Assembly: GCA_030643545.1 (NCBI GenBank) | Contig: DAOWLE010000017.1 | Span: 1 to 49,953 of the forward strand | Reading direction: 5' to 3' | Length of the DNA: 49,953 nt | Source of the DNA: a bacterium | GTDB lineage: Bacteria; Patescibacteriota; Minisyncoccia; JAHIHE01; DAOWLE01 | Shown: piece by piece, positions 1 through 49,953 of the stretch | Layout: the number at the start of each line of letters is the position of its first letter | Numbering within the stretch: the stretch's first letter is position 1 | Program-made: the position numbers and the translations under genes | The notes under the pieces: model-generated | Databases searched by the model: none | What the model was told of the DNA's origin: nothing | The model's input: the letters and a program-made list of their open reading frames with translations, nothing else

Positions 1-267
1 AAGAACTTTTTTGATTTTGTTTTGCTTTAATATGGAAACCAATGCGCCGCCTCGGGAATTTTTATTGATTTTTTTATCTCTTGAAAAATTTATCACCTGA
101 TCAACTTTTGCTTCTTTCTTCGCTCCATTAAATTCCAAATCATTGATATAAATTATTTTTTTCTTATTTTTCTCAAGATATATAAAATCAGTTAAAGACA
201 AAAAACCCGTTACATAAAACATATTCGCGTCTTGAGAACTATTTGCGATGATTAATTTTGCCGGCAT
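1..267 (-). CDS. N-terminal part of M24-family/Xaa-Pro peptidase-like protein (truncated by window edge)
   Basis: Reverse-strand ATG at 267; reads MPAKLIIANSSQDANMFYVTGFLSLTDFIYLEKNKKKIIYINDLEF..., resembling a creatinase/aminopeptidase P N-terminal domain; open to window start. Confidence 0.55.
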   Translation of the reverse strand, partial: MPAKLIIANSSQDANMFYVTGFLSLTDFIYLEKNKKKIIYINDLEFNGAKKEAKVDQVINFSRDKKINKNSRGGALVSILKQNKIKKVL

Positions 268-304
268 AATTTGAAATTATTGTAAATTATAAAATAAAAG
301 CAGA

Positions 305-379
305 TGTCGCCCTGAGCTTGTCAAAGGGTTATTGATTTTCAGGATAAAATGTCTATTCTTCGACAGGCTCAGAATGACA
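305..379. repeat. Small palindromic element (TGTC..CCTGAGCTTGTC ... GACAGGCTCAGAATGACA)
   Basis: Inverted ends tgtcgccctgagcttgtc / gacaggctcagaatgaca; same family style as 4727-4822 and 31935-32042. Confidence 0.7.
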
Positions 380-431
380 TTTTATCCTTTTCGTAATTCA
401 GAGTATTTTGTAATTCAAAACATTTAAAAAA

Positions 432-460
432 TTGACAATTATTTTTTAATCTGTTAAAGT
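432..460 (+). promoter_or_regulatory. Sigma70-type promoter for ncRNA candidate
   Basis: TTGACA (432-437), 17-nt spacer, TAAAGT (455-460), just upstream of the AGGGGGTGAT RNA start at ~471. Confidence 0.7.
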
Positions 461-470
461 TTTAATCAAT

Positions 471-780
471 AGGGGGTGATATAAAAAAGATGGGCGCAGC
501 AGCAGCCATGTTCGTAGACGCGGAATAGGCACTTGATGAAAAAAGAAGACAAGGATTCCCATAAACGACAATTAGAAGAAGTAAAGAAGAATCCGCTGAC
601 TGGGATTGCCAATCTCAGCAGAAACCGCAAAAGCGAATTAAGAATATCGCCCGATAAAAAAAGTCGGGAATCAAAATTTGGGGGGGATACTTTCAAGGTG
701 AAAACAAAAAATATTTTTTACCCCTTCACAACACTAGCAGATTAGAACAAAATCAAAATAGTTCTCATCTGCTTTTTTCT
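471..780 (+). ncRNA. Candidate structured non-coding RNA (possibly raiA-like; family not verified)
   Basis: Promoter upstream and terminator at the 3' end; internal hairpins GGGATT-gcc-AATCTC and CCCGA-taaaaaaag-TCGGG; possible long-range pairing of the 5' AGGGGG with the 3' CCCCTT; the ORFs here are not protein-like. Confidence 0.6.
736..780 (+). terminator. Rho-independent terminator
   Basis: AGCAGAT-t-AGAAC...GTTCT-c-ATCTGCT followed by TTTTTTCTT. Confidence 0.8.
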
Positions 781-791
781 TATTGAAAAAA

Positions 792-3410
792 TCAAACCCC
801 AACCACAATCTCATCCCCTTTTCCTTTCACAAAAACTTTATCGTTTTCTTTGATTTCCCCTTGAATCATTTTCTTTGCCAAAGGATTAAGAACCATTGTC
901 TGGATAGTCCGCTTTAAAGGACGGGCGCCATAAAACGGATCAAATCCTTTTTTGACCAAAATTTCCTTGGCTGATTTGTCAACATTGATTTTGATTCGTT
1001 TTTCTGACAATCTCTCCTGGATTTTTTTAATCTGCAAATCAACAATTTTCATCATCTCGGTTTTTCCTAAATTATTAAAGACAATAATATCGTCAACGCG
1101 GTTTAAAAATTCCGGACGGAAATATTTTTTCAACGCCTCCCTGATTTTTTCCTTCATATTTTTCTTTTCCTCGCCATGAGAACTTATTCTATTGGCAAAG
1201 CCAAGCCCGGCAAACTCGCGGGCGATTTCATTGCCGATATTTGAAGTCATAATAATAATCGTATTTTTAAAATCAACTATTCTGCCTTTTGCGTCAGTCA
1301 GCCGCCCATCGTCAAGAATTTGGAGAAAAACATTGAAAATTTCCGGATGGGCTTTTTCAATTTCATCAAAGAGAACAATACTGTAAGGTTTTCTGCGAAT
1401 TTGTTCGGTTAATTGCCCGCCTTCTTCATAGCCGACATAACCCGGCGGCGAACCAACCATTCTGGCAACTGTATGTTTTTCCGCGTACTCGCTCATATCC
1501 AAACGGACAATCGCGTCTTCGTCGTTAAACATAAAAAACGCCAGCGCTTTTACCAATTCTGTTTTTCCCACGCCAGTCGGCCCGGTGAAAATAAACGAAG
1601 CGATCGGACGGGTTTCCTCGCAGACACCGGCGCGAGCCCGGCGAATCGCGTCAGAAACCGCGGCAATCGCATGGGACTGTCCAATGATTAGCTTGCTTAA
1701 ATCCTCTTCCATATGAGATAATTTTATCGCTTCGCCTTCAAGCATTTTTTCCACTGGAATTCCGGTCCAGCGCGCGACAACCCGGGCGACATCTTCTTCA
1801 GTCACTTCTTCTTTAAGAATCGCTCTTGTTTTTTGGACTTCAATTAATTTTTTCTGCGACACTTTAATTTTCTTTTCCATTTCTGGAATCAACCCATGGC
1901 GAATCTCAGCGACTTTTTGCAATTCTCCTTTTCGTTCGGCAATTTCCGATGACTGGCGAAGCTGGTCAATTTCTTTTTTCATTTTCCGAATTTCCGAAAT
2001 AACCTCTTTTTCTTTTTTCCATTGGATTTCCAACGACTGGCTTTCTTCTTTCAGCTCGGCTAATCTTTTATTGATTTTTCTCAATCGCTCGCGGGACGCC
2101 TTGTCTTTTTCTTTTGAGAGCGCCCGCTTTTCAATTTCATGGGTAATCATTTCCCTTTTTAATTTATCAAGCTCAATCGGCATACTGTCAATTTCCATCC
2201 GCAAAGCCGAAGCCGCCTCGTCCATTAAATCAACTGCTTTGTCCGGCAAAAATCTTCCGGAAACATACCGGTTAGAAAATGTCGCCGCGGCAACCAAAGC
2301 TCCGTCAGTAATTCTCACTCCGTGATGGACTTCATATTTTTCTTTTATCCCGCGCAAAATGGCAATGGAATCTTCCACGGAAGGTTCGGCGGCGTAAACC
2401 GGCTGGAAACGCCGTTCAAGAGCCGCGTCTTTTTCAATATATTTTTGATACTCGCGAAAAGTTGTCGCGCCGATACAGTGTAATTCGCCGCGCGCTAAAG
2501 CCGGCTTCAGCATATTTGAAGCGTCCATTGAACCTTCCACGGCTCCGGCTCCGACCAAAGTGTGAAGCTCGTCAATAAAAAGAATAATTTTTCCGGCTGA
2601 CTGGTCAATTTCTTTTAAAACCGCTTTGAGCCGATCCTCAAATTCTCCCCGAAACCGCGAGCCGGCGATTAAAGAACCCAAATCCAAAGCAATTACTTCT
2701 TTGTCTTTTAATGTCTCCGGCACATCGCCATCAACAATTCTTTGCGCCAGACCTTCAACAATTGCCGTCTTTCCGGTTCCGGCTTCACCGACAACAACCG
2801 GATTATTTTTTGTTCTTCGGGAAAGAACCTGCATCACTCTACGAATTTCATCGTCCCGTCCGATTACCGGATCTAATTTTTCCTGGCGCGCAAGTTCCGT
2901 TAAATTGCGCGCGTATTTTTTTAAAACCTGATATTTCGCTTCCGGCTCGGGCGAGGTGACTTTTTGCCCGCCCCTTACTTCGGTTAAAACTTTTAAAATC
3001 GCTTCATAAGTAATTCCGGCGTCCGTTAAAATCATTTTCATTTTCGCCTCATTTTTTGCCATTGCCAAAAATAAATGCTCGGTGGAAATATATTCATCAT
3101 CAAGATTCTCTGTTTCGTGCCTGGCTTGCTGGATAATCGCGCCGACTTCCGGAGCAAGATAAACCTGCCCCTGAATAGCAGGACCAGTCACTTGCGGAGT
3201 ATTTTTTATTTCATTTTTAATTTGCTCGGTAAGAATATCAACGTCAATATTTATTTTTTTTAAAATAGACAAAACCGTCCCGTCTTTTTGGGAAATCAAA
3301 GCCAATGCTAAATGAGCAGGCCCAACCTGCTGTTGATTATTTTGCGTAGCGATTTCCTGCGCCCGCAAAAACGCTTCCTGCGATTTAGTTGTAAAACGAT
3401 TTAAGTCCAT
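792..3410 (-). CDS. clpB: ATP-dependent chaperone ClpB
   Basis: 872 aa; N-terminal Clp repeats, two AAA+ Walker A motifs ([16 protein letters not shown]), middle coiled coil. Confidence 0.97.
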
Positions 3411-3433
3411 AATAAAAATTTAAAAAATATTCA

Positions 3434-3539
3434 TTCCCCTCTTGAGAGGGGTTAGGGGTGTGTAATTTCTCCCCCTTTTTAAAGGGGGATTAAGGGGGAT
3501 TTTAATTTATTCCCCTCTTGAAAGGGGTTAGGGGTGTGT
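3434..3539. repeat. Nested palindromic repeat cluster
   Basis: Two 30-nt copies of TTCCCCTCTTGA(G/A)AGGGGTTAGGGGTGTGT (3434-3463, 3510-3539) flanking CCCCCTTTTTAAAGGGGGATTAAGGGGGATTT. Confidence 0.85.
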
Positions 3540-3651
3540 TTTTTTTCTTTCTTTATTTCCATTCTAACATTTTTTTATTAAAAGTCAAAAAAAGAACTGG
3601 ATTATAAACCAGTTTCTTTTTTTAAAATTTCAAAAATCTTTTTTCTCTTCT

Positions 3652-3954
3652 CTATTCTTTCACGTTTTCAAGCACCTCTTTCCTATATTTTTCAACTTCT
3701 TCTTTTACGATTGCTGAGAACAAATCAGGATTTTTTTCTTCTAAATAATCATTGGCTTGTTTTTCTCCCTGGTTTTTAAGAATGCCGTTTAATTCTTTTG
3801 CTTCTTCATCGCTTAAATTCTTAATCGCTCTAAGGATAACTCGTTTGTAGGCTATTTCAGACATTTTCATTATTAGTTCCTGTTTTTTTTCTTCTGATAA
3901 ATTTTCTAATCCTAATTCGTCAATAATTGTTTTTATTTTTTTTTGAGGTTCCAT
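3652..3954 (-). CDS. Hypothetical small helical protein (DUF5663-like?)
   Basis: 100 aa helix-rich ORF, MEPQKKIKTIIDELGLENLSEEKKQELIMKMSEIAYKRVI; family by recall only. Confidence 0.6.
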   Translation of the reverse strand: MEPQKKIKTIIDELGLENLSEEKKQELIMKMSEIAYKRVILRAIKNLSDEEAKELNGILKNQGEKQANDYLEEKNPDLFSAIVKEEVEKYRKEVLENVKE

Positions 3955-4033
3955 ATAAGTTCCTTTCTTTTTTAATTAATTTGGTTTTTGATTGGTTAGG
4001 TTTGTTTTTTGATTTGATTTGATTATTTTTATT

Positions 4034-4654
4034 TTACTCTCTTTCTAATTCTTCTAATTTCTCCTCGAGTTTTGATAGTGATAGCGTAAATCCCACCATT
4101 GCAGCTATTGCAACAAATGGCATTAAGCCCTCAATCCCAGGTTCAACGCCAAGTACTTCAACTTTATAAGCCTCATATAAAGTGTCAGCTATACCTGCGC
4201 CTGCAGTTGATACCAATACACCCGTAGGATGTTCTGTTAAAAATTTTAATACAGCAATACTCACTTTTTTAAGATTTTCTTTCGCCTTTCCCACAAGACT
4301 TTCAAAAATTTTCTTTTTTTCTTCTGGCAAATCTTCTTTTTCTTGATTAACTTTTTCTTCTTGAATTTCTAAAAGATGATTTATTCCCTCTAATTTTCCT
4401 TCAAGTATTTCTTTTTTTTCTTCAATTTTTGCTCCAAACTTTTCTTCTTTAGTTTCAAGTTTTTCTTTTTTAGCTTCAAGCTTTTCTTTTCTATTTTCAA
4501 GCTTTTCTTTTCCTTTTGGCATTAATTTTGTTTCCTCTCCTGTTTTAATTTCTGCTTCGCCAACTTCATCTTTATTTTCATCTCCTTCGCCTAAACCTTG
4601 AGGCGTTTTTTCGGGCGCCTTTTGAGGATTAAATCCTGCATCTTCAATACCCAT
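4034..4654 (-). CDS. Hypothetical coiled-coil protein with C-terminal transmembrane segments
   Basis: 206 aa; KEKLE(N/A/T)K(K/R)EKLE repeats, then two hydrophobic segments. Confidence 0.7.
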   Translation of the reverse strand: MGIEDAGFNPQKAPEKTPQGLGEGDENKDEVGEAEIKTGEETKLMPKGKEKLENRKEKLEAKKEKLETKEEKFGAKIEEKKEILEGKLEGINHLLEIQEEKVNQEKEDLPEEKKKIFESLVGKAKENLKKVSIAVLKFLTEHPTGVLVSTAGAGIADTLYEAYKVEVLGVEPGIEGLMPFVAIAAMVGFTLSLSKLEEKLEELERE

Positions 4655-4726
4655 ATTTTTATTTCCTTTCCGCCATTTTAAAAATGGCTTTTAAAAAATT
4701 ATTAAATTTCTTCAAATCTGCTAATC

Positions 4727-4822
4727 TGTCATCCCGAACTTGTTTCGGGATCTATTTAAAAATCCCCCTAACCCCCTTTAAAAAGGGGGAAAATTAAATT
4801 CTGAAATGAATTCAGAATGACA
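4727..4822. repeat. Composite palindromic element (CCCGAACTTGTTTCGGG ... TTCAGAATGACA) with a CCCCCTAACCCCC element inside
   Basis: TGTCATCCCGAACTTGTTTCGGGATC at left, TTCTGAAATGAATTCAGAATGACA at right, with a reverse-oriented CCCCCTTTAAAAAGGGGG element nested between. Confidence 0.8.
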
Positions 4823-5032
4823 ACGATTCTTCAAACTTATTATCAGTATAGCACATTTTGCACAAAAAGTCAAATTTTATTGCTGGTTTTGGAATCTAAA
4901 TGAAAAAAAAATTATGAAAACGAAAAGTAACACTATTAAAATTATCGGATAATTTCTATACTGCTCTATAGATTTTATACGATAATAATTCTACGGATTT
5001 ATAGCAAAAGACATAATTATTTAAACATTCTT

Positions 5033-5060
5033 GAAGGCGACATTGGCCAATGTCGCCTTC
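5033..5060. repeat. Perfect 28-nt palindrome
   Basis: GAAGGCGACATTGGCCAATGTCGCCTTC. Confidence 0.9.
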
Positions 5061-5105
5061 AGAAGATTACATACTGTCTAAACATTTATATCAGATATTA
5101 TATCA

Positions 5106-5651
5106 TCACATCAATAATTTTGAAATTTCTTCGGCGAATTCCTGGACTGCGTCCGGACCGTTGGCAGTAACAATTTTTCCGTCAATAGTCACGCCATTTG
5201 TCCGCCCGTCCTGCCAGATTGCTCCGCCATCCTGAAGAATTTTAACCGCGCTTTTATCCAAAGCCGTTGACCAAACCGTAGCCTCTCTGCCTTTAAGAAT
5301 TCCCGCTTTGGCTAAAATCGCCGGCGCAATGCAAATCGCTCCGATAACTTTGTCTTTTTCAAACGCCTCGCGGATAATTTGATGAACCCGGGCATTTTCA
5401 AAATAATCCTGCGCCCCTGAACCGCCGATAAGAATAATCGCGTCAAAACCGTTCACCTGAAAATCATCTAAAGTTAAGTCAACTTCCACTTCTCCACCTT
5501 GTGTTCCGATTGCCGTTCCTGTTTGAGAGCTTACCGTAACAACTTCCGCCTCTTGTTTTTTAAAAATTCCTTTTGGAATAAAATACTCTTCATCCCGAAA
5601 ATTTTCAAAAGCGATTACTAAAGCAATTTTTTTAGAATGTAAATTTTCCAT
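5106..5651 (-). CDS. DJ-1/PfpI family protein
   Basis: 181 aa; ALVIAFENFRDEEYFIPKGIFKKQEAEVVTVSS, and AICIAPAILAKAG nucleophile-elbow Cys. Confidence 0.9.
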   Translation of the reverse strand: MENLHSKKIALVIAFENFRDEEYFIPKGIFKKQEAEVVTVSSQTGTAIGTQGGEVEVDLTLDDFQVNGFDAIILIGGSGAQDYFENARVHQIIREAFEKDKVIGAICIAPAILAKAGILKGREATVWSTALDKSAVKILQDGGAIWQDGRTNGVTIDGKIVTANGPDAVQEFAEEISKLLM

Positions 5652-5801
5652 TTTTCCTCCTTTTTAATTTAATTTTTAAATTTATTTTTTAACTCTAATT
5701 ATAAAATACCTTATTTTTACGCTGCCGTCAACTCCATCTAAAAGATATTTTATTTCCTTTTTTAAAAAAACAATGCTATAATAAAGAAAATAATTAATTA
5801 A

Positions 5802-6842
<1,041 letters not shown>

Positions 6843-6854
6843 CAGAAAAAAAAT

Positions 6855-7409
6855 ATGATAGCTTCTTTAAATGGAAAAATTATCTTAAAAGAAGAAAATT
6901 TTATTGTCTTGGAAGTTAACGGAATCGGCTTTAAAATTTTTACCAAAAGCGGCGAACTGGGGAAAGAAATAAAGTTTTTTACCAAACTTTTTTTGCAGAG
7001 AGACACTATCGTGCTTTTTGGATTTGAAAAAATTGAAGAACTGGAAATGTTTGAATTGCTTTTAACCGTTTCCGGAATCGGTCCGCGTTCATCAATGGAA
7101 ATTTTATTTTTAAGCTCTCTTAAGTCAATCAAGTCGGCTATCGCCAATAAGCAAAAAAATTTTTTAAGCAAAGCTAAGGGAATTAGCAAAAAAACCGCGG
7201 AAAGGATAATTATTGAGTTGAAGGACAAATTAAAAAAACATAAAGGAGATAATGAAGAATTTTTTTCTCAAGACGATGAAGCTATTGATGCTTTAGTTAA
7301 TTTAGGTTATACTAGAAATCAGGCAAAGCAAGCATTGGAAAAAGTTCCAGATGAAATAAAAGATATAGGACAAAGAATAAAAATAGCTTTGAAAAATTTA
7401 AAGAAATAG
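6855..7409 (+). CDS. ruvA: Holliday junction branch migration protein RuvA
   Basis: MIASLNGKIILKEENFIVLEVNGIGFKI; HhH motif TVSGIGPRSSMEIL; C-terminal UBA-like NLGYTRNQAKQAL. Confidence 0.93.
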   Translation: MIASLNGKIILKEENFIVLEVNGIGFKIFTKSGELGKEIKFFTKLFLQRDTIVLFGFEKIEELEMFELLLTVSGIGPRSSMEILFLSSLKSIKSAIANKQKNFLSKAKGISKKTAERIIIELKDKLKKHKGDNEEFFSQDDEAIDALVNLGYTRNQAKQALEKVPDEIKDIGQRIKIALKNLKK

Positions 7410-7416
7410 TAAAATT

Positions 7417-8535
7417 ATGGCAAAAGATTATTACAATATTTTAAATGTTCCGCGAAACGCATCCGGCGATCAGGTGAAACGGGCATATCGCCGCTTGGCA
7501 AACCAATATCATCCTGACAAAAAAGGCGGCGATGAAAAAAAATTCAAAGAGATAAACGAGGCCTATCAAATTCTTTCAGACCCGGCGAAAAAACAGCAGT
7601 ACGATCAATTTGGAACGACCTTTGAACAATCTCAAAGTCAAGACCAAGGCGGATATTCCGGTTTTAACGGCTTTCAGGATTTTTCCGGATTTGCTGATAC
7701 TTTCAGCGGTTTTAAACAAAAACAAGGACAAACCGAATATAATTTTGGCGGATTTGAAGATATTTTCCAGGATATTTTTGGCTTTGGGGCAAAAAAAGGC
7801 GGGGTTCAAAAAGGAGAGGATATTTCTGTTGATTTAGAATTAACTTTAGAAGAAGCGGCTCAAGGGAAAATAGAAGAAATTGAAATTTATAAAAGAGTAG
7901 TTTGTCCAAAGTGTAAAGGCGAAGGAGTTGAGCAGGGATCTTCCTTTAAAACTTGTTCTCAATGCCAGGGAAAAGGCGAAGTCAAAACAACTCAAAGAAC
8001 TGTATTTGGAAGTTTTGTAGCGGCGAGAATTTGTCCTCAATGCCATGGAGAAGGAAAAATTCCTGAAAAGTCCTGCGGTAATTGCGGAGGCGACGGCAGG
8101 ATAAGAAATAATGAAAAAATTAAAATAAAAATTCCGGCTGGAATTGACAACAGAGGAACATTGCGGCTTTCCGGGTTGGGAGACGCGGGTAAGCGCGGAA
8201 TTCAGCCGGGCGATTTATACGCAACAATTCATATTAAAAAACATCCATATTTTGAAAGAAAAGGAGACGATATCTTTTGTCAAACAAAAATTTCCTTTAC
8301 ACAAGCTACCTTAGGTGATAAAATAAAAGTGCCAGCTTTAGAAGGCGAAGTTTCTTTGAAAGTTCCGGCTGGAATTGAGTCCGGACAGATTATTCGTTTG
8401 AAAAGCAAGGGCATTACTCATTTAAGAAATCGCGGGAAAGGAGATGAATTCGTTAAAATAATTGTTAAAACGCCGAAGCGATTCAGCCGCAAAGCAAAAG
8501 AATTACTAAAAGATTTAAAAAAAGAAGGGTTATAA
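7417..8535 (+). CDS. dnaJ: Chaperone DnaJ
   Basis: J domain with HPD (YHPDKKGGD), G/F region, four CxxCxGxG-type zinc motifs. Confidence 0.97.
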   Translation: MAKDYYNILNVPRNASGDQVKRAYRRLANQYHPDKKGGDEKKFKEINEAYQILSDPAKKQQYDQFGTTFEQSQSQDQGGYSGFNGFQDFSGFADTFSGFKQKQGQTEYNFGGFEDIFQDIFGFGAKKGGVQKGEDISVDLELTLEEAAQGKIEEIEIYKRVVCPKCKGEGVEQGSSFKTCSQCQGKGEVKTTQRTVFGSFVAARICPQCHGEGKIPEKSCGNCGGDGRIRNNEKIKIKIPAGIDNRGTLRLSGLGDAGKRGIQPGDLYATIHIKKHPYFERKGDDIFCQTKISFTQATLGDKIKVPALEGEVSLKVPAGIESGQIIRLKSKGITHLRNRGKGDEFVKIIVKTPKRFSRKAKELLKDLKKEGL

Positions 8536-8589
8536 AATTATTTAGAATATAAAATTAAATTTTAAATCATAGATAATAAATCATTTTTT

Positions 8590-9888
8590 ATGAAAGTAAA
8601 TTATCTTTCAAAGAATATTGGAAACGAAAACAAAATTCCTGAAAATATAACTATCAGAACAATGCAGTCTGATTTAGCCCGACTAAAAGAAATATCAAAA
8701 CGAAAACCAACAGAAATATTAAAAGGATTGCCAAATAAAATGTCAGAAGTGAATTTAAAAGAAGAATTAAACGATTTTTATCCGAAAAAGCCGTTAAAAA
8801 AAACGACTGGAGAAAAAATCAAGAAATCTTCTTCTTTTTTGAGTTTCCATAAAAAAACGGCTCCGCCCGCTCAATTGCCAGCAGAAAAATCTGAAAAAGA
8901 ATTGGGAAATATTCAACAGCAACCTTCCGCAAAAATTTCTTTTAACGGCGAGAAAAAAAAGCAGGGTATTAATATTACAGAAAAAAAAGATAAGAATGTC
9001 AAATTTTCTATCCCAGATCAACCTTTGAAAAAGAAAAAAGGAAATATTACAATTAGCAATACGATTAGTGGCGTAAACGCGGCCAACGGTTTAGAAAAAA
9101 AACCAAAAGCAAAAAAAAAAGGTAAAAAGATTATTTTAATCGTTGTTTTAATTATAATTTTAATTTGCGCCGGATTAGTTTTTTATAATTTCTTTATCCT
9201 TCAGAATAAAAATGATGAAATTACATCTCCGACAGAAGAAATAAAAGAGCCAAGTGGAGAAAAGCTAGAAAGTATAATACCAAAGATACCATTTATTCCA
9301 AATTTTTTAAAACCAGAAATTCCGACAATTCAACCTTTTATTTCAATAAAAGAAATTTTCAGTTTTGAAGTTTCTTTTGATAAAGAATTTGATTTAATAA
9401 CTGTTTTAAGCAATTATCTAGAAACATTGGAAGAAATTCCTGAGACAGCGTTAGTTGAAATAAATGATGGGGATAAAAAAGTTGATTTAGAAAAATTATT
9501 TCAAAAAATTAATATTAAAATTCCTGAAGAAATAACAGATAATCTCTCAAAAAATAATTACGCTTTGATATTTTTTAATCTTGAAAACGAAAATAGATTA
9601 GCAATAGTGGCTGAAATTAATAATGGCAATATAGAAAAAATTAAAAAAAATATCAGCCAATGGGAAACAACGATGATAGATGATTTAGAATTATTGTTTT
9701 TAAAAACAGAAATAGGTTTTCCATCCACGGCTAATTTCCAGGAAAATACTTACAAAGGAATTAAAATCCGTTATATGAATTTTTCCAAGCCGAATATTAC
9801 GATTGATTATGCTTTTGTTAATGATAAATTAATTCTTGCCACTTCAAAAAAAAGCATTTATAAAATTATTGATATTTTAAAAAAATAA
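8590..9888 (+). CDS. Hypothetical single-pass membrane protein with Lys-rich N-terminal tail
   Basis: 432 aa; basic/low-complexity N-terminus, one TM segment (IILIVVLIIILICAGLVFYNFF), extracytoplasmic domain. Confidence 0.75.
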   Translation: MKVNYLSKNIGNENKIPENITIRTMQSDLARLKEISKRKPTEILKGLPNKMSEVNLKEELNDFYPKKPLKKTTGEKIKKSSSFLSFHKKTAPPAQLPAEKSEKELGNIQQQPSAKISFNGEKKKQGINITEKKDKNVKFSIPDQPLKKKKGNITISNTISGVNAANGLEKKPKAKKKGKKIILIVVLIIILICAGLVFYNFFILQNKNDEITSPTEEIKEPSGEKLESIIPKIPFIPNFLKPEIPTIQPFISIKEIFSFEVSFDKEFDLITVLSNYLETLEEIPETALVEINDGDKKVDLEKLFQKINIKIPEEITDNLSKNNYALIFFNLENENRLAIVAEINNGNIEKIKKNISQWETTMIDDLELLFLKTEIGFPSTANFQENTYKGIKIRYMNFSKPNITIDYAFVNDKLILATSKKSIYKIIDILKK

Positions 9889-9890
9889 AT

Positions 9891-10766
9891 ATGGAAACAA
9901 AAAAAATTAAAATTTTAATTATAGAAGATGAAAAAGCTCTTGTGAATGTTTTAGAAAAAAAACTTCTCTATGAAGGATACGAAGTTTCTGTCGCGTGCGA
10001 CGGACAAGAAGGAATGCACAAAGTAAAAGCGACTAATCCGAATTTAATTTTACTTGATATTGTAATGCCAAAAATGAATGGTTTTGAAGTTTTAGAAAAT
10101 TTAAAAAAAGATAAAAAAATTTCTTCAATTCCGGTGATTGTTCTTTCTAACTCCGGCTATAGCGTAGATTTGGATAAAGCGCTGGATTTGGGAGCAGTTG
10201 ATTATTTAGTTAAAGCTGAATTTGATCTGGATGAAGTAGTTAAAAAAATAGAAGAAATTATCGGCAAGGAAAATTTTCCAAAAGAAGAATTAAAAGATAA
10301 AGAAAAACAAAATTTAAGCCAAGAAATTTTTTCTCAAGATAATAATGGCCTTAAAAAAATTCTAATTGTTGAAGACGACAAATTTTTAAGGGATTTATGC
10401 TTAAGAAAATTAGAAAAAAACGGCTTTAAAGTTTCAACTGCGTTTGATGGTGAAGAAGGACTTAAAAAAATTAAAGAAGAAAAACCAGTTCTTGTTCTTT
10501 TGGATATTGTTCTTCCTGGACTTTCCGGCTTTGAAGTTTTAAAACAAATTAAAACAAATCCCCAGACAGCTTCTATCCCGATTATTATTCTTTCCAATCT
10601 TGGACAGAAAGAAGATATAAAAAAAGGAATAAATCTCGGAGCTGAAGATTATATTATTAAAGCTGACAATACTCCGAATGAAATTATTGAGAAAGTCAAA
10701 TCGGTAATGGCAAAAAAAAATGGAAAGCTAAAAATGTCCGCTAAAGGCGGAAAAAATAATATTTAA
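9891..10766 (+). CDS. Tandem response-regulator receiver protein (two REC domains, no output domain)
   Basis: Two copies of ILI(I/V)ED(E/D)...LLDI(V)(M/L)P...VIVLSN...K. Confidence 0.92.
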   Translation: METKKIKILIIEDEKALVNVLEKKLLYEGYEVSVACDGQEGMHKVKATNPNLILLDIVMPKMNGFEVLENLKKDKKISSIPVIVLSNSGYSVDLDKALDLGAVDYLVKAEFDLDEVVKKIEEIIGKENFPKEELKDKEKQNLSQEIFSQDNNGLKKILIVEDDKFLRDLCLRKLEKNGFKVSTAFDGEEGLKKIKEEKPVLVLLDIVLPGLSGFEVLKQIKTNPQTASIPIIILSNLGQKEDIKKGINLGAEDYIIKADNTPNEIIEKVKSVMAKKNGKLKMSAKGGKNNI

Positions 10767-10786
10767 AATTTTAGATTTATTCGTTT

Positions 10787-13700
10787 ATGCCGCAACAACT
10801 AAATTTTCCCGAGCAAGAAAAAGAAATTTTGAAATTTTGGGAAAAAGAAAAAATATTTGAAAAAAGCTTGGATAAAACTAAAAAATGTCCAAGGTTTATT
10901 TTTTATGAGGGGCCGCCTTTTGCCAATGGCCTGCCGGGAATTCATCATCTGCTTGCCCGCGCTTTTAAGGATACAATTATCCGCTATAAAACAATGCGCG
11001 GTTTTTTTGTTGAAAGAAAAGCCGGATGGGATACGCATGGTTTGCCGACAGAAATAGCCGCGGAGAAAAAATTGGGAGTTAAAACAAAAAGCGATATTGA
11101 AAAAATTGGCGTTGAAAAATTTATTGAGGCATGCAAAGAAAATATTTTTACTTATAAAAAAGAGTGGGAAGAATTTACCCACCGCATCGGTTATTGGCTT
11201 GATTTTAAAAATGCTTACATCACCTGCAAAAATGATTACATTGAATCCTTATGGTGGATTTTAAAAAAGATTTGGGAAAAAGGTCTTTTGTATGAAGATT
11301 ATAAAGTTGTACCGTATTGTCCGCGATGCGGGACGAGTTTGTCTTCGCATGAGCTTGCGCAGGGCTACAAAAAGATTAAGGAGAAATCCATTTATATAAA
11401 GTTTAAAGTAAAAAATCAAAAAGATACCTATTTTTTAGTTTGGACTACTACGCCTTGGACTTTACCGGGAAATGTCGCTTTGGCGATTGGAAAAGACATT
11501 GATTATGTATCAGTGAAACTCAAAACTCAAAACTCAAAACTCAAAGCCACAACTAAAAACTTAAATCTAATTATTGCTAAAAATATTTTTAAAAAATGGA
11601 AAGAAAATAGTAAAAGTAATTATATTATCTGGAATCAAGAAGGAGAAGAAATTGCTGACAAAAATGATTTTGATATAATGCGTTTTTGTTATGATTCAAA
11701 AGTTATTAAAGAATTCAAGGGCAAAGATTTATTAAATTTAGAATATGAACCTTTATATAATTTTATAAAACCAGACAAGCCAGCTTATAAAGTAATTGCC
11801 GGAGATTTTATTACAACTGAAGAAGGGACAGGAATTGTGCACATTGCTCCGGCTTTTGGCGAGGAAGATATGAGAGTTGGAAAAGAAAATAATTTGCCGG
11901 TTTTAATGCCGGTAGACGCGGAAGGGAAATTCAAAAAAGAAATTACGCCATGGGCGGGAATGGCGGTTAAAAACGCAAATGGCAATGACGCTAATCCGTT
12001 AATTATTAAAGATTTAGAAAAAAGAAATCTGCTTTTCAACACAGAAATGTATGAGCATGATTATCCTTTTTGCTGGCGATGCAATTCTCCGCTTATTTAT
12101 TTTGCTAAAAATTCCTGGTTTATAAAAATGACTGAAGTCAAAAAACAATTGCTTGAAAATAATGAAAAAATTAATTGGATTCCAAAACATATTAAAAAAG
12201 GGCGGTTCGGCGAATGGCTGAATGAAGTTAAAGATTGGAATCTTTCCAGAGAAAGATATTGGGGGGCGCCGCTGCCTATCTGGAGATGTGATAGCTGCAA
12301 AGAAATAAAGGTTGTTGAATCTCGTGATGAATTAAAAAAATATAATAATAAAATCACAAAATTAATATTTGTTCGGCATGGCGAAAGTAAGAAAAATACT
12401 TTAAATATTAGATCAAGTAGCGTAGATAAGTATCCATTGACAAATAAGGGCATAGAAGAAAGTAAAAAAATCGCAACTAATTTCAATGAGAAAATTGATA
12501 TTATTTTTTCTTCTCCTACTCTTAGAACAAAACAGACAGCAGAAATATTAAATAAAAAAATAAATGTTGAGATGAAATTTGATGATTTGATTTCTGAATA
12601 TAATTATGGGAAATGGGAAAATTTATCAAGGGAGACACTTTTGAAGGATAATGATTATCAAAAGTATAAAAAAATTAGTTTTAAAGAAGAAAGATTTAAT
12701 TTTAAACTTGGTATTAATGGAGAATCAAGAAAAGAAATAGTTGAACGAGTCGGAAAATTTATTAAAAAAATCATAAAGGAACATTCAGGTAAAACAATTT
12801 TACTTGTTAGCCATGGCGGGATTAATGCTGCAATTAATAAAATTTTAAATAATTGCAGTATTGATGAATATTTTATTCAGGAAGGCATTGACCACAACAT
12901 TGTCCAAGATTTTTATATTAATGAGGACAGAACATCTTTGGATTTGCACAAACCCAATATTGATCAAATAAAATTCAAATGTGAAAAATGCGGAAGTATT
13001 ATGAAGCGTGTACCGGAAGTTTTAGACTGCTGGTTTGATTCCGGAGCGATGCCTTACGCTAAGTGGCATTATCCTTTTGAAAATAAAGAAAAAATAGATA
13101 AAAGATTATTTTTTCCCGCGGATTTTATCTGCGAAGGAATTGACCAGACCCGCGGATGGTTTTATACGCTTCTGGCGATTTCCACTTTATTGGAATTAGA
13201 TCCAGCGTATAAAAATGTAATTTCTTTGGGACTTGTTTTGGATTCTAATGGCCAGAAAATGTCAAAATCAAAAGGAAATATTGTGAAGCCGCAGGAAGTT
13301 ATTGATAAATTTGGCGTTGATTGCGCAAGATTCTATTTTTACACGGTTAATCAAGTAGGAGAGCCGAAAAAGTTTGACCTGAAAGAAATTCAGGATTTAT
13401 CCAGAAAATTTTTCGGAACTTTGCAAAATAGTTATACTTTTTTTGAAACCTATGTTGATAATAATCAGCAATCAGCAATCAGCAATCAGCAATCAGCTTC
13501 GCAAAATTTGTTAGATAAATGGATCGTTTCAAGATTAAATAACTTAAATAAAAAAGTTGTAAAAAATTTGGATAATTATAATATTGTAAGCGCGGCGAGA
13601 TTGTTTGAAAATTTTGTTGATGATTTGTCCAACTGGTATATCCGCCGTTCGCGCAGAAGATTTCAAAAGCCAAAAGATGAAAAAGAAAAAAATGAAGCAG

Positions 13701-14374
13701 TTCAAACTTTACATTATGTATTTTTAAATTTAGTAAAATTACTGGCGCCATTTACTCCATTTATTAGTGAAACAATTTATCAAAAATTAGGAATGACACA
13801 ATCTGTTCATCTTTGTGACTGGCCGAAAGCGGATGAAAATTTAATTGATGAAAAATTAGAAGAAAAAATGAAAACTATCCGCGAAATTATTGTTGAGGCG
13901 CTGGCAAAAAGAGCGGAAGCGGGAATAAAAGTCAGGCAACCTTTGAATAAGTTAAAAGTGAAAAGTGAAAAGTTGAAGGTCTTAGATGAAGAATTATTGA
14001 ATTTAATTAAAGAAGAAATTAATGTTAAAGAAATTATTTTTGAGAAAAAAATAAAAGGGGAAATAGAACTTGATACAAAAATTACTCCGGAATTAAAGGA
14101 AGAAGGAATTGCGCGGGAAATTGCGCGGGAAATCCAATCAGGCAGAAAAAAAGCCAAATTTGTCGCGCAAGATTTAATTTTAACTGAAATTATTTTGCCT
14201 GAAAGCAATTCTCCAATAAAAGAAATTTTAGAAAAACGGAAAGATTATATTAAGCAAGAAACAAATTCTTGCGAATTTAAAATTCTTTCAGAAAAAATTA
14301 AGGAGGAATTTGATTTTGAAAAAGAATTTGATTTTGAAAAAGAAAAATTATGCTTGCGACTAAAGAAAAAATAA
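10787..14374 (+). CDS. ileS: Isoleucyl-tRNA synthetase with embedded histidine-phosphatase domain
   Basis: 1195 aa; PPFANGLPGIHH, WTTTPWTLPGN, VLDCWFDSGAMPYA, GQKMSKSKGN; an internal ~200 aa block carries RHGES...SSPTLRTKQTAE...SHGG. Confidence 0.96.
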   Translation: MPQQLNFPEQEKEILKFWEKEKIFEKSLDKTKKCPRFIFYEGPPFANGLPGIHHLLARAFKDTIIRYKTMRGFFVERKAGWDTHGLPTEIAAEKKLGVKTKSDIEKIGVEKFIEACKENIFTYKKEWEEFTHRIGYWLDFKNAYITCKNDYIESLWWILKKIWEKGLLYEDYKVVPYCPRCGTSLSSHELAQGYKKIKEKSIYIKFKVKNQKDTYFLVWTTTPWTLPGNVALAIGKDIDYVSVKLKTQNSKLKATTKNLNLIIAKNIFKKWKENSKSNYIIWNQEGEEIADKNDFDIMRFCYDSKVIKEFKGKDLLNLEYEPLYNFIKPDKPAYKVIAGDFITTEEGTGIVHIAPAFGEEDMRVGKENNLPVLMPVDAEGKFKKEITPWAGMAVKNANGNDANPLIIKDLEKRNLLFNTEMYEHDYPFCWRCNSPLIYFAKNSWFIKMTEVKKQLLENNEKINWIPKHIKKGRFGEWLNEVKDWNLSRERYWGAPLPIWRCDSCKEIKVVESRDELKKYNNKITKLIFVRHGESKKNTLNIRSSSVDKYPLTNKGIEESKKIATNFNEKIDIIFSSPTLRTKQTAEILNKKINVEMKFDDLISEYNYGKWENLSRETLLKDNDYQKYKKISFKEERFNFKLGINGESRKEIVERVGKFIKKIIKEHSGKTILLVSHGGINAAINKILNNCSIDEYFIQEGIDHNIVQDFYINEDRTSLDLHKPNIDQIKFKCEKCGSIMKRVPEVLDCWFDSGAMPYAKWHYPFENKEKIDKRLFFPADFICEGIDQTRGWFYTLLAISTLLELDPAYKNVISLGLVLDSNGQKMSKSKGNIVKPQEVIDKFGVDCARFYFYTVNQVGEPKKFDLKEIQDLSRKFFGTLQNSYTFFETYVDNNQQSAISNQQSASQNLLDKWIVSRLNNLNKKVVKNLDNYNIVSAARLFENFVDDLSNWYIRRSRRRFQKPKDEKEKNEAVQTLHYVFLNLVKLLAPFTPFISETIYQKLGMTQSVHLCDWPKADENLIDEKLEEKMKTIREIIVEALAKRAEAGIKVRQPLNKLKVKSEKLKVLDEELLNLIKEEINVKEIIFEKKIKGEIELDTKITPELKEEGIAREIAREIQSGRKKAKFVAQDLILTEIILPESNSPIKEILEKRKDYIKQETNSCEFKILSEKIKEEFDFEKEFDFEKEKLCLRLKKK
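11516..11545 (+). repeat. Heptanucleotide tandem repeat (AAACTCA)n inside ileS
   Basis: aaactcaaaactcaaaactcaaaactcaaa. Confidence 0.9.
12345..12940 (+). other. Inserted histidine phosphatase (phosphoglycerate mutase-like) domain within ileS
   Basis: RHGE at 12374-12385; SSPTLRTKQTAE; ISEYNYGKWE; VSHGG at ~12809; flanked by ileS sequence CDSCKEIKVVESRDELKK and DLHKPNIDQIKFKCEKC. Confidence 0.9.
13461..13497 (+). repeat. Heptanucleotide tandem repeat (ATCAGCA)n inside ileS
   Basis: ataatcagcaatcagcaatcagcaatcagcaatcagc. Confidence 0.95.
13953..13973 (+). repeat. Heptanucleotide tandem repeat (AAAAGTG)~3 inside ileS
   Basis: aaaagtgaaaagtgaaaagtt. Confidence 0.75.
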
Positions 14375-15147
14375 CTTATCAAAGTTTAGGAATAATTTTA
14401 AAAACAAAAGACCTGCGGGAAAAAGACAAATTGGTTGCTATTTATACTTCTGATTTTGGAAAAATTCAAGCAAAAGCGATTGGAGCAAAAAAGATTTCTT
14501 CAAAAATGGCCGGACATTTAGAGCCGATTACCGAAAGTTTTCTTGCTTTTGCCAAGGGAAAAAATTTAGACACGGTTATCAACGCGACAACAGTTAATAA
14601 TTTTTCTGAAATTAAAAAAAAATTAGAGCTTCAGGCAGCCGCTTATTATATTTTGGAATTAGTTGATGAATTTACGGAGTTTTTAAATCCTGATGAAAAA
14701 ATTTATAATCTTTTGAAAAACACTCTTGAAAGAATGAACTCTTTCCCCCTTTCTAAAGGAGGATCAAGGGGGGTTTCTAACCTTAAAATTCTTCTTCGTT
14801 TTTTTGAAATAAAATTTTTAAAATACTTAGGTTTCCAGCCGGAACTTGATTGTTGCGCTGTTTGCCAAAAAAAAATAAGACCGCAAAAAAATTATTTAAG
14901 TGGTCAGTTGGGCGGAATTATTTGTCCGGTTTGCCGTAATAATGATTTAAAATCTAAACCAATTAGCGCGGAGGCGATTAAAGTTTTAAAATTTTTTAAT
15001 CAGTCATCTTTTAAACTTGCAGAAAAATTAAAAATAGAAAAAAAACTTGAAAAAGAATTAAAAAAAATAAATATCTATTTTTTGGAATTTATTTTGGAAA
15101 AAAAAATAAAATCAAAAGATTTTTTAAGCGAAGTTTTAAAAATTTAA
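14350..15147 (+). CDS. recO: DNA repair protein RecO
   Basis: LGIILKTKDLREKDKLVAIYTSDFGKIQAKAIGAKK; C-terminal CAVCQKK...CPVCRN. Confidence 0.9.
   Translation: MLATKEKITYQSLGIILKTKDLREKDKLVAIYTSDFGKIQAKAIGAKKISSKMAGHLEPITESFLAFAKGKNLDTVINATTVNNFSEIKKKLELQAAAYYILELVDEFTEFLNPDEKIYNLLKNTLERMNSFPLSKGGSRGVSNLKILLRFFEIKFLKYLGFQPELDCCAVCQKKIRPQKNYLSGQLGGIICPVCRNNDLKSKPISAEAIKVLKFFNQSSFKLAEKLKIEKKLEKELKKINIYFLEFILEKKIKSKDFLSEVLKI
14743..14776 (+). repeat. CCCCCTTTCTAAAGGAGGATCAAGGGGGG element in-frame within recO
   Basis: Same family as 3471-3502, 4761-4794 and 21523-21557; translates as SFPLSKGGSRGVS. Confidence 0.85.
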
Positions 15148-15155
15148 AAACAAAA

Positions 15156-15767
15156 TCAATTTAATTGGTTCATCGCTTTTTCAATATTTTCTTCCAAAGC
15201 CGCTTCAATCGCCAAAGCGGTTTTTTTAATTGCTTCCTGAATATTTTTTTCTTCTTCACCGCTGAACTTCCCCAAAACAAAATCTCGCAGTCCGCAACTT
15301 TGACCTTCAACTTTATGGACTTTCAACTTTATGGACTTTATGGACTTTTGGCTTGTTCCAGTTCCTATTCTAAACCGAAAAAAATCTTTTCTTCCAAGAT
15401 GGTCAATAATTGACTGAACGCCTTTGTGCCCGCCGGAATTTTTATTAAAAGAAATTTTTAATTTTCCCAAAGGCAAATCCATATCATCATAAATAATCCA
15501 AATATTTTCCGGCTCAATCTTGTAAAAACGGCTGATTTGACTTACTGCTTGTCCTGATTCATTCATAAATGTTTGCGGCTTGGCAAATAAAATTTTTTCA
15601 TTCTTAATTCTGCATTCTGATATTTCAGCTTTGAATTTTGCCTCGCACTTTATTTTTGACAGATTAAAATCTTCAGATATTTCATCAATAACTCGAAACC
15701 CCAAATTGTGCCGCGTCATTTTATATTTTTCGCCTGGATTTCCCAAACCGACAATTAGTTTAGCCAT
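15156..15767 (-). CDS. pth: Peptidyl-tRNA hydrolase
   Basis: MAKLIVGLGNPGEKYKMTRHNLGFRVID..., KPQTFMNESGQAV, YDDMDLPLGKLK. Confidence 0.96.
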   Translation of the reverse strand: MAKLIVGLGNPGEKYKMTRHNLGFRVIDEISEDFNLSKIKCEAKFKAEISECRIKNEKILFAKPQTFMNESGQAVSQISRFYKIEPENIWIIYDDMDLPLGKLKISFNKNSGGHKGVQSIIDHLGRKDFFRFRIGTGTSQKSIKSIKLKVHKVEGQSCGLRDFVLGKFSGEEEKNIQEAIKKTALAIEAALEENIEKAMNQLN

Positions 15768-15776
15768 TTTTTTGAA

Positions 15777-16157
15777 TTACGAAATTACTGCGTTCTTAAT
15801 ATGATTCAAGTTTGCTTTTTTGTTTTGTTCGTCTAATTTTATGGCAATGACATCAATCCGCCAATCTGTTTGTGAAGAATAATCTTTTTCGTAAAGATAC
15901 GTTTTTGCCGTTTTAATAAGTTTTTGCTGTTTAAAAAAATTAACTGATTCCTGGGGCTGACCGTAAAAATCGCTTTTATCTTTAGTCCTTGTTTTAACTT
16001 CAATAAAAACAATCTCCTGATTTTCCTTGGCGATAATATCAATTTCACCCCATCTTTTCTGGTAATTTTTTTTAAGGATCTGATAATTATTTCCCCGCAA
16101 ATATTTCTCCGCAATCTTTTCTCCTAAGTCGCCCAATTTTCTCTTTATAGTAATCAT
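15777..16157 (-). CDS. YraN/UPF0102 family protein
   Basis: GDLGEKIAEKYLRGNNYQILKKNYQKRWGEIDIIAKENQEIVFIEVKTR. Confidence 0.93.
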   Translation of the reverse strand: MITIKRKLGDLGEKIAEKYLRGNNYQILKKNYQKRWGEIDIIAKENQEIVFIEVKTRTKDKSDFYGQPQESVNFFKQQKLIKTAKTYLYEKDYSSQTDWRIDVIAIKLDEQNKKANLNHIKNAVIS

Positions 16158-16171
16158 AAATTTTAATTTAT

Positions 16172-16300
16172 GACTTACGCGTTTCAGTAAAAAATACCTG
16201 TCATTCCTGCGTAGGCAGGAATCTACGTTTATCGTAACGCTTTATTTTAATAGTGGATTCCCGCCTTCGCGGGAATGACAAAAGAACAAACGCGTAAGTC
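16172..16300. mobile_element. MITE-like element with 12-bp TIR GACTTACGCGTT, containing an 82-nt double-hairpin element
   Basis: gacttacgcgtt (16172-16183) / aacgcgtaagtc (16289-16300); inner element 16199-16280. Confidence 0.75.
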
Positions 16301-16333
16301 CTAAAATTTTAACTTTACAATTTCTTTCTAATT

Positions 16334-16972
16334 TCATTCTTTAAATAAAAATTCTTTATTTAAATCTCCGACAAAACTGAAATCAATATCTTCCCTTTCA
16401 ACTAAATTGGAAAGGGGAGAATAAATTTTGGCAAAGCAGGAAGTTTTTTCTAAAGCGTTTTTGAAAGCCAAAAGATCATCGCGTTTTTCCGCTTTTCCGT
16501 TAATATTAATCTGAAATTTTTTCTCTTCTTTTTTTTGGGGAGATGAAACAGCGTTACTTGGCGATTTCTTCGGCTGGACAGCAATATTCTTTTTTTCTTC
16601 CGGCTGAATAATATTTAACCGCGCGATTTGCACAGCACCCGGAACATTCTCGGTAAAAATTGAAATTACTTGAGAAAAATAAAGATGATTTTTTTGAATT
16701 TTATCAATAGTCGTTAAATGCCCGTTAAAATTTTTTATTCCATTCTCCAAATCTTTGACTTCTTGTATTCTTACATTTTCTTTTCTTAAATTAATTGTTT
16801 TCTCCAAATCAGATAATTTAATATCCGCGTACAGCTGAATGATTAACAAAAATAAGATAAAAATAAAAACCATAGCAATAATGATTACACTATGCATAAT
16901 AAAAGAACGGTTAATTTTTTCCCATCTTAATTCTTCTCTGGCTTCCGACGGCAATAAATTAAAATTAATCAT
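16334..16972 (-). CDS. PilN-like type IV pilus assembly protein
   Basis: MINFNLLPSEAREELRW then TM segment and coiled coil; adjacent to pilM. Confidence 0.7.
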   Translation of the reverse strand: MINFNLLPSEAREELRWEKINRSFIMHSVIIIAMVFIFILFLLIIQLYADIKLSDLEKTINLRKENVRIQEVKDLENGIKNFNGHLTTIDKIQKNHLYFSQVISIFTENVPGAVQIARLNIIQPEEKKNIAVQPKKSPSNAVSSPQKKEEKKFQININGKAEKRDDLLAFKNALEKTSCFAKIYSPLSNLVEREDIDFSFVGDLNKEFLFKE

Positions 16973-16993
16973 AAGTATTTTTCTCTTAAAAAT

Positions 16994-18124
16994 TTAAGTT
17001 ATTCCTCTCAAAGCAAGTCCGATAGCTGTCGCATAACAGGAATCTTTTGGAAAAGATATTTTTTTATTCAGAAATAAAGAAGAAACATTGCTCCATGGAT
17101 TATTTTTTTCAACTTCTTTTTTTATTTTTGAAGCAAGCCAGCTGTCAAGTCCCTTAAGATTTGCTCCGCCTCCGCAAAGAATTATTTTTTTCACCTCATT
17201 TTCCGGAAAATTTTTGCTGAAATGCTCAGAATAGTAATCCAGAGATTTTTGAATTTTTTCAGACAAATCAACAAGCGCCGGCTCAATGCATTTTACCAAA
17301 GATCCGTCTCCTTTCTCTTTATCTATTCCCCACTTTCTCTTCAATTTCTCGGCTTCTGAATATTTGATTTTTAATTCTCTGGAAATTTTATCCGTCAAAA
17401 ACGCCCCTGAAAAACTTATGCTGCGGCTAAATCTAATTAACGGCGATTTGAAAATAATAAAATTAGTCCGCGTCTCCCCAAAATCAATAATTAAAACCGC
17501 GCTGCCATATTTGTTTTTATTTTCATTAACAAGAGCCCTGACTATTGCCGCTGATTCTATTTCCATCGCTATCGGCTTAAGCCCGGCTTGCTTTAAAACT
17601 TTTACATAAGAATCAACAAGTTTTCTCGGAGCGGCCGTTAAAAATACTTTTGTCTTCTTTTCAATTTCTTCGGAATTAATAATATTATCTTTCTTGAATT
17701 TTTCCTCTGTTTTTTTTAAAGATTTTTTTTCATTCAAAACATGCCAGTCAAGGTAAATTTCTTCCCAACTCAACGGAATCTGCTGTTCGGTTTCCCATTT
17801 TATAGCTTCACTCACTTCTTCCAATGTCATTTCTGGAAAATTTATCTCTCTAAAAAAACATTTTGATTCTGGCAGAGAACAAACAGTATAATCGGTTTTT
17901 ATTGAAGCTGGCTTTGTTTTATTTTTTATTTTTTTGACAAGTTTAGCCACTCTTTTAAAATCTTTTATTTCTCCGTCTTCAATCAAGCCGGCGGGAATTT
18001 CTTTATCTCCATACAAAAAATTAGAAAGTTTTTTGCCCTTTTTTTTAAATTGAATAATTTTAATTGACCGATCAGAAAGATCAATCCCAAAAGCTGATGG
18101 ATTTAAAGTTTTTAAAAAAGACAT
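16994..18124 (-). CDS. pilM: Type IV pilus assembly protein PilM
   Basis: AFGIDLSDRSIKIIQFKKKGK..., WETEQQIPLSWEEIYLDWHVL, actin-like ATPase motifs. Confidence 0.9.
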   Translation of the reverse strand: MSFLKTLNPSAFGIDLSDRSIKIIQFKKKGKKLSNFLYGDKEIPAGLIEDGEIKDFKRVAKLVKKIKNKTKPASIKTDYTVCSLPESKCFFREINFPEMTLEEVSEAIKWETEQQIPLSWEEIYLDWHVLNEKKSLKKTEEKFKKDNIINSEEIEKKTKVFLTAAPRKLVDSYVKVLKQAGLKPIAMEIESAAIVRALVNENKNKYGSAVLIIDFGETRTNFIIFKSPLIRFSRSISFSGAFLTDKISRELKIKYSEAEKLKRKWGIDKEKGDGSLVKCIEPALVDLSEKIQKSLDYYSEHFSKNFPENEVKKIILCGGGANLKGLDSWLASKIKKEVEKNNPWSNVSSLFLNKKISFPKDSCYATAIGLALRGIT

Positions 18125-18189
18125 AATATTTCTTTTATTTATAACATCTTTATTATACCTAATTTTTTCTCGTCAAGCAATAATTATCC

Positions 18190-18218
18190 TTGTCAAGCAC
18201 GGCGAAAAATGTTAAAGT
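18190..18218 (+). promoter_or_regulatory. Sigma70-type promoter for tRNA-Ser
   Basis: TTGTCA (18190-18195), 17-nt spacer, TAAAGT (18213-18218). Confidence 0.55.
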
Positions 18219-18231
18219 AAAAACAGAAAAA

Positions 18232-18404
18232 GGAGAGATGCCGGAGCGGCTTAACGGGGCGGTTTCGAAAACCGCTGTCCCGCCCTTTTTGTCTATAAAC
18301 TTTTCAAAAATTGATTAGTTAAAAAGGCGATGACCATATAAACTAATCAAATTAGTTTGTAGATAGAAAAGGCGGGACCGGGGGTTCAAATCCCTCTCTC
18401 TTCG
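18232..18404 (+). tRNA. tRNA-Ser (anticodon CGA) with ~104-nt variable arm
   Basis: Acceptor GGAGAGA/TCTCTTC; D stem CCG/CGG; anticodon arm GCGGT-TTCGAAA-ACCGC; V-arm base TCCCGCC/GGCGGGA; T arm GGGGG-TTCAAAT-CCCTC; G73. CCA not encoded. Confidence 0.9.
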
Positions 18405-18444
18405 CCCAGCCCTTTTGATTTTGTAAAATCAAAAGGGCTGGGCG
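18403..18444. repeat. Perfect 20-bp inverted repeat overlapping the tRNA 3' end
   Basis: CGCCCAGCCCTTTTGATTTT-GT-AAAATCAAAAGGGCTGGGCG. Confidence 0.9.
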
Positions 18445-18478
18445 AGCCCATCTTTTTAATAGAAATAAAAAAACCGCT

Positions 18479-19120
18479 ATGAAAAAAACACAAATTATTA
18501 TTTTATTAATTATTTTAATGTCTTTTGCTGTCAGTATTTTTTTCTATCCGCAAATGCCGAATGAAATGGCTTCGCATTGGAACGCCCAAGGAGAAGTGGA
18601 TGGATATATTTCAAGATTATACGGCGTTTTGCTGATGCCTTTTTTCCTTATCGGACTTGCTTTGCTTTTCGCGATTATTCCAAAAATAGATCCGCTTAAA
18701 GAAAACATAGAAAAATTCAGAAAATATTTTGACGGATTTATTATTTTATTTTTAGCTTTTATGTTTTTAATCCATTCTCAAATAATTCTTTGGAATTATG
18801 GAATTGAAATAAGTCCGAATATTGTTATGCCGATCGCTATCGGATTTTTATTTTTTTATGTTGGCATTCTCTGTGAAAACGCAAAAAGAAATTGGTTTAT
18901 CGGAATCAGAACCCCGTGGACATTGAGCAGTGAAAATGTTTGGAACAAGACCCATAAAATCGGCGCAAAACTTTTTAAAATCGCCGGAATAGTGACAATT
19001 ATCGGTGTATTTTTCCAAAGCTATTCAATATTTTTTATCCTGATTCCAACACTTTTCGCCGCCTTCTACCCGATTGTCTATTCTTATTTTGAGTATCAGA
19101 AAGAAAAGAAAGGAAATTAA
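18479..19120 (+). CDS. SdpI / DUF1648 family membrane protein
   Basis: MPNEMASHWNAQGEVDGYISR; NWFIGIRTPWTLSSENVWNKTHKIGAKLF. Confidence 0.88.
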   Translation: MKKTQIIILLIILMSFAVSIFFYPQMPNEMASHWNAQGEVDGYISRLYGVLLMPFFLIGLALLFAIIPKIDPLKENIEKFRKYFDGFIILFLAFMFLIHSQIILWNYGIEISPNIVMPIAIGFLFFYVGILCENAKRNWFIGIRTPWTLSSENVWNKTHKIGAKLFKIAGIVTIIGVFFQSYSIFFILIPTLFAAFYPIVYSYFEYQKEKKGN

Positions 19121-19159
19121 GGAATTAAATCCGAAAAAAAGGATTTGTTAGTTAAAAAT

Positions 19160-20122
19160 ATGACAATAAAAGACAAAATATACGGAAATATAAGAATTGA
19201 GGAACCGATTCTGTTAGAATTATTAAAATCTCCGTCAATTTTAAGATTAAAAAATATTTCTCAATTTGGAATTCCAGATAAGTACTATCACTTCAAAAAC
19301 TTTAGCAGATACGAGCATAGCGTTGGAGTAATGATTCTTTTAAAAAAACTTGGAGCAACTTTAGAAGAACAAATTGCTGGTCTTTTACACGATGTTTCTG
19401 TCTTAACCTTTTCTCATATAGTTGATTGGGTATTTGCAAATGGTAGAGAAGGAATTGAAGATTATCACGATACAATTCACGAGAAGTTCATTAAAAAAAC
19501 AGAAATACCGAAAATTTTAAAAAAATTCAAATTTTCTTTAGAGCGAATATTAAATGAAGAAAATTTTTCGCTTCTTGAAAATAAAATACCTGATTTATGC
19601 GCTGACAGAGTAGATTATTCTTTCAGAGAATTTAAAGATTGGTTAAATCCAAAAATAGTAAACAGTTGTATTAAAGAACTTGTAAATTATAATGGCGAGA
19701 TAGTATTTAATAACCGGAAAGATGCATTTGATTTTGCTGTAAATTTTTTAGAGCTTCAAACTAAACATTGGGGCGGACAAGAGGCAATAATAAGATATCA
19801 TCTTTTTTCTAAAGCGTTAAAAATTGCTTTAGATGAAAAGATTTTATTAGAAAAAGATTTTTATAAAGATGAACTGTTTATATTAAATAAGTTTGAAAAC
19901 GCTCAAGATCAAAGAATAAAAGAAATATTTAAAATATTAAAAAAGAAAAAAATAAAAAAGAAAAAAAATGATTCAGGTCAAAAAATAATTAAAAAGTTCA
20001 GATATGTTAATCCAAAGGTTATCTCTAATGGAAAATTAGTCCGGTTAAGTAAATTGAATTCTGAATTTACAAAAATTATTAATAAACACAAAGAAAAAAA
20101 TAAAAAAGGATTGGTTGTTTAA
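19160..20122 (+). CDS. HD-domain phosphohydrolase
   Basis: FSRYEHSVGVMIL...EEQIAGLLHDVSVLTFSHIVDW; ATG at 19160 (track start 19145 is TTG). Confidence 0.85.
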   Translation: MTIKDKIYGNIRIEEPILLELLKSPSILRLKNISQFGIPDKYYHFKNFSRYEHSVGVMILLKKLGATLEEQIAGLLHDVSVLTFSHIVDWVFANGREGIEDYHDTIHEKFIKKTEIPKILKKFKFSLERILNEENFSLLENKIPDLCADRVDYSFREFKDWLNPKIVNSCIKELVNYNGEIVFNNRKDAFDFAVNFLELQTKHWGGQEAIIRYHLFSKALKIALDEKILLEKDFYKDELFILNKFENAQDQRIKEIFKILKKKKIKKKKNDSGQKIIKKFRYVNPKVISNGKLVRLSKLNSEFTKIINKHKEKNKKGLVV

Positions 20123-20231
20123 AATAAATTTTTTTACGAGAACGATTCTCGCAATTCTCACTTATTTTAAATATCAGAAGGAAAAGAAAGGAAATTAAAG
20201 AATCAAATCAGAAAAAAAAGGAATTAAAATT

Positions 20232-20681
20232 ATGATTAAAGAAACAAAAAAAGTTGGTGCTGGAGTTGGAGTTATGATTTTTTCTGATGGAAAAGTTTTA
20301 CTTGGTGAAAGGCATCAAGATCCCAAAAAAGCGGACAGTGAACTTCACGGCGAAGGAACTTGGACAATGCCCGGCGGCAAGCTTGATTTTGGAGAAAGTT
20401 TTGAACAAGGCGCTTGCCGGGAAGTTTTTGAAGAAACCGGAATGAAATTAAGCAAAGAAAATTTAAAAGTTATCAGTGTTTCCAATGATATTGTTGAAGA
20501 CGCGCATTTTGTAACTATCGGACTTTTCTGCGATAATTTTGACGGCGAGCCAAAAGTAATGGAGCCGGATGAAATAGTAGAATGGAAATGGTTTACGTTA
20601 GATGATTTGCCAGACAAGATTTTTTTTCCGAGCGAGAAAATTTTAAAAAATTATTTAGATGGAAAATTTTATAAATATTAA
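20232..20681 (+). CDS. NUDIX hydrolase
   Basis: Nudix box GGKLDFGESFEQGACREVFEETGM. Confidence 0.95.
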   Translation: MIKETKKVGAGVGVMIFSDGKVLLGERHQDPKKADSELHGEGTWTMPGGKLDFGESFEQGACREVFEETGMKLSKENLKVISVSNDIVEDAHFVTIGLFCDNFDGEPKVMEPDEIVEWKWFTLDDLPDKIFFPSEKILKNYLDGKFYKY

Positions 20682-20701
20682 TTTAAAAAAATAAAAAAAA
20701 T

Positions 20702-21265
20702 ATGGAAAATCCAAACAAAATTGTGGATTTAAGAAATAAAGATATTAACAAAGCGGAAGAAAGTAAAGAAAATAATAATCTGGAAGAAAATTTAGAATAC
20801 AAAAATGAAGAACAAACAAAAGAAATTTTATCATGGAGCGCTTTGGATTTTGAAAATGATGAAGACAAAGCGCGCTGGCTGAAATTAGCCGCTTTGGGCT
20901 CTTTATTTGTTTTTATCGGAGCTCTTTGGACAAAAAATTTTATCGCCGCAATCACTTTTTTTCTCTTGACTTTTGTAATTTTTATAAATTCCCGCGCTGA
21001 AGCAAAAGAAATTGAAATTATTCTTACTTCAAAAGGGATAATTGCCGGCGAGCATAATTATTTTTTTGGCGATCTGGAATCGTTCTGGATTGCCGAGGGA
21101 AAAAATCCAGCAGTTGTTTTAAAAAGCAAAAAATTTTTTATGCCTTATGACGAAATTTATTTAAACGGTCAAGATCCGGATAAAATCAGAGAAATTTTAA
21201 AACAATACCTCAAAGAAAAACAAGAAGAAAAATCTCTTTTGAAAAATTCCCGCGCAATAAAATAA
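20702..21265 (+). CDS. Hypothetical membrane protein
   Basis: 187 aa; two central TM segments and a soluble C-terminal domain. Confidence 0.7.
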   Translation: MENPNKIVDLRNKDINKAEESKENNNLEENLEYKNEEQTKEILSWSALDFENDEDKARWLKLAALGSLFVFIGALWTKNFIAAITFFLLTFVIFINSRAEAKEIEIILTSKGIIAGEHNYFFGDLESFWIAEGKNPAVVLKSKKFFMPYDEIYLNGQDPDKIREILKQYLKEKQEEKSLLKNSRAIK

Positions 21266-21392
21266 ACTTACCTACTTTTCTAATTTAGTTTATGCTCCGA
21301 AGCAATGCTTAAGATTCTAGTTTAATTTTAAGTAAAAAATAGAATTTTAGAAATTTAGAAAATCGGAATTAGAAAAGCGAAGGAGTATAACA

Positions 21393-21464
21393 GCGCCCGT
21401 AGTTTAACGGATAAAACATTGGCTTGCGGAGCCGACGCTACAGGTTCGATTCCTGTCGGGCGCA
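21393..21464 (+). tRNA. tRNA-Arg (anticodon GCG)
   Basis: GCGCCCG/CGGGCGC acceptor; anticodon arm TTGGC-TTGCGGA-GCCGA; T arm ACAGG-TTCGATT-CCTGT; CCA not encoded. Confidence 0.93.
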
Positions 21465-21522
21465 CATAAAAAAATCTCCGCCTACGGCGGATCCGCTGAA
21501 AGCGGAAAAATTTAAAATTAAT

Positions 21523-21557
21523 TTTCCCCCTTTTTAAAGGGGGATTAAGGGGGATTT
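21523..21557 (+). repeat. CCCCCTTTTTAAAGGGGGATTAAGGGGGATTT element directly abutting the next start codon
   Basis: Ends immediately before ATG at 21558; same family as 3471-3502. Confidence 0.85.
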
Positions 21558-22523
21558 ATGAAAAACAAAAAAATTGTTTGCTTCGGCGGAGGAAATGTAG
21601 TGCCAAATTTAATAATGGCCGAGCTTAAAAAATATCCTGTAAAAATTACCGGGATTACTTCAATGGTTGATAATGGAGGTTCAACCGGCCAGCTTCGTTG
21701 CGATTTTGATATTTTACCTCCGGGAGATATTCGACGTCATATTTTAGCGCTTTCAGACGCGCCGAAATGGAAAAAAGAACTTTGGAAATTCAGATTTGGT
21801 AGAGAGGAATTTGAAGGTGGACATAAAGGGCACAATTTTGCCAATGTTTTTATTGGCGGCTTGGAATATATTTTAAAAGATTATTCTGAAGTTCTAAAAA
21901 TAATCCATGAATTTTTAGAAGTAAAAAATCATCAGGCGCTACCTGCAACTATTGACAAAATTCAATTATATGCTGAATTAGAAAACGGAAAAATTATCAA
22001 GGGAGAAGACGAAATTGATGTTCCTAAAAAACATAATCCAAAATTGAAAATCAAGAAAGTGTTTTTAAAACCGAAGGCGAAAGTTTTTCCAGCGGCAAAA
22101 AAAGCGGTAATTGAAGCAGACCTAATTTTATTTGGTCCCGGAGATATTTATTCAAGTATAATTTGCTGCCTTTTGCCCGAGGGGATGAAAAAAGCTTTAC
22201 AAAAAACAAAAGCAAAAAAGATTTTGATTGTGAACGCAATGAATAAGTTTGGCGAGACAAATGATTTTTCTGTTTTGGATTTTACGCGAGAGGTTGAAAA
22301 ATATACAGGTTGTCTCTTGGATCACGCGATCTACAATACAGAAGTTCCAAATAAAAGAAGAATTAAAAAATATAAAAGAGAAGAACCGCTAATTTTGGAT
22401 TTAGTAGATATTGATAAAAACTTAGACAAAAAGAAATTTATTGGGAAAAAATTATTACAGAAAGAAGGAGAAATAGTTTATAATTCTAAAAAGATTGTAA
22501 AAGAAATTTTAAATTTAATTTAA
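21558..22523 (+). CDS. YvcK/CofD-like family protein
   Basis: IVCFGGGNVVPNLIMAELKKYPVKITGITSMVDNGGSTGQLRCDFDILPPGDIRRHILALSD. Confidence 0.9.
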   Translation: MKNKKIVCFGGGNVVPNLIMAELKKYPVKITGITSMVDNGGSTGQLRCDFDILPPGDIRRHILALSDAPKWKKELWKFRFGREEFEGGHKGHNFANVFIGGLEYILKDYSEVLKIIHEFLEVKNHQALPATIDKIQLYAELENGKIIKGEDEIDVPKKHNPKLKIKKVFLKPKAKVFPAAKKAVIEADLILFGPGDIYSSIICCLLPEGMKKALQKTKAKKILIVNAMNKFGETNDFSVLDFTREVEKYTGCLLDHAIYNTEVPNKRRIKKYKREEPLILDLVDIDKNLDKKKFIGKKLLQKEGEIVYNSKKIVKEILNLI

Positions 22524-22541
22524 TTTTTAAGTTTTAGATCT

Positions 22542-23747
22542 ATGCAAGCAGTAATTCTCGCCGCAGGCGAGTCTTCAAGAACTTATCCCTTAACGCTTAC
22601 CAAACCAAAGCCACTTTTGCAAGTGGCGAATAAAACTATTATAGAACATAACTTGGAACAAATTGACGGTATAGTTGATGAAGTTTTTATTGTTGTCGGC
22701 TATAAGGCAGAAATGATAAAAGATTTTTTGGGAAAGAAATTTAAGAAAATAAAAATCAGATATATTTTTCAAAACAAGCCATTGGGCAATGCTAATGCGC
22801 TGCGACTTGTTAAAAAAAACATTAAAGGAAATTTTGTTTTGATGTTTGGCGATGATTTGTACAGCGGAAAAGATATAAAAAAATTATTAAATTATAAAAA
22901 CGCAATACTTGCTGGAAGAGTAAAAAATCCACAGTGTTTTGGAGTTTTAAAAAAAAGGGAAGATATTTTTTGCGAAGTAGTTGAAAAACCCAAAAAATTT
23001 ATTTCGGATTTAGTTAGTATCGGCTGTTTTATTTTTTCCAAAAATATATTTAATGTTTTAGACGAGATTAAACTTTCTAAAAGAAATGAATACGAATTAA
23101 CAGACGCTTACAATTTATTGACGAAAAAAGAAGAGGTGAAAATTATAGAGGTTGAAGATTATTGGCTGCCGATGACTTATTCATGGAATTTATTGGAAGC
23201 AAATGAATTTATTTTAAGTAGAATAAAATCTCAAAAAGACAAAAACGCAAAAATAGAAAAAGGGGCTACATTGAAAGAAAAAATAATTATTGGAAAAAAT
23301 ACTTTAATCAAATCAGGAAGTTATATTGAAGGGCCAGTTGTAATCGGCAATGATTGCGCAATCGGACCGAACTGTTATCTTCGCAGTGGAACGACAATAG
23401 GAAATAACTGCCATATTGGACAGGCGGTAGAAATAAAAAATTCAATTATTGGCGACAATACAAATGTAGCGCATCTTTCTTATGTTGGTGATTCTATAAT
23501 AGGAGAAAATTGTAATTTAGGCGCTGGAACAATTACGGCAAACCTTAGGCATGATTGGAAAAATATTAAATGTATGATAAAAGAAGAGTTAAAAGATACA
23601 GGACGGCAAAAACTTGGTATAATTATGGGAGACAATTGTAAAACCGGAATTCACACTTCGTTTTATCCCGGAGTAAAAATTAATCCCGGATGTATGGCGC
23701 TTCCCGGTGAAATTATTAAAAGGGACTTGCTTAAAAATAATTTTTAA
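22542..23747 (+). CDS. Sugar-phosphate nucleotidyltransferase with left-handed beta-helix acyltransferase-like domain (GlmU-like)
   Basis: MQAVILAAGESSRTYPLTLTKPKPLLQVANK; C-terminal hexapeptide repeats. Confidence 0.88.
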   Translation: MQAVILAAGESSRTYPLTLTKPKPLLQVANKTIIEHNLEQIDGIVDEVFIVVGYKAEMIKDFLGKKFKKIKIRYIFQNKPLGNANALRLVKKNIKGNFVLMFGDDLYSGKDIKKLLNYKNAILAGRVKNPQCFGVLKKREDIFCEVVEKPKKFISDLVSIGCFIFSKNIFNVLDEIKLSKRNEYELTDAYNLLTKKEEVKIIEVEDYWLPMTYSWNLLEANEFILSRIKSQKDKNAKIEKGATLKEKIIIGKNTLIKSGSYIEGPVVIGNDCAIGPNCYLRSGTTIGNNCHIGQAVEIKNSIIGDNTNVAHLSYVGDSIIGENCNLGAGTITANLRHDWKNIKCMIKEELKDTGRQKLGIIMGDNCKTGIHTSFYPGVKINPGCMALPGEIIKRDLLKNNF

Positions 23748-23776
23748 TTAAATTTAACCTTTAAATTATTGTTACT

Positions 23777-25603
23777 ATGGAAAATAATAAATACTTACAA
23801 CTAATAGAGGATGCAAAATTAAAAAATAAATTAAACGAAACAGCAACAGAAGAACTGCAGCGATGGTTAATAGATTCTCAATTTAAAAAATACCAAAATG
23901 AGTTAAAAAAGTTGATTGATGAAAATAAATGGGAAATATTAATGGATAGTTTTTACACAACTGTTATTTTTGGAACAGGTGGAATAAGAGGAATAATGGC
24001 TCCTGGCACAAACAGAATTAATGATTATACAATCGGCATAGCTTCACAAACTTTTGCAAACTACTTATTGAAATTCAAAAAAAATATTGCAAATAGAGGA
24101 ATCGTTATAGCTTATGATAGTAGAAATAATTCTAAAGATTTTGCCGAATTAACATCTTCTGTTTTAGCAGCAAATAATATACCTGTTTTAATTTTTTCTT
24201 TTTATAGACCTACTCCGGAACTTTCTTTTGCTATTCGCGAATTAAAAGCAGCTGGTGGAATAATGGTAACAGCAAGCCATAATCCGCCACAATTTAATGG
24301 TTATAAAGTTTATAGAGAAGATGGAGTCCAAGTTTTGCCGGATAATGCGACAAAAATAGAAAAAGAATTTAAAAAAATCAAAGAGATTAAAAAAATTCCT
24401 TTTGAGCAAGGAATAAAAAAAGGAATTATTAAGTATATTTCTGAAGAAATAGATAATAAATTTTTAGAACAAGCAAAAAAAATCTCTCTTTTTCCAAAAA
24501 GGAATATAAAAATTGTTTATTCACCATTACACGGCGTTGGCTCTCAATCAGTGCTTCCTGTTCTTAAAGCTGTAGGTTTTTCTGACATTGTGACGGTGGA
24601 TGAGCAAATGACGATTGATGGAAATTTTCCTACTGTACCAAACAATTTTCCTCAACCTGAATTTCCTATAGTTTATGATAAGGCAATTAAAATTGCTAAA
24701 AAAGTTAAAGCCGATTTAATCCTTTTGTCTGATCCTGATGCGGATCGTTTAGGAATGGCAATTCCTGACGACAAAAACGGCTGGTTGCCTCTTAATGGAA
24801 ATCAAGGAGCCGTTTTGATGCTTTATTTTATTTTAGAAATTCTTAAAAAACAAAAAAAACTTCCTAAAAAAGGAGTAGTAATCAAAACTTCAGTTACAAC
24901 AGAACTGTTCAGAGATATAGCAGAAGGATATAAAAAAGAAACGATAGGAGATCTTTTGGTTGGATTTAAATTTATTGGAGAACGTATAGAAAAACTTCCT
25001 GTTGAAAAATCTTTTATTTTTGCTGCAGAAGAAAGTATTGGTTATCTTTATGGAAATTCTTACAGGGATAAAGGTTCGGAAAATGCGGCTGTTGTAGCTT
25101 CAGAAATGGTTGCGTATTGCAAGCACAATAATACAACTCCTTTACAATTACTAAATAAAATTTATAAAAAATATGGTTATTATAGCGAACGGCTTTATTA
25201 TGAATTAATTGAAGGTGTTGGCGCTTTTGATAAAATGACTGAGGCAATGGAATTAATCAGAAAAAAACTTCCTGTTAGAATTTCTGGTAAAAAAGTTTTA
25301 AAAGTTATTGATCGTTTAACTGGAGAAGTAATAGATCCTGCTACGGGAAAAATTTTAGAAAAAAGGGATTGGGATAAAGGAGATATGCTTACATTTATTT
25401 TTAGCCCAGACGAAAGAACAGTAATTCACTTAAGGCCATCAGGTACAGAACCAAAAGTTAAATATTATACTAATATTAAAATAGATCTGAAAAAATCTTC
25501 AAAAAAAGAAGCTGATAAACATGCTAAAAAACTTGAGAAAGGTATAGTTTCTATTTTTAGCCAAATAGTAAAAAATGCAAAAATTAATGTTTGGAACCAA
25601 TAA
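23777..25603 (+). CDS. Phosphoglucomutase/phosphomannomutase family protein
   Basis: GTGGIRGIMAPGTNR, TASHNPPQFNGYKVY, DPDADRLGMAI, RPSGTEPKVKYY. Confidence 0.95.
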   Translation: MENNKYLQLIEDAKLKNKLNETATEELQRWLIDSQFKKYQNELKKLIDENKWEILMDSFYTTVIFGTGGIRGIMAPGTNRINDYTIGIASQTFANYLLKFKKNIANRGIVIAYDSRNNSKDFAELTSSVLAANNIPVLIFSFYRPTPELSFAIRELKAAGGIMVTASHNPPQFNGYKVYREDGVQVLPDNATKIEKEFKKIKEIKKIPFEQGIKKGIIKYISEEIDNKFLEQAKKISLFPKRNIKIVYSPLHGVGSQSVLPVLKAVGFSDIVTVDEQMTIDGNFPTVPNNFPQPEFPIVYDKAIKIAKKVKADLILLSDPDADRLGMAIPDDKNGWLPLNGNQGAVLMLYFILEILKKQKKLPKKGVVIKTSVTTELFRDIAEGYKKETIGDLLVGFKFIGERIEKLPVEKSFIFAAEESIGYLYGNSYRDKGSENAAVVASEMVAYCKHNNTTPLQLLNKIYKKYGYYSERLYYELIEGVGAFDKMTEAMELIRKKLPVRISGKKVLKVIDRLTGEVIDPATGKILEKRDWDKGDMLTFIFSPDERTVIHLRPSGTEPKVKYYTNIKIDLKKSSKKEADKHAKKLEKGIVSIFSQIVKNAKINVWNQ

Positions 25604-25604
25604 A

Positions 25605-26405
25605 ATGATTAAAAAACCAACAAAAAAGTTTCTAAACGAAACAATGAATTATTTATTTCCCATTATAAAACAAGCGGGAAAAATGGCTTTGGACAGTTGG
25701 AAAAAAGTAAAAATAGCAAAATATAAAGACAATAGAGATATTGTTACAAAAACTGATATAGAAATAGAAAAATTCCTAAAAAATAAAATTCTTTCTAAAT
25801 GGCCAAATCACGGCTTTTGGGGAGAAGAAACAGAACGAATAAATTCTTCATCTCCTTTCCAATGGTTAATTGATCCAATAGATGGAACAAAGTATTATGC
25901 TAAATCAGCTCCATTTTTTTATGTGCACATCGCTTTACTTTTTAAAGACGAGCCGATTTTAGGATTGATATACAATCCAATTTCAAGACAACTTTTCTCT
26001 GCTCAAAAAAATAATAAAGCTTATTTAAATAATAAACTTATTACATCAAAATCGCCGGTTCCTTTTAACAAAGCCATAATTGATATAGATTTTGGCGGAT
26101 TGACTGATAAATCCATGAAAGAAAAAAAATGGATGATTGATAAGCTTTACAAAATAATGGAAAAGAGTTATAGAGTGAGAATAAGCGGAGGATCTTTATC
26201 TGCATACCTCGTAACTGGCGCTATTGACGCATATGTTGATTTTGCCGATTCAAAACCGCAAGATTTAGCCGCCCGATTAATTATTATGCAAGAAGCTGGT
26301 TGCAAAATAAAATGGATGAAAAATTCTTTTCAAAAAAAGATATTAATTGTTTCCCGGGAACCGATTTTTTCAGAATTAAAGAAAATAATAAATGAAAATT
26401 ATTAA
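25605..26405 (+). CDS. Inositol monophosphatase family protein
   Basis: DIVTKTDIEIE, WGEETE, LIDPIDGTKYYAK; first ATG after upstream stop at 25605. Confidence 0.9.
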   Translation: MIKKPTKKFLNETMNYLFPIIKQAGKMALDSWKKVKIAKYKDNRDIVTKTDIEIEKFLKNKILSKWPNHGFWGEETERINSSSPFQWLIDPIDGTKYYAKSAPFFYVHIALLFKDEPILGLIYNPISRQLFSAQKNNKAYLNNKLITSKSPVPFNKAIIDIDFGGLTDKSMKEKKWMIDKLYKIMEKSYRVRISGGSLSAYLVTGAIDAYVDFADSKPQDLAARLIIMQEAGCKIKWMKNSFQKKILIVSREPIFSELKKIINENY

Positions 26406-27000
26406 AATAAATCCTAAAAAACCTGAAAAAAAAATTATTGAAGAGGCGGTTGAAATAATTAAAAAAGGTGGAACGGCGATTATACCGACTGATACGGTTT
26501 ATGGATTAACAGCAAATGCTTTGGACAAAAAAGCGGTCAAACGCTTATTTTTAATTAAAGAACGGCCGACAAACAAACCATTTTCTGTTTTTGTTAAAGA
26601 TTTGAAAATGGCAAAAAGATTGGCTTATATTGATAACAAAACGGAAGAAAATTTAAAAAAATTCTGGCCCGGACAAATAACATTTATTTTAAAGAAAAAA
26701 ATCGTTCCGGATTTTTTAACTGCTGGTAAAAAAACAATCGGCTTGCGAATTCCAGAATGCCTGATTATTAAAAATTTATTTGATTTTTTAAATTTTCCTT
26801 TAATCGGCACAAGCGCCAATATTTCCGGCAAGTCGGCGTCTGGAGAAATTAAAAAAGTTATTGAACAATTTCAGAATAAAAAAAACCAGCCGGATTTAAT
26901 TTTAGACGCTGGAGATCTGCCAAAATCAAAACCATCAACAATCGTTGATTTAACTCTGCTAGTTCCAAAAATTTTAAGAAAAGGGAAAATTTCTTTTTAA
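26392..27000 (+). CDS. L-threonylcarbamoyladenylate synthase (Sua5/YciO/YrdC)
   Basis: GGTAIIPTDTVYGLTANALDKKAVKRLFLIKERPTNKPFSVFV; GTSANISGKSA. Confidence 0.95.
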   Translation: MKIIKINPKKPEKKIIEEAVEIIKKGGTAIIPTDTVYGLTANALDKKAVKRLFLIKERPTNKPFSVFVKDLKMAKRLAYIDNKTEENLKKFWPGQITFILKKKIVPDFLTAGKKTIGLRIPECLIIKNLFDFLNFPLIGTSANISGKSASGEIKKVIEQFQNKKNQPDLILDAGDLPKSKPSTIVDLTLLVPKILRKGKISF

Positions 27001-27001
27001 C

Positions 27002-27083
27002 TGTCATTCCCGCGGAGGCGGGAATCTACGTTTATAATTTAGACTTATTGTAATTGTGGATTCCCGTTTTCACGGGAATGACA
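27002..27083. repeat. 82-nt double-hairpin element (TGTCATTCCCGC ... ACGGGAATGACA)
   Basis: Same length and architecture as 16199-16280. Confidence 0.9.
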
Positions 27084-27095
27084 ACAAATAAAACA

Positions 27096-28298
27096 ATGAT
27101 CAATTCCAATAACAATTTTTTATCCCAAATTATTCATTTTAAAAATCATTTTAGGAAACATTATCTTCCTAAAAATTTAAAACGCGAAGTATTAGAATTG
27201 TACGCTTCTACAATTATTAGGAATTTTGCCATTTCTCTTATTTCTATTTTTGTGCCGGTTTATTTCTACACTCTTGGTTATTCGCTTCAATGGATTGTTT
27301 TTTATTATGCTATAAGTTTCACTGTTGTTTTTTTTACTGTACCTTTGGGCGCAAAACTTTCGGCTCGCTTTGGTTTTGAACATTGTATGCTCTATAGCAT
27401 TCCAGTGCTTATTGTTTATTATTTAATTTTATATTTCATTCCTTCTTTCCCTTTTTGTTTTTTTATAGCCGCTTTTCTTTTGGCGTTTTACAAAATTATT
27501 TTTTGGCCGGCTTATCATACTGATTTTGCTCATTATGGAAATAAATTTAGCCGAGCTAAAGAAATCAGTACCCTTAACAGCTTAATTTATTTAGTTACTG
27601 TTGCCGGTCCAATAATCGGTGGAATTATTTTAACCATTTTTGGATTTAAGGTTTTGTTTATTATAGTTTGTTTAATATTGTTTACTTCAATCATTCCTTT
27701 GTTCACTACTCGGGAAATTTTTAAACCAAAAAAATTTGGATATTTTGATGCATTCAAGCGGTTTTTTAATCCTCGATTTTATCGGGCCCGTCTTGCTTTG
27801 ATGGGCAATGCAGAAAGTATAGTTGATACGGCGTGCTGGCCTATTTTTATGTTTATTGTTTTAACAAACTATACTAGTTTAGGATTGATTACTTCTGGAT
27901 CAACAGTTGCCTCTTTTTTCTTTATTTTATTTATTGGCAAATGGGCTGATAAAAAAGACAGAAAAAGAATGATAAAAATAAGTACAATTATTTTTTCTCT
28001 TACTTGGCTTTTAAGATTTTTTCTCAAAAGCGGAATAGGATTTTTTGTTGCTAAATCTTTGGCTCACATTTCGTGGACAGCTATTTCTATCCCAATGACT
28101 GCTATAATTTATGATGCTGGATGTAAAAGAGGAAATTTAAAATGTATTATTTTTCGGGAAATGTCAATATATTTTGGCAGATTCTTAATGGCGTGGGGAT
28201 TAATTGGAATTTTATTTTTTACAAATTCATGGCTGGTAATATTTTCTTTGGCCGCCATGGCATCGTTATTATATATGTCAATGAAAAATAGTAAATAA
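27096..28298 (+). CDS. MFS transporter
   Basis: ~12 hydrophobic segments; RFGFEH, GKWADKKDRKR loops; track start 27054 lies in the repeat (MWIPVFTGMT is repeat-encoded), ATG 27096 preferred. Confidence 0.82.
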   Translation: MINSNNNFLSQIIHFKNHFRKHYLPKNLKREVLELYASTIIRNFAISLISIFVPVYFYTLGYSLQWIVFYYAISFTVVFFTVPLGAKLSARFGFEHCMLYSIPVLIVYYLILYFIPSFPFCFFIAAFLLAFYKIIFWPAYHTDFAHYGNKFSRAKEISTLNSLIYLVTVAGPIIGGIILTIFGFKVLFIIVCLILFTSIIPLFTTREIFKPKKFGYFDAFKRFFNPRFYRARLALMGNAESIVDTACWPIFMFIVLTNYTSLGLITSGSTVASFFFILFIGKWADKKDRKRMIKISTIIFSLTWLLRFFLKSGIGFFVAKSLAHISWTAISIPMTAIIYDAGCKRGNLKCIIFREMSIYFGRFLMAWGLIGILFFTNSWLVIFSLAAMASLLYMSMKNSK

Positions 28299-28324
28299 TC
28301 ATTACGATTTATAAATTTTTAATA

Positions 28325-29146
28325 ATGGATTTTATTCAATCAATAATCTTAGGGATTGTTCAGGGCTTAAGCGAGTTTTTACCGATTAGCAGTTCGGGGC
28401 ATTTGGTAATCCTGCCTTGGATTTTTAATTGGCAGGACCAAGGATTAGCTTTTGATGTTGCTTTGCATTGGGGAACTCTTTTAGCGATACTTGCGTATTT
28501 TTCAAAAGAATGGATAATAATGTTTAAGTCATTGCTTCCGAATTCTGTGGAAGTTAACCTTCCACAGAATCTACGGAAGCTAACCTTCCGTAATCGCCAG
28601 CTTTTTTTCTTTATCATCCTTGCTTCAGTTCCCGGCGCATTTTTTGGCTGGCTGTTTAAAAGTCAGGTGGAAAATATTTTTCGCTCTCCCTTGCTGATTA
28701 TTTTTACTTTATCAGGAGTGGCTTTTTTTCTTTGGTGGTTTGACAAAAAAGGGAAAAAAGTAAAATTTTTAAAAAATCTTAATTGGCGCGTTGCTCTTTT
28801 AATCGGATTTTCTCAAGCACTGGCAATTATTCCGGGAGTTTCCCGTTCTGGAATTACAATTACCGCGGCGCTGGCTCTGGGATTTGAACGGCGAGCGGCG
28901 GCTAAATTTTCATTTCTGCTTGCCGCGCCGATTATCTTTGGCGCCGGACTTGTTAAAATTCCTTCATTGATAAACAACAATATTAATTTTCCTATTCTTT
29001 TGATTGGAATTTTATCTTCGTCTATCGCTGGATTTTTGGCAATTAAATATATGCTTCGCTATTTAGAAACCCGCAGTTATAACATTTTTGTCTATTACAG
29101 AATTATTCTGGCGCTGGTAATTTTAGGAATAATTTTGATAAGATAA
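28325..29146 (+). CDS. uppP: Undecaprenyl-diphosphatase UppP/BacA
   Basis: IILGIVQGLSEFLPISSSGHLVILP; PGVSRSGITITAALALGFERRAAAKFSFLLAAPIIFGAG. Confidence 0.97.
   Translation: MDFIQSIILGIVQGLSEFLPISSSGHLVILPWIFNWQDQGLAFDVALHWGTLLAILAYFSKEWIIMFKSLLPNSVEVNLPQNLRKLTFRNRQLFFFIILASVPGAFFGWLFKSQVENIFRSPLLIIFTLSGVAFFLWWFDKKGKKVKFLKNLNWRVALLIGFSQALAIIPGVSRSGITITAALALGFERRAAAKFSFLLAAPIIFGAGLVKIPSLINNNINFPILLIGILSSSIAGFLAIKYMLRYLETRSYNIFVYYRIILALVILGIILIR
28542..28592. repeat. Two adjacent palindromes inside uppP
   Basis: ATTCTGTGGAAG-ttaac-CTTCCACAGAAT (28542-28570) and TACGGAAG-ctaac-CTTCCGTA (28572-28592). Confidence 0.9.
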
Positions 29147-29166
29147 AAAATAACAATAATTAAAAA

Positions 29167-30300
29167 ATGAAAAACAAAAATTTTTATTACGCAATCGCTT
29201 CTTTGGTTGGCGCGACAATTGGCGTGGGAATTTTCGGTATTCCATATGTTGTTGCTAAAACCGGATTTATCTGGGGAATGTTATCCTTAATTTTTCTCGG
29301 CTTGGTGAGCTTATTAATAAATTTACTTTACGGCGAAGTCGTTTTAGCCACCAAAGAAAACCATCGTTTAGTCGGTTACGCAAAGAAATATTTAAACAAA
29401 TGGGAGCAAAAAGTAGCTATATTTGCTTTAATTTTTTCTTGCTACGGATCTATGCTCGCTTATCTCATTGTCGGCGGCGAATTTCTCCATATTCTTTTCA
29501 ATGGATTTTTTGGCTTTGACGCTTTTACTTACACTTTGGTTTTTTTCGCTGTTGCTTCTTATTTTATTTTTCTCGGTTTAAAAATAGTCGCTAAGGGCGA
29601 ATTAATAATGACTTATTTTCTTTTGCTGACAATTATTGTTCTTTTTGTAAAATGCGCCGGATCAATCGAAGCGACAAATTTAGCCACTTTAAATTTAAGC
29701 GATTGGTTTCTTCCTTATGGAGTAATTCTTTTTGCTTTGAGCGGCAGTGTTGTTATTCCTTATCTGAAAGAAGTATTAGGCAAAGATCGGCAGTTGATGA
29801 AAAAAACGATTTTATGGGGAACAATTATTCCAATTATTGTCTGCGCTTTTTTTATTTTTTTAGTTGTCGGAATTACCGGCGAAGCGACAACCAAAGAAGC
29901 AATCTATGGACTTGATATTTTTTTCGGAAACGGAATAATTCTGCTTGGCGCTATTTTCGGATTCTTGGCCGTGGCAACTTCTTTCTTGCTAATTGGTTTA
30001 ACATTAAAAGAAACTTTTTGGTATGATTTTAAAATTCCTCATTTTATTTCATGGCTTCTTGCTTGTTTTATCCCTTTTATTATATTCCTAATCGGCTTAA
30101 GAAATTTCACAGAAGTAATCAGTTTTGTCGGCGCAATTGCCGGCGGACTAACCGGAATTCTCATCATCGGACTCCACGAATCAGCCAAAAAGAAAAAAGA
30201 TGTATCGCCGGCTTACAGCATTTCAATCCCGTGGTTTGTCCAATGGGGGCTAATCACGCTTTTTAGCTTGGGGATTGTTTATGAAATTATCTTTAGATAA
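29167..30300 (+). CDS. Amino acid permease (aromatic/Trp-Tyr permease-like)
   Basis: ASLVGATIGVGIFGIPYVVAKTGF; ~10-11 TM segments. Confidence 0.85.
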   Translation: MKNKNFYYAIASLVGATIGVGIFGIPYVVAKTGFIWGMLSLIFLGLVSLLINLLYGEVVLATKENHRLVGYAKKYLNKWEQKVAIFALIFSCYGSMLAYLIVGGEFLHILFNGFFGFDAFTYTLVFFAVASYFIFLGLKIVAKGELIMTYFLLLTIIVLFVKCAGSIEATNLATLNLSDWFLPYGVILFALSGSVVIPYLKEVLGKDRQLMKKTILWGTIIPIIVCAFFIFLVVGITGEATTKEAIYGLDIFFGNGIILLGAIFGFLAVATSFLLIGLTLKETFWYDFKIPHFISWLLACFIPFIIFLIGLRNFTEVISFVGAIAGGLTGILIIGLHESAKKKKDVSPAYSISIPWFVQWGLITLFSLGIVYEIIFR

Positions 30301-30345
30301 AAACTTTTTACAAAATTATTTTGAATTGTGAAATATAAAATAAAA

Positions 30346-30386
30346 AACATCATTTTCAATTCATTAGAAAATGATGGTTTTTTTAT
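30346..30386 (+). terminator. Rho-independent terminator
   Basis: AACATCATTTTC-aattcatta-GAAAATGATGGTTTTTTTATTTT. Confidence 0.85.
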
Positions 30387-30397
30387 TTTAAGGCATT

Positions 30398-30504
30398 GAC
30401 CCCGTTCCTAATTTTACAAAATAGTTTTTACACATCAAAAAAACCAAAAATATCTTATGGTATTTTAATCGTAATAGATAGTTTTTTAAAATTAGGAACG
30501 GGGT
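30398..30504. mobile_element. MITE-like element with 18-bp inverted repeats (ACCCCGTTCCTAATTTTA)
   Basis: accccgttcctaatttta at left; taaaattaggaacggggt at right; ~107 bp. Confidence 0.75.
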
Positions 30505-30532
30505 TGACAAAATTCTTAAAATATGGTAGGAT
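30504..30532 (+). promoter_or_regulatory. Sigma70 promoter for the radical SAM gene; -35 at MITE edge
   Basis: TTGACA (30504-30509), 17-nt spacer, TAGGAT (30527-30532). Confidence 0.65.
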
Positions 30533-30550
30533 AAAACATTAAATTTGCTT

Positions 30551-31543
30551 ATGAAAAATCCAATTGACGCGGTTTTAGCAATTACTTATCTTTGCAACAG
30601 CCGCTGTAAAATGTGCGATATTTGGCAAAAAAAACCTCAAAAAGAATTAAATCCAGAGGAATATTTAAAATTGCCAAAATGCCTGAAAGATATAAATATT
30701 TCCGGCGGAGAGCCGTTCTTGAGAAATGATTTAGTTGAAATTATTCAAAATATTAAAACTGCTTGTCCAAGAGCGCGAATTATTATTTCCACCAATGGAT
30801 TTTTATCAGAAATAATTTATCGCCAAATGAAAAAAATTTTAGAAATTAATCCAAACATCGGTGTTGCTGTTTCTATAGATGGAATTGGTAAAATTCATAA
30901 TGAAATCCGCGGCGTTGATAACGGTTATCAAAAAGTTTTAAAAACAATTGAAAATTTGAAATTATTAAAGGTGAAAAGTATCAAAATCGCTTTTACCGTT
31001 ATGGGAGAAAATATAAAAGAAATGGAAAAAGTTTATAATTTTGCCCAAGAACAAAATTTAGAATTTACTTGCGCGGCGGCGCAAAATTCAGAACATTATT
31101 TTGGCGCAGAAAACCAAAAAATTCAAAACAAAGAAGATTTAAAAAATCAATTTAAGAAAATCATTTTTCAAGAGCTTAAAAAAAATAATTTGAAAAATTT
31201 CGCGCGGGCGTATTTTACGCGCGGGCTTTGCGAGTTTGCCTTGAAGCAAAAAAGAATTCTGCCATGTCAAGCGGCAAAAGATTTTTTCTTTTTGGATCCG
31301 CAGGGAAATATTTATCCCTGTCTTGTTTCAAATTTAATAATCGGAAATATCAAAGAAGAAAAAATTGAAAAAATCTGGCATTCAGAAAAAGCGGAGGAAA
31401 TTAGAAAAAAAATAAAAAACTGCCAAAGATGCTGGATGATCTGCACAGCTCGGACTAGTATAAAAAAACATTTATTGAAAGTTTTTGTTTGGATAGTGAA
31501 AAGTAAGATTAAACAATTTCACAAAATATCAAAAGCAATTTAA
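30551..31543 (+). CDS. Radical SAM protein with SPASM-like C-terminus
   Basis: CNSRCKMCDIW (CxxxCxxC), NISGGEPFLRNDL, C-terminal CQAAK...CLVSN...CQRCWMIC. Confidence 0.92.
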   Translation: MKNPIDAVLAITYLCNSRCKMCDIWQKKPQKELNPEEYLKLPKCLKDINISGGEPFLRNDLVEIIQNIKTACPRARIIISTNGFLSEIIYRQMKKILEINPNIGVAVSIDGIGKIHNEIRGVDNGYQKVLKTIENLKLLKVKSIKIAFTVMGENIKEMEKVYNFAQEQNLEFTCAAAQNSEHYFGAENQKIQNKEDLKNQFKKIIFQELKKNNLKNFARAYFTRGLCEFALKQKRILPCQAAKDFFFLDPQGNIYPCLVSNLIIGNIKEEKIEKIWHSEKAEEIRKKIKNCQRCWMICTARTSIKKHLLKVFVWIVKSKIKQFHKISKAI

Positions 31544-31601
31544 GATTCATGATTTATGATTTAAGAATTCGTAAATCATAAATCGTAAATCGTAAATCAT
31601 T
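31544..31601. repeat. Intergenic GTAAATC/ATAAATC heptamer repeats
   Basis: gatttatgatttaagaattcgtaaatcataaatcgtaaatcgtaaatcat. Confidence 0.75.
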
Positions 31602-33173
31602 ATGCTTTTTTCTAAAAAAATCAATCTTCTATTTTTAATCCTTTCAATTATTACATTGTCTATTGTAATAATTTTAATCAACCCAATCTATTTATTGGCT
31701 GGTTTGGCAATATTTTTTTCTATTTTATTTTTTTATTTTTATCCAAACTGGGGAATTTATTTAATGGTTTTATTTTTTCCTTTTGTCGGCCTGCAATTTT
31801 TTTTCGGACAGGATTATAATCTTCCTTTAATTGACATCGTTGCTTCATTAGTTTTTGTTGCCTGGATTTCGAAATGTTTTTTAAAAACTTTTAATTTAAA
31901 ACATCTTTGTGAACAGTCAAAACTACCTCAAAAATGTCATCCTGAACTTGTTTCAGGATCTATTTCAAAACCTAAGCAGAATATCTCGCGCTTTCTTCTT
32001 CAAAAGCAAAATAACAGATTCCGAAATAAATTCGGAATGACAGAAGGATTCAAAAAATCTCTAATCATTCTCCCCGGCTGGCCAATTTTTGCTTTATTTG
32101 TTATAGTTAATCTAATTTCTCTTTTTAACAGTTATGATTTATTCCTTTCTTTAAAATATATTCTGCGGCCATTGGTATTTTTCTATTTTGCTTTTCTCGT
32201 CTTACCCTATAATGCAATTAGTTCTTATAAAATATTAAAAAATGTTCTTTGGATTTTCTTGTCTTTGGGAATTTTTGCCGCGGCAATCGGAACTTTTTCT
32301 CTGTTTCTAGATTTTGGCGAACTTATTCCCCGGGCAAAGCCAATTGCCATTTGTGGCTGGGCGCCTTTGGGATTCAACCATAATGCTTTGGCTGAACTGC
32401 TTATCACTATTATTCCTTTAAACTGGCTTTTAATAATTTTAAGCAAAAAAGAAATAGTTAAAAAATTTCTTTTAATCACATTTATTTTAATGATATCTGT
32501 TTTACTTTTGACTTTTTCCAGAACCGGCTGGATTTGCTTATTTTTAGAAATTTTGCTTTTTTGGTATTTTATTTATCGTGAACAAACAAAAAAACTTTTC
32601 AAAAAAATCCCCTCTTTGGCATTTTCAATCCTGCCGATTGCTTTTATCTTTTTCTTGCTGATGTTTCAGCTTTTAACAAGTTCTATCGGCTGGCAGGCAA
32701 ATGAAAACCGTTTGTTTTTAAATGAAATCTCATACGAAGCATTTTTAAATCATCCGATAATCGGCAATGGCGCCGGAACTTTTGTCAGTTTAGTCAGAGC
32801 AAACCCGGCTTATATTTTAGAATACGGGCAGCCCTTAGATTCGCACGGAGTTATTCAAAAAATCGCCGTTGAATCAGGAATTTTAGGATTAATCGCTTTC
32901 CTCGCTTTTATTTTTTATATTTTAAGAAAATTGTTTCTCGCTTTTAAAAACGCTTTTGCCTCCTCCCGCCATTCCCATTCTCTCTGTCATTCCCGTGAAA
33001 ACGGGAATCCAGAAAAAATTCTTTTCGCTTTTTTCATCGTCGCGCTTGCGTCTTTTGTTTTTCAATTATTCAGCACTTCATACTTCATTGCCAATTGCTG
33101 GCTTCCGATTGGAATCGCATTAGCAGCAGTGAAAATAATTGAAAGTAGAAAGAATAAAAATAATGAAAACTAA
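31602..33173 (+). CDS. O-antigen ligase (Wzy/WaaL)-like polytopic membrane protein with embedded repeat peptides
   Basis: Many TM segments; LLTFSRTGWICLFLEILLFW; HPIIGNGAGTFVSLV..DSHGVIQKIAVESGILGL. Confidence 0.85.
   Translation: MLFSKKINLLFLILSIITLSIVIILINPIYLLAGLAIFFSILFFYFYPNWGIYLMVLFFPFVGLQFFFGQDYNLPLIDIVASLVFVAWISKCFLKTFNLKHLCEQSKLPQKCHPELVSGSISKPKQNISRFLLQKQNNRFRNKFGMTEGFKKSLIILPGWPIFALFVIVNLISLFNSYDLFLSLKYILRPLVFFYFAFLVLPYNAISSYKILKNVLWIFLSLGIFAAAIGTFSLFLDFGELIPRAKPIAICGWAPLGFNHNALAELLITIIPLNWLLIILSKKEIVKKFLLITFILMISVLLLTFSRTGWICLFLEILLFWYFIYREQTKKLFKKIPSLAFSILPIAFIFFLLMFQLLTSSIGWQANENRLFLNEISYEAFLNHPIIGNGAGTFVSLVRANPAYILEYGQPLDSHGVIQKIAVESGILGLIAFLAFIFYILRKLFLAFKNAFASSRHSHSLCHSRENGNPEKILFAFFIVALASFVFQLFSTSYFIANCWLPIGIALAAVKIIESRKNKNNEN
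31935..32042. repeat. 108-nt palindromic element inside the O-antigen ligase-like ORF (CHPELVSGS peptide)
   Basis: TGTCATCCTGAACTTGTTTCAGGATC ... ATTCCGAAATAAATTCGGAATGACA. Confidence 0.9.
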
Positions 33174-34356
33174 ATCTAAAAAAATTAAATTAACTCATAT
33201 AATCTGTTCGCTTGGATACGGCGGAGCAGAGAGATTTTTGATTGACTTAATAAAAAATACCGACCGAGAAAAATATGAAATTTCTGTTTTGTGCGTTATT
33301 AAAGGCGGACCATTGGTTGAAGAATTGGAATTGAACGGGACAAAAGTTTTCATCATCGGAAAAAAAACAAAACTTGGAATTTTAACAATCTGGAAAATTT
33401 ATAAATATTTGAAAAAAGAAAAAATACAAATCGTCCATACTCATCTTTTCGCCGGAGATGCTTGGGGGCGGATTGCCGCTATTTTGGCGCGAACACCAAT
33501 TATTATTTCCACTGAACACAGCGTAAATTTTAACGAAGGAATTATTAAACGCTTGGTTAAAAAATTCCTTTCTTATTTCACTGATAAAATTATCGCTATT
33601 TCTCAAACAGTAAAAGAAAATTCGCAAAAAAGAGATTGGATCAATTCAAAAAAAATTGAAGTGATTTATAACGGGATTGATTTGGATAAATTTTCCAAGC
33701 TAGATTTCCGTTTTCACGGAAATGACAAAGAAAAAAATGAGAATAATATCACTTTAGGTTTTGTGGGTAGATTAGAAAAGGAAAAAGGAGCGGAATATTT
33801 AATTAAAGCGCTCCACCTCTGTCATCCCCGTCCCGCATCAGAGCGTGGGATAAACTCCGGCGAAAATCTAAAATTAAAAATTCTCGGTGATGGAACTCAA
33901 AGAAAAAATTTAGAAACAATGAGCAACCAGTTTGGCTTAAAAGATAAAATAGAATTCTTGGGATTTAAAAATAATCCGGCAAATTTTTATCAAGAAATAG
34001 ACATTTTAATTATTCCTTCTTTGTGGGAGGGCTTAAGTATTGTTGCTTTAGAAGCAATGGCTTCCGGTATTCCAATTATTGCCAGTAATTCTGGCGGACT
34101 TAAAGAAATTATTGAAAACGATTCCGCCTACGGCGGATCCCTGTCTGCCGCAGGCACTGGCGCTAAAGGCGGAAAAACCGGACTTTTATTTGAATCAAGA
34201 AATTCTAAAGATTTAGCTGAGAAAATTTTATGGGCAATTAAAAATTATGATAAGATGAATTCAATGGCTGAAAAAGCAAAAATCAAAGTTGAAGATTTTG
34301 ATATTAAGAAAAAAGCAAAAGAATATGAAAGGATTTATGAAAATTTTACAAATTAA
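33163..34356 (+). CDS. Glycosyltransferase family 4
   Basis: LTHIICSLGYGGAERFLIDLIK; IVHTHLFAGDAWGRIAA; PSLWEGLSIVALEAMASGIPIIASNSGG. Confidence 0.92.
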   Translation: MKTKSKKIKLTHIICSLGYGGAERFLIDLIKNTDREKYEISVLCVIKGGPLVEELELNGTKVFIIGKKTKLGILTIWKIYKYLKKEKIQIVHTHLFAGDAWGRIAAILARTPIIISTEHSVNFNEGIIKRLVKKFLSYFTDKIIAISQTVKENSQKRDWINSKKIEVIYNGIDLDKFSKLDFRFHGNDKEKNENNITLGFVGRLEKEKGAEYLIKALHLCHPRPASERGINSGENLKLKILGDGTQRKNLETMSNQFGLKDKIEFLGFKNNPANFYQEIDILIIPSLWEGLSIVALEAMASGIPIIASNSGGLKEIIENDSAYGGSLSAAGTGAKGGKTGLLFESRNSKDLAEKILWAIKNYDKMNSMAEKAKIKVEDFDIKKKAKEYERIYENFTN

Positions 34357-35602
34357 CAAATTTTTTTATCTCAAAGGCGGTTCAGAAAAATATTTTTTTG
34401 AACTTCGCAATCTTTTGAAAAAAAATAACCATCAGGTTATTGATTTTTCAATGAAAGATAAAAAAAATCTGCCAAACCCTTACAGCGAATATTTTATTGA
34501 ACCGACAAATTTAAGAGGTTTAGTCTCTTTAAAGAGGATAAACCTCTTATTTAAACTTATTTGGAATAAAGAAAGCCGGAAAAAATTAGAAAAACTAATT
34601 CAAAAAGAAAAGCCGGATATTGCTCATATTCATAATATCCATCATGAAATTTCTTTGTCTATTCTGCCAGTTTTGAAAAAATATAAAATTCCTGTTGTCC
34701 AAACACTTCATGATTATCAAATAATTTGCCCAAATTACAAATTATATTCTCAAGGAAAAATTTGCGAGAAATGCCAAAAACATAAATATTACCAATGTTT
34801 CTTGAATAAATGTATTAAAGATTCTTATTCAGTAAGTTTGTTTGCAGCTTTGGAAAATTATTTTTATTGGCTTTCTGGAATTTATAAAAATGTGGATATT
34901 TTCATCGCGCCGAGCAAGTTTTTAAAAAATAAATTTATTGAATTTGGAATTCCAGAAAAGAAAATAGTTTATTTGCCAAATTTTGCGGAAAATCCCTTTA
35001 ACAAGAAAGAAGGCGAAGTGGCGCCGCTTCGCCTTCAAGAGAAATACAGAAGTGATAATGAACAAAATAATTACATCCTTTATTTTGGTCGTCTCTCAAA
35101 AGAAAAAGGAATTGATATTTTAATTGAGGCAATGGCTTTAGTAAATGAAAATATAAAATTGAAAATCGTTGGTAATGGTCCAGAAAAAGAAAATCTGAAA
35201 AAATTAGCTGAAAAATTAAAAATTAATAATCAAATCCAATTTCTTGGACACAAAAACCAAAATGAATTAAAAGAAATTATTAAAAATTCTTTGGCTGTTA
35301 TCGCGCCTTCGCAATGGTATGAAAATTGTCCATTATCAATTTTAGAAGCGTTTTCGTTTGGCAAATTGGTTATCGCTTCAAACTTGGGAGGCATTCCCGA
35401 GTTGGTTAAAGACGGAAAAACCGGATTTCTTTTTGAACCAAGTAACGCAAAAGATTTATCTGAAAAGATTAATTTACTTTTTGAAAATTCAGAAAAAATA
35501 ATTTCAATGGGTAAATCCGCCCAAGAAGAAATTGAAAAAAAATATAATCCAGAAATTCATTATCAAAAATTAATGGAGATTTATGAAAAATTTATTTCTT
35601 AA
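34337..35602 (+). CDS. Glycosyltransferase family 4
   Basis: MKILQINKFFYLKGGSEKYFFEL; PSQWYENCPLSILEAFSFGKLVIASNLGGIPELV; ATG at 34337. Confidence 0.92.
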   Translation: MKILQINKFFYLKGGSEKYFFELRNLLKKNNHQVIDFSMKDKKNLPNPYSEYFIEPTNLRGLVSLKRINLLFKLIWNKESRKKLEKLIQKEKPDIAHIHNIHHEISLSILPVLKKYKIPVVQTLHDYQIICPNYKLYSQGKICEKCQKHKYYQCFLNKCIKDSYSVSLFAALENYFYWLSGIYKNVDIFIAPSKFLKNKFIEFGIPEKKIVYLPNFAENPFNKKEGEVAPLRLQEKYRSDNEQNNYILYFGRLSKEKGIDILIEAMALVNENIKLKIVGNGPEKENLKKLAEKLKINNQIQFLGHKNQNELKEIIKNSLAVIAPSQWYENCPLSILEAFSFGKLVIASNLGGIPELVKDGKTGFLFEPSNAKDLSEKINLLFENSEKIISMGKSAQEEIEKKYNPEIHYQKLMEIYEKFIS

Positions 35603-36986
35603 AAAACTAATTCTTATTACCCTTATCGCCTGTATTGGACTGGCTGGTTTTAGTTTTTATGGAATTTCCGAAGTTAAAAAAGGCGAAATGGGAATTTTAA
35701 AGCCGATAATAAAACTTCTGCCTTTTTCAGAAAATAAAAAAGAAGAGATTTCTTTTCTTTTGGAAATTTTTCCGGAAATTGGCGGATTTGAAAAAGAAAA
35801 AACTTATCTTCTGCTTTTTGAAAACAATATGGAATTAAGACCGGCTGGCGGATATCTTGGCTCATTTGGAATTGTTAAAGTTAAAGATGGAAAATTTACT
35901 CATCTGGAAGTTCACGACACAAATATTTTTGACGGCTTTGGAAAAGTTGAGACAGAACCGCCCTGGCCGATTAAAAAATATCTGCATGTTTCCAACTGGC
36001 AGATGAGAGATTCCGGCTGGTCGCCTGATTTTCCCACATCAGCGAAAAAAGCCGAGTACTTTTATCGCTTGCAGGGTGGAAAGGAAAAAATTGACGGAAT
36101 TATTGCCATTACTCCGCCGGTTTTAGAATCAGTTTTAGATTTAACCGGTTCTTTAGAATTTGAAGGGCATAATTACACAAAAGAAAATGTTATTCTTGAT
36201 TTGGAATATCAAGTTGAACAAGATTATTACAAAAAAGGAATTCCCGAAGGCGAACGAAAAAGCGTTTTAAAAAAAATCGCTCCGATTCTAGCAGAGCGAA
36301 TAGTTGAATTCAGCGTTTTAGACCAAATCAAACTTTTTAATTGTTTTGAAAAACATTTCAAAGAAAAAGAAATTATTTTCTATTTCCACAACAACGATTT
36401 GGAAAATAAGATTCTTGAAAAAAACTGGGGCGGGCAAGTGAAAAAAAATCCAGGCGATTTTCTGATGATTGTTGACGCAAATTTATTTTCTTTAAAAAGT
36501 GATCCGGTTGTTGAACGGTTAATTAATTACCAGATAGATTTGAATTCGCCGCGCCCGAATGCCCGTTTGGAAATTACTTACCGCCACCAAGGCAAAGAAG
36601 AAAATTGGCATATAAAAGATTACCAAAGTTATTTAAGAGTTTATCTGCCAAAAGGAAGCTGGCTGATAAAAGTTGACGGATTGTCAACGCCAGTTAAATT
36701 TCCTGATGAGCTGGAAAAAACAGTTTTCGCCGGAATGGTTTATGTTCCGCTGAACCAAGAGAAAAAAATTGTTTTTGAATATTTACTGCCAAAAGATTTC
36801 AAGAAAAATCCCTATAAATTGCTTGTCCAAAAACAAATCGGAACAAAAGATTATGATTTAAAAATTGAAATTATTTCTGATAAAAAACCAAAATACTTTC
36901 AGCCGAATTCGGCTAAAACAAAAAATGGAGCAACAATCTTTTCGCAAAAGTTAAAAGAAGATTTGTATTTTGAAGTTGGATTTTAA
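35583..36986 (+). CDS. DUF4012-like protein
   Basis: YLLLFENNMELRPAGGYLGSFGIVKVKDGKFTHLEVHD; IDGIIAITPPVLESVLDLTG. Confidence 0.85.
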   Translation: MKNLFLKKLILITLIACIGLAGFSFYGISEVKKGEMGILKPIIKLLPFSENKKEEISFLLEIFPEIGGFEKEKTYLLLFENNMELRPAGGYLGSFGIVKVKDGKFTHLEVHDTNIFDGFGKVETEPPWPIKKYLHVSNWQMRDSGWSPDFPTSAKKAEYFYRLQGGKEKIDGIIAITPPVLESVLDLTGSLEFEGHNYTKENVILDLEYQVEQDYYKKGIPEGERKSVLKKIAPILAERIVEFSVLDQIKLFNCFEKHFKEKEIIFYFHNNDLENKILEKNWGGQVKKNPGDFLMIVDANLFSLKSDPVVERLINYQIDLNSPRPNARLEITYRHQGKEENWHIKDYQSYLRVYLPKGSWLIKVDGLSTPVKFPDELEKTVFAGMVYVPLNQEKKIVFEYLLPKDFKKNPYKLLVQKQIGTKDYDLKIEIISDKKPKYFQPNSAKTKNGATIFSQKLKEDLYFEVGF

Positions 36987-36989
36987 AGC

Positions 36990-37024
36990 TAAAAAAGCGA
37001 GGATATATATCCTCGCTTTTTTTA
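36990..37024 (+). terminator. Rho-independent terminator
   Basis: AAAAAAGCGAGGATATATATCCTCGCTTTTTTT. Confidence 0.9.
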
Positions 37025-37028
37025 ATCG

Positions 37029-37077
37029 CCACAGGCATCCAATGCCTAAAAGCCATGAGGCATTGGATGCCTGTGGT
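37029..37077. repeat. 18-bp inverted repeat (CCACAGGCATCCAATGCC / GGCATTGGATGCCTGTGG)
   Basis: ccacaggcatccaatgcc-taaaagccatga-ggcattggatgcctgtgg. Confidence 0.85.
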
Positions 37078-37080
37078 TAT

Positions 37081-38382
37081 TTACGGCAATTTTTGCATCA
37101 GCGCTCCGTCTTCAGTATCCTCCAAAATGGTAACGGTTGACGAATAATTCTGATAACCGTCAGCTTGAATTTCCAAGTTATAATCATCTTCTTCAAGAGG
37201 AGTAAAAAACGCCTGGCCTTGTTCGTTAGTAGGAACTATTGTGTCATATCCTAAATCCAAATTAAAAATTCTTACGCCAGTTCCGAAAATCGGTTCAGAA
37301 TCTTCAGAATCTTTTACTGTCATTATAAGAGTGTTTTCCGCGCCAAGAACCAAAGTTACCGGAGTAACCGTATCCGGCAAAATATCAATCGGCTGTTCAT
37401 CGGAATCAGGCGAGATTAAATCAAAGCCAGTAGCGTCTTCATCAACGGAAAATTCATAAGAATCCCATTCTAAATTTAAAATTGTCAGCTGTCCCGCGGC
37501 GTCAACACTATGGTCTTCGGAATATTTATAAGTCGGAATTTCTTTGCCGATTTCTTTTAACCCTTGAAGATGAAAAGGAACATTGCCAATAGGTAAGCCA
37601 GTTTCTTCGGAAACAACACTGATATTAAATATGGATAATTTATCAATGGCAAAACTTATTTCAGTTAATTTTCCTTCAGCAATATTAGAATGAAGTTTTA
37701 CCGGATCTTCCACTTCGTCTTCCCCGTAGGTTCTGTCCGTGCTATAGCCGCTTTTGCTTAAAGTAATTTGGTACCCTTCAACTGATTCCGGCGCTCCGGA
37801 TAAAACCAATTGCCCATTATTATCAGTCAGATAATTTGCTTCAATTGCCGGAACAACATCATCATTTTTTAAATAAACATTTGCCTGAGCAACGCCGGCT
37901 CCACTGGCGTCAAAGCATACTATTGACAAAGTTCCGCTTCCTGCCGCTTGTTCCGCTCCTTTTGGAGAAATATCTGTAAAACCGGAAAGGGATCCTTCAA
38001 AAACTCCGGACCAATCCGCTTTCACTTTTACTCTTTTGTAATCGTTCGGAAGATCATCAGTTTCATCAACGCTTGTTCCGTCAAAAGGATCGTCAATATA
38101 AACAACAGTTGTTTTAACTGTAAAATCAATTCCGTTGCGGGTAATCTCTGTTTGTTCAGAAATAGTTCCAGATGGAATTCCGGAAACCGTTCCGACTTTA
38201 TTATAAGAAAGGTTTCGCGCTTCTTCTAATTTTTGATTAACTAACATTTGAGCGGTAAGCCGCGCCCGGCTGCTGTTGACCATTTTTAAACTGCCCTGAA
38301 AAATTCCGTAAATGCCCAGCATCACGATTGCCAGAATCGCTACGCCGACCAATGTTTCAACTAAAGTAAATCCATTTTTCAT
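37081..38382 (-). CDS. Prepilin-like protein (type IV pilin signal) with carboxypeptidase-regulatory-like beta domains
   Basis: MKNGFTLVETLVGVAILAIVMLGIYGIFQG; repeated GxxVyLKnddV...y.iTLSKSGYS domains. Confidence 0.88.
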   Translation of the reverse strand: MKNGFTLVETLVGVAILAIVMLGIYGIFQGSLKMVNSSRARLTAQMLVNQKLEEARNLSYNKVGTVSGIPSGTISEQTEITRNGIDFTVKTTVVYIDDPFDGTSVDETDDLPNDYKRVKVKADWSGVFEGSLSGFTDISPKGAEQAAGSGTLSIVCFDASGAGVAQANVYLKNDDVVPAIEANYLTDNNGQLVLSGAPESVEGYQITLSKSGYSTDRTYGEDEVEDPVKLHSNIAEGKLTEISFAIDKLSIFNISVVSEETGLPIGNVPFHLQGLKEIGKEIPTYKYSEDHSVDAAGQLTILNLEWDSYEFSVDEDATGFDLISPDSDEQPIDILPDTVTPVTLVLGAENTLIMTVKDSEDSEPIFGTGVRIFNLDLGYDTIVPTNEQGQAFFTPLEEDDYNLEIQADGYQNYSSTVTILEDTEDGALMQKLP

Positions 38383-38453
38383 ATTTTTTTTATTTATTTT
38401 TAAAATTTTAATTCAACTTTCGACTTTATAGACTTTTGACTTTATAAACTTTA

Positions 38454-38951
38454 TCATTTCCCCATCGCTTCTTCAACCGCTTTTTTCTCTTCGTCTGACA
38501 ATTGATAAGACGATTTTCCTTTTTCAATCGGCTTGGCGTAAACGCGCGTCCCTTCTTTACTATGCAAGCTGGAAATAATCAGCCCGTTATCATAAGCGTC
38601 AAGAAAAGTAATGGCAAAACTTTGATCTCCGCCAATATCGCCGAAAGGATTATAGCGGACCAATCCGATTTTTTGAATTCCTCGCGAAGCAATCTGATGG
38701 ATTTTTTCGCTTAATTTTAATAAATCTTCAGCGTCGTCTCTGTTTCTTTTAATTTCTTTATGCTGGTCTTCAATAATTTTTTCCAAATCTTTCGCTTCCT
38801 TTCCCTGAAAAAGCACTTTCTGTTTATTCTTGATATTTTTTATTTGCAAAAACAAATAGGCGAAACCAAAAATCAAAATTAAAACAATCGCGCTTAATCC
38901 TAAAATAATCGGCTGATAATTTTGTTGTATAAAATTAATTATTTGTTCCAT
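38454..38951 (-). CDS. DUF4446-like membrane-anchored protein
   Basis: N-terminal TM, coiled coil, then GLVRYNPFGDIGGDQSFAITFLDAYDNGLIISSLHSKEGTRVYAKPI. Confidence 0.88.
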   Translation of the reverse strand: MEQIINFIQQNYQPIILGLSAIVLILIFGFAYLFLQIKNIKNKQKVLFQGKEAKDLEKIIEDQHKEIKRNRDDAEDLLKLSEKIHQIASRGIQKIGLVRYNPFGDIGGDQSFAITFLDAYDNGLIISSLHSKEGTRVYAKPIEKGKSSYQLSDEEKKAVEEAMGK

Positions 38952-39055
38952 AGTTTTTTATTTGACAATTTTTTAAAATACAAATTTATTTCCTGCCAAT
39001 AATTAAAATATGTTCGCTGATTCCGATGCCCTAAACTCTCCGTAATCTTTTTTAA

Positions 39056-39304
39056 CTAATTTCTTGGACATAAAATTAAATGTTTTTTAATAAATGCTCT
39101 GCCAGAACCAGATTTAAGATATTTTTCAAAATTGTAAGCGATATATTTATCTCCAGTTACAAAATAAAAATCCAATTTTATTGGCAAACGATTTGCTGTA
39201 GCTGACACATAACCTTTTTTATGTCTTTTAATTCTAGTTATAAGATTATCAGTACAGCCTACATAATAACCATTTTTACATTTTAAACTGTAGATATAGT
39301 ACAT
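39056..39304 (-). CDS. GIY-YIG nuclease family protein
   Basis: MYYIYSLKCKNGYYVGCTDNLITRIKRHKKG... Confidence 0.9.
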   Translation of the reverse strand: MYYIYSLKCKNGYYVGCTDNLITRIKRHKKGYVSATANRLPIKLDFYFVTGDKYIAYNFEKYLKSGSGRAFIKKHLILCPRN

Positions 39305-39316
39305 AAAGCGGATTTA

Positions 39317-39655
39317 TTACGCTCGCTACCGCATAGCTTTAGCGTAGCGGAGCCGAAACTCCAAAGTAGACGAGGCAAAGCTCGCCTTGCGAAGTTGTAG
39401 CTTAATAAGCGTAAGCTCGCCTTGCGAAGCTGTAGCTTAATAAGCGTAAGCTCGCCTTCGTCAAGGCTACGGCGGAGCGAAAACCCGCTTTCGCTCAACT
39501 TCAGCGGACTGTGTCACGCTCGCTACCGCATAGCTTTAGCGTAGCGGAGCCGAAGCCGAGCTTCAGCGAGGCGAAATAAGCGGACTGTGTCACGCCGAAG
39601 CTCCAAAGTAGGCGAGGCGAGGCTCGCCTTCGCTCCGCCGTAGCCTTGGCGAAGG
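39317..39655. repeat. Dense palindromic/direct repeat cluster between the GIY-YIG gene and tRNA-Ser
   Basis: CGCTCGCTACCGCATAGCTTTAGCGTAGCGGAGCCGAA occurs twice (~39319, ~39518); GTAGCTTAATAAGCGTAAGCTCGCCTT tandem; GCGGACTGTGTCACGC repeated. Confidence 0.9.
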
Positions 39656-39740
39656 CGGAGAGGGAGGGATTCGAACCCTCGATGCCTTTCGACATACGCG
39701 CTTTCCAAGCGCGCGCACTCGGCCACTATGCGACCTCTCC
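39656..39740 (-). tRNA. tRNA-Ser (anticodon GGA)
   Basis: Reverse strand GGAGAGG...CGCGCTTGGAAAGCGCG...GAGGG-TTCGAAT-CCCTC-CCTCTCC-G. Confidence 0.95.
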
Positions 39741-39807
39741 AAAAAGAAAATTAAGAAACTGATAGAAATTAATTGAAATTAGTAGAAACTAAGAAATTTT
39801 AATAAAT

Positions 39808-40920
39808 TTATTCGTCTTTAAAAATATCCCGGCATGCTTTATGAATTTCATCAAAATTATCTCCGACCGGCAAAAGAACATATGACCCGTCAATATTTGA
39901 AGCGTACAAAAGCCCTTGCTCGGAAGTGTCAAAAACTTTTCTAATTATTTCCGGATTATCCATTTCTTTTTTCGCTTCAAGAAGCTCTTGCAGTTCCCAA
40001 AATTCCATATCAGTTCTGACATGCCTGCCGATTGTTTTTAAAATAGCGGTAATTTTAAAAGGATTTGCCAAGACCCCAAGATTCAGCGCCTTGTTTTCTA
40101 TCCCCAAAAGTATTTGCTGCTGGCGCCGCGCCCTGTCAAAATCGCTTGATCCGTATCTTGCCCGAGCGTAAAGAAGAGCGGTCTCGCCGTCAATATTCTG
40201 CGATCCGGCCGGCAGAGAAATCGTTCCTTCCGCAAATTGGAAAGGGTCGGAAAAAGGCTTGTCCAGATAAATAGTCACTCCTCCTAAAGTATCAATGATT
40301 TCCTGAAAAGCGATAAAGTCAACGCTGAAAGCATAATGAATCGGCAGTCCGGAAATATCAGAAATAACTTTTTTGCTATACGCCAATCCTCCACCGTCAT
40401 ATTTTTCCTTTATACCCAAAGCGTAAGCGTAATTTATTTTCTGATGATAATTATGCTCCGGCATTTCTACCCAAAGATCGCGTGGTATAGAAATTAAAGC
40501 GGTTTTATTTTCTTCCGGTTTTATGCTGGCAATTATCATTGTGTCAGAAAGAAGCCCGCCGTTAGGATCATTCTCACCTCTTATTCCAAGAATTAAAATA
40601 TTAGTCCGCCCTTCTTCTTCATTTTCATTTTGTGAAAAAGCATTTTCGCCTAAAGGCAGAAATTTATAAATTCTTTTTTCTAAAGGAAGAAAAGCAATAA
40701 TGCTTTTCCAAAGAGATCCTTCACTTGAAGAAATTTTATTAAAAGTGGAATTGACCTGATAAGCGGTATGTCCGAAAAAGACAGCGGCAATAATCAAAAT
40801 GCCTAAAAAAACCAACAAAAATTTTCTTTGGTAGAATTTTTTTCTGGGAGGATTGATTGAAATAATTTCTTTTTCTCCAACAGAATTTTTTTCTAATTGT
40901 TCCGGAGGATAATAAACCAT
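39808..40920 (-). CDS. LytR-CpsA-Psr (LCP) family protein
   Basis: NILILGIRGENDPNGGLLSDTMIIASIKPEENKTALISIPRDLWVEM; GETALLYARARYGSSDFDRARRQQQIL. Confidence 0.95.
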   Translation of the reverse strand: MVYYPPEQLEKNSVGEKEIISINPPRKKFYQRKFLLVFLGILIIAAVFFGHTAYQVNSTFNKISSSEGSLWKSIIAFLPLEKRIYKFLPLGENAFSQNENEEEGRTNILILGIRGENDPNGGLLSDTMIIASIKPEENKTALISIPRDLWVEMPEHNYHQKINYAYALGIKEKYDGGGLAYSKKVISDISGLPIHYAFSVDFIAFQEIIDTLGGVTIYLDKPFSDPFQFAEGTISLPAGSQNIDGETALLYARARYGSSDFDRARRQQQILLGIENKALNLGVLANPFKITAILKTIGRHVRTDMEFWELQELLEAKKEMDNPEIIRKVFDTSEQGLLYASNIDGSYVLLPVGDNFDEIHKACRDIFKDE

Positions 40921-41053
40921 AAAATTATTTTGAACTTAATTGAATTTAATTGCTATTATTAGCTTACCATATTTTATCTCATTTTGGCAATAAAAAAAGG
41001 AGTTAAAAAAAAGAAAAACTCCTGATGTTATTTTTTAAGAACTATTCCCGCTT

Positions 41054-42247
41054 TTATTTTTTTGAGAAAAGCAATTTCCCTTCCCTAAATCGCGATTGGA
41101 TAACGATTTCACTATCTGCTGATTTTGTTATTTCGCCAACAATTTGAGCTTGTATGCCGTCTTTTTTCGCTTCCTTAATAATTATTTCCGCATCACTTTC
41201 TTTCTCCGCAACAATCAGCATTCCGCATCCGCCGTGCAAAGTGCCATACGCTTGCTTATCAGTTAATCGGTTATTCGTATCCCAGGATAATTTCTGCGCT
41301 TCCAATAAAACCTCTGCCGGTTGAGGCATAGAACGCAGATTCGCGCCAACGCTTTTCGGAAGTATCTCGCCGAATTTATTCCAGATTCCGCCGCCAGTGA
41401 TATGAGCGATACCGGCAATTTCCGCCAATGGCTTGTCAGTGCTTGCGTCAGGATTCCATCCGATGAGCCGGCAGATAGTTTTCGCGTAGCTTTTTGAGGG
41501 TACGCAGAGTTTTTTCACAAATTCAATCGCTTCAGAACTTTCCATAATTTTTTTGATATCCGGTCCGAATTTTTCAATGATTAAATTAGTAAAAAAAGTT
41601 CCGCCGTTGCATCTGTAACCCGGCTCCCAAAATCCGATAATCGGCATATCCGATTTTATTTTTGATCCGTCAATAAGCAAATCGCGATGAGCCAAACCAA
41701 TACAAGAAGCGCTCCAAGTTAAAACAAGCTGTTCGTCAGAATTTGTATCGCAGAAAGCAGTAATGCTGTGTTTCATAACCGCTGTTTCGCCGGTGATATT
41801 CACTAATCCGGATTCTTTGAGCGCCGCGCCATATCCTCGCATAACAGATTCAAAAAGCGGAAGATTTTTCTCTGTAATTTTTTTAATATTTATCTCGTTG
41901 TCAATTACTGCGGGAAATCTTCCGGTTCTGGCAAAATCATCGGCAGTCATAGCAATAATTTCCCAGCCAAGCCCCTGAAAAACTTCCGGCGTTCCAATAA
42001 GAGCGGGAAATTGCGTTTTTCCGCCAGCGCCGTCATTTTCAACTTCCTGGAACATATTGGATTGCGCCATTTGCTTAAGAATATGTTTTTTCCAAATAAA
42101 TCCTACCGGTCCCCTGAAGCTATCCGGCTGATGCGGTATAATTTCTACTGCCGGACAATTTTGATGGCTTTGAAAACAAATATCTTTAGCTAATTGCGAG
42201 GCGCGATCTCCCGGATCTATAATTTCTTTTTTATATAAATCACTCAT
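41054..42247 (-). CDS. purM: Phosphoribosylformylglycinamidine cyclo-ligase (PurM)
   Basis: AIR synthase fold motifs GFWEPGYRCNGGTFFTNLI, AHITGGGIWNKFGEILP; likely ATG at 42247 overlaps the purL stop (ATGAGTGA). Confidence 0.88.
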   Translation of the reverse strand: MSDLYKKEIIDPGDRASQLAKDICFQSHQNCPAVEIIPHQPDSFRGPVGFIWKKHILKQMAQSNMFQEVENDGAGGKTQFPALIGTPEVFQGLGWEIIAMTADDFARTGRFPAVIDNEINIKKITEKNLPLFESVMRGYGAALKESGLVNITGETAVMKHSITAFCDTNSDEQLVLTWSASCIGLAHRDLLIDGSKIKSDMPIIGFWEPGYRCNGGTFFTNLIIEKFGPDIKKIMESSEAIEFVKKLCVPSKSYAKTICRLIGWNPDASTDKPLAEIAGIAHITGGGIWNKFGEILPKSVGANLRSMPQPAEVLLEAQKLSWDTNNRLTDKQAYGTLHGGCGMLIVAEKESDAEIIIKEAKKDGIQAQIVGEITKSADSEIVIQSRFREGKLLFSKK

Positions 42248-45200
42248 AATTTTTCCCTTCTTTTTTATTTTCCACATCAACTTGTTCGCACCAATTCCTT
42301 GCGTTCTGAAACATTTTCAGCCACGGCGAAACTTGCAACGAAGCTTTCCAATCTTCGGGTATATATGGCCATTGCCAAAGGCGAAACGCCCGTTCAGGAT
42401 GAGGCATCATTGCTAAGTGCCTGCCGTCTGGCGAACAAAGCGCGGCTATTCCCAAAGGAGAGCCATTGGGATTAAACGGATATTGTTCTGTCGGTTTGTT
42501 TTCATCGTCCGCGTAAACTATCGGCGCTAAGTTTTTTTGAGATATTTCGGATAAAATTTTAGAATTCGGACAATACAAGCGGCCTTCTCCGTGAGCTACC
42601 CAAATGCCGAGAATTGAGTCCTCCATATCTTTCAACATAATTGAAGGGCTTTTCGTAATTTTTACTGTTGTCCAGCGGGACTCAAATCGTTCCGATAGAT
42701 TGCGGATAAATCTTGGCTGCTCTGTTTCGGAAATTTCTCGCCAAGGAACCCAGCCCAATAGCGCCATCAACTGGCATCCGTTGCATACACCGAATGAAAA
42801 AGTGTCTTTTTGTTCATAAAAATCATTGAACATTTGCCGCAGTTTTGGATTGAATTTAATCACCCCGGCCGATCCCTTGGGGCTGTCCAAAACATCAGCG
42901 TAAGAAAATCCGCCAACAAACGCCGCTCCTCTGAATTGAGATAAAGAAATATTTTTCTTGAGCAAGTCCGTCATCGTGACATCCCACGGTTCAAATCCAG
43001 CCGCATAAAAAGCGGATGCCATTTCCCGATCGCCATTGCTTCCTTCCTCGCGGATAATAGCCACTTTTAGTTTTGTTGTTTGTGAAAGAATTTCCGACGG
43101 CGTTTCTTCCGGACGAAATGCCAATTGATAATTCGGACCAGTTCGGTTATGAAGCTCCGCTTGTTTTTTAGCCAAATCAGGATTCATCTGTTCTTGTTCA
43201 AGCCGATCGCTCGTTGATTCCCACCAATTCAAAAGAGTTGATGCGGAAATATCTAGCGCGATTTGATTGCCATAACGAATTATTATCTGCCGTTCTTTTT
43301 GGGTTTCACCCAAGATTATAGAAGGAACATTGGATTTTTTCAGAATCTCGTAAATCGCTTTTTCGTTTTCCGGCAGATATTCCAAAACTAATCCTAATTC
43401 TTCAGAAAATAGTTTAGCAATCATTCCCTCTTTGCATTCAGGAAGAGCAATTTTTATTCCGCAGTTTCCGGCTATCGCCATTTCAATTAAAGCGGTGATT
43501 AATCCGCCGTCGCTTCGATCGTGGCCTGACAGGATTAAATTTTCTTTAATCATTTTTTGGACCGCTTTAAAAGCGCTGCCAAGAAGCGTTGGATTATCAG
43601 CATCCGGAGATTCATCGCCAATTTGCCCGAATGCTTGCGCTAAAGCCGAACCGCCAAGACGATTTTTACCTGGCGCTAAATCAATCAGCATTAGTTTGCT
43701 TTTGCCCGGCTGCTTTAAATCAGGCGTCACAATTTTAGTAATATCAGGCATTGAACAATAAGCAGAAATAACCATTTGTCCGGGAGCTTTAACAATTTCT
43801 GAATCAACTTTAGCCGCCATTGAAAGACTGTCCTTACCTCCATCAGCGGCAATGCCAAGCGTTATCATCAAATCGCGCATAGCAGCGGCCGCGTCATAAA
43901 GCAAAGCGTTTTCGCCGGGAAGTTTGGCCGGCCACATCCAGTTCACCGAGCACTTTATATCTTTTATGTCGCTGATAAGCGCCCAGCACATATTAGTCAG
44001 CGTTTCAGCAACAGCCATTCGCGCGCCAGACGCTGAATCAACAAGCATTTTTATCGGCTGTTCGCCGACTGAAATAGCGGCGCCGGTGAGACAAAAATGG
44101 CTCTGGGCTATTACTGACACATCTGAAACCGGCAGATGCAAAGGACCACAGCATTGCTGCTGGGCGATAAGTCCGGTAACGCTTCTGTCCACTTTTCTTG
44201 TTAAATATCCTTTTGATCCCACTGACGGCAAACGGAAAATTTTCTTCAAAGCTTCTTCAATTGTTATAGCATCTGGCAATCGCAAAGGAGTCAATTTTTT
44301 GACAGGACGATCTGACGAGAATGTTTTCTGCGGCATATTACTTAAGATTTGTGATAAGTTTAAATTTACCGGCGTAGAATTATTTTTACTGTCACTAACT
44401 ACAATTTTTCCGTCTCCGGTAATCTCTCCCAGAATTTCGCAATTAACTTTTTCTCGATCGCATATTGACTGGAATTCTTTTATTCTATCCGGACTTATTA
44501 ACAAAGCGTTGCGTTCCTGATATTCAGCTCCCCATATTTCAACAACAGACATTGTTTGGTCTCCGACTTTAATATTGCGAATTTCAATTTTGCCGCCGGC
44601 CGGTTCAATAATTTCAGTCAGGACATTGCATGGCCCGCCTGCGCCTTGGTCATGAATACTTAGAATCGGATTTTCTTCGCCCATTTCAACACAGACCCTG
44701 ATAACTCTGTTCATTTTTTGTTCCATCTCAGCGTCTCCGCGCTGCACCGCGTTAAAATCAAGCTCTGCTTTATTCCGCCCCTGAATCATACTTGAAGCGG
44801 AACCGCCGCCCATGCCGATTCGGTAAGCCGGACCGCCGATCTGCGCGATCAGCATCCCCTGTTTCGGCTCTTGTTTTTTGATATGGCTGCCGTCAATCTG
44901 GCCGATGCCGCCGGTGAACATTATCGGTTTTATCCATTCGCGGCGTTCGTTGTTGGGAATTCTTACACCGAATGTCCTGACAAAACCCTGAATGAGCGGC
45001 TCGCCGAATTTGTTTCCATAATCTGAAGCGCCGTTGCTTTCTTCAATTAAAATATCAAGCGGACAGGCAAGATTTTTCGGATAAACAAAACTGCTGTCTT
45101 CGCCGGGAATCGGATAATCAAAAATATTAAGATTACCCACGCAATATCCAGCTGCGCCGGCTACCACTAACGCGCCTTTTCCAGTTGCCTGAACATCGCG

Positions 45201-46091
45201 AATTCTCCCGCCGGTTCCGGTTTCAGCTCCGGGAAACGGAGCTATGCCGCTGGGAAAATTATGCGTTTCAGCGGTAAAGATAAAATTGTATGTTCGCCGC
45301 TGTTTTGAAAACGGCGAACAAGCTCCAGAATATTGCGGCGCGATTGTCCAAATTGGATATCCTTTGATGGCGCTTGAATTATCGTTAAAGGCAATAATGC
45401 TATTATTCAGATTGGCTTTCAAAGTTGATTTGATTATTTGAAACAAGGTCTCAGGAATTTCCTTTCCGTTAATAATCAGCTTGCCTTTGAAAAACCAGTG
45501 GCGCGAATGCTCGCTGTTTGATTGGCCGAGCTGAAAACATTCTACATTAGTCGGATTTCTTCCGATGGTTTCCGCAAATAGTTTGTGGTAGAAATTAATA
45601 TCCCATTCATCCATACCCAATCCCATCTTTTGATTAATTTCTTCTAAAGCTTTGCTGCCTTTTTCAATCAGCGGCACTGAATAAACTTTTTCCGGCGCGA
45701 TTCCAGTTCCAAATGTTTCTAAAGGTTTTTCATAGACGCATTCAGTCATCCGATCGCAATGTTCGGCGATAAATTCCGCTTTGTCAATTTCCGGCAATAA
45801 TAAATATCGGGTTGAGCGTTCAATCCGCCTGATTTTTTTCAATCCGCAGCTATGGCAAATTGAAACTGCGTTTGACGAAAAAGCTGTTTCAAAATTAAGC
45901 CGCGGCCCTATCTCAATAATTTTTTGCCGCCCAAAATCAATAAGCGATTTCTCTCCAAAATTTTCCGGTTCAAATGTTTCCGCAAAAAGCCATTTTAATA
46001 TTTCTATTTCTTTCATATCTAACAACGCAGATGTTTCCACATAAAAACAAACTTCTTTTTCTTTTTCGCTTTTTCTATAAAATTTTTTCAT
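42240..46091 (-). CDS. purL: Phosphoribosylformylglycinamidine synthase, long form with C-terminal glutaminase
   Basis: NSEHSRHWFFKG, TAETHNFPSGIAPFPGAETGTGGRIRD, C-terminal FSFGVCNGCQLMALLG and MMPHPERAF. Confidence 0.96.
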   Translation of the reverse strand: MKKFYRKSEKEKEVCFYVETSALLDMKEIEILKWLFAETFEPENFGEKSLIDFGRQKIIEIGPRLNFETAFSSNAVSICHSCGLKKIRRIERSTRYLLLPEIDKAEFIAEHCDRMTECVYEKPLETFGTGIAPEKVYSVPLIEKGSKALEEINQKMGLGMDEWDINFYHKLFAETIGRNPTNVECFQLGQSNSEHSRHWFFKGKLIINGKEIPETLFQIIKSTLKANLNNSIIAFNDNSSAIKGYPIWTIAPQYSGACSPFSKQRRTYNFIFTAETHNFPSGIAPFPGAETGTGGRIRDVQATGKGALVVAGAAGYCVGNLNIFDYPIPGEDSSFVYPKNLACPLDILIEESNGASDYGNKFGEPLIQGFVRTFGVRIPNNERREWIKPIMFTGGIGQIDGSHIKKQEPKQGMLIAQIGGPAYRIGMGGGSASSMIQGRNKAELDFNAVQRGDAEMEQKMNRVIRVCVEMGEENPILSIHDQGAGGPCNVLTEIIEPAGGKIEIRNIKVGDQTMSVVEIWGAEYQERNALLISPDRIKEFQSICDREKVNCEILGEITGDGKIVVSDSKNNSTPVNLNLSQILSNMPQKTFSSDRPVKKLTPLRLPDAITIEEALKKIFRLPSVGSKGYLTRKVDRSVTGLIAQQQCCGPLHLPVSDVSVIAQSHFCLTGAAISVGEQPIKMLVDSASGARMAVAETLTNMCWALISDIKDIKCSVNWMWPAKLPGENALLYDAAAAMRDLMITLGIAADGGKDSLSMAAKVDSEIVKAPGQMVISAYCSMPDITKIVTPDLKQPGKSKLMLIDLAPGKNRLGGSALAQAFGQIGDESPDADNPTLLGSAFKAVQKMIKENLILSGHDRSDGGLITALIEMAIAGNCGIKIALPECKEGMIAKLFSEELGLVLEYLPENEKAIYEILKKSNVPSIILGETQKERQIIIRYGNQIALDISASTLLNWWESTSDRLEQEQMNPDLAKKQAELHNRTGPNYQLAFRPEETPSEILSQTTKLKVAIIREEGSNGDREMASAFYAAGFEPWDVTMTDLLKKNISLSQFRGAAFVGGFSYADVLDSPKGSAGVIKFNPKLRQMFNDFYEQKDTFSFGVCNGCQLMALLGWVPWREISETEQPRFIRNLSERFESRWTTVKITKSPSIMLKDMEDSILGIWVAHGEGRLYCPNSKILSEISQKNLAPIVYADDENKPTEQYPFNPNGSPLGIAALCSPDGRHLAMMPHPERAFRLWQWPYIPEDWKASLQVSPWLKMFQNARNWCEQVDVENKKEGKNYE

Positions 46092-46111
46092 ATCGTTTAT
46101 TGTTTGTTTTT

Positions 46112-46438
46112 TTAACGGAAAAAATTATTGATTTCCGATTTATACTTATTTAGAATATTTGCTGGAATATTAATCTGTCCGTAATCTTTGTCGCAGAAAC
46201 AGTTTGATTTATTCAGCAATTTATAATTCAATTTACAATATGTTATTAAAAATTCAGTAATCAAAAAATTATTAATAGCAAAAATTCTTTCTAAATTATT
46301 ATTTTCGCAAATGTCCAAAAAATTATCCCATTCCTTTTCAAAATCCAAACAAATATCATATTTATTCCAAACAGCTTTAATTTTTTCTTTATTCATTATA
46401 GGTTTAAATCTTATGATTTTACTTTGAGAAGTTATCAT
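46112..46438 (-). CDS. Hypothetical protein
   Basis: 108 aa ORF; no family recognised. Confidence 0.5.
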   Translation of the reverse strand: MITSQSKIIRFKPIMNKEKIKAVWNKYDICLDFEKEWDNFLDICENNNLERIFAINNFLITEFLITYCKLNYKLLNKSNCFCDKDYGQINIPANILNKYKSEINNFFR

Positions 46439-46439
46439 A

Positions 46440-46600
46440 ATTAGAATTTATTTAAGTTTTAATCAAATTCTCTGCGAGAACGAGTTTGTAATTTGTTTTT
46501 TTGTTTTGGAAATGGATTATGAATTTGTTTTTGAGAAAAATCTGCCATATCCGCTTTTAAATTTCGTTTTTTGTGTATTTGATCAACTAATTTAATGAAT
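46440..46600 (-). pseudogene. Possible remnant of a restriction/methyltransferase C-terminus
   Basis: Reverse frame reads SFIKLVDQIHKKRNLKADMADFSQKQIHNPF...; nucleotide similarity to 48497-48530. Confidence 0.35.
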
Positions 46601-46669
46601 GATTTACTTGATTACCTATATCATACCAGTATCACTTTTTAATAATATTGCCTTTATTTAAAGTTAATT

Positions 46670-48334
46670 TTAAGATTTACCAGTATCACTACCAGTATCA
46701 CTTTTTAATTTCCAATATGCTCTATTATCCCCCTTTGAAATTTTAGGATTTCCGATAAGATTTATTTTTCCATCCTTTTTAAGCTCACTTAAATATTTAT
46801 TTATTGTTGGCTTGGGAATACCTTTTAATGCTTCTATAAAATCTGATATAAATCCTTTTTTATAATGTTTCAAGTGCTCTAAAATTAATCTTTTATTTGT
46901 TTCTTTGTCCAATCCTCTCCTACGCGTATACTCACCTTTTCTATTAATATAATCGTAATATTGTTTTGATAACATATATTTCCCAAATTTTATTTTTTCA
47001 ATCAATCCCAATTCTAAAAGATTTTCCGTAATTTGATTGGCTCTAATTTTTTTATTATCCTTTATAGAATGTAAAATTATTAATTCTTGGTCATTTAATA
47101 TTTTCTGTTTTTTATCAGCAATACGCAAAACATATTTCGCAAATTCTATATCCTTAATGGTGCCATCAAGTTCTAAAATTACATGATATTGATCAGTTTT
47201 ATCATAATTTGGAAGGTTTTTTCCTAAAGAAAGCTGTTTTTCTACCATTAGATTTACGCCACTGCCAAATTGTTCAACAAATTCGCATTTATAAAGAACA
47301 TCAGCAATTAATTTATTTCTTGTTTTGCATTCATCTATAATATTTTCAGCTGTAACTCCTTCTAAAAATCCGCCAGGGCTTTTGATTGTTATTTTTGACT
47401 GAACTTGAAGAACAAAATTAGTTTCCGTAACAGAATAATCACGATGTATTATCGCATTATTAATCGCCTCTCTTATTGTTTCCTCGTTAAACGCTTTTTT
47501 ATCTAAAAGAAGCATTCCGTGAGGAATATGTAAAGTAATATTTCTTGAATTTATTTTCTGCCAAATTTTATCGTAAAAAAGCAAATAGCCAGCCGCGTAT
47601 ATTTCTGTATCTTGATTTCTAATCTCGTTTTCCGTTAATTTATAGCCAAAACGAGTTTCAGCATAAGGCAAAAATTGTTTTACAGATTCTTCTTTTCCTA
47701 ATAAAACAAGAGCGGCTATAGTAATTTTACTATCTTGAATTAATCTTAAATCTGTTAAAAGTTGTTTATCATTTAATTCGCTAATATTTCTCTGAAATCT
47801 CCCTGATTGCTGAAGTAATCTTCTTAATTCTTTTAATGCTTCAATTGATAAATTTTCAAAAGATGCTTCTTTGATAATTTGTGAGGAATAATCAGTCACT
47901 GCTTCGTTGACTATTTTTTTTACTTGATCTGGTGTCATCGATTCTAACCTATCTTTGACACGCATTAAATATTGCCCTTTAAATTGAAGTGGTTCGCCGA
48001 TAGGTCTGGATGGTATATTAATAATCAACGCTCTCTTTTTATCATCAAAATATTCTTCCACCGATACTCTGCGTTTCCAAAAATTAAAAATATCTTTTTC
48101 TAATTTATCGGCATCAGAAAAAGCTTTTGTGCCTATAAATTCTCTGGGTATTTTATCACTAACGCCCAAAACCAATTTCCCGCCTTTTTCATTCGCTAAA
48201 GCAACACAATAACCGCAGACAGAATGTCTTCCACTGTCAAAATTAAAAGATGTTTCAGCCTTTTTAAATTCAATGTGTTCTGTCTCTTTGTTAGCATTTA
48301 ATAAATTTGCAAATTCTTCTTTGGTCATATTCAT
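46670..48334 (-). CDS. AlbA_2 domain / ATP-binding (HATPase_c_4-like) transcriptional regulator
   Basis: ETEHIEFKKAE...ALANEKGGKLVLGVSD; REAINNAIIHRDYS; SPGGFLEGVT; FGSGVNLM; C-terminal winged-helix. Confidence 0.88.
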   Translation of the reverse strand: MNMTKEEFANLLNANKETEHIEFKKAETSFNFDSGRHSVCGYCVALANEKGGKLVLGVSDKIPREFIGTKAFSDADKLEKDIFNFWKRRVSVEEYFDDKKRALIINIPSRPIGEPLQFKGQYLMRVKDRLESMTPDQVKKIVNEAVTDYSSQIIKEASFENLSIEALKELRRLLQQSGRFQRNISELNDKQLLTDLRLIQDSKITIAALVLLGKEESVKQFLPYAETRFGYKLTENEIRNQDTEIYAAGYLLFYDKIWQKINSRNITLHIPHGMLLLDKKAFNEETIREAINNAIIHRDYSVTETNFVLQVQSKITIKSPGGFLEGVTAENIIDECKTRNKLIADVLYKCEFVEQFGSGVNLMVEKQLSLGKNLPNYDKTDQYHVILELDGTIKDIEFAKYVLRIADKKQKILNDQELIILHSIKDNKKIRANQITENLLELGLIEKIKFGKYMLSKQYYDYINRKGEYTRRRGLDKETNKRLILEHLKHYKKGFISDFIEALKGIPKPTINKYLSELKKDGKINLIGNPKISKGDNRAYWKLKSDTGSDTGKS

Positions 48335-48412
48335 TTTAATAATTTAATAATTTTTAAATTAGTTGATGCTTCGTTGTTTATTTTAATTAAATAATAATTT
48401 AAATATTTTTTA

Positions 48413-48540
48413 TTACTTTCCCACAATCCCAATTTCTCCCTTGCTTAAATCGTAAAGTTTATAAACAAGTTGATCAATTTCCCTCTCCAAATTTTCCACA
48501 TCCGCTTTTGGATTTTGTTTTTTAGGATCTAATTTTATCT
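48413..48540 (-). pseudogene. C-terminal remnant of a type II restriction-modification / Eco57I-like methyltransferase
   Basis: Reads QIKLDPKKQNPKADVENLEREIDQLVYKLYDLSKGEIGIVGK*, with a stop immediately upstream. Confidence 0.6.
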
Positions 48541-48569
48541 GTTAATTCCATTATAACAAAAATCGCCAA

Positions 48570-49953
48570 TTATCTTTTTACTAAAAAATCTTTTAAAACC
48601 ATAGTCGCCTTGCAGTCGTCTTCATTATAATCTAAAATTCTTTTTATTATTTTCTCGTCATTAGTTTTAAGATATTCATTGTACCATTGAATTGACAGCG
48701 CGCCCGAAGGGCTTTTATCTCTCCACTTAAAACCCAGATAAACCGCAATATCTTTAATGGAATAACTGGCTAACGGCCAATCAGTATTTTTTAATACTAC
48801 CTTATATAAATCAATCACTTTTGAATTATTAAAAAAACTTTCTAAATCATCTTCAGAAATTATATCAAGATATTGTTTTCTCATTTTTTTATAAGCGGTT
48901 TTTTCGTAAGCAGAATAATAATATACCGCGTAATCATTTTTGGGCAATGTTTTAATATAATCCCAAAACTCCTGCCATGCCTGCTTTTCCGCTTCAGCAG
49001 TATTATTCTTTGCTAAAAAATAAATAAATTTTTCTTTGTTTCCGCGCTTTTCATAAACGCCATGCAAATAAACTAAATTTTGCGTAGGGTCGGCTTCAAT
49101 ATCAAAAAATAATTCAACAGAAACCTTTGGCAGTTCAATGGCTTTATGAATAATCGGCTTTTTTATATTTGAAAGAATGTTTGCCCTAATTTTTTGTTTC
49201 TCCAAAGTTTTTCTGCCAACACCTGCTAAAAACTTTTTATTACTCTCTTTTAATTGCATTGCTTCATCAATATTTACATTGCAAAAATCTTTAACTTTTT
49301 CAACGCCTAAATCCGCAGCTATTACATCTCTTTTGCTTCTTCCTAAATAAAAAATATTTGTTAAGTCATCATTCGCTTTGCACCAATTCTTACAGCTGTT
49401 AAACCAAGGGCATAATTTACAAACCCCTGAATTAGCCGGCGAATTTTGTTTTTTATTATTGATCAAAGCGCCTACTTCTTCTTTTAATTCTTCATAATAT
49501 TCCCACCATGACTGCGGAGCTTTAGATCCAATCCGCTCATCCAATCTATACTCAATCTTATTTTCTTCTATATCAAGAATTAATCCTTTATTCTCTTTGG
49601 CAAAGCCCAGCTGTTTTAATAATTCAACATAAAAGCATAGCTGGGCAGCATAATGCTTTTTGGGCTTGCCTTCATCATTCTCGCTTACGCCTTCATATCC
49701 TCTGCCGGCTTTAATGTCAATCGGAATGTAATAGCCGTCAGGCAATCTTTTCAGCAAATCAGGAATGCCTACTAAATTATCATATTTTAACACGCCCTGA
49801 TAAATTAATTCTTTTTCTGCTTCTATTGCTTTAATAGTGCGTTCAAATCTTTCGTCAAAATCTCCTTTGCTTAAATCAGTAAATTTGCCTATTCTGCTAA
49901 TTACTTTTTCCTCATGCTGTACGCCCCTGTCCCAAAGCAATTGCACAAACGGA
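48570..49953 (-). CDS. TM0106-like RecB-family nuclease with RNase H-like domain (truncated by window end)
   Basis: GIPDLLKR...IPIDIKAGRG...AAQLCFYVELL (PD-(D/E)XK), CKLCPWFNSCKNWC, then FFDIEADPTQNLVYLHG...YNEDDCKAT. Confidence 0.85.
   Translation of the reverse strand, partial: PFVQLLWDRGVQHEEKVISRIGKFTDLSKGDFDERFERTIKAIEAEKELIYQGVLKYDNLVGIPDLLKRLPDGYYIPIDIKAGRGYEGVSENDEGKPKKHYAAQLCFYVELLKQLGFAKENKGLILDIEENKIEYRLDERIGSKAPQSWWEYYEELKEEVGALINNKKQNSPANSGVCKLCPWFNSCKNWCKANDDLTNIFYLGRSKRDVIAADLGVEKVKDFCNVNIDEAMQLKESNKKFLAGVGRKTLEKQKIRANILSNIKKPIIHKAIELPKVSVELFFDIEADPTQNLVYLHGVYEKRGNKEKFIYFLAKNNTAEAEKQAWQEFWDYIKTLPKNDYAVYYYSAYEKTAYKKMRKQYLDIISEDDLESFFNNSKVIDLYKVVLKNTDWPLASYSIKDIAVYLGFKWRDKSPSGALSIQWYNEYLKTNDEKIIKRILDYNEDDCKATMVLKDFLVKR

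Follow-up and report, generated by a model that had tools for sequence, protein, structure and literature searches.

The window analyzed here (the whole stretch of 49,953 nucleotides of Patescibacteria DNA) carries an ileS gene, uninterrupted by stop codons, whose product is confirmed to be a type-2 isoleucyl-tRNA synthetase (IleRS) with a complete branch-1 histidine phosphatase (HP) domain between the Cys pairs CDSC and CEKC (Table 1). The original prediction, made from sequence alone, that an HP is embedded in IleRS is borne out by two profile matches in a single open reading frame. The protein scores 940.6 bits against the TIGR00392 ileS model, which satisfies membership in the IleRS family (cut-off, 621.4), and its residues 526 to 695 (nucleotides 12362 to 12871) match His_Phos_1 (PF00300) with 113.8 bits (1.1e-32; gathering cut-off, 21.7). 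The expected length of ∼200 amino acids also held. The predicted range of nucleotides 12290 to 12990 was too wide, as it takes in both cysteine pairs; in the insert-free close relatives L008, L009, and L010, only ∼10 amino acids separate the flanking segments “..S..EL..” and “DLHRP”.

Table 1. Features of the ileS gene in the window
Feature	Position (nt)	Strand	Evidence
ileS, type-2 IleRS with inserted HP, 1195 aa	10787..14374	+	TIGR00392, PF00133, Anticodon_1 PF08264, His_Phos_1 PF00300
Class I signature GIHH (aa 51-54), non-canonical GXHH form of HIGH	10937..10948	+	sequence
Upstream CxxC knuckle CDSC (aa 501-504) of putative zinc ribbon	12287..12298	+	sequence; pLDDT 94
HP insert, about aa 519-718, ~200 aa	12341..12940	+	PF00300; boundaries from comparison with insert-free L008/L009/L010
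RHGE motif, R530 and nucleophilic H531	12374..12385	+	R and H in 62/62 IleRS inserts
SSPTLRT, second catalytic Arg R580	12509..12529	+	R in 62/62 IleRS inserts
SEYNYG, acid E604	12593..12610	+	E in 61/62, D in 1/62 IleRS inserts
VSHGG, second catalytic His H676	12806..12820	+	H in 62/62 IleRS inserts
Downstream CxxC knuckle CEKC (aa 732-735)	12980..12991	+	sequence; pLDDT 85-87
KMSKS motif of synthetase (aa 824-828)	13256..13270	+	sequence

The catalytic elements that had been read from the sequence (RHGE, a second Arg, the acidic residue of SEYNYG, and VSHGG) are intact as R530, H531, R580, E604, and H676, and the insert meets the definition of a branch-1 HP by its PF00300 score, fold, RHG motif, second Arg, acid, and second His. 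The four catalytic Arg and His residues are invariant in all 62 inserts at the zinc-ribbon site of IleRS and in the 3 inserts compared at another site. Conservation of the catalytic residues is essentially complete although the inserts are only 30 to 40% identical to each other. Catalytic competence of the insert, for which there are no activity data, is very likely, as inferred from this conservation and from the fold. The host enzyme, in turn, meets the requirements for a class I synthetase (HIGH/GXHH signature and KMSKS). The GXHH variant of this signature is known in IleRS2, where it accompanies mupirocin hyper-resistance (PMC10485003); judging from the motif alone, the window IleRS may be intrinsically insensitive to mupirocin.

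In a full-length AlphaFold2 model built with 32 sequences (mean pLDDT, 88.5; pTM, 0.76), local pLDDT values are 82 to 95 in the insert core, 85 to 94 in both knuckles, and 62 to 75 in the exit linker (residues 691 to 720). The insert modelled alone (pLDDT, 91.2; pTM, 0.87) resembles the phosphoserine phosphatase 4ij6 (4ij6_B) with a TM score of 0.82, and the whole model resembles IleRS2 8c8v (TMt, 0.79) and 1ile (TMt, 0.87). The nearest solved relatives of the window IleRS are 8c8w and 1ile, i.e., the type-2 enzymes of Priestia and Thermus. The proposed interleaving of two folds in one polypeptide stands insofar as both folds are modelled, and the insert does lie between the two CxxC pairs, as claimed. 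Of 45 insert-bearing IleRSs, 22 have both Cys pairs, as do 21 of 40 insert-free ones; because the pairs are as variable without the insert as with it, the zinc ligands are optional and the loop, not zinc, is the common feature. The zinc site was therefore rejected as the point of the insertion. Overall, the initial interpretation of the folds, catalytic residues, and position is supported.

None of the curated HP subfamilies matches the insert above its cut-off, so that a substrate cannot be transferred from known HPs. Cofactor-dependent phosphoglycerate mutase was rejected on the scores of dPGM_arch (87.5 of the required 225 bits), PRK14120 (34.8 of 366), and GpmB (49.7 of 261). A role as the sole phosphoglycerate mutase, or in glycolysis, is not supported, since no mutase model exceeds its cut-off and genome G000 encodes two PF01676 metalloenzymes, members of a family that includes cofactor-independent mutases. 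Assignment by homology also failed for phosphoserine phosphatase (PspA, 82.5 of 350 bits; PRK13463, 44.6 of 277) and for the alpha-ribazole phosphatase CobC (86.6 of 162.9). On the synthetase side, membership in the ileS_w_GNAT family (NF040702) was ruled out by a score of 329.8 of 1999, and the GNAT domain is absent from the window protein.

Far from being an isolated case, the insert is nearly universal in the class to which the window belongs and recurs across the phylum and in valyl-tRNA synthetase (ValRS). A genome scan recovered the same architecture in L003 to L007 and did not find it in the IleRSs of named non-Patescibacteria. The insert profile was then compared with 380 Patescibacteria genomes, ∼85 fetched loci (mostly from metagenome assemblies) were annotated, and IleRS was checked in selected genomes. 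The survey of related Patescibacteria suggested with the original prediction confirmed recurrence of the insert, which is present in 25 of the 32 sampled genomes of the window's class. The HP is encoded by a nearby upstream gene in 3 others (G274, G349, and G332) and is unlinked in G174; no close HP was found in G205, G257, and G282. A profile scan favors good matches, so degenerate inserts could escape it, but they could not escape a complementary survey that scored IleRS matches split at model position ∼500 without any selection for HP. All of the 9 same-class genomes in this survey and 11 others showed the split (20 of 126 IleRSs above the cut-off across the phylum), and each of the 20 split sites carries an HP. 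In a second phylum, that of the genome containing L011 (by inference, Chloroflexota), no IleRS was split at position ∼500 in the 137 genomes with IleRS matches. One Chloroflexota frame (G531:C84:14742-16958) encodes an IleRS-like protein of 1578 amino acids that is unusually long and has a weak IleRS score.

HPs occur at two IleRS sites besides the zinc-ribbon loop. At the third site, the HP follows “..STYANIDGW” (L140 and L141; similarly positioned in L137); the IleRS of L141 contains three HPs, one of them after “GAMPYGSVHYPF”. The IleRSs of family f83 carry two tandem HPs, each from a different HP clade. In eleven ValRSs, HPs occupy either the equivalent loop or a position behind the “..DTWFSSG..” segment. 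Nine of these were identified as ValRS by NCBIfam models (L126, L127, L130, L131, L142, and L144 to L147), and the other two, L173 and L170 (with two tandem HPs), were assigned on the basis of the valS survey and their weak scores as IleRS. Both synthetases are occupied in four genomes (G223, G366, G046, and G243), and G243 has three HP domains in IleRS (L141:2367-7082) and one in ValRS (L173:1707-5012). Other enzyme domains were also seen within synthetases: the ValRSs L130:2127-5957 and L131:2095-5937 contain an RBBP9-like serine hydrolase together with the HP, L130 has a HAD_2 domain in addition, and in the IleRS L140:3438-7790 a GNAT acetyltransferase is inserted after the HYPF-equivalent segment, with the HP further downstream. 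Among the matches listed and checked, IleRS and ValRS are the only large proteins with internal HPs, other fusions, to MFS and VTT membrane proteins, being terminal. Examples of the latter are C-terminal fusions to VTT-domain (L149:4366-5676) and MFS (L148:4385-6256) proteins. The window's genome and a relative also encode a second HP family (L162:5245-5883 and L113:5384-5938), in which VHGT replaces RHGx and the first catalytic Arg is replaced.

The same HP is also found as a separate gene. In L008, L009, L108, and L109, its frame overlaps the beginning of ileS; three of these loci (L008, L108, and L109) have argS before the HP and recO after. In L111, the HP and ileS lie ∼850 bp apart. These solo genes nest among the inserts in the HP tree. 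Several genomes have exactly one HP, which is either only the insert (G380, G381, and G384) or only the upstream gene (G385 and G386), and the insert is the sole HP found in 11 of the 25 insert-bearing genomes of the class.

The phylogenies of the insert and its host conflict. The window IleRS body groups with the insert-free L008 and L009 (support, 100/100), and the window HP groups with those of L007, L114, and L115 (100/99), whose IleRS bodies sit elsewhere. The AU test rejects a single clade of the window, L007, L114, and L115 in the body tree (p = 6e-119), as well as a grouping of the window HP with the L008 and L009 HPs (p = 5e-4); the groups for these tests were picked after the first trees had been seen. 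Vertical inheritance of the insert together with its host is thereby rejected, and the conflict implies transfer of the module among IleRS backbones, into one and the same loop. In a wider body tree, the “insert” label changes 12 times, at least 8 of these changes being forced by starred branches, with gains and losses not separable; the long HP branches leave deep HP relations uncertain. In the closest, unsaturated pair, L003 and L006 (dS, ∼0.7), dN/dS is 0.104 for the N-terminal part, 0.078 for the HP, and 0.142 for the C-terminal part; the insert in this pair is under purifying selection as strong as that on the host. For most pairs of lineages, the HP has changed more quickly than its host synthetase (e.g., in L094 and L096, the N-terminal parts are 86% identical and the HPs 47%).

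With a probability of roughly one-half, we interpret the gene product as a genuine bifunctional enzyme whose phosphatase serves the Ile and Val synthetases, acting on a small phosphorylated by-product or analogue; no assay data are available for either substrate or activity. The grounds for this interpretation are observed rather than inferred: the architecture, the conserved catalytic residues, the purifying selection, the recurrence in IleRS and ValRS, the movement between synthetases, and the operon-neighbor state. The mechanism is an inference. The HP, placed in the loop of the second Cys-knuckle subdomain of a type-2 IleRS, would form a phosphohistidine at H531, with E604 as the acid, and would dephosphorylate a small molecule that is generated at, or inhibits, the Ile and Val synthetases. 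Candidate substrates are nucleotidic by-products, whether derived from the adenylate or not, and phosphorylated analogues. The domain would act in cis as a clean-up partner, for which contact with the aminoacylation site would not be required. Coupling to Ile/Val charging is supported by the restriction of internal HPs, among the matches checked, to these two synthetases, the several insertion sites, the tandem copies, and the gene overlapping ileS; it is weakened by the genomes in which no HP besides the insert was found and by the faster divergence of the HP in most pairs. The unlinked HP of G174, the absence of a close HP from G205, G257, and G282, and the lack of a subfamily match that would name a substrate also count against it. 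More speculatively, and at odds that we regard as distinctly unfavorable, the Patescibacteria HP could be a cis-acting activity dedicated to assisting the Ile and Val synthetases, comparable to editing but working by dephosphorylation. It would clear a particular phosphorylated product or analogue of Ile/Val activation that is toxic or inhibitory, and it would pass from one synthetase gene to another as an interchangeable module.

The main rival to a charging-related role, which we do not favor but consider a serious possibility, is that a general housekeeping HP, once encoded next door, became lodged in a permissive loop of a synthetase that is essential and highly expressed, its activity being selected yet uncoupled from aminoacylation. 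The argS-HP-ileS gene order offers a ready source for such capture, and HPs are also found fused to unrelated membrane proteins. The same reading accommodates the 11 genomes of the class in which no other HP was found, as well as the single HPs that are either inserted or upstream. However, it does not readily explain why repeated capture is seen only in IleRS and ValRS, and at several different sites, or why some genomes have tandem copies and both synthetases occupied (G223, G366, G046, and G243): extra copies are unexpected if one general phosphatase suffices. It also seems improbable that the HP domain is structural or allosteric and only incidentally catalytic, as it would be if, for instance, it sensed phosphate or a metabolite to tune IleRS. 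The insert does adjoin the catalytic-core segment that ends in DCWFDSG, and its flanking knuckles are confidently modelled, but retention of essentially all catalytic residues over such divergent inserts and interchangeability with the separate-gene state argue against this role.

Hydrolysis of the PPi released in aminoacyl-adenylate formation, which would pull the reaction forward, is very improbable even though the synthetase forms PPi directly and the ValRS of L130 contains another hydrolase family, HAD_2, besides the HP. A dedicated pyrophosphatase (PPase) family is encoded in all 13 same-class genomes with an HP in or beside IleRS: family I in 7, the membrane type in 5, and family II (a DHHA2 match) in G000. 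In total, exactly one clear dedicated PPase family was found in 13 of the 14 genomes tested (G000, G043, and G061 among them), and none of the three types was found in G174, the genome with the unlinked HP; a sub-cut-off DHHA2 match in G118 was left out of this count. A role of the HP as the cell's pyrophosphatase is accordingly not supported, and HPs are not known as PPases. That the insert is an assembly chimera or a decayed, functionless insertion can be practically dismissed. It is somewhat AT-richer than the flanking parts of the gene (25.9% G+C versus 34.0% and 31.5%), but a chimera, the outcome that would have refuted the original prediction, is excluded as regards the architecture because L003 to L007 and many more independently assembled genomes, dozens in all, share it; purifying selection and the intact catalytic residues speak against decay.

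The recurrent acquisition, swapping, and duplication of the HP module point to an undescribed, selected link of phosphate removal with protein synthesis, and the recurrence makes a phosphatase role in Ile/Val charging a directly testable question. A literature search, with subscription journals and preprints outside its scope, found nothing on IleRS or ValRS with a histidine phosphatase, phosphoglycerate mutase, or inserted domains; nor did it find a paper on a link to Ap4A. The inserted, tandem, swapped, and split states form a natural series for studying the entry of domains into essential enzymes.

Enzyme domains added to synthetases are already known (NF040702; PMC7694997), although no description of an HP in IleRS or ValRS was found in the literature searched. 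The type-2 (eukaryote-like, mupirocin-insensitive) IleRSs of Priestia megaterium (8c8v) and Thermus (1ile) are collinear with the window protein over the whole body (TMt, 0.79 to 0.87), with KMSKS present and the GXHH variant as in PMC10485003, but in the known structures, unlike in the window protein, the loop that follows RYWGxPLPxW holds no enzyme domain. The metal-independent phosphoserine phosphatase PSP1 of Hydrogenobacter (4ij5/4ij6), CobC, PhoE, and the riboflavin-pathway HFP (9mmh) share with the insert the branch-1 fold (TM, 0.82) and all catalytic residues; these are stand-alone enzymes, whereas the window HP is an internal insert. Members of NF040702 resemble the window protein in that IleRS bears an enzyme domain, albeit a different one, an N-acetyltransferase, as in L140, which has GNAT and an HP at another site. 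The MetRS-aminotransferase of Mycoplasma penetrans is likewise a synthetase fused to an active metabolic enzyme, and the extra domain has been shown to provide that synthetase with its amino acid substrate (PMC7694997). However, that domain is an N-terminal appendage with other chemistry in a single lineage, whereas the HP lies within the synthetase body, is catalytically complete, and is near-universal in a class of tiny-genome bacteria; it occurs repeatedly, and at several sites, in two sister synthetases and can be exchanged with an operon neighbor.
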